A program made the position numbers and the translations under genes. The notes beneath the pieces are model-generated. The model did no database searches. It was not told where the DNA came from and saw only the letters and a program-made list of their open reading frames with translations. Of a DNA stretch of 64,000 nucleotides, positions 1-64,000 are shown piece after piece (the first letter of the stretch is position 1; every line of letters starts with the position of its first letter). Source of the stretch: Pimelobacter simplex. GTDB taxonomy: Bacteria; Actinomycetota; Actinomycetes; Propionibacteriales; Nocardioidaceae. The DNA lies in the NCBI RefSeq assembly GCF_024662235.1, contig NZ_CP096276.1:4588001-4652000 (forward strand). Direction: 5' to 3'.

Positions 1-1029
1 GGCGCCGCGGGCGACCCGGGCGTGGTGACGCTCTACGCGTCCCCGGAGGCGGGTCAGGCCGTGCTCGCCGAGATCGCGGAGGATCCGTTCTTCGCGCTGT
101 TCGCGTTCGGGAGCCTCGGCCAGGTCGATCCGATCAGCTCACTGCTGGCGTTCGCCTCGTTCCTCTCCTTCGACCTGGAGGAGGCGGACGACCACGCGTT
201 CGAGACCGAGGACGACTTCGAGGACGACTACGAGGAGAGCTACCTGGACGACCTGGTCCCCGAGGAGCTGCGCAAGCAGCTGGCAGCCTTCGCCGGGCTG
301 GGCGGCGTGGCGCGCTTCGAGGACGGGACGCTGGAGCTGGAGGTCGTGGCCGACCCTGCACTGCCCAGCTCAGCCGTCCGGTACGACGGCCGCGACGCTC
401 TCGCCGCCGTGCGCGAGCTGCCGGCGGGTGTCGCGCTGGCGTTCGGCGGCGGGTTCGCCGACGGCTGGGCCGAGAAGGCGGTCCAGGAGAACTCCGGCGT
501 CACCTCCGCGAAGGCGTTCGAGAAGGCGACGGGGCTCGGGCCCGCCGACCTCGCGGCGCTGGGCGGCGACCGGGTGGCGTTCGTCGCCGCGGCCGACTTC
601 GTCGCGCGGCTCGACTCCGGCGGCCCCCGCGAAGCCCCGCTGGCCGCCCGGGTGACCGGCGATCCCGAGACGATCGAGGCGGCCCTCGCGAAGCTGCGCA
701 CGGGCATCGGCCCCGAGGTGGCGCCGTTCCTCGCGTCGCGGCGGGTCGACGGCGGCGTGCTCATCGGGCCGAGCGCGGCGTTCCTCGACGAGCTGGCACG
801 TCCGCAGGCGAACCTCGGCGACGACGAGCGCTTCCAGCGGGTGCTCCCGGACGCCGCGGAGGCGACCACGCTGACCTACGTCGACTTCGACGCGGGTGAC
901 TGGCTGGTCGACTTCGCCGAGGGCGACCTGCGCGCCACCGACATCGCCCCGCTCGACTCCGCCGGGCTCCTCGTCGCCGACGACGGCGACCGGCAGCGAC
1001 TGGTGCTGCGGGTCGCCTTCGACGAGTAG
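1..1029 (+). CDS. DUF3352-like protein, C-terminal part (5' end outside window)
   Basis: The reading frame is open from the first base, so the N-terminus and any signal peptide lie outside the window. The visible 340 or so residues contain a strongly acidic stretch (about residues 55-75, rich in D and E). A repeated alpha/beta pattern follows, with a motif resembling 'LAALGGDRVAFV' and a later 'VTGDPETIEAALAKL' segment. This matches the general look of actinobacterial DUF3352 proteins, which are usually membrane-anchored with an extracytoplasmic domain of unknown function. The gene stops before a convergent aldo/keto reductase gene. The family call rests on pattern recognition only. Confidence 0.6.
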   Translation, partial: GAAGDPGVVTLYASPEAGQAVLAEIAEDPFFALFAFGSLGQVDPISSLLAFASFLSFDLEEADDHAFETEDDFEDDYEESYLDDLVPEELRKQLAAFAGLGGVARFEDGTLELEVVADPALPSSAVRYDGRDALAAVRELPAGVALAFGGGFADGWAEKAVQENSGVTSAKAFEKATGLGPADLAALGGDRVAFVAAADFVARLDSGGPREAPLAARVTGDPETIEAALAKLRTGIGPEVAPFLASRRVDGGVLIGPSAAFLDELARPQANLGDDERFQRVLPDAAEATTLTYVDFDAGDWLVDFAEGDLRATDIAPLDSAGLLVADDGDRQRLVLRVAFDE

Positions 1030-1057
1030 CCCGGCGCCGACCGCCCAGCCGACGAGG

Positions 1058-1873
1058 TCAGCCGGTGAACTCGGCCGGGTGCGGCCCCACCCGCCCGTCC
1101 CGCTCCAGCCCGTCGACGGCGGCCAGGTCCGCCGCGGTCAGTTCGAAGCCGTCGAGGTCGAGGTTGGCCGCGATCCGGGACGGGGTGACCGACTTGGGGA
1201 TGACGACGCGGCCCTGCTGGAGGTGCCAGCGCAGGATCACCTGGGCGGGCGTGCGGCCGAGGCGCTCGGCGATGGTGGTGATGGTCGGGTCGGTGAGGAG
1301 GGCGCCCTGGGCGAGGGGGCTCCAGGCCTCGGTGACGATGCCGAGGGCGGCGTCGGCGGCGAGGATGTCGCGCTGCTGGAGGGCGGGGTGGAGCTCGACC
1401 TGGTTGACGGCGGGGACGGTGCCGCCGAGGCCGGCGACCCGGTGCAGGTGGTCGGGCAGGAAGTTCGAGACGCCGATGGCGCGGACCCGGCCGGCGGCGT
1501 ACAGCTCCTCGAGGCCGGTCCAGGCGTCGAGGTAGCGGTCGTTCGCGGGGGCCGGCCAGTGGATCAGGTAGAGGTCGGCGTGGTCGAGGCCGAGGCGCTC
1601 CAGGCTGGCGTCGTAGGCGGCGACGGCGGAGCCGTGGTCGCTGTTCCAGAGCTTGGTGGTGACGAACAGCTCGTCGCGGGCGAGGCCGGAGGCGGCGAGG
1701 GCGCGGCCGACGCCCTCCTCGTTGCCGTAGATCGAGGCGGTGTCGATGCTGCGGTAGCCGACCTCGAGGGCGGCGCTGACGGCCGCCTCGGTCTCGTCGT
1801 TCGGGACCTGGAAGACGCCGAAGCCGACCTGCGGCATGACGACTCCGTTGTTGAGCGTGACCTGCATCTGCAT
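1058..1873 (-). CDS. aldo/keto reductase (2,5-diketo-gluconate reductase type)
   Basis: This 271-residue soluble protein has the full AKR signature: N-terminal 'MPQVGFGVFQV', the catalytic tetrad D44, Y49, K74 and H105 (in 'LYLIHWP'), and the NADPH-binding 'VIPKSVTPSRI' near the C-terminus. Family members reduce aldehydes and ketones with NADPH in the cytoplasm; the substrate here cannot be read from sequence. It lies 27 bp downstream of the MFS pump gene on the same strand, so the two probably form one transcript divergent from marR. A detoxification pair under MarR control is the simplest reading. Confidence 0.9.
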   Translation of the reverse strand: MQMQVTLNNGVVMPQVGFGVFQVPNDETEAAVSAALEVGYRSIDTASIYGNEEGVGRALAASGLARDELFVTTKLWNSDHGSAVAAYDASLERLGLDHADLYLIHWPAPANDRYLDAWTGLEELYAAGRVRAIGVSNFLPDHLHRVAGLGGTVPAVNQVELHPALQQRDILAADAALGIVTEAWSPLAQGALLTDPTITTIAERLGRTPAQVILRWHLQQGRVVIPKSVTPSRIAANLDLDGFELTAADLAAVDGLERDGRVGPHPAEFTG

Positions 1874-1900
1874 GGGATCCTCCTGGGGTACGGGGTGGGT

Positions 1901-3091
1901 TCAGGCGGCGACGGGTGTCGCGACCGGAGCAGGGGTACGACGCAGCTCGCCGCCGGGCGCCAGGGCGGCGACGACGAGCACGACGAGGCCGGCGGCGGTG
2001 ATGGCGGCGCCGGCCCAGAGGGGTGAGGTGTAGCCGAGGCCGGCGGCCAGGGTGAGGCCGCCGATCCAGGCACCGAGGGCGTTGCCGACGTTGAACGCGG
2101 CGATGTTGGCGCCCGAGGCGAGGGTGGGCGCGCGGTCGGCGTACGCCATGACGCGCATCTGGAGGCCGGGCACGGTCGCGAAGCCGACCCCGCCCATGAG
2201 GACCAGGGCGATCACGGTGAGGACCGGGCTGCTCGCGGTGAGCGCGAAGCCGGCCAGGACCACGATGAGGGCAGCGAGGACAACGAGCAGCGTGCGGACC
2301 AGGTCGCGGTCGGCGGCCCGGCCGCCGAGGACGTTGCCGGCGACCATGCCGGCGCCGAAGAGGACCAGCAGCAGGGGGACGGCGCCGGAGGCGAAGCCGC
2401 TCACCTCGGTGAGCGTGAAGGCGATGTAGGTGAAGCCGCCGAACATGCCGCCGTACCCGAGGACGGTGACGGTGATCGAGAGCCAGACCTGGGGGCTGCG
2501 GAAGGCGGCGAGCTCGGCGCGGGGGCTCGAGGCGGGCGCCGCGCCGCGGGCGGCGGGGACGAGGGCGGCGATGCCGACGAGGGCGAGGACGCCGATCACG
2601 GTGATCGCCCAGAACGTCGAGCGCCAGCCGGCGGCCTGGCCGAGCAGGGTGCCGAGGGGGACGCCGAGGACGTTGGCGAGGGTGAGTCCGCCGAACATGA
2701 AGGCGATGGCGCTGGCCTTGCGCTCGGGCGCGACGAGCTGGGCGGCGACGACGGAGCCGATACCGAAGAAGGCGCCGTGGCACAGGGCCGCGACGACGCG
2801 GCCGGACATCATGGTGGCGTAGTCCGGCGCGAGGGCCGAGATCAGGTTGCCGAGGATGAAGAGCACCATCAGGCCGAGCAGCGCGGTCTTGCGCGGCACC
2901 CGGGTGAGGGCGAGGGTCAGCACGATCGCGCCGACCGCGACGCTGAGCGCGTAGCCGGAGATGAGGTAGCCGGCGGTCGTCTCGGTGACGGCGAAGTCGT
3001 CCGCGACCTCGGGCAGCAGGCCCATGATCACGAACTCCGTCAGGCCGATCCCGAACCCGCCGATGGCGAGCGCCACGAGTGCGACTGGCAT
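1901..3091 (-). CDS. MFS transporter, DHA1 (AraJ/Cmx-like) efflux family
   Basis: A 396-residue protein with about twelve hydrophobic segments. It has an early 'FGIGLTEFVIMGLLPEVA' motif (TM1 and first loop), typical of the drug:H+ antiporter-1 group that includes AraJ and chloramphenicol exporters, and the family's 'SGYALSVAVGA' TM2. It should export small hydrophobic compounds across the cytoplasmic membrane. The ATG start at 3091 faces the divergent marR gene across a 160-bp region containing repeated palindromic half-sites, so control by that MarR protein is likely. The substrate is unknown. Confidence 0.88.
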   Translation of the reverse strand: MPVALVALAIGGFGIGLTEFVIMGLLPEVADDFAVTETTAGYLISGYALSVAVGAIVLTLALTRVPRKTALLGLMVLFILGNLISALAPDYATMMSGRVVAALCHGAFFGIGSVVAAQLVAPERKASAIAFMFGGLTLANVLGVPLGTLLGQAAGWRSTFWAITVIGVLALVGIAALVPAARGAAPASSPRAELAAFRSPQVWLSITVTVLGYGGMFGGFTYIAFTLTEVSGFASGAVPLLLVLFGAGMVAGNVLGGRAADRDLVRTLLVVLAALIVVLAGFALTASSPVLTVIALVLMGGVGFATVPGLQMRVMAYADRAPTLASGANIAAFNVGNALGAWIGGLTLAAGLGYTSPLWAGAAITAAGLVVLVVAALAPGGELRRTPAPVATPVAA

Positions 3092-3156
3092 GGGCAGTTG
3101 CTCCTACGAAGAGAGAGGTGCGGTGAGTAGCGTGGGGAGATAGTCGGCGTCTGCAT

Positions 3157-3209
3157 TAGTTGCACACGCGCCTTATCGATAGTTGCACACGCGCACTATC
3201 CGCGCAACT
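3157..3209. promoter_or_regulatory. candidate MarR operator region between divergent genes
   Basis: The 15-mer TAGTTGCACACGCGC occurs at 3157-3171 and again at 3180-3194, a 23-bp step of about two helical turns. The second copy sits in an inverted arrangement, AGTTGC at 3181 with GCAACT ending at 3209. TAGTTGC/GCAACTA-type palindromes are classical MarR-family operators. The site lies between the MFS gene and marR and could control both. Binding is inferred. Confidence 0.65.
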
Positions 3210-3251
3210 CAGGTATGCTGAGCCGGGCAGGGACCGACGAGAGGAGCCCCG

Positions 3252-3698
3252 ATGGGCATCGCCGACGACGCCGTGGAGATCCGCGCGCAGGGCTGGCGCA
3301 CGCTGGCCGCCGTCCACGGACTCATCGAGGCGGCGCTCGAGAAGGCGCTCCAGCGCGAGCACGGCCTCTCCGTGGTCGAGTTCACCGTGCTCGACGCGCT
3401 CAGCCGCCAGGACGGCTGGCACATGCGGATGCAGCAGCTCGCCCGTGCGGCGGCGCTGTCGGCGTCCGCGACGACCCGGCTGGTCACCCGGCTCGAGAAC
3501 CGCGGGCTGCTGACCCGGATCCTGTGCGCCGACGACCGGCGCGGCATCTACACCGAGCTCACCCCGGCCGGACGGGCGCTCCTCGCGAAGGCGCGCCCCC
3601 TCCACGACGAGGTGCTGCGCACGACGCTCGACGAGGCACAGGAGATCCCCGAGCTCGCCGGGCTCGCGGGCTTCGTCGGCTCGGTCGCCGCGAGCTAG
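3252..3698 (+). CDS. MarR family transcriptional regulator
   Basis: A 148-residue winged-helix protein. The recognition-helix region 'LARAAALSASATTRLVTRLENRGLL' is followed by the wing 'CADDRRGIYTELTPAGRALL', the standard MarR layout with dimerisation helices at both ends. The ATG at 3252 follows a GAGGAG ribosome site at 3241-3246. It is divergent from the MFS/AKR pair and probably represses it and itself until a ligand binds. Its TAG stop lies in a CTAG that is also the stop of the convergent small gene. Confidence 0.92.
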   Translation: MGIADDAVEIRAQGWRTLAAVHGLIEAALEKALQREHGLSVVEFTVLDALSRQDGWHMRMQQLARAAALSASATTRLVTRLENRGLLTRILCADDRRGIYTELTPAGRALLAKARPLHDEVLRTTLDEAQEIPELAGLAGFVGSVAAS

Positions 3699-3892
3699 GC
3701 CTTGGCGACGGTGCCGTCGGCGTCGCGACGCACGGCGTCACCGACCTCGACGGCGTTCCAGACGTCCTTGTCGACGCGGGCCTTGACGATCGCGCCGCCG
3801 GTGGTGCGCACCTTGAGCCGGCGGTACATGTTGGCTCCGTCGTAGAGCCCCCGCGACTTCTTGACGACGACACCTTCCCAGGCCTCGGTCAT
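3695..3892 (-). CDS. small conserved hypothetical protein (DUF7489-like)
   Basis: A 65-residue protein containing 'VVVKKSRGLYDGANMYRR' and 'VDKDVWNAVEVGDAV', a compact beta-rich pattern resembling an SH3 or KOW-like fold. I associate this pattern with small actinobacterial proteins of the DUF7489 type, but no function is known to me. A clear GGAGA ribosome site precedes the ATG. Its stop codon shares the palindrome CTAG (3695-3698) with the marR stop on the other strand. Confidence 0.7.
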   Translation of the reverse strand: MTEAWEGVVVKKSRGLYDGANMYRRLKVRTTGGAIVKARVDKDVWNAVEVGDAVRRDADGTVAKA

Positions 3893-3940
3893 GACGGTCT
3901 CCTCTCCGAGGTTCGACGAACCCGTCAGGACCGACCTTAG

Positions 3941-4630
3941 TCAGGCGACCGCAAGCGCGGGGGCGAGCGCGCGGACGCGGTCGACGACGAGCTCGGCGAC
4001 GCGCGGGTGCGGGCCGATGACGTCGGCGACGACGCAGGCACCGGCGGCGAGGGCGTCGTGGCGGGCCTTGCGGTGGAAGTGCCCCGTCGCCAGCAGGTAC
4101 GACGACACGGCGTCACCGCGCCGCACGACCTCCGCGAGGCGGGGTCCGCGCCCCGACAGCGTCGCGAGGCGCACGGGCGCACCCCAGGCGTGGGCGAGCA
4201 GGTGGGCCTCGTGGTCGAGGTCGTCGAGCGCGGCCGGGTCGGAGGAGCCCGCGGCGACCATGACGACGGGCTGGCCGGGCAGGGCCCCGGCGGCGCGGAG
4301 CCGGTCGACCTGGGCGGCCGCGAGGTGCGGGTCGGGACCGAGCGCCGGGCCGAGCCGGACCAGGTCCGGGCGGGCGCCGGCCGCGACGGCGGCGGGGAGG
4401 TCCTGGCGCAGGTGGTAGCCGGTCGAGAGCAGCAACGGTACGGCGACCACCGGGGTCGTCGCCGCGCCCACGACGTCCGCGAAGAGCGGCGCGCACAGCT
4501 CGACGTACGACGTCGTGGCGGTCCAGCCCAGCCGCTCCCCCGCGACCCGCGTGATCACCCGGGCGACCTCGTTGCCGGCGGCGGTGCGGGTGCCGTGGGC
4601 GACGGTGACCAGGTGCGGCGCGCTCGTCAC
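3941..4630 (-). CDS. CbiX/SirB-type sirohydrochlorin chelatase
   Basis: A 229-residue protein starting at GTG 4630, which overlaps the stop of the upstream regulator gene as GTGA. It starts 'APHLVTVAHGTRTAAGNEV' with the chelatase metal-binding His, and a second half carries 'YLLATGHFHRKA' with another His. It is expected to insert Fe2+ (or Co2+) into sirohydrochlorin. This fits the last gene of an operon that encodes a sirohaem-dependent nitrite reductase. The frame stays open further upstream (to about 5386), but that part is antisense-like and overlaps the regulator, so I take the GTG as the start. Confidence 0.87.
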   Translation of the reverse strand: MTSAPHLVTVAHGTRTAAGNEVARVITRVAGERLGWTATTSYVELCAPLFADVVGAATTPVVAVPLLLSTGYHLRQDLPAAVAAGARPDLVRLGPALGPDPHLAAAQVDRLRAAGALPGQPVVMVAAGSSDPAALDDLDHEAHLLAHAWGAPVRLATLSGRGPRLAEVVRRGDAVSSYLLATGHFHRKARHDALAAGACVVADVIGPHPRVAELVVDRVRALAPALAVA

Positions 4631-5739
4631 GACGCGACCGCCAGGCGGTAGCCGCGCTTGACCACGGTCTGCACGACACGGGTGCCGAGGGCGGCGCGCA
4701 GCCGGGCCACGGCCATCTCGACGGCGTGCTCGGAGCCGGCGGTGCCCGAGGGCAGCGCGACGAGCAGGTCGCGGCGCGAGACGACGGTGCCCGGGTTGAC
4801 GAGCAGGGCCTGGAGCACGGCGTAGGGCGCGGGCGAGAGCTTGACCTCGACGCCGTCGAGGAGCACGTCGTCGCCGTGGAGCAGGAGGGTGTGGCCGGCG
4901 ACGTCGATCGACGTACCGGCGGCGCGGGAGGGCAGCTCGGCCTCGAGCTGCTTGACCATCGCGGCGAGCCGGGAGCGGTCGGGGTAGATCGACGGCACGC
5001 CCCACATCTCGAAGGCGGCGGCGGTGACCGGCCCCACGCACGAGGCGATGACGTCGGCCTGGAAGGCGCTGACCACCTCGTCGCGGTGGCCGGTGGTGCC
5101 GGCGGCCTCCATCATCGCGGCGATCGCGGGCGCGGCGGTGAACGTGACCGCGTGGACACGGCGCTCGGCGACGGCCTCGATCAGGCCGAACATCGGCTCG
5201 GGGTCGGCCGCGCCCTCGACCCGGTAGACGGCGACGGTGGTGACGTCGGCACCGAGCCGGCGCAGCGCGTGGGCGGCGAGCGAGAGCGACTGCCCGTGCT
5301 CCTGGACGACGATCCGCCGGCCCTGGAGGTCGCGTCCGCGCAGGTGCAGGAGCACGTCCTCGAACGCCTCGGACTCCGGCGCCCACAGCTCGCGCAGGCC
5401 GAACCGGCGCAGCGCGCCGACGCTCTTGGGCCCGCGGGCCAGGATCTCCGCGCCGGACAGGTGGGTGGTGAGGGCGTCGAGCCGTCCCCAGCGCTCGGCC
5501 GCGGTGAACCAGGACTTGAGGCCGATGCCGGTGGTGGCGACGAAGATGTCGACCGGCTGGGCCAGCACCTCATCGGTCGCGGCGCGCAGGCCCACCTCGT
5601 CGATCCGGTTGGGGTCGACGGACAACGCCGGCGCGTGGACCACGGTGGCGCCGCGCCGCTCCAGCAGCGCGATCTGCTCCTCGGCCCGCCGCGCCGCGGT
5701 CACGCCGATCGTGAATCCGGACAGGGGCAGGTCAGTCAC
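4627..5739 (-). CDS. nnaR: HemD-like uroporphyrinogen-III synthase/winged-helix regulator, NnaR type
   Basis: A 370-residue two-domain protein. Residues about 1-265 form a HemD fold ('GFTIGVTAARRAEEQIALLERRG' style start, 'FTAAPAIAAMM' and 'SCVGPVTAAAFE' in the second half). Residues about 275-370 form an OmpR-type winged helix ('LSPAPYAVLQALL ... VVSRRDLL ... VKRGYRLAV'). This architecture is that of NnaR, known in Streptomyces and mycobacteria to act with GlnR on nitrate and nitrite genes. The GTG start overlaps the nirBD stop (GTGA). Whether the HemD domain is catalytic or only senses a tetrapyrrole is unclear. Confidence 0.87.
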   Translation of the reverse strand: MTDLPLSGFTIGVTAARRAEEQIALLERRGATVVHAPALSVDPNRIDEVGLRAATDEVLAQPVDIFVATTGIGLKSWFTAAERWGRLDALTTHLSGAEILARGPKSVGALRRFGLRELWAPESEAFEDVLLHLRGRDLQGRRIVVQEHGQSLSLAAHALRRLGADVTTVAVYRVEGAADPEPMFGLIEAVAERRVHAVTFTAAPAIAAMMEAAGTTGHRDEVVSAFQADVIASCVGPVTAAAFEMWGVPSIYPDRSRLAAMVKQLEAELPSRAAGTSIDVAGHTLLLHGDDVLLDGVEVKLSPAPYAVLQALLVNPGTVVSRRDLLVALPSGTAGSEHAVEMAVARLRAALGTRVVQTVVKRGYRLAVAS

Positions 5740-8603
5740 GACGCGATTGTCTCGCGCCGCGCGCCCACCACCACAACGCCGTCGACCACGCGGACGTCGT
5801 ACGTCGGTACGGCGACCGCCGGGTCGTCCAGGCAGACGCCCGTGCGCAGGTCGAAACGCTGCTTGAGCAGCGGGCTCGCGACGAACGGGACGTCGGTCTC
5901 GTCGCGCGCCGTCGTGCCGACGATCCCGCGGGAGAGCACGGAGGCCTGCCCGAACGGGTCGAGGTTGGCGAGCGCGAAGACCTCGTCGTCGTAGGTCCGG
6001 AAGACGGCGACGTCCTCACCGCCGACGAGCGCGACGACGCCGGACTCGCGCTGGACCTGGTCGAGGCGGCACACCGCGGTGCCGAGCGTGAGCGTCGTCG
6101 CGCGCGCCTCCTCCTGGAAGGCGATCGCGGGCGCGGCCATCCCGGGCGCGTTGACGAAGGAGACGAACCGAGCGAGCTTGTCGGGGTCGTCGATGGTCGC
6201 CTTCCACTCGTCGAAGTAGGAGTCGACGTGGCGCGCCATCGCGGCCTCCAGCTCGGCGCCGAGGCCGAGGACGTCGTCCACGACGACCGCACGGACCCGG
6301 TCCAGGCCGCCGATCTCGGCGACCCAGCTCGCGGTCCGCTGCAGCCGGTCGGCGGTGCGCACGTAGTACATGAGGAAGCGGTCGAGGTAGCGGACGAGCT
6401 CCTCGTGCGAGAGATCGCCGGCGAGCAGCTGGGCGTGGGCGGGGACGGCGCCGCCGTTGCCGCCGACGTAGAGGTTCCAGCCCTTCTCGGTGGCGATGAC
6501 ACCGAAGTCCTTGCCGCGCGCCTCGGCGCACTCCCGGGCGCAGCCGGAGACACCGCCCTTGAGCTTGTGGGGCGAGCGCAGGCCGCGGTAGCGCAGCTCG
6601 AGCTCGACGGCGAGGCCGACCGAGTCCTGCACGCCGTAGCGGCACCAGGTGGAGCCGACGCAGGACTTCACCGTGCGCAGCGACTTTCCGTAGGCGTGGC
6701 CCGACTCCATGCCGGCGTCGACGAGCCGCTTCCAGATGGCCGGCAGGTCCTCCATCCGGGCGCCGAAGAGGTCGATCCGCTGACCGCCGGTGACCTTCGT
6801 GTAGAGCCCGTAGTCGCGGGCGACCTCGCCGATCACGATCAGCTTGTCGGGTGTCACCTCGCCGCCGGGCAGGCGCGGGACGACGGAGTAGGTGCCGTTC
6901 TTCTGGAGGTTGGCGAGGTAGGCGTCGTTGGTGTCCTGGAGCGTCGCGTTGGCGCCGTCGAGGACGTGGTGGTTGAGCAGGCTGGCCAGGATCGACGCCA
7001 CGGCGGGCTTGCAGATGTCGCAGCCGCGCCCGCGGCCGTGCCCGGCGACGATGTCGTCGAAGCGCTGGTAGCCGTGCACCGCGACGACGTCGAAGAGCTC
7101 CTGGCGGGTCAGCGCGAAGTGCTCGCACAGCGACTTGTCGACGGTACGCCCGGTGGCGGCGAAGTGGTCCTCGACGATCTTCTTGACCACGCTCTTGCAG
7201 GACCCGCAGGTGGCACCGGCACGGGTGCACGCGGTGACGCAGCCGGCGTCGTCGCAGGATCCGCCCTCGGAGACGGCGGCGACGATCTCGCCCTTGGTCA
7301 CGTCGTTGCAGGAGCAGACCTGCGCCTCGTCGGGCAGACCGATCTCGGCGGCGCCGCGCCCGGCCGGGAGGATGAGCTCCTCGGGGTTGTCGGGCAGTGC
7401 CATGCCGGAGCCCACGAGCGGGCGCAGGACGCCGTACGCCGAGGCGTCGCCGACGAGGATGCCGCCCAGCAGCTCGTAGCGCCCGCCCTCGTCCTCCCGG
7501 ACCACGAGCTTCTTGTAGACGCCCGCGACGGCGTCGGCGAAGACCACCTCGAGCGCGTCCTCCGCGGTGGCGAAGGCGTCGCCGAAGGAGGCGACGTCGA
7601 CGCCGAGGAGCTTGAGCTTGGTCGACATGTCGGCGCCGGTGAAGGCGCCGGCCGCGCCACCGAGCAGGGTGTCGACGACGACCTCGGCCATCGCGTAGCC
7701 GGGCGCGACGAGGCCGTACATCCGGCCGCCGGGTGCGGCGCACTCGCCGATCGCCCACACGTGGGGGTCGGAGGTGCGGCACTGCTCGTCGACGAGCACC
7801 CCGCCGCGCTCGGCGAGGTCGAGGCCGGCGGCCCGGGCGAGCGCGTCGCGCGGGCGGATGCCGGCCGAGAAGACGACGACCTCGGCGGCGAGCGGCTCGT
7901 CGGCACCCTGGAAGCGCAGCCCGGCGACCCGGCCGGCCGCGCCGACGATCTCCTCGGTGACCACACCCGTGTGGACCCGCAGGCCGAGGTCGCCGATGTG
8001 GCGGGCGAGGGTCGCGCCGCCGGCATCGTCGACCTGGACCGCCATCAGGCGCGGCGCCATCTCGACGACGTGGGTCTCGACGCCCAGCTGGTGCAGCGCG
8101 TTGGCCGCCTCCAGACCGAGCAGGCCGCCGCCGATCACGACGCCGCTGCGCGCGCCGGCGCAGGCCGCGCGGATCGCCTCCAGGTCCTCGATCGTGCGGT
8201 AGACGAAGACGTTGCCGAGGTCGTGGCCCGGCACCGGCGGCACGAACGGTGCCGCGCCGGTGGCGAGCACGAGCTCGTCGTAGGGGTGGACGGCGCCGTC
8301 GGCGGTGACGACGGTGCGGGCCTCCGGGTCGATCGCCGCGGCCTCGGTGTCGAGGTGGAGCGCGACCCGCGGGTCGTCGTACCCGCCGTCGGGGAGGAAC
8401 GAGAGCGCCTGGGCACCCACCTCGAAGTAGGACGTCAGCGCCACTCGGTCGTACGCCGGACGCGGCTCCGCCCCGAGCACCGTGATGTCGTGGGTCTCGG
8501 TGAGCCCGCGCTCGATCGCCGCTTGCACGAAGCGGTGGCCGACCATGCCGTGGCCGACGACCACCAGGCGGCGGCGCTGCTTGCGGAGGTGCTCAGGTGC
8601 CAT
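5736..8603 (-). CDS. nirB: NAD(P)H nitrite reductase, large and small subunits fused (NirBD)
   Basis: A 955-residue enzyme reducing nitrite to ammonium in the cytoplasm. In order: an FAD/NAD(P)H reductase domain ('VVVGHGMVGHRF' onward); a BFD-like [2Fe-2S] domain ('CSCNDVTKGEI' and 'CGSCKSVVKKIV'); a sirohaem/[4Fe-4S] catalytic part ('SCVGSTWCRYG' and 'GGVSGCARECAEARGKD'); and a C-terminal NirD module of about 105 residues ('DPFGQASVLSRGIVG', 'VASPLLKQRFDLRTG'). NirB and NirD are usually separate; here they are one chain. The ATG at 8603 shares its A with the upstream stop (TGATG). In-frame sequence upstream to 8765 belongs to the overlapping reductase gene. Confidence 0.93.
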   Translation of the reverse strand: MAPEHLRKQRRRLVVVGHGMVGHRFVQAAIERGLTETHDITVLGAEPRPAYDRVALTSYFEVGAQALSFLPDGGYDDPRVALHLDTEAAAIDPEARTVVTADGAVHPYDELVLATGAAPFVPPVPGHDLGNVFVYRTIEDLEAIRAACAGARSGVVIGGGLLGLEAANALHQLGVETHVVEMAPRLMAVQVDDAGGATLARHIGDLGLRVHTGVVTEEIVGAAGRVAGLRFQGADEPLAAEVVVFSAGIRPRDALARAAGLDLAERGGVLVDEQCRTSDPHVWAIGECAAPGGRMYGLVAPGYAMAEVVVDTLLGGAAGAFTGADMSTKLKLLGVDVASFGDAFATAEDALEVVFADAVAGVYKKLVVREDEGGRYELLGGILVGDASAYGVLRPLVGSGMALPDNPEELILPAGRGAAEIGLPDEAQVCSCNDVTKGEIVAAVSEGGSCDDAGCVTACTRAGATCGSCKSVVKKIVEDHFAATGRTVDKSLCEHFALTRQELFDVVAVHGYQRFDDIVAGHGRGRGCDICKPAVASILASLLNHHVLDGANATLQDTNDAYLANLQKNGTYSVVPRLPGGEVTPDKLIVIGEVARDYGLYTKVTGGQRIDLFGARMEDLPAIWKRLVDAGMESGHAYGKSLRTVKSCVGSTWCRYGVQDSVGLAVELELRYRGLRSPHKLKGGVSGCARECAEARGKDFGVIATEKGWNLYVGGNGGAVPAHAQLLAGDLSHEELVRYLDRFLMYYVRTADRLQRTASWVAEIGGLDRVRAVVVDDVLGLGAELEAAMARHVDSYFDEWKATIDDPDKLARFVSFVNAPGMAAPAIAFQEEARATTLTLGTAVCRLDQVQRESGVVALVGGEDVAVFRTYDDEVFALANLDPFGQASVLSRGIVGTTARDETDVPFVASPLLKQRFDLRTGVCLDDPAVAVPTYDVRVVDGVVVVGARRETIAS

Positions 8604-10051
8604 CACAGGCGTCCTTTCGTGGCGAGGGCCGGGCGGCTGGCGAGCAGCTGCCGGACCGTGCTGGCGCAACCACCGCAGCCGGTGGTCGCGCGGGTGGTGT
8701 CGCGGACCTGCTCCAGCGAGGAGCAGGCCCGGATCCGGCCGGCGGTGACGCCCGCGCAGGCGCACACCTCGGCGTCGTCGGGGAGCGTGCGCTCCGCGGC
8801 CGTGGGCTCCGGGAGGAGCAGCCGGCCGGGTTCGCCGGGACCGAGCGCGGTGCGCCGGTCGAAGTGCTGGGTGATCAGGCCGACCCGGGACAGGTCGCCG
8901 ACCAGCGTCGCGGCGACGATCCGGCCCTCGCGCACGACCAGGCGACGGTGCGAGCCGGAGATCGGGTTGGCGACCTCGACGACCTCGCCACCGGCGGCGA
9001 CCTCGGCCGCGGAGTCGCCGAGGACGGCGACGTCGAGGCCGGTGGCGCGGAGCCGGGCGACGACCCGGCTGCCGTCGTACCGGGTGGCCTCGCCGGCCAG
9101 GACCCCCGCCAGGACGCCGGCCTGCTCCCAGGCGGGTGAGACGAAGCCGGTCGTGCGGCCGTCGTGCTCGGCGCAGTCGCCGAGGGCGTGGACCGCCGGG
9201 TCGGTGACGCTGGCCAGCCGGTCGTCGACGACGATGCCGCGGCGGACCTCGAGCCCGGCACCGCGGGCCAGCGCGGTCGACGGGCGCCCGCCGGCGGTCA
9301 GCACGACGAGGTCGGTGTCGAGCGAGTAGCCGTTGTCGAGCCGCAGCGCGACCCGGCCGGCAGACGGGTCGTCCGGGCGGTCGAGGAGCCGGACGGCACG
9401 GGCGCTCGTGTAGACCGCGACGCCGAGCCGGCGCAGGTCACGGGCGAGGATCCGGCCCGCGGCGGTGGTGAGCTGCTGGTGCAGCACGTGGTCGGCACCC
9501 TCGACGATCTCGGTCACGATGCCGCGCGCACCCAGCGCCCGCGCCACCTGCAGACCCAGCAGGCCGCCCCCGACTACGACCGCGCGGCGGCCGGTGGGGA
9601 GCGCGGCGACCAGGCGCTCGCAGTCGGCGAGCGAGCGGAAGGCGTGCACGGCGTCGTGCAGCGCGCCGTCCGCGCGCACCAGGCCGCGGATCGGCGGCAG
9701 CGTGGGGATGGCGCCCGTGGCGAGCACCAGCGCGTCGTACGGGAGGCGGGTGCCGTCGGCGAGCACGACCTCGCGCCACGCGCGGTCGATCCCGCTCACC
9801 CGCGCGCCGCGACGCAGGTCGATGCCGTGGTCGTCGTACCACTGGGGGGAGCGGAGCGTGAGCGACGACGGCCGGTAGGTGCCCTCCAGGACCGCGGACA
9901 GCAGGATCCGGTTGTACGGCGGCGCGTCCTCGTCGCCCAGCACCGTCACGGCGAGCGAGCGGTGCGCGCCGCGCGCGACCAGCTCCTCGACCAGCCGGGT
10001 CGCGGCCATGCCGGAGCCCACGACGACGACGCGGCGGGGGCTCGGGTTCAT
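8603..10051 (-). CDS. FAD-dependent NAD(P)H reductase with BFD-like domain (NasB-like)
   Basis: About 482 residues resembling only the reductase half of NirB: FAD motif 'VVVVGSGMAATRL', NAD(P)H motif 'VVVGGGLLGLQVA', and a C-terminal [2Fe-2S] BFD domain ('CACAGVTAGRI' with 'TGCGGCAST'). It has no sirohaem domain. It is first in the nitrite operon, and nasA elsewhere in the window lacks a reductase partner, so the likely role is to deliver electrons from NAD(P)H to the nitrate reductase, like NasB of Bacillus. Starts at 10051 or 10060 are both possible; neither has a strong ribosome site. Confidence 0.85.
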   Translation of the reverse strand: MNPSPRRVVVVGSGMAATRLVEELVARGAHRSLAVTVLGDEDAPPYNRILLSAVLEGTYRPSSLTLRSPQWYDDHGIDLRRGARVSGIDRAWREVVLADGTRLPYDALVLATGAIPTLPPIRGLVRADGALHDAVHAFRSLADCERLVAALPTGRRAVVVGGGLLGLQVARALGARGIVTEIVEGADHVLHQQLTTAAGRILARDLRRLGVAVYTSARAVRLLDRPDDPSAGRVALRLDNGYSLDTDLVVLTAGGRPSTALARGAGLEVRRGIVVDDRLASVTDPAVHALGDCAEHDGRTTGFVSPAWEQAGVLAGVLAGEATRYDGSRVVARLRATGLDVAVLGDSAAEVAAGGEVVEVANPISGSHRRLVVREGRIVAATLVGDLSRVGLITQHFDRRTALGPGEPGRLLLPEPTAAERTLPDDAEVCACAGVTAGRIRACSSLEQVRDTTRATTGCGGCASTVRQLLASRPALATKGRL

Positions 10052-10108
10052 GACGCCCATGCAACGGGACGGAGGTTTCGCTCCGGGTGCGTCGCGCTGC
10101 ACCACGAT

Positions 10109-10132
10109 GTCAACGAGTCCTCACGGCCTCAC
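10109..10132 (-). promoter_or_regulatory. 24-bp nitrate-regulon motif, copy 1 (nitrite operon)
   Basis: Read on the minus strand this is GTGAGGCCGTGAGG followed by ACTCGTTGAC. It is one of three copies in the window that fit GTGAGnCCGTGAGsA-n3-GTTGAC. Its proximal edge is 58 bp from the 10051 start. Two GTGAG units spaced 8 bp apart suggest a direct-repeat site for a winged-helix dimer, and the GTTGAC end could double as a -35 element. Assignment to NnaR is inferred from genome context. Confidence 0.7.
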
Positions 10133-10166
10133 CGGACGGCGCCCACCCCCGAGGGAGGATGACGTC

Positions 10167-11702
10167 ATGCCCGCACCGGCCCGGCGCCTCGGAGCGCCCC
10201 GGAGCACCTACCTCGCCGGTGTCCTCGTCGCCGCCGGTGTCGCCGCGCTGGCCCGGCTGCCGTTCCTGGGCCGACCCCTGAGCGCGGACGAGGCGGGCTA
10301 CTGGCTGCTCGCGCGGGACTGGTCGCCCGGCTCGTCGCTGTACGGCGACTACTGGGTCGACCGGCCGCCGCTGCTGCTCTGGCTCTTCCGGCTCGGCGGC
10401 GAGCTCGGCGGGGCGAGCCTCCCGGTCGACGGGCTGACCGTCCCGGGCGTGCGCTGGGTCGGAGTCGTCGCCGCGGCCCTGACCGTGCTGCTGGCGGGCC
10501 TCCTCGCGGCCCGCGTCGAGGGACGGCCGTCGCTGCTCGCTCCGGTGCTGGCCGCGGCGCTGCTCTGCTCACCGCTGCTGGGCATGCCCGAGGCCAACGG
10601 CGAGGTGCTCGGCATCCCGTTCGTGCTGCTGGGGCTGGCGGTCCTGGTCGGCACGCTCGGGGCGCCCGCCGGGCGTCGTACGCTCGCGCTGACGGCGGTC
10701 GCGGGCGGGGCCGGGATGGCGGCCGCCCTGGTGAAGCAGAACCTCGTCGACGCTCTCGTCTTCGGCGTCGTCGTGCTCGTGCTCTCCCACCGCGACGTCG
10801 ACCGGATCGGCCGGCGGCTCGCCGCGCTCGCCTCAGGCGCCCTCACCGTCCTCGGTACGGCGCTCGCCGGCGCCGCCGCCCAGGGCACCACCCCCGCCGA
10901 GCTGTGGGACGCCGTGGTCACCTTCCGGATCGAGGCCTCCGCCGTGATCGGCTCGTCCGCGTCGGCGGCCACCCCCCAGCGGTTCGGCGAGGTCGCGGTC
11001 GCGTTCGTCGTCAGCGGGGCGGCCGCCGTGCTCCTGGCCACCGTGGCCGTCGTCGGCCGGAGGATCGCCGGCCCGGGCCCGCGGGCGGTCCCCGTGGCCG
11101 CGCTCGTCCTGGTGGCGTGGGAGGTCGTCGGGGTCGTGGGCGGCGGGAGCTACTGGCTGCACTACCTGACCGGGCTCCTGCCCGGGCTGGTGCTGCTGGT
11201 CAGCGTCTCCCGGGCGCCGGTGCCCGCCGGCCCGGCCGCGCCCGCGATCCCCGCCCGGACCGTCGGCCGGACAATCGTCGGCGCCTGCGTGGCGCTGGCC
11301 GTCGTCTCGGCCGCGATCGCCTGGGGGCACCAGGTGCGCACCCCGCACCGGATCGACGCCGATGCCCGGACGGAGACCTGGCTGCGCGCCCACGCCGACC
11401 CCGGCGACGGGGTGGTGGTCACGTTCGGCAACCCCCAGGTGGTCGCCGGCAGCGGGCTGCGCAGTCCCTACCCGCACCTGTGGAGCCTGCCGGTGCGCGT
11501 CCGCGATCCCCACCTGAGCACGCTGCAGCAGGTGCTCGGCGGCCCGGACGCCCCGCGCTGGATCGTCGTCTCCGGGCACGGGGTGGCGACCTGGGGCATC
11601 GACCCGGCGGCCGCGCGACGGGTCGAGGACCGCCTGCACCAGGCCTACGTCGAGCGCGCGGGCTTCGGCGTCCTGCACGTGTGGGAGCGCCGCGCGCCCT
11701 GA
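10167..11702 (+). CDS. GT-C type membrane glycosyltransferase (ArnT/PMT-like)
   Basis: A 511-residue polytopic membrane protein. The N-terminal TM is followed by 'LSADEAGYWLLARDW', with the acidic D-E pair in the first extracytoplasmic loop that marks GT-C polyprenyl-phosphate-sugar transferases. 'YWVDRPPLLLW' follows, then about nine more hydrophobic segments and a soluble C-terminal domain. It probably transfers a sugar from a lipid-phosphate donor on the outer face of the membrane. A GAGGGAGG ribosome site at 10151-10158 fixes the ATG at 10167. It starts a same-strand set with the flippase-GT4 fusion and the PIG-L deacetylase. Confidence 0.8.
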   Translation: MPAPARRLGAPRSTYLAGVLVAAGVAALARLPFLGRPLSADEAGYWLLARDWSPGSSLYGDYWVDRPPLLLWLFRLGGELGGASLPVDGLTVPGVRWVGVVAAALTVLLAGLLAARVEGRPSLLAPVLAAALLCSPLLGMPEANGEVLGIPFVLLGLAVLVGTLGAPAGRRTLALTAVAGGAGMAAALVKQNLVDALVFGVVVLVLSHRDVDRIGRRLAALASGALTVLGTALAGAAAQGTTPAELWDAVVTFRIEASAVIGSSASAATPQRFGEVAVAFVVSGAAAVLLATVAVVGRRIAGPGPRAVPVAALVLVAWEVVGVVGGGSYWLHYLTGLLPGLVLLVSVSRAPVPAGPAAPAIPARTVGRTIVGACVALAVVSAAIAWGHQVRTPHRIDADARTETWLRAHADPGDGVVVTFGNPQVVAGSGLRSPYPHLWSLPVRVRDPHLSTLQQVLGGPDAPRWIVVSGHGVATWGIDPAAARRVEDRLHQAYVERAGFGVLHVWERRAP

Positions 11703-11710
11703 CCCGGCGG

Positions 11711-11728
11711 CTTCATCTTCGCTTCATC
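11711..11728 (+). promoter_or_regulatory. 11-bp direct repeat CTTCATC, PHO-box-like
   Basis: CTTCATC occurs at 11711-11717 and 11722-11728, exactly 11 bp apart, in the 80-bp gap before the flippase-GT4 gene. An 11-bp period of a TTCAyC core is typical of OmpR/PhoP-class response-regulator sites such as the actinobacterial PHO box (GTTCACC repeats). The match is imperfect, so the regulator is uncertain. Confidence 0.45.
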
Positions 11729-11782
11729 GAGGAAATCCTACGGTCCGGGCATGCGCACCGTGATCCCACCGGACGGCCCCGC

Positions 11783-13843
11783 ATGAGCCCGCGGGCCTGG
11801 GGCCGGCTGCGGTTCGCGGCGTCGTGGCTCGTGGCGCTCGGCCTGGTCGTGGTCGTCGTACCGCGGGCGGTGAACGTGTCGTGGACGGGCGTCCTGCCGG
11901 TGCTGCTCGCGATCCCCGTCCCGGCCGTGCTCGGCCTGGCCGGGCTGTGGCTGCTCGGTCTCTACGTCCACTCGTTCGTGCTCACCGCGGCGGCGCCGAG
12001 CCTGACCCACCGCCGCGCGCTCACCCTCAACGTCACCGGCAGCGCGGTGGCCAACGTCATCCCGCTCGGTGGCGCGGCCGGCGTCGAGCTCAACCGCCGC
12101 ATGATGAAGGCCTGGGGCATCAACACCCGCTCGTTCACCGGCTACACGCTGCTCACCAACCTGTGGGACACCGGCGCCAAGCTGCTCCTCCCCCTCGTCG
12201 GGGTGCTCGCGCTGACCCGGGCCGGCGAGGCGGTGCTGCCGCCGCTGCGCGATGCGGCGCTGATCGCCTCGGGCGGGTTCGTGCTGCTCGTGGCGGCGGC
12301 CGGGGTGCTGCTGGCGACGTCCCGCGGGGCCGGGCTGATGGGCGGCGCGCTGCACGACGTGCGCCGTGAGTGCACGGCGCTCATCGCCCGCGGCTGGGTG
12401 CGGATGTCCCTCGGGATCACCGGGTACGTCGCCCTCCAGTGCCTGCTGCTCGGCCTCTGTCTCCACCTCACCGGCGCCGGTACGACGCCCGCCGACGTGA
12501 TCGCCGGCTTCGCGGTCGAGCGCCTGGTCACGATCGTTCCGGTGACCCCGGGCGGGATCGGGCTCGCGGACCTCGGCCTCGCCGGCGTGCTGCTCGCCCT
12601 CGGCGGCGACCCGGCCGGGGTGGCCGCGGCGATCGTGCTCTACCGGCTGTTCGTCTTCGCCGTGGAGATCCCCGTCGGCGGGGGCGCCCTCGGCCTGTGG
12701 CTGCTCGGGCAGCGCCGGAGCGCACGGCGCTCGGCCACGCCGGGCCTCGAGCTGCGCAGCGGCCCGGTCCGCCGCGTCGCCCACGTCACCGACGTCTTCC
12801 TGCCCCGGCTGGGCGGTATCGAGACCCACGTCGACGACCTCGCCCGCCACCAGCGCGCGGCCGGTCTCGACGCCGAGGTGCTCACCCCTCCGGTCCCGGG
12901 CGCCGTCACCGATCCCCCCTGGGTACGACGAGCGCCCGTGCGCGAGGCCCGGCGCGCCATCCGCGAAGGCCGGTACGACGCGGTGCACGTCCACGTCTCG
13001 CTGTTCTCCCCCTACGGCCTCGGTGTCGCCCGCGCGGCCGCCGCGGCCGGCGTACCGACGCTCGTCACCGTGCACTCCCTGTGGACCGGCGCCGGTGGGG
13101 TCGTCCGGCTGGCGGCGCTGGCCTGGCTGCGCCGCTGGCCGGTCGCCTGGTCGGCGGTGAGCGAGGCCGCGGCACAGGTGTGCCGCCGGGCGCTGGGCGG
13201 CGCCGAGGTCGCCGTCCTGCCCAACGCCATCGACGTGGATCGATGGCGCCCCGGACCCGCGGCCCTGGGGGGTGCCGCGGACCACCCGGTGGTGATCGTG
13301 AGCGTGATGCGGCTGATGCCGCGCAAGCGCCCACTGCAGCTGCTCAAGATGTTCCGGGAGGTCCGCCGACTGACCCCGGGACGCGACGTCCGGCTGGTCG
13401 TCGTGGGCGACGGGCCGCTCTGGGGGCGGGCCGATCGCTACGTGCGCCGGCACGGGCTGAGCGACTGCGTGACGATCACCGGCCGGGTCAGCCGGCGCGA
13501 CGTGCGCGACGTCCTGCGGACCGCGTCGCTCTACGTCGCGCCGGCACCACGCGAGTCCTTCGGGATCGCCGCGCTGGAGGCCCGCTGCGCGGGTCTGCCG
13601 GTGGTGGCCCACCGCGGCAGCGGGGTCACCGAGTTCGTCCGGGACCGGGTCGACGGGCTGCTGGTGCACGACGACGCCGAGATGGCCGTCGCGCTCGCCG
13701 ACCTGGTCCAGGACGACGGGCTGCGGACGCGGATGGCGGCGCACAACCGCCGGGTCGCCCCGCCGCTCGACTGGTCGGACGTCCTGGAGCGCACGTCGAC
13801 GCTCTACGGCGCGGCCGTCGTACCGGTCGCGGTGGGGGCCTGA
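11783..13843 (+). CDS. fusion of YbhN-like flippase domain and GT4 glycosyltransferase
   Basis: One continuous 686-residue frame. Residues about 1-310 are a lysylphosphatidylglycerol-synthase-TM/UPF0104 membrane domain with 'SAVANVIPLGGAAGVELNRR' and the hallmark 'TPGGIGLADLGLAGVLL'. Residues about 330-686 are a GT-B retaining glycosyltransferase: 'LPRLGGIETHVDDLA', 'AVLPNAIDVDRW', 'PRKRPLQLL', and the EX7E region 'ESFGIAALEA'. It would make a glycolipid or glycan precursor on the inner leaflet and might also move it. These two domains are commonly separate genes. The ATG at 11783 is chosen because it starts just before the first TM. Confidence 0.8.
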   Translation: MSPRAWGRLRFAASWLVALGLVVVVVPRAVNVSWTGVLPVLLAIPVPAVLGLAGLWLLGLYVHSFVLTAAAPSLTHRRALTLNVTGSAVANVIPLGGAAGVELNRRMMKAWGINTRSFTGYTLLTNLWDTGAKLLLPLVGVLALTRAGEAVLPPLRDAALIASGGFVLLVAAAGVLLATSRGAGLMGGALHDVRRECTALIARGWVRMSLGITGYVALQCLLLGLCLHLTGAGTTPADVIAGFAVERLVTIVPVTPGGIGLADLGLAGVLLALGGDPAGVAAAIVLYRLFVFAVEIPVGGGALGLWLLGQRRSARRSATPGLELRSGPVRRVAHVTDVFLPRLGGIETHVDDLARHQRAAGLDAEVLTPPVPGAVTDPPWVRRAPVREARRAIREGRYDAVHVHVSLFSPYGLGVARAAAAAGVPTLVTVHSLWTGAGGVVRLAALAWLRRWPVAWSAVSEAAAQVCRRALGGAEVAVLPNAIDVDRWRPGPAALGGAADHPVVIVSVMRLMPRKRPLQLLKMFREVRRLTPGRDVRLVVVGDGPLWGRADRYVRRHGLSDCVTITGRVSRRDVRDVLRTASLYVAPAPRESFGIAALEARCAGLPVVAHRGSGVTEFVRDRVDGLLVHDDAEMAVALADLVQDDGLRTRMAAHNRRVAPPLDWSDVLERTSTLYGAAVVPVAVGA

Positions 13844-13844
13844 G

Positions 13845-14591
13845 GTGACCACGATCGTCTCGCTCCACGCGCACCCCGACGACGAGGCGCTGCTGACCGC
13901 CGGCTGGTTGGCCCAGCGCTCGGCCGCCGGGGACCGCGTCGTCCTGGTCTTCGCGACCGACGGCGACGCCGGGCTCGCGGCGGCCGCCCAGCACGGCGAC
14001 CTCGGCCGGACCCGTCGCGGCGAGGCCGACGCGTCCGCGCAGGCGCTCGGCGCCGCGCGCGTGGTGTGGCTCGGGTACGCCGACTCCGGCATGGCCGGCG
14101 CACCGACCGACGGCTCCGGCCGGCTCGCGGACGCCGACGTCGACGAGGTCGCCCAGGCCCTCGCCGCCCTGCTCGACGAGGAGGACGCCGACCTCCTCAC
14201 CGGGTACGACGACCGCGGTGGCTACGGCCACCCCGACCACCTGCAGGTGCACCGGATCGCCCGCCGCGCCCAGGACCTCGCCGCCCGGCGACCGCTGCTC
14301 CTGGAGGCGACGATCGACCGTACGTGGCTGGTCCGCCTGCTCCGCGTCGCGCGCCCGCTGGCGAGTCGGCTGCCGGGGCTCACGCTGCCGGGCGACGACA
14401 TCTACTCCGCGCGCAGCCCCGCGCTGCTGCGCATCGACGTGCGGGACCGGCTCGCGGCCAAGCGGGCCGCGCTCGCCGCGCACGCCTCCCAGGCGGGCGG
14501 GGGTGTGCGGACGATCCGCCTGCTGCTCGCCCTGCCGCGCCCGCTGGCCCGGCGGCTGCTGGGTGTCGAGTGGTTCCTGCGCGTGCCCTGA
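13845..14591 (+). CDS. PIG-L/LmbE family deacetylase
   Basis: A 248-residue hydrolase with 'LHAHPDDEALLTAGWLA' (zinc ligands H10, D13) and the third ligand in 'GGYGHPDHLQVH'. Families of this type remove N-acetyl groups from GlcNAc-bearing lipids or thiols such as mycothiol precursors. Its GTG start lies one base after the stop of the flippase-GT4 fusion, so it is cotranscribed and probably deacetylates the sugar that fusion transfers. The 'DRGGYGHPDH' segment resembles MshB/Mca-like enzymes, but the context argues for envelope glycan work. Confidence 0.88.
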   Translation: MTTIVSLHAHPDDEALLTAGWLAQRSAAGDRVVLVFATDGDAGLAAAAQHGDLGRTRRGEADASAQALGAARVVWLGYADSGMAGAPTDGSGRLADADVDEVAQALAALLDEEDADLLTGYDDRGGYGHPDHLQVHRIARRAQDLAARRPLLLEATIDRTWLVRLLRVARPLASRLPGLTLPGDDIYSARSPALLRIDVRDRLAAKRAALAAHASQAGGGVRTIRLLLALPRPLARRLLGVEWFLRVP

Positions 14592-14600
14592 CCGGGACGC

Positions 14601-18157
<3,557 letters not shown>

Positions 18158-18175
18158 GGCCGGGCCGCACCAGGC

Positions 18176-19666
18176 TCACACCCCGGTGTACGTGCGTCCC
18201 CGGCGCACGTACACCGCCCAGGTGACCAGCGCGCACAGCGCGTAGAACGCGGTGAACACCGCGAAGGCGCTCTTGGTGGCGGCCAGCGGCTCGCTCACCC
18301 ACGGGCTGTTGAACGTGATCGGGATGAGGAAGCCGCCGATCGCGCCGACGGCGCCGATGATCCCGACGGCGGCGGACGACGTACGGGTGCCGTCGAGGAG
18401 GGCGAGCTCGCGCTCCGGGCTGCCCGCGGCCGTGGCCCGCACCGCGTCCGAGCGGTGGATCGCCGGGATCATCTTGTACGTCGAGCCGTTGCCGATCCCG
18501 GTGCACGCGAAGACGACGAGGAAGACCCCGAGGAACAGCGGGAAGACGTCGGCGTTGGCCTCGACCGCGGCCACCTGGGCCTCACCCACCTGGGCCGGGA
18601 TCGGGGTGAGCAGGCTCAGCGTGCCGAGGATCCCGATCGTGCCCAGCACCAGGCCGCCGAAGGCGATCAGCGTGACCCGGGCGCCGCCGAAGCGGTCGGC
18701 GAGGTAGCCGCCGAACGGCCGGGTGACCGAGCCGACGAGCGCGCCGAGGAAGGCGTAGTAGGCGAAGTTGATGCCGGTCCCCGGTGCGCCCGGGCCGGCC
18801 TGGTGCCAGAAGTTGAGCTTGATGAGCAGCGGCATCGCGGCGGAGTAGCCGATGAACGAGCCGAACGTGCCGATGTAGAGCAGCGCCAGGACCCAGGTGT
18901 GGCGGTGCCGGACGACGCCGAGCTGCTGGCGGACGTCGGTGCGGGCGTTGGCCAGGTTGTCCATCCGGAAGCAGGCGGCGAGGACGGCGACCACGGCCAG
19001 GCCGGCGTACACCCAGGCGGCGCGCTCGAGGTGGACGCCGCCCGCGCTCGCGGTGACCAGGCCGAACAGTCCGGCGCCCCCGACGAGCACCGGCAGGAAC
19101 AGCTGGATGATCGCGACGCCCAGGTTGCCGCCCGCCGCGTTGAGGCCGAGCGCGGCGCCCTTGAGGTGGGCGGGGTAGAAGAAGTTGATGTTCGCCATCG
19201 AGCTCGCGAAGTTGCCGCCGCCGAAGCCTGCGGTCGCCGCGATCACGCAGAACACCCAATAGGGCGTGCTCGGCTGGGTCACGAACCACGCGAACGTCAG
19301 CGTCGGCACGAGCAGCAGCGCGGCGCTGACCATCGTCCAGTTGCGCCCGCCGAAGCGGCCGACCGCGAGCGTGTAGGGCACCCGGATCAGCGCGCCCACG
19401 AGGTTGGGGATCGCGACCAGGAAGAACAGCTGCTGCGGCGAGAACGTGAAGCCCTGGGCCAGCAGGAACGCCGAGCTGACGCTCCAGATCAGCCACACCG
19501 AGAAGCCGAGGTGCTCGGCGAAGATCGACCAGACCAGGTTGCGCCGGGCGATCGGGGCGCCGGTGGACTCCCAGAACGCCGGGTCCTCGGGGCGCCAGTC
19601 GTCGATCCACCGACCGCGGCGGCGGGCCGGGGCGAGCAGATCGGTACGTGGGCTGGTGATCGTCAT
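18176..19666 (-). CDS. narK: MFS nitrate/nitrite transporter (NarK family)
   Basis: A 496-residue protein with twelve predicted TM segments and the nitrate signature 'GGNFASSMANINFFYP' after 'AATAGF'. A second glycine-rich signature is in the C-terminal half ('FACTGIGNGSTYKMIP'). It would import nitrate (or exchange nitrate for nitrite). The ATG at 19666 follows a GGAGT ribosome site. It lies just downstream of the sensor kinase/regulator pair on the same strand, but has its own upstream 24-bp nitrate motif, so it probably has a separate promoter. Confidence 0.93.
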   Translation of the reverse strand: MTITSPRTDLLAPARRRGRWIDDWRPEDPAFWESTGAPIARRNLVWSIFAEHLGFSVWLIWSVSSAFLLAQGFTFSPQQLFFLVAIPNLVGALIRVPYTLAVGRFGGRNWTMVSAALLLVPTLTFAWFVTQPSTPYWVFCVIAATAGFGGGNFASSMANINFFYPAHLKGAALGLNAAGGNLGVAIIQLFLPVLVGGAGLFGLVTASAGGVHLERAAWVYAGLAVVAVLAACFRMDNLANARTDVRQQLGVVRHRHTWVLALLYIGTFGSFIGYSAAMPLLIKLNFWHQAGPGAPGTGINFAYYAFLGALVGSVTRPFGGYLADRFGGARVTLIAFGGLVLGTIGILGTLSLLTPIPAQVGEAQVAAVEANADVFPLFLGVFLVVFACTGIGNGSTYKMIPAIHRSDAVRATAAGSPERELALLDGTRTSSAAVGIIGAVGAIGGFLIPITFNSPWVSEPLAATKSAFAVFTAFYALCALVTWAVYVRRGRTYTGV

Positions 19667-19749
19667 CGGGACTCCTGCGGTCGAGCGACTGGTCGCCCTC
19701 AGCCTGAGGCGGCTCCGTTTCGCCCTGCGGTGCCCGCGGATGTCGTCAG

Positions 19750-19773
19750 GTCAACTCCTGCTCACGGGCTCAC
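19750..19773 (-). promoter_or_regulatory. 24-bp nitrate-regulon motif, copy 3 (narK)
   Basis: On the minus strand it reads GTGAGCCCGTGAGC then AGGAGTTGAC, 84 bp upstream of the narK ATG. Its first GTGAG contains the TGA stop codon of the response-regulator gene, so the motif straddles the end of that coding region. Conservation of the spaced GTGAG, GTGAG and GTTGAC blocks with the other two copies is clear by eye. Confidence 0.7.
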
Positions 19774-20405
19774 GCGTCCATCAGGCCGGACTCCCACGCC
19801 CGCGCCGCGACCTCGACCCGGTTCCGGGCGTCGAGGCGCTGCTGGATGCTCGTCAGGTGGGCCTTCACGGTGCCGAGCGCGATGTGGAGCTCGGCGCAGA
19901 TCTCGGCGTTGGTGCGCCCCCGCGCCACCAGCCGTACGACGTCCAGCTCACGGGCGCTCAGCTCGGGCAGCGGCCGCCCGGTCCGGTGCGCCGGCCCGCG
20001 GGTGCGCTCCAGCAGGGGGACCGTGAGCTCGGGGCTGATCAGCGCGTCACCGGCCGCGGCGGCGCGCACGGCGGCGACCAGGAGCGCGGGGCCGGAGTCC
20101 TTGAGCAGGAAGCCGTAGGCGCCCGCGGCGAGCGCCTGGTCGACGTACTCGTCGTGGCCGAAGGTGGTCACCACCACGACGTTGGTCAGCGCACCGACCT
20201 GGGCGGCGACGTCGAGCCCGCTGAGCCGCGGCATCCGGATGTCGAGCAGCGCGACGTCGGGCCGCAGCCGCCGGATCGCCTCGACCGCGGCGACGCCGTC
20301 GCCGCACTCGGCGACGACCTCGATGTCGTCCTGGGCGCCGAGGATCATCGCGAACCCGGTCCGGACCATCTCCTGGTCGTCGGCCAGCACCACCGTGATC
20401 GTCAT
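19770..20405 (-). CDS. NarL/LuxR-family response regulator
   Basis: A 211-residue regulator with a receiver domain (acidic pair D9/D10, phosphoacceptor D55 in 'VALLDIRMPR', Lys in 'FLLKDSG') and a C-terminal LuxR HTH ('LSARELDVVRLVARGRTNAEICAELHI', 'GTVKAHLTSIQQRL'). The ATG at 20405 overlaps the kinase stop (ATGA), so the pair is translationally coupled. As the last gene of the ABC/DUF2993/kinase operon it probably controls that operon. Despite proximity to narK, the family name NarL does not imply nitrate sensing here. Confidence 0.93.
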   Translation of the reverse strand: MTITVVLADDQEMVRTGFAMILGAQDDIEVVAECGDGVAAVEAIRRLRPDVALLDIRMPRLSGLDVAAQVGALTNVVVVTTFGHDEYVDQALAAGAYGFLLKDSGPALLVAAVRAAAAGDALISPELTVPLLERTRGPAHRTGRPLPELSARELDVVRLVARGRTNAEICAELHIALGTVKAHLTSIQQRLDARNRVEVAARAWESGLMDA

Positions 20406-21523
20406 GGGCCCTCCCGGGGCAGGATGAGCTCGGTCTCCCAGGCGCCACCGGGCGCTGCTCCGGCGCGCAGCGAGCCGCCGAGCAGCTCGGCGCGGTGCCG
20501 GACCCGGGCCAGGCCGGAGCCGTTGCCGGCGCCGACCCCACCGGCGGCGACACCGTCGTTGCGCACCAGCAGACGGATCCCGTCGGGATCCGCGGTCCGG
20601 TCGAGCCGGACCAGGACGACGGTGGGCCGAGCGTGCCGGTGCACGTTGGTCAGGCTCTCGGTCAGGGCCCGCTGCAGCACCGCACCGGCGGCTCCGGGAG
20701 CCTCGGCGGAGCCGGGCAGGTCGATCTCGATGTCGACCCGGGCGTCGGTGGTCGTCGCGAACCGCTCGGCCACGTCGTGGAGCGCGGCCAGACCGGCGCC
20801 GGGGGCCGAGGCGGGTGCCTCGCCGGACTGAGCAACCAGTGCCCGGATCTCGCCGAGCGCCTCGTGCGCGGAGCGCTCGATCCGGGCCAGCGCCTCGGCG
20901 GACCGGGGATCGGTCGAGACCGCGCCCGCGGCCTGGGCGAGCACCACGATGCCGGTCACCTCGTGGGCGACGAGGTCGTGCAGGTCGGCGGCCATCCGGG
21001 CCCGCTCCTGGGTCCGCATCAGCTCCGCGGCGGCGGCGACCCCTTCTTCCTGGGTGCGCACCAGGGCGCCGATGGCGAGGCTGACGGTGCAGGCGGTGAG
21101 GCTCGCGAGCATGAGCAGCGGGCCGATGCCCTCGTACCAGAGGCCCACGGGCTGCCCGACCGCGAGGAGGACGGTCAGCCCCACCAGCAGCCGGTCGGCC
21201 GGGCCGCGCTGGCGCCAAGCACCGACGCCGGTGAGGAGGACCAGGCCCCAGGTGAGCGTGGCGCTCCACATGCCGTCGAGGGCGAGCACGGTGCCGAGGG
21301 CGGCGGCGAGGACCAGCCCGGCGGCGTACCAGCCGCGGGCGAGGGGGCGGCGCTGCGGACGGCCGACCCAGGCGCCGATGGTGAGCTCGGCATCGACGTG
21401 GAACGCCGTGCCGAGCACCATCGCGAGCAGCACCAAAGGGTTCGCCCACGCGACGAGGTCGAGGAGCAGCACCAGCGGCAGCGGAACCACCACCAGCCGG
21501 CGCAGCCTCGTCATGTCCGTCAC
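20402..21523 (-). CDS. NarL-type sensor histidine kinase
   Basis: A 373-residue membrane kinase. About five N-terminal TM segments with very short loops are followed by a HisKA_3 dimerisation domain with the phospho-His in 'MAADLHDLVAHEVTG', then an HATPase domain ('ESLTNVHRHA' N-box, 'GNGSGLARVRHRAELLGG' G-box). There is no sizeable extracellular sensor, as in intramembrane-sensing kinases (DesK/LiaS-like). Partner of the overlapping LuxR-type regulator. The neighbouring ABC exporter suggests sensing of a membrane-active compound or envelope state. Confidence 0.92.
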   Translation of the reverse strand: MTDMTRLRRLVVVPLPLVLLLDLVAWANPLVLLAMVLGTAFHVDAELTIGAWVGRPQRRPLARGWYAAGLVLAAALGTVLALDGMWSATLTWGLVLLTGVGAWRQRGPADRLLVGLTVLLAVGQPVGLWYEGIGPLLMLASLTACTVSLAIGALVRTQEEGVAAAAELMRTQERARMAADLHDLVAHEVTGIVVLAQAAGAVSTDPRSAEALARIERSAHEALGEIRALVAQSGEAPASAPGAGLAALHDVAERFATTTDARVDIEIDLPGSAEAPGAAGAVLQRALTESLTNVHRHARPTVVLVRLDRTADPDGIRLLVRNDGVAAGGVGAGNGSGLARVRHRAELLGGSLRAGAAPGGAWETELILPREGP

Positions 21524-21542
21524 CCTACTGAGCGGGGCCGGC

Positions 21543-22118
21543 TCAGCCGGCCATCCGGACGTCGCGGCTGATCAGCTCGACGAGGACGCCCTTGGGCACG
21601 GCCGTGGCCTCGCCGACGAGGCTCTGGCCCGGCAGGGACGGCGCGGTGACGGTGCCGAGGTCGGGGCCGCCCTGGGTCGTGACGGTGACCTTGCCGCCGG
21701 AGAAGCGGGCGTGGAACGCCAGCTCCTTGCCGTCGACCGTCGCCCGCGAGCTGTAGGAGCCGTCGGGGTTCTCGATCGGCTTGCCCGCGCCCGGGTAGGG
21801 CAGGGTGAGGAACACCCGGACCCGGCCGGCCCGGTCCTTGTTCAGGTCGAGGTTCTGCACGAGCAGCTGGGCGGACGCGCCCTGCTCGGCGGTGTCGATG
21901 TCGACGTACGCCGTGGAGACCTCGTCGTTGTTGCGCGAGACGACGTACGGCCGGCCGCGCAGGTTGACGTGGGTGACGTCGGCGCCGGGCAGCGCCTTCT
22001 CGACGCGCTCGGTGAGGTCGTTGGTCAGGGAGCGGGCACTGGCCTGCTCGGCGACGGCGACACCTCCGACGAGGACGACCGGGACGGCGAGGCTGGCGAT
22101 GATGGGCATGATGCGCAT
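21543..22118 (-). CDS. DUF2993 (LmeA-like) exported protein
   Basis: A 191-residue protein with an N-terminal hydrophobic signal or anchor ('IIASLAVPVVLVGGVAVAEQA') and a DUF2993-type domain ('GADVTHVNLRGRPYVVSRNNDE', 'TVDGKELAFHARF'). In mycobacteria LmeA of this family binds phospholipid and supports lipoglycan assembly in the periplasm; whether that holds here is unknown. It lies 41 bp after the permease and 19 bp before the kinase, all on one strand, and so joins an ABC transporter to its probable two-component regulator. Confidence 0.75.
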   Translation of the reverse strand: MRIMPIIASLAVPVVLVGGVAVAEQASARSLTNDLTERVEKALPGADVTHVNLRGRPYVVSRNNDEVSTAYVDIDTAEQGASAQLLVQNLDLNKDRAGRVRVFLTLPYPGAGKPIENPDGSYSSRATVDGKELAFHARFSGGKVTVTTQGGPDLGTVTAPSLPGQSLVGEATAVPKGVLVELISRDVRMAG

Positions 22119-22159
22119 GGTTCTTCCTTCTCTGGTTGGGTTTCTTGCTTCGTGGGGGT

Positions 22160-24175
22160 TCAGGAACGGGCGACGGCGAGCAGCAGCGGACGGCTGCAGC
22201 GCACGGCCAGCAGGACGCCGGCCAGGCCGATCGCGGCGGTGAGGGCGAGCATCCCGACGCCGGAGGCGGAGACCCCGCCGCCCTGGAGGGTGAGCGGTGC
22301 GGCGGCGAAGATGCCGGCGCCGGTCGCGAGGGCGGTGCCCACCACGACGGGGACCAGGCTCTCCAGGGTCCGGGCCCGGTCGAGCACGGTGACCGGGACG
22401 CCGGCGTGCCAGAGCCGGCGGTAGGTCTCGCGCCGGTCGAGCGTGGTGGCGGCGACCGTGATCGCGGTGGCCGACGCGGCGACGAGGAACGAGGTGAGCA
22501 GCACGACGAGGGCGGCCACGGCGAAGTCCTCGGGGAACTGCGCGTCCCGGCTGGCGACGTCCGCGCCGCTCGCGGCGGGAGCCCCCGGGAACGCGGCGGC
22601 CAGCGCGCCCCGGGCCTGGTCGGCCGCGGCGGGCGCCGTGGGCAGCCGCACCTGGAGCGTGGTCGTCTCGGTCCCGGCGGCCGAGACCGCCCAGAGGACG
22701 TCGGGGTCCCCGACCCGGACGGGCAGGTCGAGACCGGCGGTGCGCAGGGCGTCCTCGGCACGATCGGCAGCGGCCCGGGCGCCGTCCGCCGGGACGACGA
22801 CCTCGTAGGTACGGGCCGTTCCGGTCCCGAGGTCGCCCGCACCGGCGACCTGGAACAGCGCCAGGAAGCCCGCGACGAAGGCCGCCAGCACCACACCGGA
22901 CACCACCCGCCAGACCGCACGGGGGTCGTCGAGCACCCGGCGGGCGGCGAGCAGCAGGCCCGGTCCGCGACCGCGGGAGAGGACCAGCATGATCCGGCCG
23001 AGCAGCGTCACGACGAGCGGACCGATCACGTTGAGGACGCCGAACAGGCCGGCGAACACGATCATGACCAGCACCAGGCTCGCACCGTCGCTGCGGGCGA
23101 CCTGGCTGAAGCCGACGACCACCAGCGCGGCGACGGCGACCCGCCACCAGCCGGGGCTGCGCGGCGTGTGGGCCTGGACGACGGCGAGCGGGTTGCGCAG
23201 CGCGGCGCGCAGCGTCGGGGCGGCGCTGGCGGTCAGCAGCAGGCCGGCGCCGGCGACGAGGCCCAGCCAGGCGAGCGCGTCGAGCCGCAGGTCGCCGGTG
23301 CGGAACCGGCCCCCGCCGACACTCACCCGGGCGACGAGCGGGGTCAGCGCGAACGTGACGAGCCAGGCCGCGGCGGCACCGGCGACAACGACGAGCCCGA
23401 CCTCCAGGGCGAGGCAGCGTCGCAGCAGACCCGCCGGGGCGCCGGCCAGGCGCAGGGCGGCGAAGCGCTCCGAGCGGCGTCGGGCGCCGAGGCGTACGGC
23501 GGCACCGCCCAGCGTGAGCACGGGCACCACGAGCAGGACGGCCGCGATCCAGCCGAGGGCGACGTACTGGGTGCCCTCGGACTCCTCACCGGACGCCGTC
23601 CCCGCGAACCCGTCGATCCGGGTCGGAGCGACGAGCGTGCCGTGGGCGACAGGGTCCTGCCAGGTGGGGGTGTCGCGCAGCGTGCGCACCGGGACACCGA
23701 CGACGGCGACGAGCTGGTCCGGTCCGGCGACGACGTCGTCGCCCAGCGTGGCGGCCCCGGAGTCCTTGCCGCCGAGGGCAGCGGCCTGGGCCGGACGGTC
23801 GGCGAGCAGCGCCCGGAGCGCCGGCGACCACGCGGCCTGTCCCGGCGCGGGGAACGCCCGCATGCCCGGCGGCACCGGCAGGTCCGCGGCGTCCGCACCG
23901 GGCAGCGCGGCGAGCCGGACCACCTGGACCGGGCGGCCGTCGACGTACGTGGTGCTGAGGGACTGCACCGCGGTCGCGGAGTCCGCGGCGGCGGCCGCGG
24001 GCCGGGTCCAGTCGGCACGGTGGTCACGCTCGGAAAGTCCTTGGATCGCGCCCAGCGTCAGCGCGACGACGGTCAGCGCCAGGGCGACGGCGAGCACCGA
24101 CAGGGCGAGCGTCTGCCGGTCCCGGCGGCCGCCGCCGAGCAGCAGCCGGCGGCTGAGGTCCAGCGCGGGGCTCAT
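22160..24175 (-). CDS. FtsX-like ABC transporter permease
   Basis: A 671-residue permease with an N-terminal TM ('LALSVLAVALALTVVALTLG'), a large extracytoplasmic domain of about 200 residues, then FtsX-type helix blocks ('ALRLAGAPAGLLRRCLALE', 'RRETYRRLWHAGVP') near both ends. This is the MacB/BceB-like superfamily, which extracts lipids, peptides or antibiotics rather than importing solutes. The ATG overlaps the ATPase stop by 4 bp. Duplicated FtsX modules in one chain mean it may act as a single-subunit permease dimer equivalent. Confidence 0.9.
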   Translation of the reverse strand: MSPALDLSRRLLLGGGRRDRQTLALSVLAVALALTVVALTLGAIQGLSERDHRADWTRPAAAAADSATAVQSLSTTYVDGRPVQVVRLAALPGADAADLPVPPGMRAFPAPGQAAWSPALRALLADRPAQAAALGGKDSGAATLGDDVVAGPDQLVAVVGVPVRTLRDTPTWQDPVAHGTLVAPTRIDGFAGTASGEESEGTQYVALGWIAAVLLVVPVLTLGGAAVRLGARRRSERFAALRLAGAPAGLLRRCLALEVGLVVVAGAAAAWLVTFALTPLVARVSVGGGRFRTGDLRLDALAWLGLVAGAGLLLTASAAPTLRAALRNPLAVVQAHTPRSPGWWRVAVAALVVVGFSQVARSDGASLVLVMIVFAGLFGVLNVIGPLVVTLLGRIMLVLSRGRGPGLLLAARRVLDDPRAVWRVVSGVVLAAFVAGFLALFQVAGAGDLGTGTARTYEVVVPADGARAAADRAEDALRTAGLDLPVRVGDPDVLWAVSAAGTETTTLQVRLPTAPAAADQARGALAAAFPGAPAASGADVASRDAQFPEDFAVAALVVLLTSFLVAASATAITVAATTLDRRETYRRLWHAGVPVTVLDRARTLESLVPVVVGTALATGAGIFAAAPLTLQGGGVSASGVGMLALTAAIGLAGVLLAVRCSRPLLLAVARS

Positions 24176-24873
24176 CGGACGGCTCCGTCACGGAGCGTCA
24201 CGACGCGGTCGCAGCGGGCGGCGATCTCGGGGTCGTGGGTGACCACGACGAGCGTGACGCCGGTGGCGCGCTGCGCGTCGAGCAGCAGCCCCATCACCTG
24301 CTCCCCCGTACGACGGTCCAGCGCCCCGGTCGGCTCGTCCGCGAACAGCACGGTCGGCCGCGGCACCAGCGCGCGAGCGATGGCCACCCGCTGCTGCTGG
24401 CCGCCGGAGAGCTCACCAGGCCGCCGCTCCTGCAGGCCGTCGAGACCGAGCGGCGCGAACATCGCAGCCGCCGCGGCCTGCGCCTCGCGGGCAGGACGCC
24501 CCTCGAGGAGCAGCGGCAGCGCGACGTTCTCGACCGCGGTCAGCTCGGCGAGCAGCTGCCCGGACTGGAACACCATCCCGAACGTGCCCCGCCGCAGCCG
24601 GGCCCGCTCCTCCGCGCCCGCCTTGGCGACCGCGACCGGGGCACTGCCCGCAGCGGCGAGGACGACCTCGCCCGCGTCCGGCACCGCGATCCCGGACAGG
24701 ACGTGCAGCAGCGTCGTCTTGCCCGACCCGGACGGACCGGTCAACGCGACCGACTCCCCCGACGCGGCGGCGAAGTCGACGCCGCGCAGCACCTGCTGGT
24801 CGCCGTACGAACGAACGATGCCGCGGGCCCACAGGGCGGCCGGCGGACGGGGCGTGATCTCCTCGAAGCTCAT
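24172..24873 (-). CDS. ABC transporter ATP-binding protein (MacB/LolD type)
   Basis: A 233-residue ATPase with Walker A 'LTGPSGSGKTTLLHVLSG', Q-loop, signature 'LSGGQQQRVAIARALV', Walker B 'TVLFADEPTGALD' and H-loop 'VVVTHDPEIAARC'. It forms the exporter with the overlapping FtsX-like permease. It is first in the five-gene operon. A TAACGT -10-like hexamer (rc of 24881-24886) lies only 7 bp before the ATG, which suggests a leaderless or nearly leaderless transcript. Confidence 0.95.
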   Translation of the reverse strand: MSFEEITPRPPAALWARGIVRSYGDQQVLRGVDFAAASGESVALTGPSGSGKTTLLHVLSGIAVPDAGEVVLAAAGSAPVAVAKAGAEERARLRRGTFGMVFQSGQLLAELTAVENVALPLLLEGRPAREAQAAAAAMFAPLGLDGLQERRPGELSGGQQQRVAIARALVPRPTVLFADEPTGALDRRTGEQVMGLLLDAQRATGVTLVVVTHDPEIAARCDRVVTLRDGAVR

Positions 24874-24880
24874 GCCGACG

Positions 24881-24972
24881 ACGTTAGGAACGCCGGCAGG
24901 TGCGGCCCATCGGCCGTTGGTCCACGCTCTGGTGGGGGTCCTCGGCCGTTCGGCCTAGGGGGTGTCTCCTAG
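24881..24972. promoter_or_regulatory. promoter region of the ABC/two-component operon with repeated TCGGCCGTT
   Basis: This interval between divergent operon ends contains TCGGCCGTTGG at 24910-24920 and TCGGCCGTTCGG at 24942-24953, 32 bp apart. It also holds an imperfect palindrome, CTAGGGGGTGTCTCCTAG (24955-24972), which includes the stop codon of the acetyltransferase gene. The direct repeat may bind the operon's own regulator. The second element resembles the tip of the CTAG-flanked element at 46948. Both readings are weak. Confidence 0.35.
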
Positions 24973-25520
24973 GTCGTGGCGGTGCGGAGCCCCCGGGCGA
25001 GGTCGAGCGCCCGCTCCCGGTCGAGGAAGAAGAACTGCGCGGGCTTCTCCGAGATGCTCGTCCGCAGGTCCACGAGCGGCCCCCGCTCCGCGCCGAGCCG
25101 CTCCATGAGCCCGACGGAGGCGGTGTTGCGGGCGTCGGGCTCGAAGACGATCCGGCGGCAGCCGGGCAGGTGCGCGACGAAGTCCATGCCGGCCGCGAGC
25201 ACCTCGGGCGTGCGGCCTGCCCGGTGGTGGTCGTCGGCGAGGAGCAGGTGGACGCCGACGTCGCCGGGGCGGCGCTCGTACCACTCGCCGATCTCGTCGA
25301 CCGCCGGGTCGTAGGTCTGGAGCAGGCCGACGGGGTGGTCGTCGAGCACGAGCAGGTACGCCGCGAGGTGCGGCTGCTCGGCGATGTAGGTGTAGACGTG
25401 CGCCACGTCCTCGACCGCGTGGTCGGCCATGCCCCAGAACGCGGCCCGTGGGGCGCTCACCCAGGCGTGCAGCAGCGCCGCGTCCTCGGCCGGTACGACG
25501 GGGCGGATCGTGACGGTCAC
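24969..25520 (-). CDS. GNAT N-acyltransferase of siderophore synthesis (RhbD/IucB-like)
   Basis: A 183-residue acyltransferase beginning at GTG 25520, which overlaps the acylase stop. It has 'LLHAWVSAPRAAFWGM', the hydroxylysine/hydroxycadaverine acyltransferase-type start, and 'GVHLLLADDHHRAGRTPEV' with 'RRIVFEPDARNTASVGLMERLG'. It is similar by eye to the N-terminal domain of the synthetase fusion two genes upstream. The family transfers acyl groups from acyl-CoA to N-hydroxylated amines. It is the last gene of the iron-box operon, so this cluster has two such domains, perhaps with different acyl donors. Confidence 0.85.
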   Translation of the reverse strand: MTVTIRPVVPAEDAALLHAWVSAPRAAFWGMADHAVEDVAHVYTYIAEQPHLAAYLLVLDDHPVGLLQTYDPAVDEIGEWYERRPGDVGVHLLLADDHHRAGRTPEVLAAGMDFVAHLPGCRRIVFEPDARNTASVGLMERLGAERGPLVDLRTSISEKPAQFFFLDRERALDLARGLRTATT

Positions 25521-27490
25521 AGGGGCTCCTTGATCGGGACGGTCCCGCCGGCGGCCCAGACCGCCTGCTGGTCGTGGTGGTACGGCGACGCGGGGTCGCC
25601 GGAGGCGCCGAGCGGCACCACCCAGCGGCTCTCGCCGGCCAGGTCCCAGACGTAGCGGGCGACGGGGCCGTGCACGCACGCACCGGTGCCGCCGAGGGCG
25701 CGGGCGGCGAAGACGCAGTCGTCGTCACCGGGGACGGCGACCGAGGGGATCGGCTCGGGCGCGGGGAGGCCGAACTGCTGGTGGGGTGTGAGCGGCACGA
25801 TGACGTGCTCGATGCCCCATGCCGTCGGGGGTTCGGGCCGCGTGGCGACCTGGTCGAGAGCGACCGCGACGACCTGGAGGACGTCGATGCCGAACGGCTT
25901 GTCCGTGGCCAGGATCGCCGGCAGGCACAGGCGGAGCCGGCCGCGCAGGTCGAACCACGGCGCGAACAGGTCGCCGTAGGGGGAGCCGTCGACACCGCGC
26001 AGCAGCGGCGCGTCGTGCAGGCCTTCGACGACGGCGGCACGCACCGCGGCGAAGAGGGCGGCGTCGACGCTGTCGGTGGCCATCGACCGGTCCCAGGCGA
26101 GCAGCCGGTCGCGCAGCGCGGCCGCGGGGCCGGTGAGGTCGACGAGCGTGGCGACGGTGTCGAGCAGCGCCGCACCGGCGTTCTGCCGGACGTCGGCGAG
26201 CACCGCGGCGGCGCCCTCGACGTCGATCGGGCCGGCGGCGAGGCGCTCGCGCAGGAGCGCGCGGATGCGGGAGGCCCGGTGCGGTGGGGCGAAGTCGCTG
26301 CCGACCCGGGCGAAGTCGGGCGTGGCGCGGTCGTTGGCGGTCACCAGCAGCGGGCCGGTCCGCCGTGGCAGGTCGGTGACCCAGCCGGTCCAGCGTCCGT
26401 CGGGCGCGCGCTCGGGGATCCGGCCGGCGACACGGTGCTCGACCGCGCCGTGGACGTCGGCGACGAGCAGGTTGTCGACCGGGCCGACCCAGTGGCCGGT
26501 GAAGGCACCGGTCACGTCGGCCGCGGTCCGCGCCCGCAGCAGCGGCAGGATCGCGTCGAGGCCCAGGTCGCCCAGCACGTACGCCGGCGTGCGCAGGCTG
26601 AACGTCTCGGCCTCGCCGGGGCCACCGATGACGACAGGTCCGCGCTCGGTGACGAGCACCTCGACCTCGTGGACGTCGTAGGTGCTCTCGCCGGTGCGCA
26701 CCCGGATCTGCTCGACCCGGCGGCCGACCGGCTCCCACCCGGCGGGACCGCGCGCGATCACCGTGCCGTTGCGGCGCTCCAGCTCCTCGACGGCGATGTC
26801 CTCGTCGTCGGCGACGGCGTTGGTGATGCCCCAGGCGACCGCGCCCGCGTGGGCGAAGTGCTGGACGCCGGGGACGCCGGCGAACGTCAGCCCGCGGACG
26901 TCGAAGGAGTCGTCGGGGTCGGTGCAGACGAGCCGCACCTGGGCGTAGCAGCCGGGCGCCTCGATCACCCGGTGCGGGTCGCCGGCGAGGATCGGCAGCC
27001 CGCTCGCGGTGAGCGTGCCGTCGACGACGAAGGCGTTGCTGCCGCCGGGCAGCCCCTCGGCGCGGAAGAGCTCGACCCACTCGGGTCCGGCGGTCGCGGC
27101 GAGGTGACGGCGCCAGAGCTTGCTCGGGAAGCCGGAGAACAGCAGGTGCTGCGCGGCGAAGACCGCGAGCGGCGTCCACGGGTGCCAGCGCCGCTCCAGG
27201 ACCTCGTTGACGCCCTCGACGTAGGCGTCGACGAACGCACGGCTCTCGGCCGACAGCGCGGCGTACGCGCGCCGGGCGATGTCGGGCAGCAGCGCCCGGC
27301 GGGCCAGGACGTCCCACTCGAGCGCGGCCGCGCCGAACACCTCGGCGCACGTCCCCTCGCCGCGGCGGCGCTCGACGTCGAGCTGCCAGGCCCGGTCCTC
27401 TGCGGTCGCCCGGCCCTGGGCCCGGGCTACTGCGAGCACGGAATCGCCCACCACGTGGGGGATCCCGTGCTCGTCGCGCGTGATCGTCAT
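25517..27490 (-). CDS. penicillin acylase family N-terminal-nucleophile hydrolase
   Basis: A 657-residue Ntn hydrolase. The expected autocleavage point is G150/S151 in 'LPGGSNAFVVDG', giving a 150-residue alpha chain and a 507-residue beta chain. Supporting motifs are 'AWGITNAVADDEDI' and 'LVTANDRATPDF' (oxyanion-hole Asn region). There is no signal peptide, so it appears cytoplasmic, unlike classical penicillin acylases. It overlaps its neighbours by 4 bp inside the siderophore operon. Likely roles are trimming or exchanging an acyl cap on a hydroxamate intermediate; the substrate is not readable. Confidence 0.85.
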   Translation of the reverse strand: MTITRDEHGIPHVVGDSVLAVARAQGRATAEDRAWQLDVERRRGEGTCAEVFGAAALEWDVLARRALLPDIARRAYAALSAESRAFVDAYVEGVNEVLERRWHPWTPLAVFAAQHLLFSGFPSKLWRRHLAATAGPEWVELFRAEGLPGGSNAFVVDGTLTASGLPILAGDPHRVIEAPGCYAQVRLVCTDPDDSFDVRGLTFAGVPGVQHFAHAGAVAWGITNAVADDEDIAVEELERRNGTVIARGPAGWEPVGRRVEQIRVRTGESTYDVHEVEVLVTERGPVVIGGPGEAETFSLRTPAYVLGDLGLDAILPLLRARTAADVTGAFTGHWVGPVDNLLVADVHGAVEHRVAGRIPERAPDGRWTGWVTDLPRRTGPLLVTANDRATPDFARVGSDFAPPHRASRIRALLRERLAAGPIDVEGAAAVLADVRQNAGAALLDTVATLVDLTGPAAALRDRLLAWDRSMATDSVDAALFAAVRAAVVEGLHDAPLLRGVDGSPYGDLFAPWFDLRGRLRLCLPAILATDKPFGIDVLQVVAVALDQVATRPEPPTAWGIEHVIVPLTPHQQFGLPAPEPIPSVAVPGDDDCVFAARALGGTGACVHGPVARYVWDLAGESRWVVPLGASGDPASPYHHDQQAVWAAGGTVPIKEPL

Positions 27491-29754
27491 GGCGCGACCG
27501 CGACCGGGTTGGCGAGCGTGCCGGCGAAGATCAACGACTCCGCCTGATCCGTGAGGTCGACCATCTGAAGAGTGTTGCGCAGCTGGAGCCGGTTGAGGCA
27601 GCTGTGCCGGAACTCCGGCCGGAGCAGGTCGTAGCGCGCCGCCGCCTCGGCCAGCTCGGGGTGGTCCGCGGCGTGCTCCTCGATCGTGGCCCGGGCGATC
27701 GCCCAGAACTCCGTCTCGAGGAGCATCCCGTCGTCGTCCAGGATCGCGGCGACGAAGCGCAGCACGCCGTCGAAGACGTCGGTGTGCACGGCGAGCGCCT
27801 TGACGTCATCCGGGAACGAGCCGCGGATCCGCTCGACCTCGGCCGGCAGCGGCAGGTCGCCCATCACGGCGACCTCCTCGCCGATGTCCTTCATGAACGC
27901 GCCGACCGGGACGTGGTCGCGCAGCCGCAGCAGGAGGTTCTCGCCGTGCGGCATGAACGCCAGGTCGTAGGCGTGCAGGCAGTGCACGAGCGGGCGCAGG
28001 TAGGCCCGCAGGTAGGCGCGCACCCACGTCGCCGCGTCCACGGGCGAGGCCTTGATCCACGCCGTCACCAGGGCGTCGCCGTCGGCGTCGCGGTGCAGCA
28101 GCGCGGCCATGGTGGTGAGCTGCTCCCCCGCGGGCGTGCGCGGGACCGGGCTCTCGCGCCACAGCGCCGCGATCATCTTCCGGTACGGCGACGGCCCGGC
28201 CGTGCGGTGGAAGGCATCGCCCGTGTAGCCGATCGCCGCCAGCTCGCGCAGCACCTCGAAGCCGCACCCGCGCAGTTCGTCGTCGGCGTGCACGACCGAG
28301 GCGACCCAGTCGTTGATCGCCGGCGTCGCCGCCATGTAGGCGGGCGAGAGCCCCCGCACGAAGCCCATGTTCTGGATCGCGAGCGCGGTCTTCACGTAGT
28401 GCCGCTCGGGCCGGCTGCCGTTGAAGAACGTGCGGATCGACTGCTGCGGGTGGTGGTCGTCCTCGCCCTCGCCGAGGTGGACGAGGTCGCGCCGGGCGAC
28501 ATCGGGCGCGAACGTGATCGCCAGCTTGTGCTGCCACTGCCACGGGTGCACGGGCAGGTAGCGGTAGTCGGCCGGGTCCAGGCCGAGCCCGCGCAGCCGC
28601 TGCGCGAAGCGGTCGCGGACCGACGGCGCCAGCTCGCCGTCGTACAGGGCGGCCTCGGTGCCGTCGGCCGCGAGCGAGAGCGGCGCCAGCGCGCGCCGGG
28701 CGGCGAGCCAGTGCAGCCGCACGGGCTGCCCGGTCTCGGGCGCGTAGGCGCGGTAGTCGTCGAGGGAGAACCCGATCCGCCCGTTGTTGGCGACGAACGC
28801 CGGATGTCCCTCGGTCATCGCCGACTCCAGCTCCTGGTAGCCGGCGTCGACCAACCGCGCGACCGGCACCCGCCGGTGGCGCAGCTTCCAGGTGCCCGCG
28901 GCCAGCGTGGCGGCGAGCTCCTCGAGATAGGTCGGCAGCAGCTGGTCCGGGATCCCCAGCGTGGGCGCCAGCTCGGCGACGAGCTCCTGGGCGTCCGGGG
29001 CGGCGACCGCGCCGTCGCGGTGCCGCTCGATCGACGCGGCATCGACGACCCAGTGGTCGAGCAGGTGCCGCCGCGCCGCGAAGGTGTACGACGACGGGCC
29101 GGCCACCACCCGCCAGCGGTCCTCGCCCGGCACCGGTGTCGGCACGACCAGCCGCTCGTGCGCGAACTCCCCCAGCGCCTTGGCGACCAGGTGCCGCTGG
29201 GCGCGGTCCATCAACGCGGGCGTCAGATGGTCCGCCCCGGTCGCGGTGGCGAACGCCTCGCGGGTGCAGGCCGAGAGCATGCTGGTCTTGGCCTCCAGCG
29301 CGACCTCGCGCAGCTCGACGAAACCGGCCGCGATGTTCTTGGCGCGGATGGCGTCGTTGCGCACGTCGGGCTCGACCACGACCCGGCGCACGGCCGGATC
29401 GGCGAAGCAGTGCGCCACCACGGCGGTGAACACCCGCGTGGTGAAGCCTGGCTCGGGCTGCCCGACGGGGGGTGCGACGAGGACGTGCATGCCCAGGTCC
29501 CCGTCAGCGATCTCGGGCAGCCCGGCCAGGGGCGAGAAGGCCGGGTCGTAGGTCTCGGCGAGGAACGCCGGGCGCCCGTCGACCCGGCCCAGCCAGGCGT
29601 GGTGGTGGGCGTTGGCCGCGATGCCGTCGTACTCCTCGCGGACGTCGTCGCGGCTCGCGCCCTGCATCATCCAGTAGACCGAGCGGGGGTGGGTGACCCA
29701 CGCGTGGAGCAGGTCGAGGTCGCGCTCGACGTCGACCGGCTCGATCGTGATCAC
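27487..29754 (-). CDS. fused GNAT acyltransferase-NIS siderophore synthetase (DesC-DesD type)
   Basis: A 755-residue two-domain enzyme. Residues about 1-175 are a GNAT acyltransferase ('LLHAWVTHPRSVYWMM', 'RRVVVEPDVRNDAIRAKN'). Residues about 185-755 are an IucA/IucC synthetase with 'HPWQWQHKL', 'QQSIRTFFNGSRPERHYVKT' and 'PHGENLLLRL', plus a FhuF/IucA C-terminal thumb. In desferrioxamine clusters DesC acylates hydroxycadaverine and DesD joins the units with ATP; here both are one chain. The ATG overlaps the monooxygenase stop. Product type (desferrioxamine-like) is inferred from the gene set. Confidence 0.9.
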   Translation of the reverse strand: MITIEPVDVERDLDLLHAWVTHPRSVYWMMQGASRDDVREEYDGIAANAHHHAWLGRVDGRPAFLAETYDPAFSPLAGLPEIADGDLGMHVLVAPPVGQPEPGFTTRVFTAVVAHCFADPAVRRVVVEPDVRNDAIRAKNIAAGFVELREVALEAKTSMLSACTREAFATATGADHLTPALMDRAQRHLVAKALGEFAHERLVVPTPVPGEDRWRVVAGPSSYTFAARRHLLDHWVVDAASIERHRDGAVAAPDAQELVAELAPTLGIPDQLLPTYLEELAATLAAGTWKLRHRRVPVARLVDAGYQELESAMTEGHPAFVANNGRIGFSLDDYRAYAPETGQPVRLHWLAARRALAPLSLAADGTEAALYDGELAPSVRDRFAQRLRGLGLDPADYRYLPVHPWQWQHKLAITFAPDVARRDLVHLGEGEDDHHPQQSIRTFFNGSRPERHYVKTALAIQNMGFVRGLSPAYMAATPAINDWVASVVHADDELRGCGFEVLRELAAIGYTGDAFHRTAGPSPYRKMIAALWRESPVPRTPAGEQLTTMAALLHRDADGDALVTAWIKASPVDAATWVRAYLRAYLRPLVHCLHAYDLAFMPHGENLLLRLRDHVPVGAFMKDIGEEVAVMGDLPLPAEVERIRGSFPDDVKALAVHTDVFDGVLRFVAAILDDDGMLLETEFWAIARATIEEHAADHPELAEAAARYDLLRPEFRHSCLNRLQLRNTLQMVDLTDQAESLIFAGTLANPVAVAP

Positions 29755-31055
29755 GACACGCTCCGCAGGTGGTCGGGGACGCCGAAGGTCTGCACGGCGA
29801 TCCGCTTCTCGACCGGGTAGACCTCGCGGCCGAGCATCGCGGCGAGGATGACCGAGTTGCGGTAGGCGCCCATCCCGAGGTCGGGCGCGAGCAGCGAGTG
29901 GGTGTGCTCCTCGGCGTTCTGGACGAAGATCTCGCCGCCGCGGACGTCGACCGAGTAGTCCCCGGCGACGTCGTAGCGACCGCGCTCGTCGTACCGGATC
30001 CGGTCGCGGACGCCGTCGAGGAAGGCCGGCTGCGTGGGGGCGTAGCCGGTCGCCAGCACCAGGCCGCCCGTGCGCAGGCCGAACCGCTCGCCGGTCTCGG
30101 TGTGGAGGAGGTCGAGCTCGCTCCCGCCGCGCCCGGACAGCGGCCGGGCGCCGGTGACCTCGGTGTTGGTGAGCAGCGTCGTGCGTGGGCCGACACCGGT
30201 GACCCGCTGCTGGTAGTGCTGGTCGAAGATCGCGTCGACCAGGTCGCCGCTGATCCCCTTGAACAGGTGGCGCTGCTCGCGGGCCAGCCGGTCGCGGGTC
30301 TCCAGGGGCAGCGCGCGGTGGTACTCGCCGTACTCGGGCGAGGTCATCTCGAGGGTGAGCTTGGTGTACTCCATCGGGAAGAACCGCGGGCTGCGCGTGA
30401 GCCAGACCAGCTCGTATCCGTGCTCGGGCGCCTCGGCCAGCAGGTCGCTGTAGATCTCCGCCGCGCTCTGGCCGCTGCCGACGATCGTGATGGTGTCCTG
30501 CTGCTGCAGCGCGGCCTTGTGGGCCAGGTAGTCGGCCGAGTGGGTGACCGTGCTGCCGTGGCGCAGCAGCGGGCGCAGGGGCTCGGGCACGCGCGGCGAC
30601 GTACCGATGCCGAGGACCAGCCGCCGGGTGCGGAAGACGTCGCCGGTCCCGCTGCGCACGACGTACGCCGACCCGTCGTGCTCGACGGCGGTGACCTGCT
30701 CGCCGTAGCGGACGCCGTCGAGGCGGTCGGCCGCCCAGCGGCAGTAGTCGTCGTACTCGCGGCGGAGGGGGTAGAAGCTCTCCCGGATGTAGAACGGGTA
30801 GAGATTGCCGGTCTCCTTGAGATAGCTGAGGAACGACCAGCGCGAGGTCGGGTCGGCCATCGTGACGAGATCGGCGAGGAACGGGACCTGGAGCGTCGCG
30901 TCGTCCAGGAGCATCCCGGGGTGCCAGTCGAAGCGGTCCCGGGCCTCCAGGAAGACGCCGTCGAGGTCGTCGCTGCCGCGCAGCGGGTCGGCGAGGCAGG
31001 CCAGGCCGAGGTTGAACGGGCCCAGGCCGATGCCGACGAAGTCGTGCGTGATCAC
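29751..31055 (-). CDS. desB: amine/lysine N6-monooxygenase (DesB-like)
   Basis: A 434-residue FAD enzyme beginning at GTG 31055 (overlap GTGA with desA). FAD motif 'FVGIGLGPFNLGLA', substrate motif 'WHPGMLLDDATLQVPFLADL', NADPH motif 'IVGSGQSAAEIYSDLL', and the 'LATGY' motif near residue 345. These enzymes hydroxylate the terminal amine of cadaverine or lysine using NADPH and O2. Being directly after the decarboxylase gene points to cadaverine as the substrate. Confidence 0.92.
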   Translation of the reverse strand: MITHDFVGIGLGPFNLGLACLADPLRGSDDLDGVFLEARDRFDWHPGMLLDDATLQVPFLADLVTMADPTSRWSFLSYLKETGNLYPFYIRESFYPLRREYDDYCRWAADRLDGVRYGEQVTAVEHDGSAYVVRSGTGDVFRTRRLVLGIGTSPRVPEPLRPLLRHGSTVTHSADYLAHKAALQQQDTITIVGSGQSAAEIYSDLLAEAPEHGYELVWLTRSPRFFPMEYTKLTLEMTSPEYGEYHRALPLETRDRLAREQRHLFKGISGDLVDAIFDQHYQQRVTGVGPRTTLLTNTEVTGARPLSGRGGSELDLLHTETGERFGLRTGGLVLATGYAPTQPAFLDGVRDRIRYDERGRYDVAGDYSVDVRGGEIFVQNAEEHTHSLLAPDLGMGAYRNSVILAAMLGREVYPVEKRIAVQTFGVPDHLRSVS

Positions 31056-32509
31056 CGCGCCGCCTCCAGCACCGGCCGGGGCGCGAGCCGGGCGCCGGCC
31101 TCGCGGACGAGGTCGAGGATCCCCGTGATGTCCTCGACCGTCGCCATCGGGTTGAGCAGCGTCAGCTTGAGGTGCTGGATGCCGTCGACCTTCGTGGCCG
31201 CGACCATCGCCCGGCCCGAGGCGTAGAGCTCCTCGCGGATCGCGTTGTTGAGCACGGCGCTGCGCTGGTCGTCGAGCGCGGCACCGCGCGGGACGTAGCG
31301 GAAGACCAGGGTGCTCAGCTCGGGCGCGGCCGCGAACTCGAGGTCGTCCGCGTCGCGGTGGGCGTCGTGCACCGCGGTGGCGAGGTCGATGACCGCGTCG
31401 ACGTACGCGCCGACGAGGTCGGGGCCCATCGTCCGCAGCGTCACCCAGAGCTTGAGCGCGTCGAAGCGGCGCGTGGTCTGCAGGCTCTTGTCGACCTGGT
31501 TGGGGTTGGTCGCCTCGCGCGGGTTGAGGTAGTCGGCGTGCCAGGTCGCTGGGCGCAGCGTCGCCCGGTCGCGCACGATGATCGCGCTCGACGAGACCGG
31601 CTGGAAGAACGTCTTGTGGAAGTCGATGGTCACCGAGTCGGCGCGCTCGATCCCCTGGAGCCGCTCGCGTCGCGTCGGCGAGACCAGCAGGCCGCCACCG
31701 TAGGCGGCGTCGACGTGGAGCCACGCGTCGTACGCGAGGGCGAGGTCGGCGATGGGCTCGAGCGGGTCGATCGCGCCGAAGTCCGTCGTACCGGCGGTGG
31801 CGACGATGGCCATCGGCCGCAGGCCGAGCGCGGTGCAGGCCGCGAGCGAGCGCTCCAGCGCCACCGGGTCGAGCCGGTGCCGCTCGTCGGTCGGCACGCT
31901 CACCACCGACTCGTCACCGAGCCCGAGCAGCCGCGCCGACTTCTGCACCGAGAAGTGGCTCTCGGCCGACGCCAGGATCCGCAGCCGCTCGGCCGGGACC
32001 CGCTCGTGCCGCCCGCGCGCCAGCAGCAGGCCCTGGAGGTTCGACTGGCTGCCGCCGCTGGTGAACACCCCGTCGGGGTCGCTCCCCTCGCCGTACCCGA
32101 TGCGCTCGGCGGCCCACTCGACGAGCCGCCGCTCGATGAAGGTCCCCCCGACGCTCTGGTCGAAGGTGTCCATCGAGCTGTTGACCGATGCCACGAACAG
32201 CTCGGCCAGCAGCGCCGGCACGACGACCGGGCAGTTGAGGTGCGCGGCGTACGACGGCTCGTGGAACCACACCGCGTCGTCCAGCCACAGCCGCGACATC
32301 TCGTCGAGGACCTGGCCGGTATCGGCCAGCGGCCGGTCGAGATCGACCGCCGCGACCCGCGCGGCCGCATCGGCCGGCGTCGCGCCGGTGGCCGGTCCAG
32401 CCACCCCCTTGAGGTGGCGCAGCAGGTGGTCGAGACCCTCGCCGAGGGAGGCCGCGTAGTGGTCGGCGTGAGCGGGGTGGAAGACGTGGTGCAACGGGAG
32501 CTGGGGCAC
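31052..32509 (-). CDS. desA: PLP-dependent lysine decarboxylase (DesA-like)
   Basis: A 485-residue group II decarboxylase with the PLP-binding Lys in 'VTIDFHKTFFQPVSSSA', 'HVDAAYGGGLL' and 'FTSGGSQSNLQGLLLARG'. DesA makes cadaverine from lysine, the first step of desferrioxamine-type siderophores; diaminobutyrate decarboxylases look similar. It is the first gene of the operon, with the iron box 22 bp upstream of its ATG. All five genes overlap by 4 bp, so they should be expressed together under iron starvation. No dedicated siderophore uptake gene is in this window. Confidence 0.92.
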   Translation of the reverse strand: MPQLPLHHVFHPAHADHYAASLGEGLDHLLRHLKGVAGPATGATPADAAARVAAVDLDRPLADTGQVLDEMSRLWLDDAVWFHEPSYAAHLNCPVVVPALLAELFVASVNSSMDTFDQSVGGTFIERRLVEWAAERIGYGEGSDPDGVFTSGGSQSNLQGLLLARGRHERVPAERLRILASAESHFSVQKSARLLGLGDESVVSVPTDERHRLDPVALERSLAACTALGLRPMAIVATAGTTDFGAIDPLEPIADLALAYDAWLHVDAAYGGGLLVSPTRRERLQGIERADSVTIDFHKTFFQPVSSSAIIVRDRATLRPATWHADYLNPREATNPNQVDKSLQTTRRFDALKLWVTLRTMGPDLVGAYVDAVIDLATAVHDAHRDADDLEFAAAPELSTLVFRYVPRGAALDDQRSAVLNNAIREELYASGRAMVAATKVDGIQHLKLTLLNPMATVEDITGILDLVREAGARLAPRPVLEAAR

Positions 32510-32531
32510 GACAGGCTCTCCTAGTCCGAGA

Positions 32532-32550
32532 TCAGGTAAGCCTTACCTAA
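32532..32550 (-). promoter_or_regulatory. IdeR/DtxR-type iron box upstream of desA
   Basis: On the minus strand the 19-mer is TTAGGTAAGGCTTACCTGA. It matches the DtxR/IdeR/DmdR consensus TTAGGTTAGGCTAACCTAA at most positions, with strong two-fold symmetry. Located 22 bp before the desA start, it would block transcription when Fe2+ is plentiful. Confidence 0.9.
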
Positions 32551-32651
32551 GCAGCATCGCGGGGTGGCTGTCACCCCCGTCCCGGGTGCTGAGCATCACA
32601 GGCCGGGCGGGCCGGAAACCCGCGCCAGGATTGGTGAACCTTCGCCGCGGA

Positions 32652-32889
32652 TCAGCGGACGAGCTCGTCCTCCACGACGTCCTCACCGGGGCCCACGACG
32701 GCGCTCGCAGGGATGGCGTAGCGCTGGCAGAACGTCTCGGCGTCCAGGCCGAGCAGGGCGGTGCGCAGCTCCAGCAGCCGCTCGGAGATCAGGCGCTCGC
32801 CGGTCTCGGGAAGGTCGCGACGACCGTGTCGTCGTCGCGGCGTCGAGCCGGAGGACGAACCAGCGAGCAGCCACCGTGTCCGCGTGCAT
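32652..32889 (-). pseudogene. frameshifted small gene (about 79 codons when repaired)
   Basis: Starting at ATG 32889 the protein reads 'MHADTVAARWFVLRLDAA'. The sense then continues in the next frame as 'DDDTVVATFP' (about 32840 down to 32810), and then in the third frame as 'ETGERLISERLLELRTALL' and on to 'VVEDELVR' with a stop at 32654-32652. Adding one base near 32840 and one near 32810 gives a single 240-nt frame with a sensible amphipathic sequence. Two independent single-base losses suggest a decayed gene, though sequencing error in C/G runs is possible. Family not recognised. Confidence 0.5.
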
Positions 32890-32923
32890 CGCCCGAGCCT
32901 ACGGGCCCGCCGAGCGCCTCAGC

Positions 32924-34414
32924 TCAGCCCAGGTACTTCTCCCACGGCCCGGTGATCGCGAACGTCAGCCCCGGCGTCTGCATGTTCACGAACAGCACCT
33001 TGCCGTCGTCGGAGAACGTCGGCCCGGTGAACTCCGAGTCGTTGAGCATGTTGCGCGCGATCGCCTGCGCCGGCCCGTACGGCGCCGCGGACAGCACGTG
33101 CGAGGCGCCGTTGCCGTCCTCGGCGAGCACGAGGGTCCCCCACGGGGTGAGCGTGACGTTGTCGGGGCCGTCGAAGGTCAGGTCGTCGTAGCGGGCGGCG
33201 GCGCCGGAGGACGCGGTCTTCTGGTGGGGGAAGTAGGCGACGAGCTGGATGGTCTCGGCCTCGTAGTCGTAGAACCAGACCATCCCGTCGTGAGGGACGG
33301 CGTCCGCGGGCAGGTCGCCGTCGGAGAAGGCGTAGGAGTTCACGACGTAGCAGCCGCGCTCGTTGCCCCACACGCCCTCGAACTTCTTGCCGCGGGTGAC
33401 CTCGCCGTCGGCGAGCTGCTTGCGGCAGGACGTCGTCCGCGCGTCGCGGTCGGGGACCTTCTTCCAGCGGACCGGGAAGGGGAGGCCGAGCTGGGCGGAG
33501 GTCAGGTAGGCGACGTCGGGGAGGACCGAGCCGTCGGGCATGAGGATCTGCATGGCCTCCAGGACGCCGGCGTCGTCGGCCAGGCGGTCGGCGAGGCCGG
33601 CGCCGAGCTTGGTGCCGCGCGGGGCGGTCCAGCGGTAGAACAGGCCGTTGGGGCCGGAGGCGTCCTCGGACAGGAAGATGTGCTTGCCCGCGGCGTCCAC
33701 GGCGAGCGCCTCGTGGGCGTAGCGGCCGAGCGCCTTGATCGGCTTGGGCAGGGTGCGGCCGTCGTGGAAGACCTCGAAGACGTAGCCGTGGTCCTTGGCG
33801 TAGGTGCCGCTCTTGCCGTTGCCGCTCCAGGTCTTGCCGGCGCGGTCCTCGGTCTCCTCGCAGGTCAGCCAGGTGCCCCACGGCGTCGGTCCGCCGGCGC
33901 AGTTGGTGGAGGTGCCGGAGATGGCGACGTGCTCGCCGAGGTTGCGGCCGCGGCTGTCGGTCTCGATGACGGTGCAGCCGCCCGCGTCGAGCGCGCCCTC
34001 GTCGTACACGGTGCCGCGCAGGTGGGGGACGCCGAGCGGCGAGCCGGCCTTGAGCTCGTGGTTCTGGATGAGCCGGTAGCGGCCGCGGCCGACGGTGAAC
34101 GCCGCGGTGCCGTCGTGGGCGTTGGGGGTGACGCCGCCGTCCTCGAGGCGGGTCACGCCGGCGCGGGTGATGACCGTGTAGGCGAAGCCGGCGGGCAGCG
34201 CGAGCAGCCCGGCCGGGTCGTCGGTCAGCGGCGGGAACGGCGTGACCTCGCGCCGGTGGCGACCGTGGCCGTGACCGGGGCCGGGGCCGTGCCCGTGACC
34301 GGGGCCGCGGTGGTCCGCGGCGGACGCGGCGAGGGAGGGCACCGCACCGGTGACGGCCAGGCCGACTCCGGCGGCGGCGCCGCCGGCGAGCATCGAGCGA
34401 CGGGTTGCAGTCAT
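32924..34414 (-). CDS. PhoX-type phosphatase (DUF839), Tat-exported
   Basis: A 496-residue protein with a twin-arginine signal at the ATG 34414 start ('MTATRRSMLAGGAAAG'), a His/Gly-rich linker ('GHGHGPGPGHGHG'), and a beta-propeller of DUF839/PhoX type ('TNCAGGPTPWGTWLTCEET', 'YGRYAHEALAVDAAG'-like, 'FDGPDNVTLTPWGTLVLAEDG'). PhoX enzymes are Ca2+/Fe-dependent alkaline phosphatases; this shorter form may be a phosphatase or phosphodiesterase. One GTTCACC half of a PHO box lies upstream (rc 34469-34475). The frame is open upstream to 34576, but the Tat motif fixes the start. Confidence 0.82.
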   Translation of the reverse strand: MTATRRSMLAGGAAAGVGLAVTGAVPSLAASAADHRGPGHGHGPGPGHGHGRHRREVTPFPPLTDDPAGLLALPAGFAYTVITRAGVTRLEDGGVTPNAHDGTAAFTVGRGRYRLIQNHELKAGSPLGVPHLRGTVYDEGALDAGGCTVIETDSRGRNLGEHVAISGTSTNCAGGPTPWGTWLTCEETEDRAGKTWSGNGKSGTYAKDHGYVFEVFHDGRTLPKPIKALGRYAHEALAVDAAGKHIFLSEDASGPNGLFYRWTAPRGTKLGAGLADRLADDAGVLEAMQILMPDGSVLPDVAYLTSAQLGLPFPVRWKKVPDRDARTTSCRKQLADGEVTRGKKFEGVWGNERGCYVVNSYAFSDGDLPADAVPHDGMVWFYDYEAETIQLVAYFPHQKTASSGAAARYDDLTFDGPDNVTLTPWGTLVLAEDGNGASHVLSAAPYGPAQAIARNMLNDSEFTGPTFSDDGKVLFVNMQTPGLTFAITGPWEKYLG

Positions 34415-34561
34415 GACGTCAGGCAAGCCCCCGACGGTGGCGACACCGCGAGCGTGCGTCGTCCCGCAGGTGAACGACGGCCGACCGTTCGTCGCGCCGG
34501 ACCGACCGCTCGTCGACTGCCCGGCCCCACTCGGCGCGCAGCCGGACCGGACCCCTGCCGG

Positions 34562-34577
34562 GGTGACCGCGGTCACT
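34562..34577. promoter_or_regulatory. CRP/GlxR-type palindrome, distal
   Basis: GGTGACCGCGGTCACT fits TGTGA-N6-TCACA with a perfect inner GTGA-N6-TCAC. It lies upstream of the acetate uptake genes. cAMP-responsive CRP/GlxR control of acetate uptake is known in corynebacteria and mycobacteria; binding here is inferred. Confidence 0.6.
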
Positions 34578-34595
34578 CCTAGCGTCGGGAACGCC

Positions 34596-34611
34596 CGTGA
34601 CCCCGGTCACA
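34596..34611. promoter_or_regulatory. CRP/GlxR-type palindrome, proximal
   Basis: CGTGACCCCGGTCACA fits TGTGA-N6-TCACA and lies 34 bp (about three helical turns) downstream of the distal copy and 24 bp before the DUF485 gene start. Being this close to the start, it may overlap the transcription start and work differently from the distal site. Confidence 0.6.
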
Positions 34612-34635
34612 CCCGCCCACCCGAGGAGGTACGCC

Positions 34636-35012
34636 GTGACGTCCGACATCTCGCCCCACGACGTGGCCGCACGCCACGATCCCGTGTACGACGAGCTCCA
34701 CGCCGCACCGGAGTTCGCCGAGCTGAGGCGGCGCTACCGGGGCTTCGTCTTCCCGGCCACCCTCGCCTTCCTGAGCTGGTACCTGCTCTACGTCGTGCTC
34801 TCCAACTGGGGTGGCGGCTTCATGAGCCAGAAGGTCGTCGGCAACATCAACGTGGCGCTGGTGTTCGGCCTGCTGCAGTTCGTGACGACGTTCGCGATCG
34901 CCTGGCTCTACAGCCGCTACTCGACGAGCCGGCTCGACCCGCTGGCCCGGACCCTCGACGAGCGGTTCATCGAGCTCGCCGGCAAGCCCTCGGACGGACG
35001 GAGCGACCACTG

Positions 35013-35013
<1 letters not shown>
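34636..35013 (+). CDS. DUF485 membrane protein, partner of acetate symporter
   Basis: A 125-residue protein with a hydrophilic N-terminus, the DUF485 motif 'DPVYDELHAAPEFAELRRRYRGFVFP', and two TM segments ('TLAFLSWYLLYVVLSN' and 'ALVFGLLQFVTTFAIAWLY'). DUF485 proteins (YjcH) typically sit beside ActP symporters. GAGGAGG at 34623-34629 supports the GTG at 34636; the frame is open back to 34597, inside the CRP palindrome. The stop shares a base with the next ATG (TGATG). Confidence 0.9.
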
Positions 35014-36641
<1,628 letters not shown>

Positions 36642-36663
36642 CCTGGCGGCCGAGACAGCGACC

Positions 36664-36699
36664 AGGGGCCGGGGCGGGCACGATGCCGTCCCGGCCCCT
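36664..36699 (+). terminator. GC-rich stem-loop between actP and acs
   Basis: AGGGGCCGGGGCGG (36664-36677) pairs with CCGTCCCGGCCCCT (36686-36699) with one mismatch and an 8-base loop. No T-run follows, as is usual for actinobacterial terminators. It probably ends or attenuates the actP transcript. A half CRP-like TGTGA follows at 36702-36706, which could belong to an acs promoter. Confidence 0.55.
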
Positions 36700-36743
36700 A
36701 ATGTGAGCAGGACCACCCGTTCCGAACGTCGAAAGGCACGACC

Positions 36744-38714
<1,971 letters not shown>

Positions 38715-38717
38715 GCG

Positions 38718-39602
38718 TCAGGACGTGAGCCAGCCGCGCACCGCGGCGGCGAACTCCTCGGGGGCGTCGGACTCGACATAGAGTCCGGCGCCCTCGACGA
38801 TCACGGTGGTGTGGTCGGGGAAGCTCGCCTCCAGGCGCTCGCGCTCCTGGGGCCGGAAGACCCGGTCCGCACCGCCCCACACGATGAGCAGCGGCAGGTG
38901 GGACAGACCGGCCAGGCCGGACTCGACCTCGGCGAGGAACGACCGGCTCGCCGTGATCCGGCTGGGGAGCACGGCGGCCGCCTGGCGCCGGGCGGGCGTG
39001 GCCTGGGCCTGGCGGTAGTGCGCCATCTCGGCCGCGGTGACCTTCCGCCGGCGGTGGCCGGTCGGCACGAAGGCGTTGACGACGAGGTTCAGCCGCCGGG
39101 CGAGGAAACGCAGCGGGCTCGACCCACCGATGCGGGAGAAGAACTCGAAGTAGAGGTCCCCGTTGACCGGCCAGGCCCAGGTGTTGGCGAGCACGAGCCG
39201 CTCGAACACCTCGGGACGCCGCCGCGCCACCGCGAGCCCGATCGGGCCACCCCAGTCCTGGCCGACCAGCGTGACGCCGTCGAGGCCGAGCGCGTCCGCG
39301 AACCCCGCGACGACACCGGCGTGCTCCTCCGGCAGGAACCGGTAGCCCGGCGCCGGGCTCGACAGGCCGAAGCCCGGGTAGTCGAGCGCGATGCAGCGGA
39401 AGTCGGCGCGCAGCGCGGTGATCACGTCGCGCCACAGGAAGGACCAGGTCGGGTTGCCGTGCAGGAGCAGCAGCACCGGGCCGGTCCCCTCGTCGACGTA
39501 GTGGACGGTGTGCCCGTCCACCTCGACGAAGCGGCTGCGGAACGGGAACAGGTCGTCGTCGACCCAGGCAGGACGGGTGCGCAGGGCGGGCTGCTCGGCC
39601 AT
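38718..39602 (-). CDS. haloalkane dehalogenase-like alpha/beta hydrolase, catalytic His replaced
   Basis: A 294-residue protein with 'LLLLHGNPTWSFLWRDV' (Asn50, the halide-stabilising position) and the nucleophile elbow 'VGQDWGGPIG' (Asp116, Trp117), as in haloalkane dehalogenases. The usual 'GxGHxxxxD' catalytic histidine region instead reads 'EGAGLYVESDAPEEF', with Leu274 where His is expected. Without that His the alkyl-enzyme ester could form but not be hydrolysed. The start at ATG 39602 matches the conserved N-terminus. It is divergent from the HxlR-type regulator, which probably controls it. Confidence 0.82.
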   Translation of the reverse strand: MAEQPALRTRPAWVDDDLFPFRSRFVEVDGHTVHYVDEGTGPVLLLLHGNPTWSFLWRDVITALRADFRCIALDYPGFGLSSPAPGYRFLPEEHAGVVAGFADALGLDGVTLVGQDWGGPIGLAVARRRPEVFERLVLANTWAWPVNGDLYFEFFSRIGGSSPLRFLARRLNLVVNAFVPTGHRRRKVTAAEMAHYRQAQATPARRQAAAVLPSRITASRSFLAEVESGLAGLSHLPLLIVWGGADRVFRPQERERLEASFPDHTTVIVEGAGLYVESDAPEEFAAAVRGWLTS

Positions 39603-39638
39603 GGGGAAGGTCTCCTCTGTCGGCAGGCACGGGAGTAG

Positions 39639-39674
39639 ACTTGAAATTGTCAGACTCACTTGAGAAAAACAAGT
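39639..39674. promoter_or_regulatory. ACTTG/CAAGT operator between hydrolase and HxlR gene
   Basis: An unusually AT-rich 36-bp stretch. ACTTG occurs at 39639 and 39658 (19 bp apart), and CAAGT at 39670-39674 completes the inverted repeat ACTTG-N7-CAAGT (39658-39674). HxlR regulators bind palindromes of this size. It overlaps the probable promoters of both divergent genes. Confidence 0.55.
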
Positions 39675-39676
39675 AG

Positions 39677-40315
39677 GTGCCCGTGAAGAGCTACGGTCAG
39701 TTCTGCGGCCTCGCCCGCTCCCTCGACACGGTCGGCGACCGGTGGAACCTGCTCATCGTGCGCCAGCTCCTCATCGGCCCGGCCCGGTACGGCGACCTGC
39801 GCGCCGGCCTCCCCGGGCTCGCGACCAACCTGCTCGCCGACCGGCTGCGCGACCTCGAGTCCGCCGGCGTCGTACGACGCGAGGTGGCCGCCAACGGCAA
39901 CGCGGTCGCCTACGCCCTCACCGAGTGGGGCGCCGAGCTGCGGGAGCCGATCGAGGCCCTGATCCGCTGGTCGACCCCGCTGATGGTCGAGGGGCCCCGT
40001 ACCGACCACTTCGACCCGGGCTGGCTGCACGTCGCGCTGCCCGCGCTGCTGCGCGAGCGGGCCCGGGGCCGCCGTACGGTGACGATCGGGCTGGCCGTCG
40101 ACGGCGCTCCCCTCCTGCTCCGGGTCAGCCGGTCCGGGCCCACCGTCGAGGCGGCCGACGGGCGGGCGGTCGACGCCACGGTCCGCACCTCGGCCCACGT
40201 GCTCCTCGGTCTCGCCGCGGGGGCCCTCACCCTGGCCGATGCCCAGGCCTGGGGCGCGGTCGAGGTGGAGGGCGACCTGGACGCCGTGCGCGAGGTCCTC
40301 GCGGGTGCCGCGTAG
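39677..40315 (+). CDS. HxlR-type winged-helix regulator with C-terminal SCP2-like domain
   Basis: A 212-residue protein. The first 100 residues are an HxlR winged helix ('CGLARSLDTVGDRWNLLIVRQLL', 'GLATNLLADRLRDLESAGVV', with the typical N-terminal Cys). Residues about 110-212 form an SCP2/alkyl sulfatase-dimerisation-like fold ('TVEAADGRAVDATVRTSAHVLLGL', 'DAQAWGAVEVEGDLDAV'), a likely lipid or hydrophobic-ligand pocket. It starts at GTG 39677 or 39683. It probably represses the divergent hydrolase gene and itself. Confidence 0.85.
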   Translation: MPVKSYGQFCGLARSLDTVGDRWNLLIVRQLLIGPARYGDLRAGLPGLATNLLADRLRDLESAGVVRREVAANGNAVAYALTEWGAELREPIEALIRWSTPLMVEGPRTDHFDPGWLHVALPALLRERARGRRTVTIGLAVDGAPLLLRVSRSGPTVEAADGRAVDATVRTSAHVLLGLAAGALTLADAQAWGAVEVEGDLDAVREVLAGAA

Positions 40316-40324
40316 CGTGGCCCC

Positions 40325-40741
40325 GTGCCGTCCTACGCGCCCGTCGACTGGTCCGCGCTGCCCGCGCCCCTCGCCGACTTCTGGTCCGAGTACCACCTCT
40401 GCACGCTGAGCACGCTCGACCGCTCCGGTGCCCCGCACGCCGTCCCGGTCGGCGCCACGCTCGACCCCGACCTCGGCTGCGCCTGGATCATCACGCGCCG
40501 CGGGTCGCAGAAGGTCCGCAACATCCTGCGCGACCCCCGCCTCACGATCACCCAGGTCGACCGCGGCCGCTGGGCATCGCTCGTCGGCACCGGCGAGGTG
40601 CTCGAGGACGAGGAGTCGATCGCCCGGGCCTGCGAGCGGTACGCCGCCCGCTACCGGACGCCGACGCCCAACCCCGAGCGGGTCGCCGTACGGATCAGCG
40701 TGGAGCGGGTGCTCGGCTCGGCTCAGGTGCTGCCGGACTGA
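40325..40741 (+). CDS. PPOX-fold F420-dependent enzyme (TIGR03618-like)
   Basis: A 138-residue split-barrel flavin/F420 protein with 'FWSEYHLCTLSTLDRSGAPHAVPVG', 'RGSQKVRNILRDPRLTITQVD' and 'ALVGTGEVLEDEESI'-like segments. Such proteins reduce substrates with F420H2 or bind FMN; the substrate is unknown. It begins 10 bp after the HxlR-SCP2 gene, so they are cotranscribed. Its 3' end overlaps the convergent nhaA gene by 47 bp. Confidence 0.85.
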   Translation: MPSYAPVDWSALPAPLADFWSEYHLCTLSTLDRSGAPHAVPVGATLDPDLGCAWIITRRGSQKVRNILRDPRLTITQVDRGRWASLVGTGEVLEDEESIARACERYAARYRTPTPNPERVAVRISVERVLGSAQVLPD

Positions 40742-42104
40742 CCTCCGCCGCGGCCGGGCGTCCCCGCCCCGCGAGCAGCAGCAGCCCGACACCCACGACC
40801 GCGGCGACCATCGACGCGACGAGGATCCCGACCTTGGCGTCGTCGGTGAGCACGGGCGAGCCCGGGAACGACAGCCCGGCGATGAACAGCGAGACCGTGA
40901 ACCCGATGCCGGCCACCGCGCCGACCCCGATGACCTGGAGCCAGCCGGTGCCCTCGGGCATCCGGGCGATGCCCAGCCGGACCGCGACGAAGCAGGCCAG
41001 CGCGATGCCGAGCGGCTTGCCGAGGACCAGTCCGGCGCCGATGCCGAGGCCGACGGTCGAGGTGAGCGCGTCGCCGAGGACGCCGCCGCCGAGCGCGACG
41101 CCGGCGTTGGCGAGCGCGAACACCGGCAGCACGACGTACGCCGACAGGGGGTGGAGCCGGGTCTGCAGCCGCTCCACCATCGGCACCGACTCCCCGATGA
41201 GGAAGCGCAGCCGGCGCAGCTCGTCGGCGTCGAGCTCGTTGTCGCGCAGCCCGTCGACGGCGTAGTCGGTGGCGACCTCGGGCCGCAGCAGCGCCCCGGC
41301 CGGGGTGAGCAGGCCGATCGCGACGCCCGCGAGCGTCGCGTGCACGCCGGACTCGAGCAGCGCGAACCAGGCGCCGACGCCGATCACGACGTAGACGGGG
41401 ACCGCCCAGACACGCAGCGCGCGCAGTACCGCCATCAGCGCGATCAGGGCCACCGCGACGGCGAGCCACACGAAGGAGACGTCGGCGGTGTAGAAGACGG
41501 CGATCACCAGGATCGCCCCGATGTCGTCGACGATCGCGAGGGTGAGCAGGAACAGGCGCGCCGCCGACGGGACCCGGCGCCCGAGCAGGCCGAGGACGCC
41601 GACCGCGAACGCGATGTCGGTCGCCATCGGGATGCCCCAGCCGGCCCCCGTCTCGGGACCGCCGGCGATCACGACGTAGACCAGCGCGGGCACGACCATG
41701 CCGCCGACGGCCGCGACGATCGGCAGCGCAGCCGTGCGCGGGTCGCGCAGGTCGCCGTGGACCATCTCGTGCTTGATCTCCAGGCCCACGACGAAGAAGA
41801 AGATCGTCATCAGGCCGTCGTTGACCCAGTGCTGGAGCGACTCCTCGATCCGCCAGCTGCCGATCTCGAGCGCGATCGGGGTGTGCCAGAACCGGTCGTA
41901 GCCCTCGGCCCAGCCGTGGAACGGCAGGTTGACCCAGAGCAGCGCGGCGATCGTGGCCGTGAGCAGCAGCACCGAGCCCGCGGACTCGATGCGGAGGAAC
42001 TCGCGCACCGGGCGGCCGACGTACTTGGCGAGGGGCTTGTCGCTCGCGGTCCAGACCGGCCCTTGGCGCCAGAGGTCGTCGGAGGGGGGCGGGGTTGCGG
42101 GCAC
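40695..42104 (-). CDS. nhaA: Na+/H+ antiporter NhaA
   Basis: A 469-residue antiporter with about twelve TM segments. Key regions are 'INDGLMTIFFFVVGLEIKHE'-like (here 'VNDGLMTIFFFVVGLE'), 'ATDIAFAVGVLGLLG' and 'LLTLAIVDDIGAILVIA' with the ion-binding Asp pair. It exports Na+ in exchange for protons and helps pH homeostasis. The C-terminal 20 or so residues are Pro/Ala-rich and encoded in the overlap with the PPOX gene. A palindrome, TCGGGCATGCACATGCCGA (42130-42148), lies in its upstream region. Confidence 0.94.
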   Translation of the reverse strand: MPATPPPSDDLWRQGPVWTASDKPLAKYVGRPVREFLRIESAGSVLLLTATIAALLWVNLPFHGWAEGYDRFWHTPIALEIGSWRIEESLQHWVNDGLMTIFFFVVGLEIKHEMVHGDLRDPRTAALPIVAAVGGMVVPALVYVVIAGGPETGAGWGIPMATDIAFAVGVLGLLGRRVPSAARLFLLTLAIVDDIGAILVIAVFYTADVSFVWLAVAVALIALMAVLRALRVWAVPVYVVIGVGAWFALLESGVHATLAGVAIGLLTPAGALLRPEVATDYAVDGLRDNELDADELRRLRFLIGESVPMVERLQTRLHPLSAYVVLPVFALANAGVALGGGVLGDALTSTVGLGIGAGLVLGKPLGIALACFVAVRLGIARMPEGTGWLQVIGVGAVAGIGFTVSLFIAGLSFPGSPVLTDDAKVGILVASMVAAVVGVGLLLLAGRGRPAAAEVSPAAPEPSRAPAPR

Positions 42105-42203
42105 AGAGAGCTCCTGGTGTCAGGTGGGGTCGGGCATGCACATGCCGACCAGACTTCCCGGCTCACCTGCCGCCCATCGTATCGGGAGTCGCTCCCTAAT
42201 CGG

Positions 42204-42209
42204 TAAGGT
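42204..42209 (+). promoter_or_regulatory. -10 element TAAGGT for the holin-superfamily gene
   Basis: TAAGGT lies 7 bp before the ATG at 42217, the spacing expected when transcription starts at the A of the start codon. No ribosome site is visible, so a leaderless mRNA is likely. Confidence 0.45.
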
Positions 42210-42216
42210 CGGCGCC

Positions 42217-42624
42217 ATGGCCATCGAACCGCTCCGCGAAGAGCCGACCATCGGGCGCCTCATCAAGGACGCGCAGACCGACTTCTCCACGATCATGCGC
42301 AAGGAGATCCAGCTCGCCAAGGCCGAGCTCAAGGTCAGCGTGACGGCCGGTGGCGTCGGGCTCGGTCTGGTCGCGGCGGCGGGCTTCCTGCTGGTGCTCG
42401 CGGTGATCATGCTGTCGGTGGCGATCGCCTACTTCATCCACTGGAACGGCCAGGGCCTCAGCCTGCACTGGGCCTTCCTCATCGTGTTCGGCTTCTACGT
42501 CCTCCTGGCCGCGCTCCTGGTCTTCCTGGCGGTGCGCAGCTTCAAGAAGGTCAAGGCGCCCGAGCGCGCCATCGAGCAGGGTCGCGAGATCCCGCGCGCC
42601 CTCAAGGGCCAGGCCCAGGCCTGA
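42217..42624 (+). CDS. phage-holin superfamily (Actinobacterial Holin-X) membrane protein
   Basis: A 135-residue protein with an N-terminal amphipathic helix ('TIGRLIKDAQTDFSTIMRKEIQLAKAEL' region), two TM segments (about 50-75 and 85-110), and a basic C-terminal tail. This is the Phage_holin_3_6 family, common in actinobacterial chromosomes with no phage nearby. The function is not established; it may be an envelope or membrane-stress protein. There are no phage genes around it. Confidence 0.85.
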   Translation: MAIEPLREEPTIGRLIKDAQTDFSTIMRKEIQLAKAELKVSVTAGGVGLGLVAAAGFLLVLAVIMLSVAIAYFIHWNGQGLSLHWAFLIVFGFYVLLAALLVFLAVRSFKKVKAPERAIEQGREIPRALKGQAQA

Positions 42625-42648
42625 TCCGACGAAGGACGAGGGGGTCCG

Positions 42649-43515
42649 ATGGCGCGGCAGCCGGTCGTCGCCGGTAGGGCCGAACAGCTGCTCGGCTCGG
42701 CCGTGGTGGCGACCGCGCCCGTGGCCGGCGGCGACATCTCGACGGCGGTCAAGCTGCGGCTGTCCAACGGCCGGACCGCCTTCCTCAAGACGCTCACCAA
42801 TGCACCGCCGCGGTTCTTCGCGACCGAGGCCGCCGGCCTGCGCTGGCTCGCCGACGGCGCCGACGACGGCGGGGTCGCGACCCCCGAGGTCCTCGCCGTC
42901 GACGACGACTGCCTGATCCTGGAGTGGGTCGAGGCAGGGCGCCCCCACGCCGAGGGAGCCGGACGCTTCGGCCGCGCCCTCGCGGCCACCCACGCCCGCG
43001 GCGCCGACGCCTTCGGCGCTCCCGACGACGGCTACATCGGCCGGCTGCCCCTGCCCAACCGGACGCTGCCGACCTGGGCCGAGTTCTACGCCGAGCGGCG
43101 GATCGCGCCCTACCTCAAGGTGCTGCGCGACAAGGGGATCGTCTCGGCCGAGGACGCCGCCACCGTCGAGGCGGCGGTCGCGCGCGGCGCGGCCGTCGTA
43201 CCGGACGAGGCGCCCGCGCGCCTGCACGGCGACCTCTGGAACGGCAACGTCATCTGGACCAACGACGACCGTGCCGTCGTCGTCGACCCGGCCGCCTACG
43301 GCGGGCACCGCGAGGTCGACCTGGCGATGCTGGCGCTCTTCGGACTCCCCCAGCTGCCCCAGGTGATGGCGGCCTACGACGAGGCCGCCCCGCTCGCCGA
43401 TGGCTGGGAGGAGCGGCTCGGGTTCCACCAGCTGTTCCCGCTCCTCGTGCACGCCTGCCTGTTCGGGGGCCAGTACGGCGCCCGCGCGGCCAAGGTCGCC
43501 CAGCGCTACCTCTGA
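42649..43515 (+). CDS. fructosamine kinase family protein
   Basis: A 288-residue kinase of the APH-like fold. It has '[25 protein letters not shown]' (Lys and Glu of the N-lobe), catalytic loop '[12 protein letters not shown]', and '[23 protein letters not shown]' as the metal-binding Asp motif. Fructosamine-3-kinase relatives repair glycated proteins by phosphorylating ketosamines; bacterial members act on ribulosamines or erythrulosamines. It lies 24 bp after the holin-superfamily gene on the same strand. Confidence 0.9.
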
Positions 43516-43530
43516 CCCTGCCCCCTCCGC

Positions 43531-43613
43531 CGAAGTACGCCGGTTGCTCCCTCGAAGTGCGCCGGTTGCACCGTGCAACCCCCGCACCTCGAACCAGCAA
43601 CCGGCACACTTCG
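43531..43613. repeat. four-copy 17-bp repeat cluster (two direct, two inverted)
   Basis: CGAAGTACGCCGGTTGC (43531-43547) and CGAAGTGCGCCGGTTGC (43553-43569) are direct copies. The reverse complements of 43576-43592 (CGAGGTGCGGGGGTTGC) and 43597-43613 (CGAAGTGTGCCGGTTGC) are two more. The whole can fold as a large cruciform between the fructosamine kinase and the MprA-like gene. It is likely a multicopy intergenic element of this genus and may also terminate transcription. Confidence 0.75.
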
Positions 43614-43658
43614 TGCACCTCTCAGCCCGCACTCAGGGGGTTGGGCCATGATGGGGGC

Positions 43659-44372
43659 GTGTCCAGCCGCTCCCCCGTGCCCCACCGCGTCCTCGTCGTC
43701 GACGACGACCGTGCCGTGCGCGAGTCGCTGCGGCGCTCCCTCGCCTTCAACGGGTACGACGTGCACCTGGCCGGCGACGGCGCCGAGGCGCTGGCCGGCA
43801 TCGGGGCCGTGGCCCCCGACGTGGTCGTGATGGACGTGATGATGCCCAAGCTCGACGGGCTCGAGGCGACCCGCGCGCTGCGGGCCGCGGGCAACGACAT
43901 CCCGATCCTGGTGCTGACCGCGCGCGACGCCGTCGGCGACCGGGTCGAGGGCCTCGACGCCGGCGCCGACGACTACCTGACCAAGCCCTTCGCGCTCGAG
44001 GAGCTGCTGGCCCGGCTGCGCGCGCTGCTGCGCCGGGTGACGCCCATCGAGGACGGCGCCGAGGAGGAGGTCCTCTCCTTCGCCGACCTCACCATGAACG
44101 TCACCACCCGCGAGGTCCGCCGCGGCACCCGCCTCATCGAGCTGACCCGGACCGAGTTCACCCTGCTCGAGATGTTCCTGCGCCGGCCCCGGCGGGTGCT
44201 CGACCGCAGCTTCATCCTCGAGGAGGTGTGGGGCTACGACTTCCCCACCACCGCCAACTCCCTCGAGGTCTACGTCGGCTACCTGCGCCGCAAGACCGAG
44301 GCCGAGGGCGAGACGCGCCTGATCCACACCGTCCGCGGCATCGGGTACGTCCTGCGCGCGACCGAGTCATGA
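43659..44372 (+). CDS. mprA: OmpR-family response regulator (MprA-like)
   Basis: A 237-residue regulator: receiver with '[18 protein letters not shown]', phosphoacceptor Asp59 and '[21 protein letters not shown]', then a winged helix ('[23 protein letters not shown]', '[18 protein letters not shown]'). The match to mycobacterial MprA is strong from memory across the whole length. MprA responds to envelope stress with MprB. The GTG at 43659 lies 6 bp after a CATGAT hexamer, so it may be leaderless. The stop overlaps the kinase ATG. Confidence 0.9.
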
Positions 44373-45796
44373 CCGGCTGGGGTCTCGCGGTCGGCCCCGG
44401 CGTCGACGGCCGCTGGCACTACCGCCGCTCCCTCGCGAGCCGGGTCATCTGGCTGACCACCATCGCGGTCGCGATGTCGGTGGCACTGGTCGCGGTCGGC
44501 GCCTACATCACCGCGCGGGTCCAGATGCAGCAGGCGCTGGACGACGCGCTGGTCTCGCGGGCCCAGAGCGCGGCCAAGTCCGACACCCTGCTCAAGGCCG
44601 GCGCCGCCGGGGTTCCTCCCTGGGCGCTGGGCGCCGGCGACGTCCGGATCGCGTTCCTCTACTTCGAGGGCACGCGGGTGATCCTCGACCGCGGCCCGGA
44701 CATCGAGTTCGGCGAGGCGGAGCTGGCGGTCGCGCAGGGCGAGCGGTCCGAGAGCCTGCGCACCATCCTCATCGCGGGCGCGCGCTACCGGATGGTCGCC
44801 GTCCCGGTCCGGAGCAAGGCCGGCCTCGCGCTGATCATCGCCCAGCCCCTGGCCGACCAGGACCGCACGCTCGCCCGGCTCGGCTGGGTGACGCTCGCGT
44901 TCGGCATCTTCGGCGTCCTCGCGGCCGGCCTCGGCGGTTGGGCGGTCGCGAGCAACGGCCTGCGCCCGGTCCGCCGGCTCAGCGCCTCGGTCGAGGAGAT
45001 CGCCCGCACCGAGGACTTCACCCCCCTGCCCGTCGAGGGCGACGACGAGGTCGCCCGCCTCTCGACCGCCTTCAACCACCTCCTCATCGCGCTCGACGCC
45101 AGCCGGGTCCGACAACGCCAGCTCGTGGCCGACGCCAGCCACGAGCTCCGGACGCCGCTGACGGCGCTGCGCACCAACATCGACCTGCTCACCATGACCG
45201 CGCGCGGGGACGGCGGGCTCGAGGGCCTGCCGCCCGAGGCGCGCGACGAGCTCCTGGACGACGTCCGTGCCCAGATCGAGGAGCTCACCACGCTCATCGG
45301 CGACCTCACCGAGCTCGCCCGCGACGAGCCGATCCCGATCCAGGTCGAGCCGGTCGACCTCGCCGACGTCGTCGACCACGCCGTCCAGCGCGTACGCCGG
45401 CGAGCGCCCGGCATCACCTTCGAGGTCTTCACCCGCTCCTGGTGGGTGATCGGCGAGGACGCCGAGTTGGAGCGGGCGGTGACCAACCTGCTCGACAACG
45501 CCGCCAAGTGGAGCCCCGAGGGCGGGCAGGTCGACGTACGCCTCAGCGACGGGGTGCTCACCGTCGACGACCAGGGCCCCGGCATCGCCGAGAACGACCG
45601 GGCGAGCATCTTCGACCGGTTCTGGCGCTCGCCGGACGCCCGGACGATGCCCGGCTCGGGCCTCGGCCTGGCCATCGTGCGCCAGGTCGCCGAGCGCCAC
45701 TCCGGCTCGGTCCACGCCACCGCCAACGCCAGTGGCGGAGCACGCCTCGTGCTCCGCATCCCCGGACGGGAGAAGAACCCCCATGTCACGACGTAG
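44369..45796 (+). CDS. mprB: sensor histidine kinase (MprB-like)
   Basis: A 475-residue kinase with a first TM ('[22 protein letters not shown]'), an extracytoplasmic sensor of about 120 residues, and a second TM near residue 180. HAMP ('[22 protein letters not shown]'), HisKA with the phospho-His in '[19 protein letters not shown]', and HATPase ('[13 protein letters not shown]', '[20 protein letters not shown]', '[12 protein letters not shown]') follow. Paired by a 4-bp overlap with the MprA-like regulator. Its last codons overlap the lipoprotein gene by 14 bp. Confidence 0.92.
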
Positions 45797-46370
45797 CGCC
45801 GTCCCCTTCCAGCTCGCGGGAGTCGCCGTGCTCGGCCTGCTCCTCGCGGCCTGCGGCGGCGACAAGGTCGGCCCCAAGCCGGACCTGCCGACCACGACCC
45901 CCGCGTTGTGGAACCCCTGCGACTCGCTCGACACGACGTTCGTCCAGCGGCAGTACGGCGTCGCCACCACCAAGCACGCCGGCTCGCCGACCAAGCCCGA
46001 GTGCCGGTTCACGCCCGAGGACGAGAAGTCGGGCGACCCGGTCGTCACCGCCAACTACATCCTCTTCCCGGGCACGCTCGACGACGCCTGGAAGACGATG
46101 GGCCAGCGCGACGACGCCGACGTGCGCCGGCCCAAGATCGACGCCGCCGACGACGCCCGGATCGTCGTCAACGCCACCAAGAAGCAGCTCTACGTCACCG
46201 GGTTCGTCCAGAACGGCGTCCTCATCCAGCAGGTCGACGTCGTCGACCCGAAGCCGTACGACGAGGCCAGGATCGTGCGCGCGGTCGAGGAGACACTCAC
46301 CCTGCTCTCGCGCCAGGCCGACGCCAAGGAGGTCGGCAAGACGCCGGAGCCGAGCCCGTCCGCGGGCTAG
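45783..46370 (+). CDS. DUF3558-type lipoprotein
   Basis: A 195-residue lipoprotein. Basic start 'MSRRSAVPF', hydrophobic core and lipobox 'LLAACG' with Cys near residue 24. A DUF3558-like domain follows ('LWNPCDSLDTTFVQRQYG', 'PECRF') with two further Cys likely paired outside the cell. The start at ATG 45783 is set by the signal peptide and lies inside the end of the kinase gene. Coexpression suggests it is a client or accessory sensor of the MprAB-like system. Confidence 0.85.
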   Translation: MSRRSAVPFQLAGVAVLGLLLAACGGDKVGPKPDLPTTTPALWNPCDSLDTTFVQRQYGVATTKHAGSPTKPECRFTPEDEKSGDPVVTANYILFPGTLDDAWKTMGQRDDADVRRPKIDAADDARIVVNATKKQLYVTGFVQNGVLIQQVDVVDPKPYDEARIVRAVEETLTLLSRQADAKEVGKTPEPSPSAG

Positions 46371-46411
46371 CCCGGCGATGAGTCGGCCGGCCGGCCGCGG
46401 TCGGTACCGGC

Positions 46412-46951
46412 ATGGACACCCTGAACCTCGCGGAGCGCTACGCCGCGCCGCCGATCGCCTGGTCCGAGGTCACCGGCCTGGTGGACGCGGGCTACGCCCA
46501 GGCCACGGTGGACGCCGGCCCCGGCCGGCACACCTGCTGGCTGACCAGCCTCAACGCCGACGGGAGCCCGCACACCAACGCGGTGGGCGGCCTGTGGCGC
46601 GATGCTTCCTTCTGGTTCGTCACCGGGCTGAGCACGCGCCGCGGGCGCAACCTCGCGCGTGACCCGCGCTGCACCCTGGCGCTGAGCCTGCGCGAGCTCG
46701 ACCTCGTCGTCGAGGGTCGCGCCGCGCTGGTCACCGACCCTGCCGACCTGACCGAGCTGGCCGCGCTCTGGAACGCCGAGGGCTGGCCGTGCGAGCTCGA
46801 CCCCACCGCCGAGCCCGGCCCGGCGCTCACCGCGCCCTTCAGCGCACAGTCGGCGGGCGGACCGCCGTGGCACGTGTTCCGGCTCGTCGCGGCGTCGGCG
46901 CACGCCGTGCAGACGGTGGAGCCGCACGGCGCGACGCGCTGGCGGTTCTAG
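46412..46951 (+). CDS. PPOX-fold pyridoxamine 5'-phosphate oxidase family protein
   Basis: A 179-residue split-barrel protein with 'CWLTSLNADGSPHTNAVGGLW', 'STRRGRNLARDPRCTLALSLRELDLVVEG' and a C-terminal Trp/Arg end 'ATRWRF'. This is an F420- or FMN-binding PPOX-type protein of unknown substrate. Its TAG stop is formed by the CTAG that flanks the MITE-like element immediately downstream. Confidence 0.85.
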   Translation: MDTLNLAERYAAPPIAWSEVTGLVDAGYAQATVDAGPGRHTCWLTSLNADGSPHTNAVGGLWRDASFWFVTGLSTRRGRNLARDPRCTLALSLRELDLVVEGRAALVTDPADLTELAALWNAEGWPCELDPTAEPGPALTAPFSAQSAGGPPWHVFRLVAASAHAVQTVEPHGATRWRF

Positions 46952-47134
46952 GGCGTGTCTCTCAAGACCGCGCCGTCGCGAGCGGCGTTTGCGGCCGATC
47001 TGGCAAGGCGGAGCAGCGAAGGCGGGCCACATCGACAACAGAGCCCGTCGAGTCTGCGACCCCGTCACTCGCGAGCCGCCAGATCGAGTCGCAAACGCCG
47101 CGCAGCAGGCGCGGACTTGGGAGACACGCCCTAG
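46948..47134. mobile_element. 179-bp MITE-like element with CTAG target duplication
   Basis: CTAG at 46948-46951 and 47131-47134 flank 46952-47130. The ends form a 21-bp inverted repeat with two mismatches (outer part GGCGTGTCTC on both sides). An inner inverted repeat follows: GCGGCGTTTGCG near the left end and CGCAAACGCCGC near the right, with GATCTGGC/GCCAGATC. There is no coding capacity. CTAG duplication is typical of the IS5 group, so this looks like a non-autonomous derivative. Both flanking genes keep their stop codons through the duplicated CTAG. Confidence 0.8.
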
Positions 47135-48384
47135 GGGTTGATCGCCTGGAGCAGCCGGGCGGCCTTCCACTCGGTCTCGGCGTGCTCCTCGTCGAGGTCG
47201 CTGGCGACGGTGATCCCGCCGCCGGTGCCGAGCACGTACTCGTCGCAGCCGCCCGCCGTCACCAGTGACCGGATGATGACGCCGAGGTCGGCCCGGCCGT
47301 CGCCGGAGATCCAGCCGAACGCGCCGGAGTAGGCCCCGCGCGGGCTCGCCTCGACCTCCTCGATGATCTCCATCGTGCGCAGCTTGGGCGCTCCCGTCAT
47401 CGATCCGGCCGGGAAGAGCGCGCGCAGCGCCCCGACGGTCGTGACGTCGTCGCGCAGCCGGCCGCGCACCGTCGAGACGAGCTGGTGGACCGAGGCGTAG
47501 GACTCCACCTCCATCAGCGCCGGTACGGCGACCGTCCCGACGTCGCACACCGTCGCGAGGTCGTTGCGGAGCAGGTCGACGATCATCAGGTTCTCGGCCC
47601 GGAACTTCGGGTCGCTCGCGAGCCGCTCGCGCGCCTCGGCGTCCTCGGCCGGCGTGGCGCCGCGCGCGGTGGTGCCCTTGATCGGCTTGGTCTCCAGCGT
47701 GCGGTCGTCGGTGACGAGGGCGTAGCGCTCCGGCGACGAGCTGAGCAGCCAGGCCCGGGCGCCCGCGACGTCGTGCTGGAGGAAGCCCGCATAGGGCGCC
47801 GGGTTGAGCGCCCGCAGCCGCAGGTACGCCGCCGCGGGGCTGAGCGGGCTGCTCGCCCGGGTCCGGTAGGTCAGGTTGACCTCGTAGGAGTTGCCGGCGT
47901 GCAGGTGCTCCTGGACCGTCGCGAACGCCGCGGCGTAGGCCGCGGGCGTGGCCACCGGTGGCGGCGCACCCCCCGCCCCCAGGCTGGTCGCGGGCGGGGT
48001 GATCGGGTGCTCGTACTCGCGCAGGTGCGAGGGCCGCAACCACACGGCGTCCGGCAGGTCCGGGTCGGGCGTGGCGGGGAGGTCGGCGCGGGCGGCGTAC
48101 CCGAAGTAGCCGAACCACTGGTCGGTCGGGCTCCCGGCCGCGAGCTCGGCCTCCAGCACGGCGAACGGGTCGTCGCCGACGACCTCCGCCCGCCCCCCGG
48201 CGTGCCGGGTGACCTCGCGCCGCGCGGCGTCGTAGGTCAGCGAGACGTCGTCGTCGTCGAGCCAGCCGAGGATCGACCGGCGCCGCGACCAGTCCCGCGC
48301 ACCCCCACCGTCGAGCCACACGCAGCGGTCGTGCCGAGCCTGGATCCGGGCGAACGCCTCGGCGGGGTCGCCCTGGGTCACCAT
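47131..48384 (-). CDS. pabB: aminodeoxychorismate synthase component I (PabB)
   Basis: A 417-residue chorismate-binding enzyme with 'SSSPERYALVTDDRTLETKPIKGTTARG'; the PIKGT version marks aminodeoxychorismate rather than anthranilate synthase. Also 'AENLMIVDLLRNDLATVCDVGTV', 'FPAGSMTGAPKLRTMEIIEE' and 'GTGGGITVASDLDEE'. It makes 4-amino-4-deoxychorismate for folate with ammonia from a glutamine amidotransferase. Its start overlaps the amidotransferase gene by 7 bp. Its TAG stop is in the CTAG duplicated by the MITE-like element. Confidence 0.92.
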   Translation of the reverse strand: MVTQGDPAEAFARIQARHDRCVWLDGGGARDWSRRRSILGWLDDDDVSLTYDAARREVTRHAGGRAEVVGDDPFAVLEAELAAGSPTDQWFGYFGYAARADLPATPDPDLPDAVWLRPSHLREYEHPITPPATSLGAGGAPPPVATPAAYAAAFATVQEHLHAGNSYEVNLTYRTRASSPLSPAAAYLRLRALNPAPYAGFLQHDVAGARAWLLSSSPERYALVTDDRTLETKPIKGTTARGATPAEDAEARERLASDPKFRAENLMIVDLLRNDLATVCDVGTVAVPALMEVESYASVHQLVSTVRGRLRDDVTTVGALRALFPAGSMTGAPKLRTMEIIEEVEASPRGAYSGAFGWISGDGRADLGVIIRSLVTAGGCDEYVLGTGGGITVASDLDEEHAETEWKAARLLQAINP

Positions 48385-48950
48385 CGGCCGAGGAAGTTCT
48401 CGACGAGGCGAGCGCCGTGCTCGGTGAGCACCGACTCGGGGTGGAACTGCACGCCCATGATCGGCAGCGTCACGTGTTCCACGCCCATGGTCAACCCACT
48501 GCGCTCGTCGACCGCCGTCGCCCGCAGGCTCGCGGGCAGCTCGACCGCCGCCAGCGAGTGGTAGCGGATCGCCTCGAACGGCGACGGCACCCCCGCGAAC
48601 AGCCCCGTCCCGTCGTGCCGGACCCGGGCACTGACGCCGTGGCCGGGCGCGACGCGGGCGACCCGGCCGCCGTACGTGGTGACGATGCCTTGCATGCCCA
48701 GGCAGACCCCCAGCACCGGCCGGGTCCCGGCGGCCAGCGCCGCCCGGCCGACGGCGAAGTCGCGCTCGTCGTCAGGGTGACCGGGGCCGGGCGAGAGGAC
48801 GACATACGCGTGGCTCAGGACGTCGTCCGCGGCGACCTCGTCGTGCTGGACGACGGTCGGCAGCACGCCGGTGACGCCCGCGACCAGGTGCACCAGGTTC
48901 CAGGTGTAGGAGTCGTGGTGGTCGACGACCACCACGTCCGGCGCGCTCAA
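48378..48950 (-). CDS. pabA: glutamine amidotransferase, PabA/TrpG type
   Basis: A 190-residue class I amidotransferase: 'VVVVDHHDSYTWNLVHLVAG', catalytic Cys in 'VLGVCLGMQGI', and His/Glu in 'MGVQFHPESVLTEHG'. It supplies ammonia to the overlapping PabB. The start is probably TTG 48950, 7 bp after the stop of the PhzE-like gene, because homologues begin just before 'VVVVDHHDSY'; a GTG a few codons on is possible. Upstream in-frame sequence overlaps the PhzE-like gene and is not coding in this frame. Confidence 0.9.
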   Translation of the reverse strand: MSAPDVVVVDHHDSYTWNLVHLVAGVTGVLPTVVQHDEVAADDVLSHAYVVLSPGPGHPDDERDFAVGRAALAAGTRPVLGVCLGMQGIVTTYGGRVARVAPGHGVSARVRHDGTGLFAGVPSPFEAIRYHSLAAVELPASLRATAVDERSGLTMGVEHVTLPIMGVQFHPESVLTEHGARLVENFLGRW

Positions 48951-48957
48951 CCGGGGC

Positions 48958-50883
48958 TCACAGCAGGACGGCGGACACCAGGTCGTGCACGATGTCGAAG
49001 CCCCGCTCGGTGAGGATCGACTCGGCGTGGAACTGCACGCCCCGGTAGTGCGGGCCCGCGAGGGCGTCCACGTCACCGGTGGTCGCGTCGGCGTCGACGC
49101 TCACGCCGGGCGGCAGCTCGTCGCCGGGCGCGACCCGGCCGACGAAGGTGTTGTAGAAGCCGACCTTCTCGGGGCGGCCACCGAGCAGCACCGAGGCCTG
49201 GGTGCCCTGGAAGACGATGTCCTTGTAGGCGAGCGGGATGCCGAGCTGGTGGCACAGCGCCTGGTGGCCGAGGCAGACCGCGACGAACGGCTTCTCGTGG
49301 GCCAGCAGCCAGGAGACGGCGGCGCGCAGCTGGGCCATCTTGGGGTCGGCGTCGTCGCGGGGGTCGCCCGGGCCGGGACCGACGATGACGAGGTCGTAGC
49401 CGTCGAGGACGCCGTCGGCATAGTCCTCGTGCCGTACGACGGCGCTGGTCATGCCCATCCGCGCGAGCATGTGGCGCAGCATGTTCACGAAGTCGTCCTC
49501 GCCGTCGAGGATGACCGCGCTCTTGCCCGCCAGGCGCGGGTCGGACGGCGTGCCCGCCTGGTCGGCGAGCCAGAAGCCGGAGAGCCGGTTGTTGCGGCTG
49601 TTGAGGGCGATGAGGACCTCTTCGTCGGCGACGAGGGTCGCGACGTCGGTGGTCGGGATCGGCGCGGGCGGCACCAGGCCGAAGGCGGAGAGGATGCCGC
49701 CGGCCTTGGCGTGCGTCTCCGCCACCTCGTACGCCGGGTCCGAGTCGCGCACCAGGGTGGCGCCCGCGGTGACCTTGAGGCTGCCGTCGAGCGCGACGTC
49801 GGCGGTACGGATGACGATCGGGCTGTCGACGACGGGGGCGCCGTCGGCGTCGCGGCCGAAGAGGGCGAGCGCGGAGGCGTAGTAGCCGCGGCCCTCGGGT
49901 TCGTACTGCTTGATGAGCCGGCAGGCGTTCTCGACGGGCGAGCCGGTGACCGTGGCGGCGTACATGGTGTCGCGCAGGACCTCGCGCACGTCGCGGGTGG
50001 TGCGACCGGCGAGGAGGTACTCGGTGTGGATGAGGTGGGTCATCGGCTTGAGGAACGGCCCGAGCACCTGGCCGCCCTCGGTGCAGATGTCGCACATCAT
50101 CTTGAGCTCTTCGTCGACGACCATGAAGAGCTCGTAGATCTCCTTCTCGTCGCGCAGGAACTCGCGCATCCGCGCCTCGGTGCTGCGGGTGTCGCCGGCG
50201 GGCGGGCGCAGGTGGAAGGTGCCGGAGATCGGGTTCATCCGCACGTCGCCGCCGTGCACCGAGACGTGCCGCTCGGGCGAGGCGCCGATGAGGAAGCGGT
50301 CGCCGGTGAAGAAGACGAACGTCCAGTACGCCCCGCGCTCGCGCTCGAGCAGCCGGCGGTAGACGGTGAGCGCGACCTCGGCGCTCCAGTCGGCGACCAC
50401 CGCGCGGTAGTTGCGGCCGACGACGAGGTTCGCCCCCTCGCCCTGGCCGATCTCCTCGTCGATGATCGAGGCGACGATCTTGGCGTACTCCTCGTCGGAG
50501 GTCTCGAAGCCGCCACGCTCGGTGAACTCGACGGGGACCTCGTCGATCGCCGCGACCACGTCGGCCACGGAGAACTCGTGCTCCTCCTGGACGTCGACGA
50601 CGACGAGCGGCGTACCGTCGTCGTGAGCGTCGAAGCCGCGCTCGGACACCTGCCGGAAAGGTACGGCGACCAGCCGGTCGCAGATGTGCCCCGGCTCCGG
50701 AACCCCCGTCTCGAGCGGGATGTCCATGATCGACTCGACGATGCTGCGGGTGCCGCCGAGGACGCCGACGGTGTCGCGGTCGCCCGCCCGGGTGGAGCGC
50801 CGGATGATCGCCCAGGCCTCGTGCCCCTGGACGGCCGTGATGGCTTCCCGGGCGGTGAGGGGGGTGCTGGGCTGATCAGACAT
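48958..50883 (-). CDS. PhzE-like fused chorismate amination enzyme with GATase domain
   Basis: A 641-residue fusion. Residues about 1-430 are a chorismate-binding domain ('GASPERHVSVHGGDVRMNPISGTF', 'VTGSPVENACRLIKQYEPEGRGYY'); residues about 450-641 are a glutamine amidotransferase ('VGPGPGDPRDD', Cys in 'VAVCLGHQALCHQLG', His/Glu in 'GVQFHAESILTERG'). PhzE makes 2-amino-2-deoxyisochorismate for phenazines; similar proteins occur as anthranilate-synthase-like enzymes in other secondary pathways. No other phenazine genes are visible here. It precedes pabA-pabB on the same strand, making a three-gene chorismate set. Confidence 0.88.
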   Translation of the reverse strand: MSDQPSTPLTAREAITAVQGHEAWAIIRRSTRAGDRDTVGVLGGTRSIVESIMDIPLETGVPEPGHICDRLVAVPFRQVSERGFDAHDDGTPLVVVDVQEEHEFSVADVVAAIDEVPVEFTERGGFETSDEEYAKIVASIIDEEIGQGEGANLVVGRNYRAVVADWSAEVALTVYRRLLERERGAYWTFVFFTGDRFLIGASPERHVSVHGGDVRMNPISGTFHLRPPAGDTRSTEARMREFLRDEKEIYELFMVVDEELKMMCDICTEGGQVLGPFLKPMTHLIHTEYLLAGRTTRDVREVLRDTMYAATVTGSPVENACRLIKQYEPEGRGYYASALALFGRDADGAPVVDSPIVIRTADVALDGSLKVTAGATLVRDSDPAYEVAETHAKAGGILSAFGLVPPAPIPTTDVATLVADEEVLIALNSRNNRLSGFWLADQAGTPSDPRLAGKSAVILDGEDDFVNMLRHMLARMGMTSAVVRHEDYADGVLDGYDLVIVGPGPGDPRDDADPKMAQLRAAVSWLLAHEKPFVAVCLGHQALCHQLGIPLAYKDIVFQGTQASVLLGGRPEKVGFYNTFVGRVAPGDELPPGVSVDADATTGDVDALAGPHYRGVQFHAESILTERGFDIVHDLVSAVLL

Positions 50884-50890
50884 GGCACCG

Positions 50891-50896
50891 ATTCTA
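50891..50896 (-). promoter_or_regulatory. -10 element TAGAAT before the PhzE-like gene
   Basis: On the minus strand TAGAAT lies 7 bp upstream of the ATG at 50883, the spacing of a leaderless transcript. No ribosome site or clear -35 hexamer is visible. Confidence 0.5.
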
Positions 50897-50943
50897 GGAG
50901 TGGCGAGGATGCGGGCGCGCCCGCGTCCGGAACGGGAGCTCCC

Positions 50944-53478
50944 CTAGACCCCGAGCGCGACGAACGCCGCGGCCGTGCCGGCGGCCACCGCATCCCCCGC
51001 CGTACGACGGCGCACGGCGAGCAGCGCCGCCGCGGGGTCGCTCCCGGCGGCCAGGGCCGCGTGGAGGTCGACCATGAGCGCGGCCGTGGCCGCGTCGTTG
51101 ACCTCGCCGACGCTGCTGACCAGGCCCGCGGTGCCGAGCGCGAACAGGGCCGCGGCGAGACCGAGCAGCTCGTCGGCGCCGACCGGGGCCAGGACGCCGG
51201 ACTCGCACGCCGACAGCACCACCCGGTACGGCGCCCGCGCGAGCCGCTCCAGGTCGTGCACGGTGAGCGGCCCGTCCGCCAGGTCGAGCGCGGAGAACAG
51301 CGGGCTGTCCGCGCGGAACCGTCCGTGGGTGGCGAGGTGGGCCAGCCGGGCGCCGTCGAGGTGAGCGAGCACGGCCTCCACGGTGGCCCGGTCGCCGTCG
51401 AGCAGCACGGCCTCGGGGTGGCGGGCGGCGAGGACCGGCACCTCGGCCCCGCCCGAGGCCAGGTCGGGCCCGGCGACGAGCACGGTGCCGACGTCCGCAC
51501 CCGCGCCCGGGCGCGCGGCCCGGGCCCGCAGCCACTGACCGGCGGACGGGACGACCGCGAACGGGCGGGCGTCCAGCGCGGGCAGCAGCGACCAGGCCAG
51601 CCCGTGCAGGCGGGCGGTCGGGGCGAGCACGACGGGACCGTCGGGCAGCAGCCGGACCGCGTCGCCGAGCACCGCCTCCTCGAGCCGCCGGCCGATCGCG
51701 GCCGGGTCGGCGGGGCGGCCGCGGGCGGCCCGGCGCAGCAGCATGCCGGCCGGGCCCAGGAGGGCGGTGACGTCGGCGGTGGCGCCGGCCACGCGACGCC
51801 GTACGGTCCCGCGGTGGGCGACGAGGACGTGCAGCACCCCGTCGACGTCGACGAGCTCGACCAGGCAGGTGTCGTCCGCGGCGGTCGCGGCGAGGACCTC
51901 GTCGACGCTCACGCCCCGGTGCCGCGCGGCCGCGGCCGTCTGTTGGTGGCTCTCGGCCCGGACCGCGCGCTCCAGGCGGCGCCGCTCGCGCTCCAGGTCC
52001 TCGACGGGGGCGCCCTCGCGCCGCGCCTCGGTGAGCCGGCGGCCGTTGTCGCGCAGCGCGGCCAGCGCCGCGGAGGTGCTCCCGGCGTCGGAGGTCGCAG
52101 GCGGCTGGGCCAGCGCGGTGGCGCGGGTCCGCTCGCTCCAGCGCAGCAGGCTGCGGGGGTCTTGAGCCGCGTGGCGCAGCGCGAGCGCGGTCAGCTCGCG
52201 GCCGTGGGCGGTCGCCAGGGCGCGCAGCTCGGACGAGCCGATCAGGCGCCGGTGCTCGTCGAGCGCGTCGAGGCCCGCCGCGGCCGCGCGGAGCACGCCG
52301 CCCCGGTCGCCGTACGCCTCGCGGTCCAGCGCCCGGGCCTGCCAGGCACCCGCCCGCACCAGCGCGTTCGGGTTCCGGCGGTACGCCGCGGCGCGCTCCC
52401 ACGCGCCGTGCCGCGCGTCGGCAGGCCCCAGCCGTCCGGCCAGGGTCAGCGCGAGCGGAGCCTCGTCGGCCCCCTCCGCGTCGAGCGCGTCGGCGACCGC
52501 GCGCGCCTCGGCCGGGCCACCCCGGACCTGGAGGGCGACCAGCCGCGCTCGCAGCGCGAACCAGGTCCGGCCCTGCCGCACGAAGCGGTCCCGCGCGGCC
52601 CGCGCCTCGACCAGCGCCTCCTCCGGCGCACCGGCGGCGAGCAGCGCCTCGGCCAGCGCGAGCCGGAACTGCGCGTCCTCGTGCGGCGCCAGCGTCGTGC
52701 TCGCCCCGTAGTCGCGCAGCAGCCGCGCCGCCTCGGGAGCCAGCCCCGCCCGGCGGTACGCGGCCGCGTGGAGCGCGACCGCCTCGAAGCGCGAGGGCCG
52801 CCCGGCCGCGCGGTGGGCGGCCAGCACCTCGCCGTAGATCCGCAGGCAGGCCGCCAGGTCGCCCCGCGCACCGGCGATCTCGGCGAGGTTCTCGACGGCC
52901 TTGAGCCGCTCGACGGCCGCCCCCTCGGCCGCCAGGACCCGCTCCCCCGCGACGACCTCGCGCTCGGCGAGGTCGACCTGGCCGAGCGCGAGATGGACGT
53001 GCCCGAGCCAGATCCGGGCCCGCGCCTCCCAGAGCGGCAGCCCGGCCTCGGCGGCGCCGTCGCGGGCGGCGGTCAGCACCGGCAGCGCGTCGGCGAACCG
53101 GCCGACCACGGCCAGCGTGCCGCCGTACCGGAGCTGGACCTGGGCGCCCACCGCCCCCTGAGCCCCCGCGCAGGCGCGGGTCAGGTCGGCGAGACCCGCG
53201 GTGGTCCGGCCCGCGAACACCAGGGTGGTGCCGTACGTCGCCCGCACGTCCCGCTCCCGATCGGCATCTCCGCTCCGCCGGGCGTCCGCGATCCCCGCGC
53301 GTAGCGCCGCCAGCGCCTCGGGGATCCGGCCCCGGTCGCGGTGCACGATGCCCAGCGCGTGGTGCGCGAAGGAGCGGGCCCTCGGGTCCGACGTACCGGC
53401 GAGCAGGGCCGTGGCCCGGCGCACCGTCGCGTCGGGGTCCTCGTTCGCGAGCCCGAGCAGCTCTTCCACCGACTCCAT
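50944..53478 (-). CDS. TPR-CHAT (caspase-like) protein
   Basis: An 844-residue cytoplasmic protein. About residues 1-480 are alanine-rich helical repeats of TPR type ('GIVHRDRGRIPEALAALRAGI', 'HVHLALGQVDLAEREVV'). A coiled segment follows at about 490-525. A C-terminal CHAT domain has the predicted catalytic dyad His718 ('LAHLATHGRFRADSPLF') and Cys758 ('VVLSACESGV'). CHAT domains are separase/caspase-fold peptidases, often used in bacterial conflict or cell-death systems. It is divergent from a subtilase gene across 93 bp, so a protease cascade is plausible; the trigger is unknown. Confidence 0.9.
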   Translation of the reverse strand: MESVEELLGLANEDPDATVRRATALLAGTSDPRARSFAHHALGIVHRDRGRIPEALAALRAGIADARRSGDADRERDVRATYGTTLVFAGRTTAGLADLTRACAGAQGAVGAQVQLRYGGTLAVVGRFADALPVLTAARDGAAEAGLPLWEARARIWLGHVHLALGQVDLAEREVVAGERVLAAEGAAVERLKAVENLAEIAGARGDLAACLRIYGEVLAAHRAAGRPSRFEAVALHAAAYRRAGLAPEAARLLRDYGASTTLAPHEDAQFRLALAEALLAAGAPEEALVEARAARDRFVRQGRTWFALRARLVALQVRGGPAEARAVADALDAEGADEAPLALTLAGRLGPADARHGAWERAAAYRRNPNALVRAGAWQARALDREAYGDRGGVLRAAAAGLDALDEHRRLIGSSELRALATAHGRELTALALRHAAQDPRSLLRWSERTRATALAQPPATSDAGSTSAALAALRDNGRRLTEARREGAPVEDLERERRRLERAVRAESHQQTAAAARHRGVSVDEVLAATAADDTCLVELVDVDGVLHVLVAHRGTVRRRVAGATADVTALLGPAGMLLRRAARGRPADPAAIGRRLEEAVLGDAVRLLPDGPVVLAPTARLHGLAWSLLPALDARPFAVVPSAGQWLRARAARPGAGADVGTVLVAGPDLASGGAEVPVLAARHPEAVLLDGDRATVEAVLAHLDGARLAHLATHGRFRADSPLFSALDLADGPLTVHDLERLARAPYRVVLSACESGVLAPVGADELLGLAAALFALGTAGLVSSVGEVNDAATAALMVDLHAALAAGSDPAAALLAVRRRTAGDAVAAGTAAAFVALGV

Positions 53479-53571
53479 CGACGACCTCGCATCCTTGTCC
53501 GGCCCGCGGAGCGGGCACTACGGTAGCGCCGCCGGGAGTCCGCACCACCGGCTCGGACCACAGGAGCGGCC

Positions 53572-54891
53572 ATGAACGATTCCGTCCGTCCCCCCGCGCC
53601 GGGAGCGCGCCTGAGCCCTCGGGACGCCGAGCGGCTGCGCATCCAGGTCGGCGTCATCCGCAAGGCGATGAAGCACAAGATCGGCACCGGCCCGGTCAAG
53701 GGCTCGGTCCCGCCCCGTGACGACGAGGCGCACTACCTCTTCCGGGCCGGGCACGCGCTGGTCCGCGAGAAGGACGCCGCCCGCATCGACCGGTTCTTCG
53801 CCGCCCGGGGCAAGGAGTTCCGCGGCGGCCTGGTCCGCAAGGAGACCCGGATGCCCGGGCTCACCCTGGTCGCGCTGCCCCAGCGGCTCGACGGGCGCGA
53901 CGACGTCCTGGCCACGCTCGACGAGCTCGACCGCGACCTCGGCCCGGGCCTGGTGACGCCGGACCACGTCGTCTACGTGACCCCGACGGGCACCCTGTGC
54001 CCGGCCACCGAGCCGATCGCCGGCAAGGACCTGCCGGACGCCGTCTTCCCCCCGCCCTCCTGCGATCCCTCGATCGGCAAGGGCGTCCGGGTCGGGGTGG
54101 TCGACACCGGGATGTGGATGCCGGCCGTGACCAGCCCGGTCACGCCCTGGCTCGACGGGGTCGTCGCCGACCCGGCCGACCAGGAGGTCGTCGACCCCGC
54201 CGACATCCATCCCTACGCCGGCCACGGCACCTTCGTGGCGGGCGTGGTCCGCTGCCTGGCGCCCGGGACCCGGATCGAGGTCGAGGGCGTGCTCACCCAC
54301 GGCGGCGCGGTGTTCGAGTCCGACATCGTCGCCCAGCTCGACGAGGCGCTGCGCGACGACGACCACCCGCAGCTGATCAGCATCTCCGCGGGCACCCACA
54401 CCCGGCGCGACTTCGCGTTGCTCGCCTTCGAGATCCTGGCCGCGGCGCACGGGCTCGACGACGGCGAGGAGACGCTCGTCATCGCCGCGGCCGGCAACGA
54501 CGCCAGCAGTGACCGGTTCTGGCCCGCGGCGTTCCCGTGGGTGGTCTCGGTCGGCTCGGTCGATCCCGACGGCGCGGTCTCGGACTACTCCAACGTCGGG
54601 CCCTCCTGGGTCGACGTCTACGCGCGCGGGCGCGACCTGGTCAACGCGTTCCCGCAGGGCACCTACACCTGCTACGAACCACCGCACCTGGGCGAGGTCC
54701 GGGAGTTCGACGGCCTCGCCCGCTGGAGCGGTACGTCGTTCGCGACCCCCGTCGTCACCGGGCTCGTCGCGGCCCGGATGAGCGCGACCGGCGAGCCCGC
54801 GCGGACCGCCTGGGCCGCCGTGCATGCGGCCGGCACCCCGTCGGTCGACCCGCGCGGCGGGCACATCACGACCGTGGGACCGCTGACCTGA
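53572..54891 (+). CDS. S8 subtilisin-like serine peptidase, cytoplasmic
   Basis: A 439-residue protease with catalytic Asp178 ('VGVVDTGMW'), His218 ('GHGTFVAGVV') and Ser389 ('SGTSFATPVVTG'). The first 160 or so residues form an N-terminal domain with no signal peptide or TM. It contains 'HYLFRAGHALVREKDAARIDRFF', which resembles an inhibitor-like propeptide module. It therefore appears to act inside the cell. It lies between the divergent CHAT gene and the convergent small gene that overlaps the sigma factor, which suggests a shared system. Confidence 0.92.
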   Translation: MNDSVRPPAPGARLSPRDAERLRIQVGVIRKAMKHKIGTGPVKGSVPPRDDEAHYLFRAGHALVREKDAARIDRFFAARGKEFRGGLVRKETRMPGLTLVALPQRLDGRDDVLATLDELDRDLGPGLVTPDHVVYVTPTGTLCPATEPIAGKDLPDAVFPPPSCDPSIGKGVRVGVVDTGMWMPAVTSPVTPWLDGVVADPADQEVVDPADIHPYAGHGTFVAGVVRCLAPGTRIEVEGVLTHGGAVFESDIVAQLDEALRDDDHPQLISISAGTHTRRDFALLAFEILAAAHGLDDGEETLVIAAAGNDASSDRFWPAAFPWVVSVGSVDPDGAVSDYSNVGPSWVDVYARGRDLVNAFPQGTYTCYEPPHLGEVREFDGLARWSGTSFATPVVTGLVAARMSATGEPARTAWAAVHAAGTPSVDPRGGHITTVGPLT

Positions 54892-54898
54892 GCCTGGC

Positions 54899-55366
54899 TC
54901 AGAGGGTCACCCAGGGCGTGGTGAGCACGCGGTCGTCGCGCTCGACCACCACCCGCAGCGGTCCCAGCGTGACGCCCTCGACCCGGAAGAAGCCGGACAC
55001 GTCGGCCCGCACCGCCACCGGCGCGGCGTCCGTCCGCTCCAGGCGGACCACGGCGCCCGGCTCACCGACGACCTCGCCGAGCAGCTCGCCGCCGGCGAGG
55101 TCGTGCTCCAGCTCGAGGGTCAGCCCGGCCTGTTCGAACGACAGCGTGCGCGGCCCTGCGGCACCCGCGTCCGACGAGCGGACCGCGGCCCCCGCGTCGA
55201 GCGCCGAGTCATGCAGCAGCGCCGCCAGCTCGGCGTCGACCGCACGCCAGGTGAAGGCCGCGCGGGCGGCGTCCCGGCGGCGCTGGGGGACGGCGGCCCC
55301 GTCGGCCAGCGCCCGGCCCAGCAGCGCGAGCAGCTGGTCGTCGCTCAGGTTCTCGTGCTCACTCAT
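54899..55366 (-). CDS. partner protein of ECF sigma factor, function unknown
   Basis: A 155-residue protein. The N-terminus is helical ('LSDDQLLALLGRALADG', 'RRDAARAAFTWRAVDAELAALL') and recalls small anti-sigma or sigma-partner helices. The C-terminal half is beta-rich ('LELEHDLAGGELLGEVV', 'VSGFFRVEGVTLGPLRVVVER'), like carboxypeptidase-regulatory beta-sandwich modules. No TM segment is seen. The ATG at 55366 overlaps the sigma factor stop (ATGA), so the two are coupled. It may be the regulator of that sigma factor; no family is firmly recognised. Confidence 0.75.
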   Translation of the reverse strand: MSEHENLSDDQLLALLGRALADGAAVPQRRRDAARAAFTWRAVDAELAALLHDSALDAGAAVRSSDAGAAGPRTLSFEQAGLTLELEHDLAGGELLGEVVGEPGAVVRLERTDAAPVAVRADVSGFFRVEGVTLGPLRVVVERDDRVLTTPWVTL

Positions 55367-55941
55367 CCGAGCCTCCCCACGAGGTCGGGGCCGAGCCCGC
55401 GCAGGGCGCGGGTCCGGCGCAGCTGGTCCAGGGCGCGGGCCCGGGTGGGCCCGATGCTGCCGATCGGCATGCCGAGCAGGCGGCTGATCTCCTCGTAGGC
55501 GACCGGCGGGTCGGCGAGCAGCAGCAGGAGCAGCTCGCGCCGCGCCGCGGGCAGCTCGGCCAGCGCCTCGGCCAGCACGTGCACGCGCTCGGCGTCGAGC
55601 AGGCCGGCATCGGTGGTGTCCTCGGTGACCGCGTCGAGCCCCGCGTCGTCCTGGGGATCGACCGGACGGACCCGGCCGCGGGCGGCGAGCAGGCGCAGGC
55701 ACTCGTTGCGGGTGGTGGTCCGGATCCAGCCCGGCAGCGCGTCCGGCTCGCGCAGGTCGCCGAGGTGCTCGACCAGCCGCAGCCACACCGTCTGGCTGAC
55801 GTCGTCTCCGTCGGCCTCGGTGAGCCGGTGGCGCCGGACGATCGCCTCGACGAGCGGCAGGAAGCGGTCGACGATCGTGTCCCACGCATGCTGGTCTCCT
55901 TCCCGCGCGGCGGGGACGAGCATCGAGAGCGGACCGGTCAC
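55363..55941 (-). CDS. ECF-type RNA polymerase sigma factor
   Basis: A 192-residue sigma-70 family protein. Region 2 is 'GDQHAWDTIVDRFLPLVEAIVRRH' through 'VSQTVWLRLVEHLGDLREPDALPGWI'; region 4 is 'LPAARRELLLLLLADPPVAYEEISRLLGMPIGSIGPTRARALDQLRR' in parts. The start is GTG 55941 or ATG 55923. Such factors direct RNA polymerase to a small regulon; its partner overlaps it downstream. Adjacency to the CHAT and S8 protease genes suggests it controls them. Confidence 0.9.
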   Translation of the reverse strand: MTGPLSMLVPAAREGDQHAWDTIVDRFLPLVEAIVRRHRLTEADGDDVSQTVWLRLVEHLGDLREPDALPGWIRTTTRNECLRLLAARGRVRPVDPQDDAGLDAVTEDTTDAGLLDAERVHVLAEALAELPAARRELLLLLLADPPVAYEEISRLLGMPIGSIGPTRARALDQLRRTRALRGLGPDLVGRLG

Positions 55942-56076
55942 GGGGGCATCGTCCCGCACAACAGACCCCCGGGCCAGCAGGCGTGATACATCGAATCTCC
56001 GGGTATCAGGAGCCGCATGCCCCCGCTCCTCCTTCCACCTGCGGTTTCCCCGTCCGCAGTCCCGGAAGGACCCCCT

Positions 56077-56463
56077 ATGAGCTGGACCGAGACGCACGAG
56101 CGCCTCCGCATCATCCGCGAGGTCGAGGCGGTCGCCGCCGCCGACATGAGCGGCGCGGTGCCCTGGCGCGTGGAGTGGCAGCGGTACTTCGACGGACCCG
56201 ACGGTCTCGTCGCCGCGCTCCGGGCCCGCTGGCTGCGCATGTGCGAGGCCCAGCTCGACGCCGCGCAGGGCGAGGACCAGCTCCACGACGCGCACCGCCG
56301 GCTGCGTCGTACGGAGTCCGGGGTGCTCGAGATCCTCCGCAACGTCGAGGCGCGCGACGGCGCCGACCTCGACGTCCTCAGGCTGGCGGGCCCGCGCCGC
56401 TCTTCCACCCTCCTCCCGGAGCGGGCCCGCCACACCTCTCCCCGACGTGGGGGCGCGGCATGA
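56077..56463 (+). CDS. hypothetical helical protein
   Basis: A 128-residue protein starting at ATG 56077 after a GGAAGGA ribosome site. It is almost fully helical and charged ('WTETHERLRIIREVEAVAAADM', 'GEDQLHDAHRRLRRTESGVLEILRNVE') with no TM. The pattern suggests a small coiled protein. It overlaps the next HTH gene by 4 bp, so the pair is coupled. I do not recognise a family. Confidence 0.7.
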   Translation: MSWTETHERLRIIREVEAVAAADMSGAVPWRVEWQRYFDGPDGLVAALRARWLRMCEAQLDAAQGEDQLHDAHRRLRRTESGVLEILRNVEARDGADLDVLRLAGPRRSSTLLPERARHTSPRRGGAA

Positions 56464-56708
56464 GCCTCGGCGCGACGTACGTCGCCGCGACCACCCGGCT
56501 GCCGCTGCTCGACCGGCGCGAGCGCCAGGTGCTCCAGCTCGTCGCGCTCGGCAGGAGCCGCGACCAGATCGCGGCCCAGCTCTACCTGGATCCGGTCGCC
56601 GTCGAGGAGCTCTGCACGCGGATCTTCGCCACCCTCGAGCTGACGCCGACACCGCACCTGGACCGGCGGGTGCTGGCGGTGCTCACGCTGGGCCAGTCCG
56701 CTCCCTAG
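56460..56708 (+). CDS. small LuxR-type helix-turn-helix protein
   Basis: An 82-residue protein that is essentially only a GerE/LuxR DNA-binding domain ('LLDRRERQVLQLVALGRSRDQIAAQLYLDPVAVEELCTRIFATLEL' in sections). It has no receiver or ligand domain. The ATG overlaps the preceding stop (ATGA). The recognition helix 'DPVAVEELCTRIFATL' departs from the usual 'TVKxHxxxxxxKL', so DNA binding is uncertain. It could act with the upstream helical protein. Two GC-rich hairpins follow. Confidence 0.75.
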   Translation: MSLGATYVAATTRLPLLDRRERQVLQLVALGRSRDQIAAQLYLDPVAVEELCTRIFATLELTPTPHLDRRVLAVLTLGQSAP

Positions 56709-56737
56709 ACCCGACGGCGACGCGGACCGCCTCCGCG

Positions 56738-56760
56738 ACCCGGCCTGTGGGGGGCCGGGT
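56738..56760 (+). terminator. stem-loop after the LuxR-type gene
   Basis: ACCCGGCC (56738-56745) pairs perfectly with GGCCGGGT (56753-56760) around a 7-base loop, 30 bp after the stop codon. No T-run, as is common in this group. Confidence 0.55.
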
Positions 56761-56832
56761 GCGGGGCGGGACGCGACCAGACCCCGTGCCCGCGCACCCG
56801 GGATGACAGGTGCGGTGGACACGGGGCCGGCG

Positions 56833-56867
56833 GGGCCGGCGACCGGGTGGGGCCAGGTCGCCGGCCC
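56833..56867. terminator. second stem-loop, probably bidirectional
   Basis: GGGCCGGCGA (56833-56842) pairs with TCGCCGGCCC (56858-56867), a perfect 10-bp stem with a 15-base loop, followed by TTC. It sits between the LuxR-type gene and the convergent 43-residue gene and may serve both. Confidence 0.55.
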
Positions 56868-56928
56868 TTCACGGCCGACTCGATGATGGGGACAGGGCGA
56901 GCGACGGCCGTGGTTCGGGGGCGTGCGG

Positions 56929-57060
56929 CTAGCGCACGACGGCCAGGACGGCAGGACCGGCGAAGGCGAGCACGACGAGCGCCGCACCGAGCACCACCTG
57001 GGCCCGGGCCCGTCGCGAGCGGCGATGCCGGCGCCGGACCGGGCTGGTCGTCATCTGCAT
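56929..57060 (-). CDS. 43-residue basic single-TM membrane peptide
   Basis: An ATG at 57060 with a GAGGAG ribosome site 9 bases ahead opens a 44-codon frame ending in TAG at 56931-56929. The peptide has a strongly basic first half (9 Arg and 1 His between residues 9 and 19, e.g. 'RRRHRRSRRARA') followed by one hydrophobic helix ('VVLGAALVVLAFAGPAVLAVV'). Positive-inside orientation would put the N-terminus in the cytoplasm. No family recognised. The good ribosome site and clean codon pattern argue that it is real. Confidence 0.55.
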   Translation of the reverse strand: MQMTTSPVRRRHRRSRRARAQVVLGAALVVLAFAGPAVLAVVR

Positions 57061-57211
57061 GCTGGTGCTCTCCTCGTGGCGCCGGTGTCGCTAGCAACCT
57101 AGGGACGCCGGGGCGGGCCTCACCAGCGATCTCCGGCGGGCGTGCGCAAAACGCCGATCCCACGGGGCGTTCGGCGACAGCAGCGGTCTGAGATGCGCCT
57201 CAGATCGCCGA

Positions 57212-57221
57212 TTTGCGAACA
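57212..57221 (+). promoter_or_regulatory. TTTGCGAACA element before the first AraC gene
   Basis: TTTGCGAACA, preceded by CGA, matches exactly the two copies upstream of the second AraC gene. Just before it is the inverted repeat CTGAG-N6-CTCAG (57189-57204). It lies 50-60 bp before the first AraC gene, as expected for an autoregulatory site. Confidence 0.5.
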
Positions 57222-57271
57222 GTCGTCGACGTTCTGCGATCCCCGCCCCCCGCGCTGCGTTGGGCGCGAGT

Positions 57272-58312
57272 GTGAGGAAGGAGCACCCGCCCGAGGACCA
57301 CGCCCGGCTCGACGTCGCGGGAGGCGACGCGTGGGCGGAGCTGGTCGCCGGCGCCTTCGTGCCACTGCGCGTCGACACCGACGAGCCCGGCTTCCGCGGC
57401 GCGATGCGCGAGCAGCTGGTCGGCGACCTCGCGATCAGCCAGGTGGCCTCGACCCGGGTGACCGTCTCGCGCACGGCCCGGTCGACGGTGACCGATCCGC
57501 GCGAGGTCGTGATGCTGTGCCTGTTCCTGCGGGGGAGCGGTACGACGGTCCAGGACGGCCGGATCACCCAGTTCACCGGGGGCGGCGGTTTCCTCCTCGA
57601 CGGCGACCAGCCCTACAGCCTGCGCTTCTCCGACGGCAACGAGGTGCTCGCCCTGCGCCTGCCCCGGCAGTACCTGGAGATCAGCAACCACACGCTGGGC
57701 CGGCTCACCAGCCGCGAGGTCCCCAAGAGCGCCGCCGGGCTCAACGTGCTGCGCCGCTACCTCTCCGGCCTGGTGGCGATGCGTCGCCCTCTGCCGCAGG
57801 AGCAGCTCGAGCAACAGCACGAGCTCGCGCTCGAGCTGCTCCACGCCGCGCTGCACCCGATGGTCTACTCCGAGCACTCCCGGGCGTTGATGAGCGGCGC
57901 CGCCATCTTGGCCAGCGCCCGCTGGTTCATCGACGTGCACCACGCCGATCCCCGCCTGACCGTCGAGGACGTCGCCCGCGAGTTCATGGTCTCGCGCCGG
58001 CACCTCGAGACGCAGTTCGCGCGCCTCGGGCCCGGACCGGCGGCGTACCTGCGCCGGGTGCGGCTGCGCCACGCCGCGCGGCTGCTCCGCACCGGGCGGC
58101 GCGGCCAGGTGGCGGCGATCGCGGCGGCGTCCGGGTTCAGCGACGTCAACACGTTCGTCCGGGCCTTCCGCCGCGAGTACGGCGCCACGCCCGACGAGTG
58201 GCGCCGCAGCGAGCAGCGCGGGCCCCGCCCCGGGGCCGCGGAACGCCGCAGGACCGACCTGCTCAGCGACCTCAGCGGCTTCGACTGGACCGATCCGGGC
58301 TTCGACGCATGA
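57272..58312 (+). CDS. AraC family transcriptional regulator, paralogue 1
   Basis: About 346 residues. The N-terminal 200 or so form an AraC-binding-like cupin ('GDLAISQVASTRVTVSRTARSTV', 'FLLDGDQPYSLRF'). The C-terminal HTH_18 has 'LTVEDVAREFMVSRRHLETQFARLG' and 'VAAIAAASGFSDVNTFVRAFRREYGATPDEWRR'. Start GTG 57272 is chosen; TTG 57260 is possible, and neither has a clear ribosome site. It is a close paralogue of the next gene, with the same architecture and matching HTH, and shares upstream elements with it. The ligand is unknown. Confidence 0.88.
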   Translation: MRKEHPPEDHARLDVAGGDAWAELVAGAFVPLRVDTDEPGFRGAMREQLVGDLAISQVASTRVTVSRTARSTVTDPREVVMLCLFLRGSGTTVQDGRITQFTGGGGFLLDGDQPYSLRFSDGNEVLALRLPRQYLEISNHTLGRLTSREVPKSAAGLNVLRRYLSGLVAMRRPLPQEQLEQQHELALELLHAALHPMVYSEHSRALMSGAAILASARWFIDVHHADPRLTVEDVAREFMVSRRHLETQFARLGPGPAAYLRRVRLRHAARLLRTGRRGQVAAIAAASGFSDVNTFVRAFRREYGATPDEWRRSEQRGPRPGAAERRRTDLLSDLSGFDWTDPGFDA

Positions 58313-58316
58313 CGAA

Positions 58317-58359
58317 GCAAATCGACGATTTGCGAACAATTTGCCGCGTTTTGCGAACA
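58317..58359 (+). promoter_or_regulatory. palindrome and two TTTGCGAACA elements before the second AraC gene
   Basis: GCAAATCGACGATTTGC (58317-58333) is a perfect 17-bp palindrome. It runs into TTTGCGAACA at 58329-58338, and a second TTTGCGAACA follows at 58350-58359, 21 bp (two helical turns) later. A dimer of an AraC protein contacting direct repeats is the likely reader. Confidence 0.6.
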
Positions 58360-58387
58360 GAAGGCGACCGCGCATGGTTAGCAGGGT

Positions 58388-59527
58388 GTGGACGACATCC
58401 TGCCCAACGAGCACCTCGCCGTGACTGGCCTCGACGAGTGGTCACAGCTGTGCAGCACCGCCTACGTACCGCTCAAGGTCAGCGCCACCCGCGACTTCCG
58501 AGGCGCCCTGCGCGAGCGCGAGCGTGGGCCGCTCAGCCTCAGCCAGGTCAGCGCGACCCCCTCGACGGTCCAGCGCACCAGCCGGCTGGTCACGACCGAC
58601 CCGCGCGAGGCGCTGCTGTTCGCGGTCTTCGTGCGCGGGCGTGGGGTGATCTCTCAGCACGGCCACGAGGACCCGGTGCGGTCGGGGAGCGGCTACGTCC
58701 TCCAGTCCGACCAGCCCTACGGCCTGAGGCTGCACAGCGACAACGAGATCCTCATCCTCCGCACGCCGGCCGAGCTGACCGGGCTCGCCCCGGCCGTGCT
58801 GCCCACGATCGCCGGGCGAGTGCTGCCACCGGGCACCGCCGAGCTCGAGGTGCTCACCCGTGAGGTCGCCACCGCCCTGCTCGGAGAGCAGCCCGCGCCG
58901 GGGCCCGAGCTCCTGCTCGATCTGCTCCGGGCCGTGACCCACCGCACCCTCTACGGCGATCGCTCCCGGCCCTACCTCAGCGGCCCGGCACTGTGGGCCA
59001 GCGCGCGTTGGTACCTGGAGCGCCACCACAGCAACCCGCGGCTCAACCTCGACGACGTCGCCGCCCGGTTCATGGTCTCCCGGCGGCACCTCGAGCAGCA
59101 GTTCGTGCGCCACGGCGCCGGCCCGGCGGCCTACCTGCGCAACGTACGCCGCGAGCGCGCCGCCCACCTCCTGCTGGCCGACCGCTCCACCACCGTCGCC
59201 CGGGTGGCCCGGTCGGCGGGCTTCGCCGACGTCGACACCTTCATCCGCGCCTTCCGCCGCCACCACGGCCAGACCCCCGCTGAGTGGCGCCGGCACCAGC
59301 CGATGACCCCGAGCGGCAATGCCCGCGCGACGCGGCAGCCGTCCCGGACGCCGGCGATGCTCAGCGACCTGCGGCGCTGGACGAGGCCGGCGGATGCTCC
59401 GTTTCTCGCACCCCCCGGACACGAGAAACGGAGCACGCCCACGTCGGAACCTTGGAGAGGGACGACGCCAGCGGGCCCCGGGCACGCGATGAAGGGAGAC
59501 GGGCCCGGGGCTCGGTGCTCACGCTAG
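58388..59527 (+). CDS. AraC family transcriptional regulator, paralogue 2
   Basis: A 379-residue protein with an N-terminal AraC-binding-like domain ('GPLSLSQVSATPSTVQRTSRLV', 'YVLQSDQPYGLRL') and a C-terminal HTH_18 ('LNLDDVAARFMVSRRHLEQQFVRHG', 'VARVARSAGFADVDTFIRAFRRHHGQTPAEWRR'). The last 60 residues are Pro/Arg-rich and probably disordered. The start is GTG 58388 (or 58386 out of frame). No ribosome site is seen, so it may be leaderless. Tandem duplication with the previous gene is evident from matching phrases throughout. Confidence 0.88.
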   Translation: MDDILPNEHLAVTGLDEWSQLCSTAYVPLKVSATRDFRGALRERERGPLSLSQVSATPSTVQRTSRLVTTDPREALLFAVFVRGRGVISQHGHEDPVRSGSGYVLQSDQPYGLRLHSDNEILILRTPAELTGLAPAVLPTIAGRVLPPGTAELEVLTREVATALLGEQPAPGPELLLDLLRAVTHRTLYGDRSRPYLSGPALWASARWYLERHHSNPRLNLDDVAARFMVSRRHLEQQFVRHGAGPAAYLRNVRRERAAHLLLADRSTTVARVARSAGFADVDTFIRAFRRHHGQTPAEWRRHQPMTPSGNARATRQPSRTPAMLSDLRRWTRPADAPFLAPPGHEKRSTPTSEPWRGTTPAGPGHAMKGDGPGARCSR

Positions 59528-59602
59528 ACAGACGCCCCCACCGAGGGCCACGCCAGCGGCCGGACTGTGCGCAAATGGTCGATTGCTCCCCCGTCGCACC
59601 GC

Positions 59603-60121
59603 TCAGGAGGACGCCGGACCGCCGCTCTCCTCGGCGCGCAGGGTCATCTTGCGCAGCAGCCGGTTGACCGTGGCCAGCTCGCGCGCGGTGAGCGCGTCGG
59701 CCAGCGCGTGCTCGGCGTCCCCGCGGATGTCCATCGCCCGGCGCCACACCGCCAGGCCCTGCTTGGTGACGTCGACGATCACCCGGCGCCGGTCGTCGAC
59801 CGACGGGATCCGCCGGATCCAGCCGGCCTTCTCGAGCCCGTCGAGGCGCCCGGTCATCCCGGCGCCGGAGACGCCCACCTCGGCGGCCAGCTCGGTGGGC
59901 GAGGCGGAGCCGGGGGTGTCCCGGATCATCAGCGCGTGCAGGGTGTCGTACTCGAAGTCGGTCAGGCCGACCTCGGCCAGCGCCGCGGCCTTGGCGTCGC
60001 GCAGGTGGCGCGCGAGCCGGCCGACCCGGGTGAAGACGCCCTCGACGTCCTCGTCGAAGTCGAGGTCGAGCCAGTGGTCGCGCCACCGGGCGACGTGCCG
60101 GTCGGTCCAGTCCTCCACCAT
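59603..60121 (-). CDS. MarR family transcriptional regulator
   Basis: A 172-residue winged helix: 'LTDFEYDTLHALMIRDTPGSASPTELAAEVGVSGAGMTGRLDGLEKAGWI' in sections and the wing 'PSVDDRRRVIVDVTKQGLAVW'. A longer N-terminal helix than usual ('HWLDLDFDEDVEGVFTRVGRLARHL') precedes it. It is divergent from an MFS transporter gene, with ATACTT/AAGTAT sites between them, so it is the probable repressor of that transporter. Confidence 0.92.
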   Translation of the reverse strand: MVEDWTDRHVARWRDHWLDLDFDEDVEGVFTRVGRLARHLRDAKAAALAEVGLTDFEYDTLHALMIRDTPGSASPTELAAEVGVSGAGMTGRLDGLEKAGWIRRIPSVDDRRRVIVDVTKQGLAVWRRAMDIRGDAEHALADALTARELATVNRLLRKMTLRAEESGGPASS

Positions 60122-60157
60122 GGCTGGAGCGTAGCGCCGGACTCCTTCGGCGACCGA

Positions 60158-60192
60158 ATACTTCGCTTGCGAATACTTAGGCGGCGAAGTAT
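60158..60192. promoter_or_regulatory. MarR operator region, ATACTT/AAGTAT
   Basis: ATACTT at 60158-60163 and 60173-60178 (15 bp apart), with AAGTAT at 60187-60192, gives the 20-bp palindrome ATACTTAGGCGGCGAAGTAT (60173-60192) plus an upstream half-site. The region lies between the divergent marR and MFS genes and ends 10 bp before the MFS start, which suits repression. Confidence 0.7.
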
Positions 60193-60201
60193 CTTCGATC
60201 G

Positions 60202-61470
60202 GTGACCCCGCCCGACAGCGCGACCGAGACCGCGACGACCCCCGTCGTCCCGTCGCCGCTGGCCTCGCGCGACTTCCGCGCGCTCGTCGGCGGCGTGGCG
60301 GTGGGCGCGCTGGGCTCGGCGATGACGCCGGTGGCGCTGGCGTTCGCGGTGCTCCACCTCGGCGGCTCGGCGACCCAGCTCGGCCTGGTCGTGGCGGCGT
60401 TCTCGGCGGCCGAGGTCGTCACCATCCTGTACGGCGGCGTGCTCGGCGACCGGCTGCCCCGCCAGCTCCTCATGCAGGGCTCGTCCGCAGCGACCGCGCT
60501 CAGCCAGGCCGTCTGCGCCGCGGTCCTCATCACCGGGCACGGCTCGATCCTGTTCCTCAGCCTGATCGGCATGGTCAACGGCTGCCTCGGCGCCCTCGCC
60601 CAGCCGGCCTCCAGCGCGATGACGCGCGCGACGGTCACCGAGGAGCAGCTCCCGCGCGCCGTCGTCCTGCGCAGCCTGGCCAGCCAGACGGCGTCCGCGG
60701 TGGGCTTCGCGCTCGGCGGCGTGATCGTCGCCTTCGCCGGGCCGGGCTGGGCGATCGCCGTCGACGCCGGCACCTACGCGGTCGCGGCGATCCTCTTCTC
60801 GCTGATCCGGGTGGCGCACACGCCCTCGGGCTCCCGCGAGCGGATCCTCAGCGAGCTCGCCGACGGCGCCCGCGAGGTGCTGCGGCACACCTGGCTGTGG
60901 CTGCTCATCGGTCAGGCGCTGCTCTACCACCTGTTCTACGGCGGCGCGCAGGGCGTGCTCGGACCGATCGTCGTCGGCGACACCTGGGGTGCCGAGGCCT
61001 GGGGCTGGGCGCTCTCGGCGCTCATGGCGGGCTTCGTCGCCGGCGGCCTGGTCGCGCTGCGCTGGCGTCCGCGGCACCTGCTCCGCTGGGGCGTGCTGAT
61101 GCTGTCGCTGACCGCGGCCTTCCCCCTGGCGATGGCCCTGGCCGGACAGGTCTGGCTGGTGCTGCTCGGCGCCTTCGTGCACGGCGTCGGGCTCCAGCTG
61201 TTCAGCGTCGCGTGGGACCTGGCGATCCAGGAGAACATCGCGCCCGAGATGCTCTCCCGGGTCTACTCCTTCGACCTGGTCGGCTCGTTCGTGTGCCGTC
61301 CGCTCGGCTACGCGCTGACCGGGCCGGTCGCCGCCCTGGTCGGCGTCGACCTGTGGCTGGTCGTCATCGCGGCGGTGATCGGGCTCAGCTCGCTGGCCGC
61401 GCTCAGCGCGCCGTCGGTGCGCGGCCTGACCCGTCGTACGACGGTCGAGCCGCTCACGCCTCCACGGTGA
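60202..61470 (+). CDS. MFS transporter (MFS_3, enterobactin/macrolide-exporter-like)
   Basis: A 422-residue protein with about twelve TM segments. 'FRALVGGVAVGALGSAMTPVALAFAVLHLG' starts the fold, with 'YGGVLGDRLPRQLLMQGS' (motif A) and 'RATVTEEQLPRAVVLRSLASQTA' midway. Members of this group export drugs or siderophores. The GTG start at 60202 directly follows the MarR palindrome. Its 3' end overlaps the convergent gene by 17 bp. Confidence 0.88.
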   Translation: MTPPDSATETATTPVVPSPLASRDFRALVGGVAVGALGSAMTPVALAFAVLHLGGSATQLGLVVAAFSAAEVVTILYGGVLGDRLPRQLLMQGSSAATALSQAVCAAVLITGHGSILFLSLIGMVNGCLGALAQPASSAMTRATVTEEQLPRAVVLRSLASQTASAVGFALGGVIVAFAGPGWAIAVDAGTYAVAAILFSLIRVAHTPSGSRERILSELADGAREVLRHTWLWLLIGQALLYHLFYGGAQGVLGPIVVGDTWGAEAWGWALSALMAGFVAGGLVALRWRPRHLLRWGVLMLSLTAAFPLAMALAGQVWLVLLGAFVHGVGLQLFSVAWDLAIQENIAPEMLSRVYSFDLVGSFVCRPLGYALTGPVAALVGVDLWLVVIAAVIGLSSLAALSAPSVRGLTRRTTVEPLTPPR

Positions 61471-61783
61471 CGGCGACGACCGCGTCGTCGGGCCCGAACC
61501 GGACCGCCGGCCAGTAGCCGTCGAGGAAGTGCTCGCCGCAGGTGTCGTCGAGGTGGATCGTGACGGAGCCGTCCTCGTGCGCGACGAGCGCGCTCACCAC
61601 GAGGTCCTGGGCGGCGTCGTCGAGCTCGGCGACCGGCGGCTCGTCCTCGCTGAACTGCCGGACGACGGCGTCCGTCGCGGTCCGGGCGTGGACGTGCAGC
61701 GCCGCGACGACGTCGGCCAGGCGCTGCTCCAACGCCTCGGCCCGGGCCGGGTCGGTGGTGTCGACGAGGAGCTCGGGGGTCAC
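61454..61783 (-). CDS. hypothetical protein
   Basis: A 109-residue acidic protein starting at GTG 61783. A helical N-terminus ('ARAEALEQRLADVVAALHVHARTATDAVVRQFS') is followed by a beta-rich end ('SVTIHLDDTCGEHFLDGYWPAVRFG') with one Cys. It resembles small cytoplasmic actinobacterial proteins of unknown role; no domain recognised. It follows the NHL-type gene by 17 bp, so it may be cotranscribed with it and the amine oxidase. Confidence 0.7.
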   Translation of the reverse strand: MTPELLVDTTDPARAEALEQRLADVVAALHVHARTATDAVVRQFSEDEPPVAELDDAAQDLVVSALVAHEDGSVTIHLDDTCGEHFLDGYWPAVRFGPDDAVVAVTVEA

Positions 61784-61800
61784 CCGCGGCACGGTACCGC

Positions 61801-62847
61801 TCAGCGCAGCCGGGCGGTGCGCGGGACCACGAGCGGGGCGCCACGCTCGCCCGTCTCGACCGCGAGGATCGCGTGGTGCGAGGTCGTCCCGAGGATCGCG
61901 GACTGGTTGGCGACGAGCAGCCGGGTGCCGAGGAAGGTCGCGTTCGACGGGCTGTCGAACGGCACCGGGGAGCCGTTGCTGCCCGCGAGCGGAGCCCGGG
62001 GGAAGCGGCTGAGCACGCGCCCGTCGGGTCCGAGCTTGACGATCTGGTTGGTGCCGAGCAGGGCGACGTAGACGTTGCCGGAGCGGGCGATCCCGAAGCC
62101 GTCGGGGAGGTCGAGCGGGCCTGACGTCCAGACCGTGGCGAGCTTGCCGGCGCTGCCGTCGGCCCGCACCGGGATCCGGTAGAGGTGGCCGCGGAGCAGG
62201 TCGAGCGGGTCGGTGGTCGTCTGCTGCGTGACCAGGAACGAGCGCCGGGCGGCGTCGTAGACCAGGCCGGTGGTGCCGAAGCCGGCCGCACCGGCCAGCT
62301 TCTTCGAGCGGAACCACGGCCGCGGTGTACCGCCGGCGGCGGGGATCCGCCAGATGACGTCCTGGCCGTAGTCGCTGACGAACAAGGCCCCGCCGGGGCC
62401 CCACGTCGCGTAGTTGGGGATCGGCTTGCCGCCTCGGGCCAGGGCGGGCAGCGTCGCCTGCACCTTGAACCGTCCGGTGCGGGTGTTGAGCGTGAGCACC
62501 CGGGACCGCGACTTCTCCAGCAGGACGAGGCGTCCCCGCGCGTCGGACGTGGCGACCTGGACGCCGTGCGGCTTGGCGAGGTCCTGGCCGGGCACGGTCC
62601 ACGAGCGCAGCAGGGTGCCGCTCGCCGTCCACTCGAAGACCCGCGAGGCGATCTTGTCGCCCATCGGGTTCGTGTAGGTCGCGGCGTAGACGCGGCCGTT
62701 GGGCGCCACGTGGACGTAGGCCGGGAAGCCCGGCGCGCCGACGCGCGCGAAGACGCGGGTCTGCCACGGCGGGGCTTCCGCGGCCGATGCGGGCGCGACG
62801 AGAGCGAGCGCGGCGACGACGGCGAGCGCGAGGAGGCGGGCGATCAC
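61801..62847 (-). CDS. secreted NHL/SMP-30-like beta-propeller protein
   Basis: A 348-residue exported protein. The signal peptide is 'MIARLLALAVVAALALVAPA' with an ASA-type cleavage site near residue 23. It carries repeated propeller blades ('YVHVAPNGRVYAATYTNP', 'PNYATWGPGGALFVSDYG', 'LPDGFGIARSGNVYVALLGTNQIV'). Such proteins bind or hydrolyse small molecules, or are structural; no lactonase metal site is obvious. The GTG at 62847 overlaps the amine oxidase stop (GTGA), suggesting they work on the same compound. Confidence 0.8.
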   Translation of the reverse strand: MIARLLALAVVAALALVAPASAAEAPPWQTRVFARVGAPGFPAYVHVAPNGRVYAATYTNPMGDKIASRVFEWTASGTLLRSWTVPGQDLAKPHGVQVATSDARGRLVLLEKSRSRVLTLNTRTGRFKVQATLPALARGGKPIPNYATWGPGGALFVSDYGQDVIWRIPAAGGTPRPWFRSKKLAGAAGFGTTGLVYDAARRSFLVTQQTTTDPLDLLRGHLYRIPVRADGSAGKLATVWTSGPLDLPDGFGIARSGNVYVALLGTNQIVKLGPDGRVLSRFPRAPLAGSNGSPVPFDSPSNATFLGTRLLVANQSAILGTTSHHAILAVETGERGAPLVVPRTARLR

Positions 62848-64000
62848 AGCTTGTCCAGCACCTCGATCGCGGCGCGCTCGCCGGAGCGGACGGCGCCGTC
62901 CATATAGCCGTTCCAGTAGGTCGAGGTCTCGGTCCCGGCCCAGTGGATCCGGCGGAACGGCGTCCGGATGTGCCGGCCGTGCTGGGTCATCACGCCGGGG
63001 GCGTAGATCGCGGTCGGCCCACCGCCGGTCCAGCGCTCCTTGGTCCAGTCGTGCTCGGTGTACTCGATCGGGCGCAGCGCCTTGTCGCCGAACATCCGGG
63101 CGAAGCCCTCGAGGACGGCGGTCCGGCGCTCGGCGACCGAGCGGGTGCCGTACTGGCGCCAGGTCGAGCCACCGACGAAGGCGAGCAGGATGCCGTGGCC
63201 GGTGTCCTTGACGCCGTTGTCGAAGGCCGCGCGGACCGCGCCGGAGTCGGCGATGCCGAAGCCGGTCAGGCCGTCCTCGCGCCAGAACGGCTTGTCGTAG
63301 ACGGCGTCGCACTTCATCAGCTTGCCCATCTGGAGGTGCTGGAGGAGCGCGCGGCGACCGGCCGGCAGGCCGGGGGCGAAGTCGATGCCGAGGACCTGCT
63401 TGGGCGGCGCGGCGACGATCACCCGGCGGGCCTGCACCCGCCCGCGACGGGTGTGCACGCGCACGCCGTGCCCGACGTGCTCGATCCGGGTCACGGCCGC
63501 GCCGAGCGCGACGCGCTTGCCGAGCTTCTTGGCCAGCAGCAGCGGCACCCGCTGGGAGCCGCCGACGAAGCGGCTCTCCTGGGCGCCGTCGACGGTGTCG
63601 GAGTTGCGCTCGAACGTGCCGATCGTGGCCTCGTTGCCCGAGCACGCGATGTAGTGCAGGACGAAGAGCAGCGAGAGCTCGTCGGGGTCGGAGCCGAAGC
63701 CGGGCTGGGTCCAGGCGCGGATGAGGTGCTCGACCCCGCGGCTGTTGATCGTGTTGCGGCGCAGCCAGTCGCCGAGCGTCGTACGGTCCCACTCGGCGGC
63801 GCGCGGGTGGGCCCACGGCGCGTCGACGGGGACCTGGGCGGCGAAGGCGTTGAGCCGCTTGAGGGCGAGGGCGGCATCGAGCAGGATCGTCGGGTCCGGC
63901 GGGATGGTGCCGGTGAACTCCTGGCGGCCGAGAAGCGTGGAGATGTAGACGTTCTTGCCGGTGACGTACTCGTCGAAGGTCGCGACGCCGAGCTGGCGGG
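62844..64000 (-). CDS. flavin monoamine oxidase family protein, C-terminal part
   Basis: An open minus-strand frame enters from beyond 64000, giving about 385 visible residues. Segments include 'QLGVATFDEYVTGKNVY', 'HYIACSGNEATIGTFE', 'GAQESRFVGGSQRVPLLLAKKLG', 'RVIVAAPPKQVLGIDFAPGLP' and the C-terminal FAD motif 'RIHWAGTETSTYWNGYMDGAVRSGERAA'. The FAD-binding N-terminus is outside the window. It probably oxidises a primary amine to an aldehyde with H2O2 release. It overlaps the secreted propeller gene by 4 bp. Confidence 0.9.
   Translation of the reverse strand, partial: RQLGVATFDEYVTGKNVYISTLLGRQEFTGTIPPDPTILLDAALALKRLNAFAAQVPVDAPWAHPRAAEWDRTTLGDWLRRNTINSRGVEHLIRAWTQPGFGSDPDELSLLFVLHYIACSGNEATIGTFERNSDTVDGAQESRFVGGSQRVPLLLAKKLGKRVALGAAVTRIEHVGHGVRVHTRRGRVQARRVIVAAPPKQVLGIDFAPGLPAGRRALLQHLQMGKLMKCDAVYDKPFWREDGLTGFGIADSGAVRAAFDNGVKDTGHGILLAFVGGSTWRQYGTRSVAERRTAVLEGFARMFGDKALRPIEYTEHDWTKERWTGGGPTAIYAPGVMTQHGRHIRTPFRRIHWAGTETSTYWNGYMDGAVRSGERAAIEVLDKL

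Follow-up and report, generated by a model that had tools for sequence, protein, structure and literature searches.

In the 64,000-nucleotide stretch of the genome of the soil bacterium Pimelobacter simplex analysed here (the window), a 24-mer occurs in three copies, each of which appears to be central to the regulation of a nitrate promoter. GTGAG-n3-GTGAG would be the operator of NnaR, an activator encoded in the same cluster, and (G)TTGAC with a GAAAC about 29 bases further on would be remnants of a GlnR box. As these two elements read as parts of such a box, NnaR and GlnR probably act jointly just upstream of the -10 element, an arrangement described for Streptomyces and mycobacteria, and the outcome would be activation. 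We give this overall explanation, in which the operator form changed within one NnaR clade, a probability of roughly 80%. The NnaR regulator-operator system itself is already known; what appears to be new is an operator variant built as a direct repeat.

Three sites at nitrate genes

The sequence GTGAGNCCGTGAGSANNNGTTGAC was matched exactly on the minus strand at three places in the window, upstream of the nirB operon, nasA and narK (Table 1). Dinucleotide shuffles of the window (n = 100) gave a mean of 0.02 matches to the 24-mer at up to three mismatches, and at the same tolerance the whole genome (6,263,615 bases) holds these three places only. The motif is therefore not common at unrelated genes, an outcome that would have counted against the initial annotation. 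The reversed 24-mer had no match in the whole genome, and the looser core GTGAGN3GTGAGN5GTTGAC added a single place there, C1:3591375, at one mismatch. From the site to the start codon there are 83 bases for narK (ATG 19666) and 56 for nasA (ATG 16631). For nirB the distance is 48 bases if translation starts at ATG 10060 and 57 if it starts at ATG 10051 in the same frame; the latter is preferred as the probable start because ATG 10060 falls within the -10-like TTGCAT. The nasA site is situated in the gap that separates nasA from gdhA, which is divergent from it, and the narK site overlaps the stop codon of the NarL-like gene upstream. A second GTGAG pair was sought at the three window sites and was absent; the narK promoter of the window's closest relative (L102) has one.

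Table 1 Promoter elements and genes of the nitrate cluster (window positions; + offsets are counted from the proximal GTGAG).
Feature	Position	Strand	Remarks
24-mer, nirB operon	10109..10132	-	GTGAG-n3-GTGAG 10120-10132, GTTGAC 10109-10114; exact match, orthologous sites in relatives
GAAAC, GlnR b-site-like, nirB promoter	10075..10079	-	+45; position conserved
TTGCAT, putative -10 of nirB	10059..10064	-	sequence and profile; transcript probably leaderless from ATG 10051
24-mer, nasA	16688..16711	-	GTGAG-n3-GTGAG 16699-16711, GTTGAC 16688-16693; exact match, orthologous sites
GAAAT, GlnR b-site-like, nasA promoter	16654..16658	-	+45; sequence, profile
TGCAAT, putative -10 of nasA	16638..16643	-	6 bases 5' of ATG 16631 (probably leaderless); predicted from sequence
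24-mer, narK	19750..19773	-	GTGAG-n3-GTGAG 19761-19773, GTTGAC 19750-19755; exact match, orthologous sites
GAAAC, GlnR b-site-like, narK promoter	19717..19721	-	+44; sequence, profile
CAGGCT, putative -10 of narK	19701..19706	-	sequence and profile
nnaR	4627..5739	-	HemD residues 24-262; OmpR-type winged helix 298-366; recognition helix about 337-351
sirB-like CbiX chelatase	3941..4630	-	domain search
nirBD, NirB and NirD in one chain	5736..8609	-	listed ORF to 8765; predicted start 8609
nirB-like NAD(P)H/BFD reductase, first nirB-operon gene	8603..10051	-	listed ORF to 10105; predicted start 10051
nasA, molybdopterin nitrate reductase	14601..16631	-	domain/family searches
gdhA, divergent from nasA	16811..18157	+	predicted start GTG 16811
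narK, nitrate/nitrite transporter	18176..19666	-	domain/family searches
NarL-like response regulator, just upstream of narK, with histidine kinase	19770-20402		best NCBIfam match NarL, below cut-off

The regulator and the distribution of the site

The regulator of the cluster had been assigned the HemD-winged-helix form of NnaR, and this identity held: in Pfam the protein matches HEM4, in the 1e-30 range, as well as Trans_reg_C, its score for NCBIfam PRK07239 is 451 bits where 273 is the cut-off, and its predicted fold has pLDDT 90. It is encoded with nirBD, narK, nasA and sirB, a grouping also found in relatives, and in a tree it is nested beside L205 and L206 among actinobacterial NnaRs.

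Of the genomes of the genus, 112 have NnaR and 35 lack it; 93 of the former and two of the latter contain the core site with at most one mismatch (Fisher p 4e-17), and the reversed core matched in 2 of the 147. Of the two exceptions, one (G076) is an assembly of 89% completeness in which narK follows immediately downstream of the site; in the other (G106), the site lies beside a truncated chelatase remnant and neither narK nor NnaR was found. Ten of the 19 NnaR-bearing genomes without a core site are unexplained; some have a partial NnaR or no close NarK. Together with the conservation of the sites upstream of orthologous nitrate genes in relatives, this co-occurrence favours the three-site nitrate regulon proposed at the outset and supports NnaR, initially a guess, as its putative reader. 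It is not proof of contact between NnaR and the site, because both belong to one cluster and are inherited together.

The core site marks the starts of nitrate transcription units. Among the narK, nasA and nirB1 genes of the window's clade, 107 have a gap of at least 80 bp to the previous nitrate gene, and the direct repeat lies upstream of 98 of them (it is missing at nine); of the 83 internal genes, with a gap below this limit, 3 have it. The count left out nirBD. Across 84,980 species genomes, 36 of 38 matching stretches belong to Nocardioides, Pimelobacter or a Propionibacteriales MAG; the two Luteibacter matches share the same flanking sequence, lie beside a frame that we take to be ClpA-like and were regarded as unrelated. 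All exact matches in a scan of the class fell within the window's family, and those with one mismatch in other families look like chance.

A direct repeat in place of an inverted pair

The published NnaR motif is the inverted CTCAC-N18-GTGAG, with GTGAG as the half-site. The window's sites have the half-site in common with those of Streptomyces and mycobacteria, but the published arrangement is inverted and the window's is direct. The best match to CTCAC-N16..18-GTGAG in the window promoters has two mismatches, and the profile of 98 clade sites has no enrichment of the CTCAC arm. An upstream CTCAC arm was also rejected for the window itself, none being in register at the three promoters.

Operator form follows the NnaR clade. 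At loci selected by the NnaR protein alone, the inverted form (at most one mismatch) was found at 54 of 62 loci outside the window's NnaR clade and the exact direct repeat at 0 of 62, whereas 10 of the 11 loci of the clade carry this exact repeat; seven of the 80 loci, lacking a promoter within reach, stand outside these counts, and loci L064-L123, chosen for carrying the motif, were not counted as a test. Single inverted matches with one mismatch are weak, as the reversed-sequence control yields the inverted form at this tolerance at 3/62 outside loci and 3/11 clade loci. By the criteria applied, both forms are present at L123, and at L184 there is an inverted match with one mismatch.

The GTGAG copies are spaced at a pitch of 8 bp inside a pair and of 9 bp from one pair to the next; about a third of the 98 clade sites have whole pairs repeated at -17/-25. 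Direct repeats in OmpR-type tandem operators usually have a pitch of 10-11 bp, and the tighter 8-bp spacing that the initial annotation rightly pointed out is the real oddity of the site.

Regulator and DNA target appear to have changed together in this group. On a quick NnaR tree built without bootstrap, one change suffices to account for operator form (clade SH-aLRT 100), the label test covering loci of known and unmixed form, and the excess divergence on the clade's stem is 0.50 for NnaR vs 0.10 for NirBD and 0.08 for NasA. The recognition helix and wing of NnaR are nearly identical in both operator classes. We see an even chance of a one-time switch in a Nocardioidaceae-level family, from inverted CTCAC-N18-GTGAG (a pair 23 bp apart) to GTGAG copies head-to-tail at 8 bp, often as two pairs 17 bp apart, in which GTGAG and the recognition helix were kept and the HemD domain, the linker and the helix2-helix3 loop went through a burst of change. 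Such a switch would reflect an altered arrangement of NnaR subunits on DNA and not an altered base preference. Replacement of D336 by Ser ahead of the recognition helix was rejected as its sole cause, since L206 has Ser and yet an inverted site.

Alternatively, though we consider it rather unlikely, NnaR could occupy one GTGAG per pair with its dimer geometry unchanged, the other copy belonging to another factor or to an alternative register. The 8-bp pitch would be tight for two adjacent winged-helix domains, and of the two copies it is the proximal one alone whose distance to the GlnR-like site is kept in both classes. However, in the 98 sites the distal GTGAG is conserved no less strictly than the proximal GTGAG (partly an effect of site selection), pairs repeat as whole units, and the faster change of NnaR falls on the same stem; we prefer the tandem repeat as the NnaR operator.

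A probable composite of NnaR and GlnR-like parts

The 24-mer is likely composite, with GTGAG-n3-GTGAG as the NnaR part and GTTGAC as a separate GlnR-like part. As an NnaR site, it is thus backed by its half-site and its co-occurrence with NnaR, but not over its whole length. In the promoter profile, (G)TTGAC occupies the position of GTnAC, the GlnR a-site, in other actinobacteria; several Nocardioides genomes have GTGAC in the exact register of the window's GTTGAC, and GAAAC or GAAAT follows 3' at a fixed distance. Counted from the proximal GTGAG, which stands at a fixed distance from the GlnR-like box, the a1 half (TTGAC/GTGAC) lies at +11 and the last b half (GAAAC/T) at +44/45. The inner halves are degenerate or weak in the window, and their spacing and register vary among relatives. 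Because GTTGAC stands in a-site register with GAAAC/GAAAT at a fixed distance, the misfit to the GlnR consensus described initially applies to the 5' part of the motif and not to the 3' part.

A reading of GTTGAC as a -35 hexamer, with the repeat serving simply as an activator site upstream of it, is quite unlikely: TTGAC is similar to the sigma-70 -35 consensus, but the -10-like elements of the profile come about 45 bases on and not 17, and relatives have GTGAC in the same register. As a -35 box GTTGAC was rejected, there being no -10 at 17 bp and -10-like bases at about +60.

GTGAG-n3-GTGAG is unlike any GlnR box given in the available portion of PMC10704036, and GTGAG is the published NnaR half-site. 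These points and the much lower frequency of the GTGAG pair in genomes without NnaR make it very unlikely that the 24-mer as a whole serves as an operator for GlnR with NnaR uninvolved, even though TTGAC/GTGAC and GAAAC are in GlnR-like register and nitrate genes are under GlnR control in several actinobacteria. Scarcely credible as the reader is the NarL-like response regulator, which is encoded next to narK in the window and has NarL as its best (sub-threshold) match, given that the motif's half-site is the one published for NnaR and the motif is presumably unlike NarL heptamers.

Implications

If the change of the NnaR operator from an inverted to a direct form is true, it would be a datable, regulon-wide change of operator geometry, with L205 and L206 as living sister lineages with the old form. 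It has long been asked how a regulator can change in step with all of its target sites. In the present case the half-site stays the same, the changed arrangement is placed on a single branch, and sequenced close relatives, many of them harmless soil bacteria, exist on either side of it, so that the system could serve to find which part of NnaR decides operator symmetry. The nitrate regulon of the genus Nocardioides and its relatives is missed when genomes are searched for the inverted motif as published.

Comparison with known systems

The NnaR sites of Streptomyces coelicolor are reportedly the subject of Amin 2012. As quoted in the available portions of PMC11162112 and PMC10704036, the S. 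coelicolor motif, CTCAC[A/C][Cg]-N13-16-GTGAG[CG][GA], is inverted, unlike the window's tandem repeat, although NnaR likewise targets narK, nirB and nasA there and works with GlnR. The Mycobacterium smegmatis regulon, as far as presented in the accessible part of PMC6277429, resembles the window in its HemD-winged-helix regulator, its targets narK and nirB, its leaderless features and a GTGAG half-site that neighbours a GlnR box at similar spacing. Its motif, ctCAC[a/c]-N16-[t/g]GTGag, is however an inverted pair, whereas the window has tandem GTGAG-n3-GTGAG without the CTCAC arm. In Mycobacterium abscessus, according to the same portion of PMC11162112, the motif is again inverted, unlike that of the window, and the regulon is similarly small (narK3-nirBD-nnaR-sirB and nasN). 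Compared with the actinomycete GlnR boxes given in the portion of PMC10704036 at hand, the window's inner halves are degenerate and its GTGAG pair lies outside any such box, but its TTGAC agrees with the a-half and its GAAAC with the b-half.

Three sites in the nitrate region

The three-site finding is real. The sequences assigned to the 24-mers in the initial annotation were confirmed exactly, as was their placement upstream of nitrate genes, namely the nirB-like reductase gene heading the nirB operon, nasA and narK, and these are the only matches with up to three mismatches in the 6.26-Mb genome. The 3' end of the nirB operon consists of nnaR and a CbiX chelatase gene. Nitrate genes in the window are interrupted by gdhA and a block of other genes, hence the three sites. 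Here a plus-strand block separates the nirB operon from nasA, while many relatives have their nitrate genes in one uninterrupted run. One intergenic site is common to the divergent nasA and gdhA, from which gdhA could be co-regulated. The genes immediately upstream of narK encode a NarL-like response regulator and a histidine kinase, and the narK site overlaps the stop codon of the regulator gene.

Features of the nitrate region in the window
Feature	Position	Strand	Remark
nnaR	4627-5739	-	
24-mer, nirB operon	10109-10132	-	
Gene block	10165-14591	+	taken to encode a GT87-like membrane protein, one listed frame combining a membrane protein with a glycosyltransferase, and a PIG-L-like deacetylase
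nasA-gdhA intergenic region	16631-16811		
24-mer, nasA	16688-16711	-	
24-mer, narK	19750-19773	-	
Response regulator and kinase	19770-21523	-	

Sites at transcription-unit starts

Across 60 fetched stretches, sites occur upstream of narK, nasA and the nirB-like gene. In three genomes (loci L065, L096 and L121) a site also lies upstream of nnaR itself, and autoregulation by NnaR is suggested there; this copy is a variant with a GTTAGC end. Locus L086 carries a one-mismatch site with no nitrate gene close by. Within the NnaR clade that holds the window protein, and with nirBD excluded, the GTGAG pair is present at 98 of the 107 genes that lie 80 bp or more from the preceding nitrate gene vs 3 of the 83 that lie closer to it, so that site number tracks transcription-unit number. 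Since most loci were picked by motif, narK is biased in this count; without it the pair is found at 34/43 vs 3/83 genes.

Co-occurrence with NnaR

The initial proposal of the 24-mer as a candidate NnaR site is well supported. Among 147 genomes of the genus, the 24-mer (up to three mismatches) and NnaR (E <= 1e-20) are each found in 112. A match occurs in 104 of the 112 genomes with NnaR vs 8 of the 35 without (Fisher p 1e-15), and the core GTGAGN3GTGAGN5GTTGAC (at most one mismatch) in 93/112 vs 2/35; the reversed core matched in 2/147. One of the two core-bearing genomes without NnaR, G106, has an exact site (L290, 1790-1813) next to a chelatase-like frame that is truncated and runs into a dehydrogenase frame, and neither narK nor NnaR was found in this genome; the locus is a decayed cluster with a stranded putative operator. 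In the other, G076, an 89%-complete assembly, narK adjoins the site. Conversely, 19 genomes have NnaR and no core: seven (G045, G053, G058, G074, G107, G126, G141) carry GTGAGN3GTGAG followed by GTGAC at n6, and G121 and G137 have weaker copies upstream of narK; these variants account for nine of the 19, leaving ten.

Anatomy of the composite site

In 98 distinct clade sites, with offsets counted from the proximal GTGAG, a GTGAG stands at -8 in 95 (by selection), and further copies at -17 (40 sites) and -25 (31 sites) form a second pair in about one third. A CTCAC arm was below 6% at every offset. GTTGAC follows at +10 to +15, and 76 sites have either GAAAC or GAAAT at +44/45. In 72 inverted-type sites (CTCAC-N16..18-GTGAG) from other lineages, CTCAC lies at -23 in 48 and at -22 in 16, GTnAC has two peaks, one at +11 to +15 and the other at +22 to +26, and GAAAC is found at +43 to +45 in 37. 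Given these matching offsets, (G)TTGAC occupies the position of the GlnR a-site.

Operator form and NnaR lineage

Loci L154-L233 were picked by NnaR protein, independently of the motif. Where NnaR is at least 62% identical to that of the window (n=13), 11 loci have a promoter in reach and 10 of these carry the exact direct pair; in the sole exception, L200, the narK promoter is beyond the fetched stretch. Among the 67 others, 62 have a promoter in reach, with the direct pair exact in none and with one mismatch in 2, and the inverted pair exact in 34 and with at most one mismatch in 54; 8 have neither form. Reversed-sequence controls for the inverted pair gave 3/62 and, on the clade side, 3/11.

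A quickly built tree of 131 NnaRs places 64 rows in the direct-form clade (61 direct, 3 unknown; SH-aLRT 100), and its sisters L205 and L206 carry the inverted form, then N5-GTTGAC. One change of operator form suffices, with unknown and mixed rows excluded. Clade members span several genera of the window's family, some of which also hold inverted-type species (G486, G372 and others). Genome G400 has both kinds of NnaR: one at L203, with 72% identity to the window's, and one at L207 (38%), which has no further nitrate gene beside it within the stretch fetched. Exact direct-repeat cores in the class scan were confined to the window's family, and 84,980 species genomes yielded 38 stretches, of which 31 are from Nocardioides, 4 from Pimelobacter, 2 from Luteibacter and 1 from a Propionibacteriales MAG.

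The two operator classes hardly differ in the recognition helix (HAVEMAVARLRAAL) or in the wing (TVVKRGYRL) of NnaR. The helix2-helix3 loop reads LPSGTAGSEH in the clade vs mostly LPGG-GTDEH in the other class, and the linker and many HemD positions differ as well. Identity between window NnaR and L205 is 69% for the DNA-binding domain, 53% for HemD and 38% for the linker; NnaR of genome G086 is 96% identical to the window's. In quick trees of 32 hand-picked loci, the clade's excess over its sisters in mean distance to outside lineages is 0.50 for NnaR, 0.10 for NirBD and 0.08 for NasA. Residue 174 is tryptophan in 53/53 inverted-type and valine in 95% of direct-repeat NnaRs. The AlphaFold model (mean pLDDT 90, pTM 0.65) is a monomer, uninformative on dimers.

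Relation to known systems

NnaR studies in the open literature, within which no report of a direct-repeat site was found (subscription papers, e.g. Amin 2012, were outside its scope), concern Streptomyces and mycobacteria. A single paper there, a GlnR review, names both NnaR and Nocardioides, the latter for a glnA promoter, and its table gives the M. smegmatis GlnR box as t/gTAAC-n6-Gc/aAAC (PMC10704036). What is new is the reading of the site as a rearranged, putative NnaR operator to which a GlnR-like element is attached. Because a T-rich -10-like hexamer lies about 6-8 bases upstream of the ATG of nasA and nirB, their transcripts are probably leaderless, which would resemble the NnaR targets of M. 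smegmatis, reported to be leaderless (PMC6277429).
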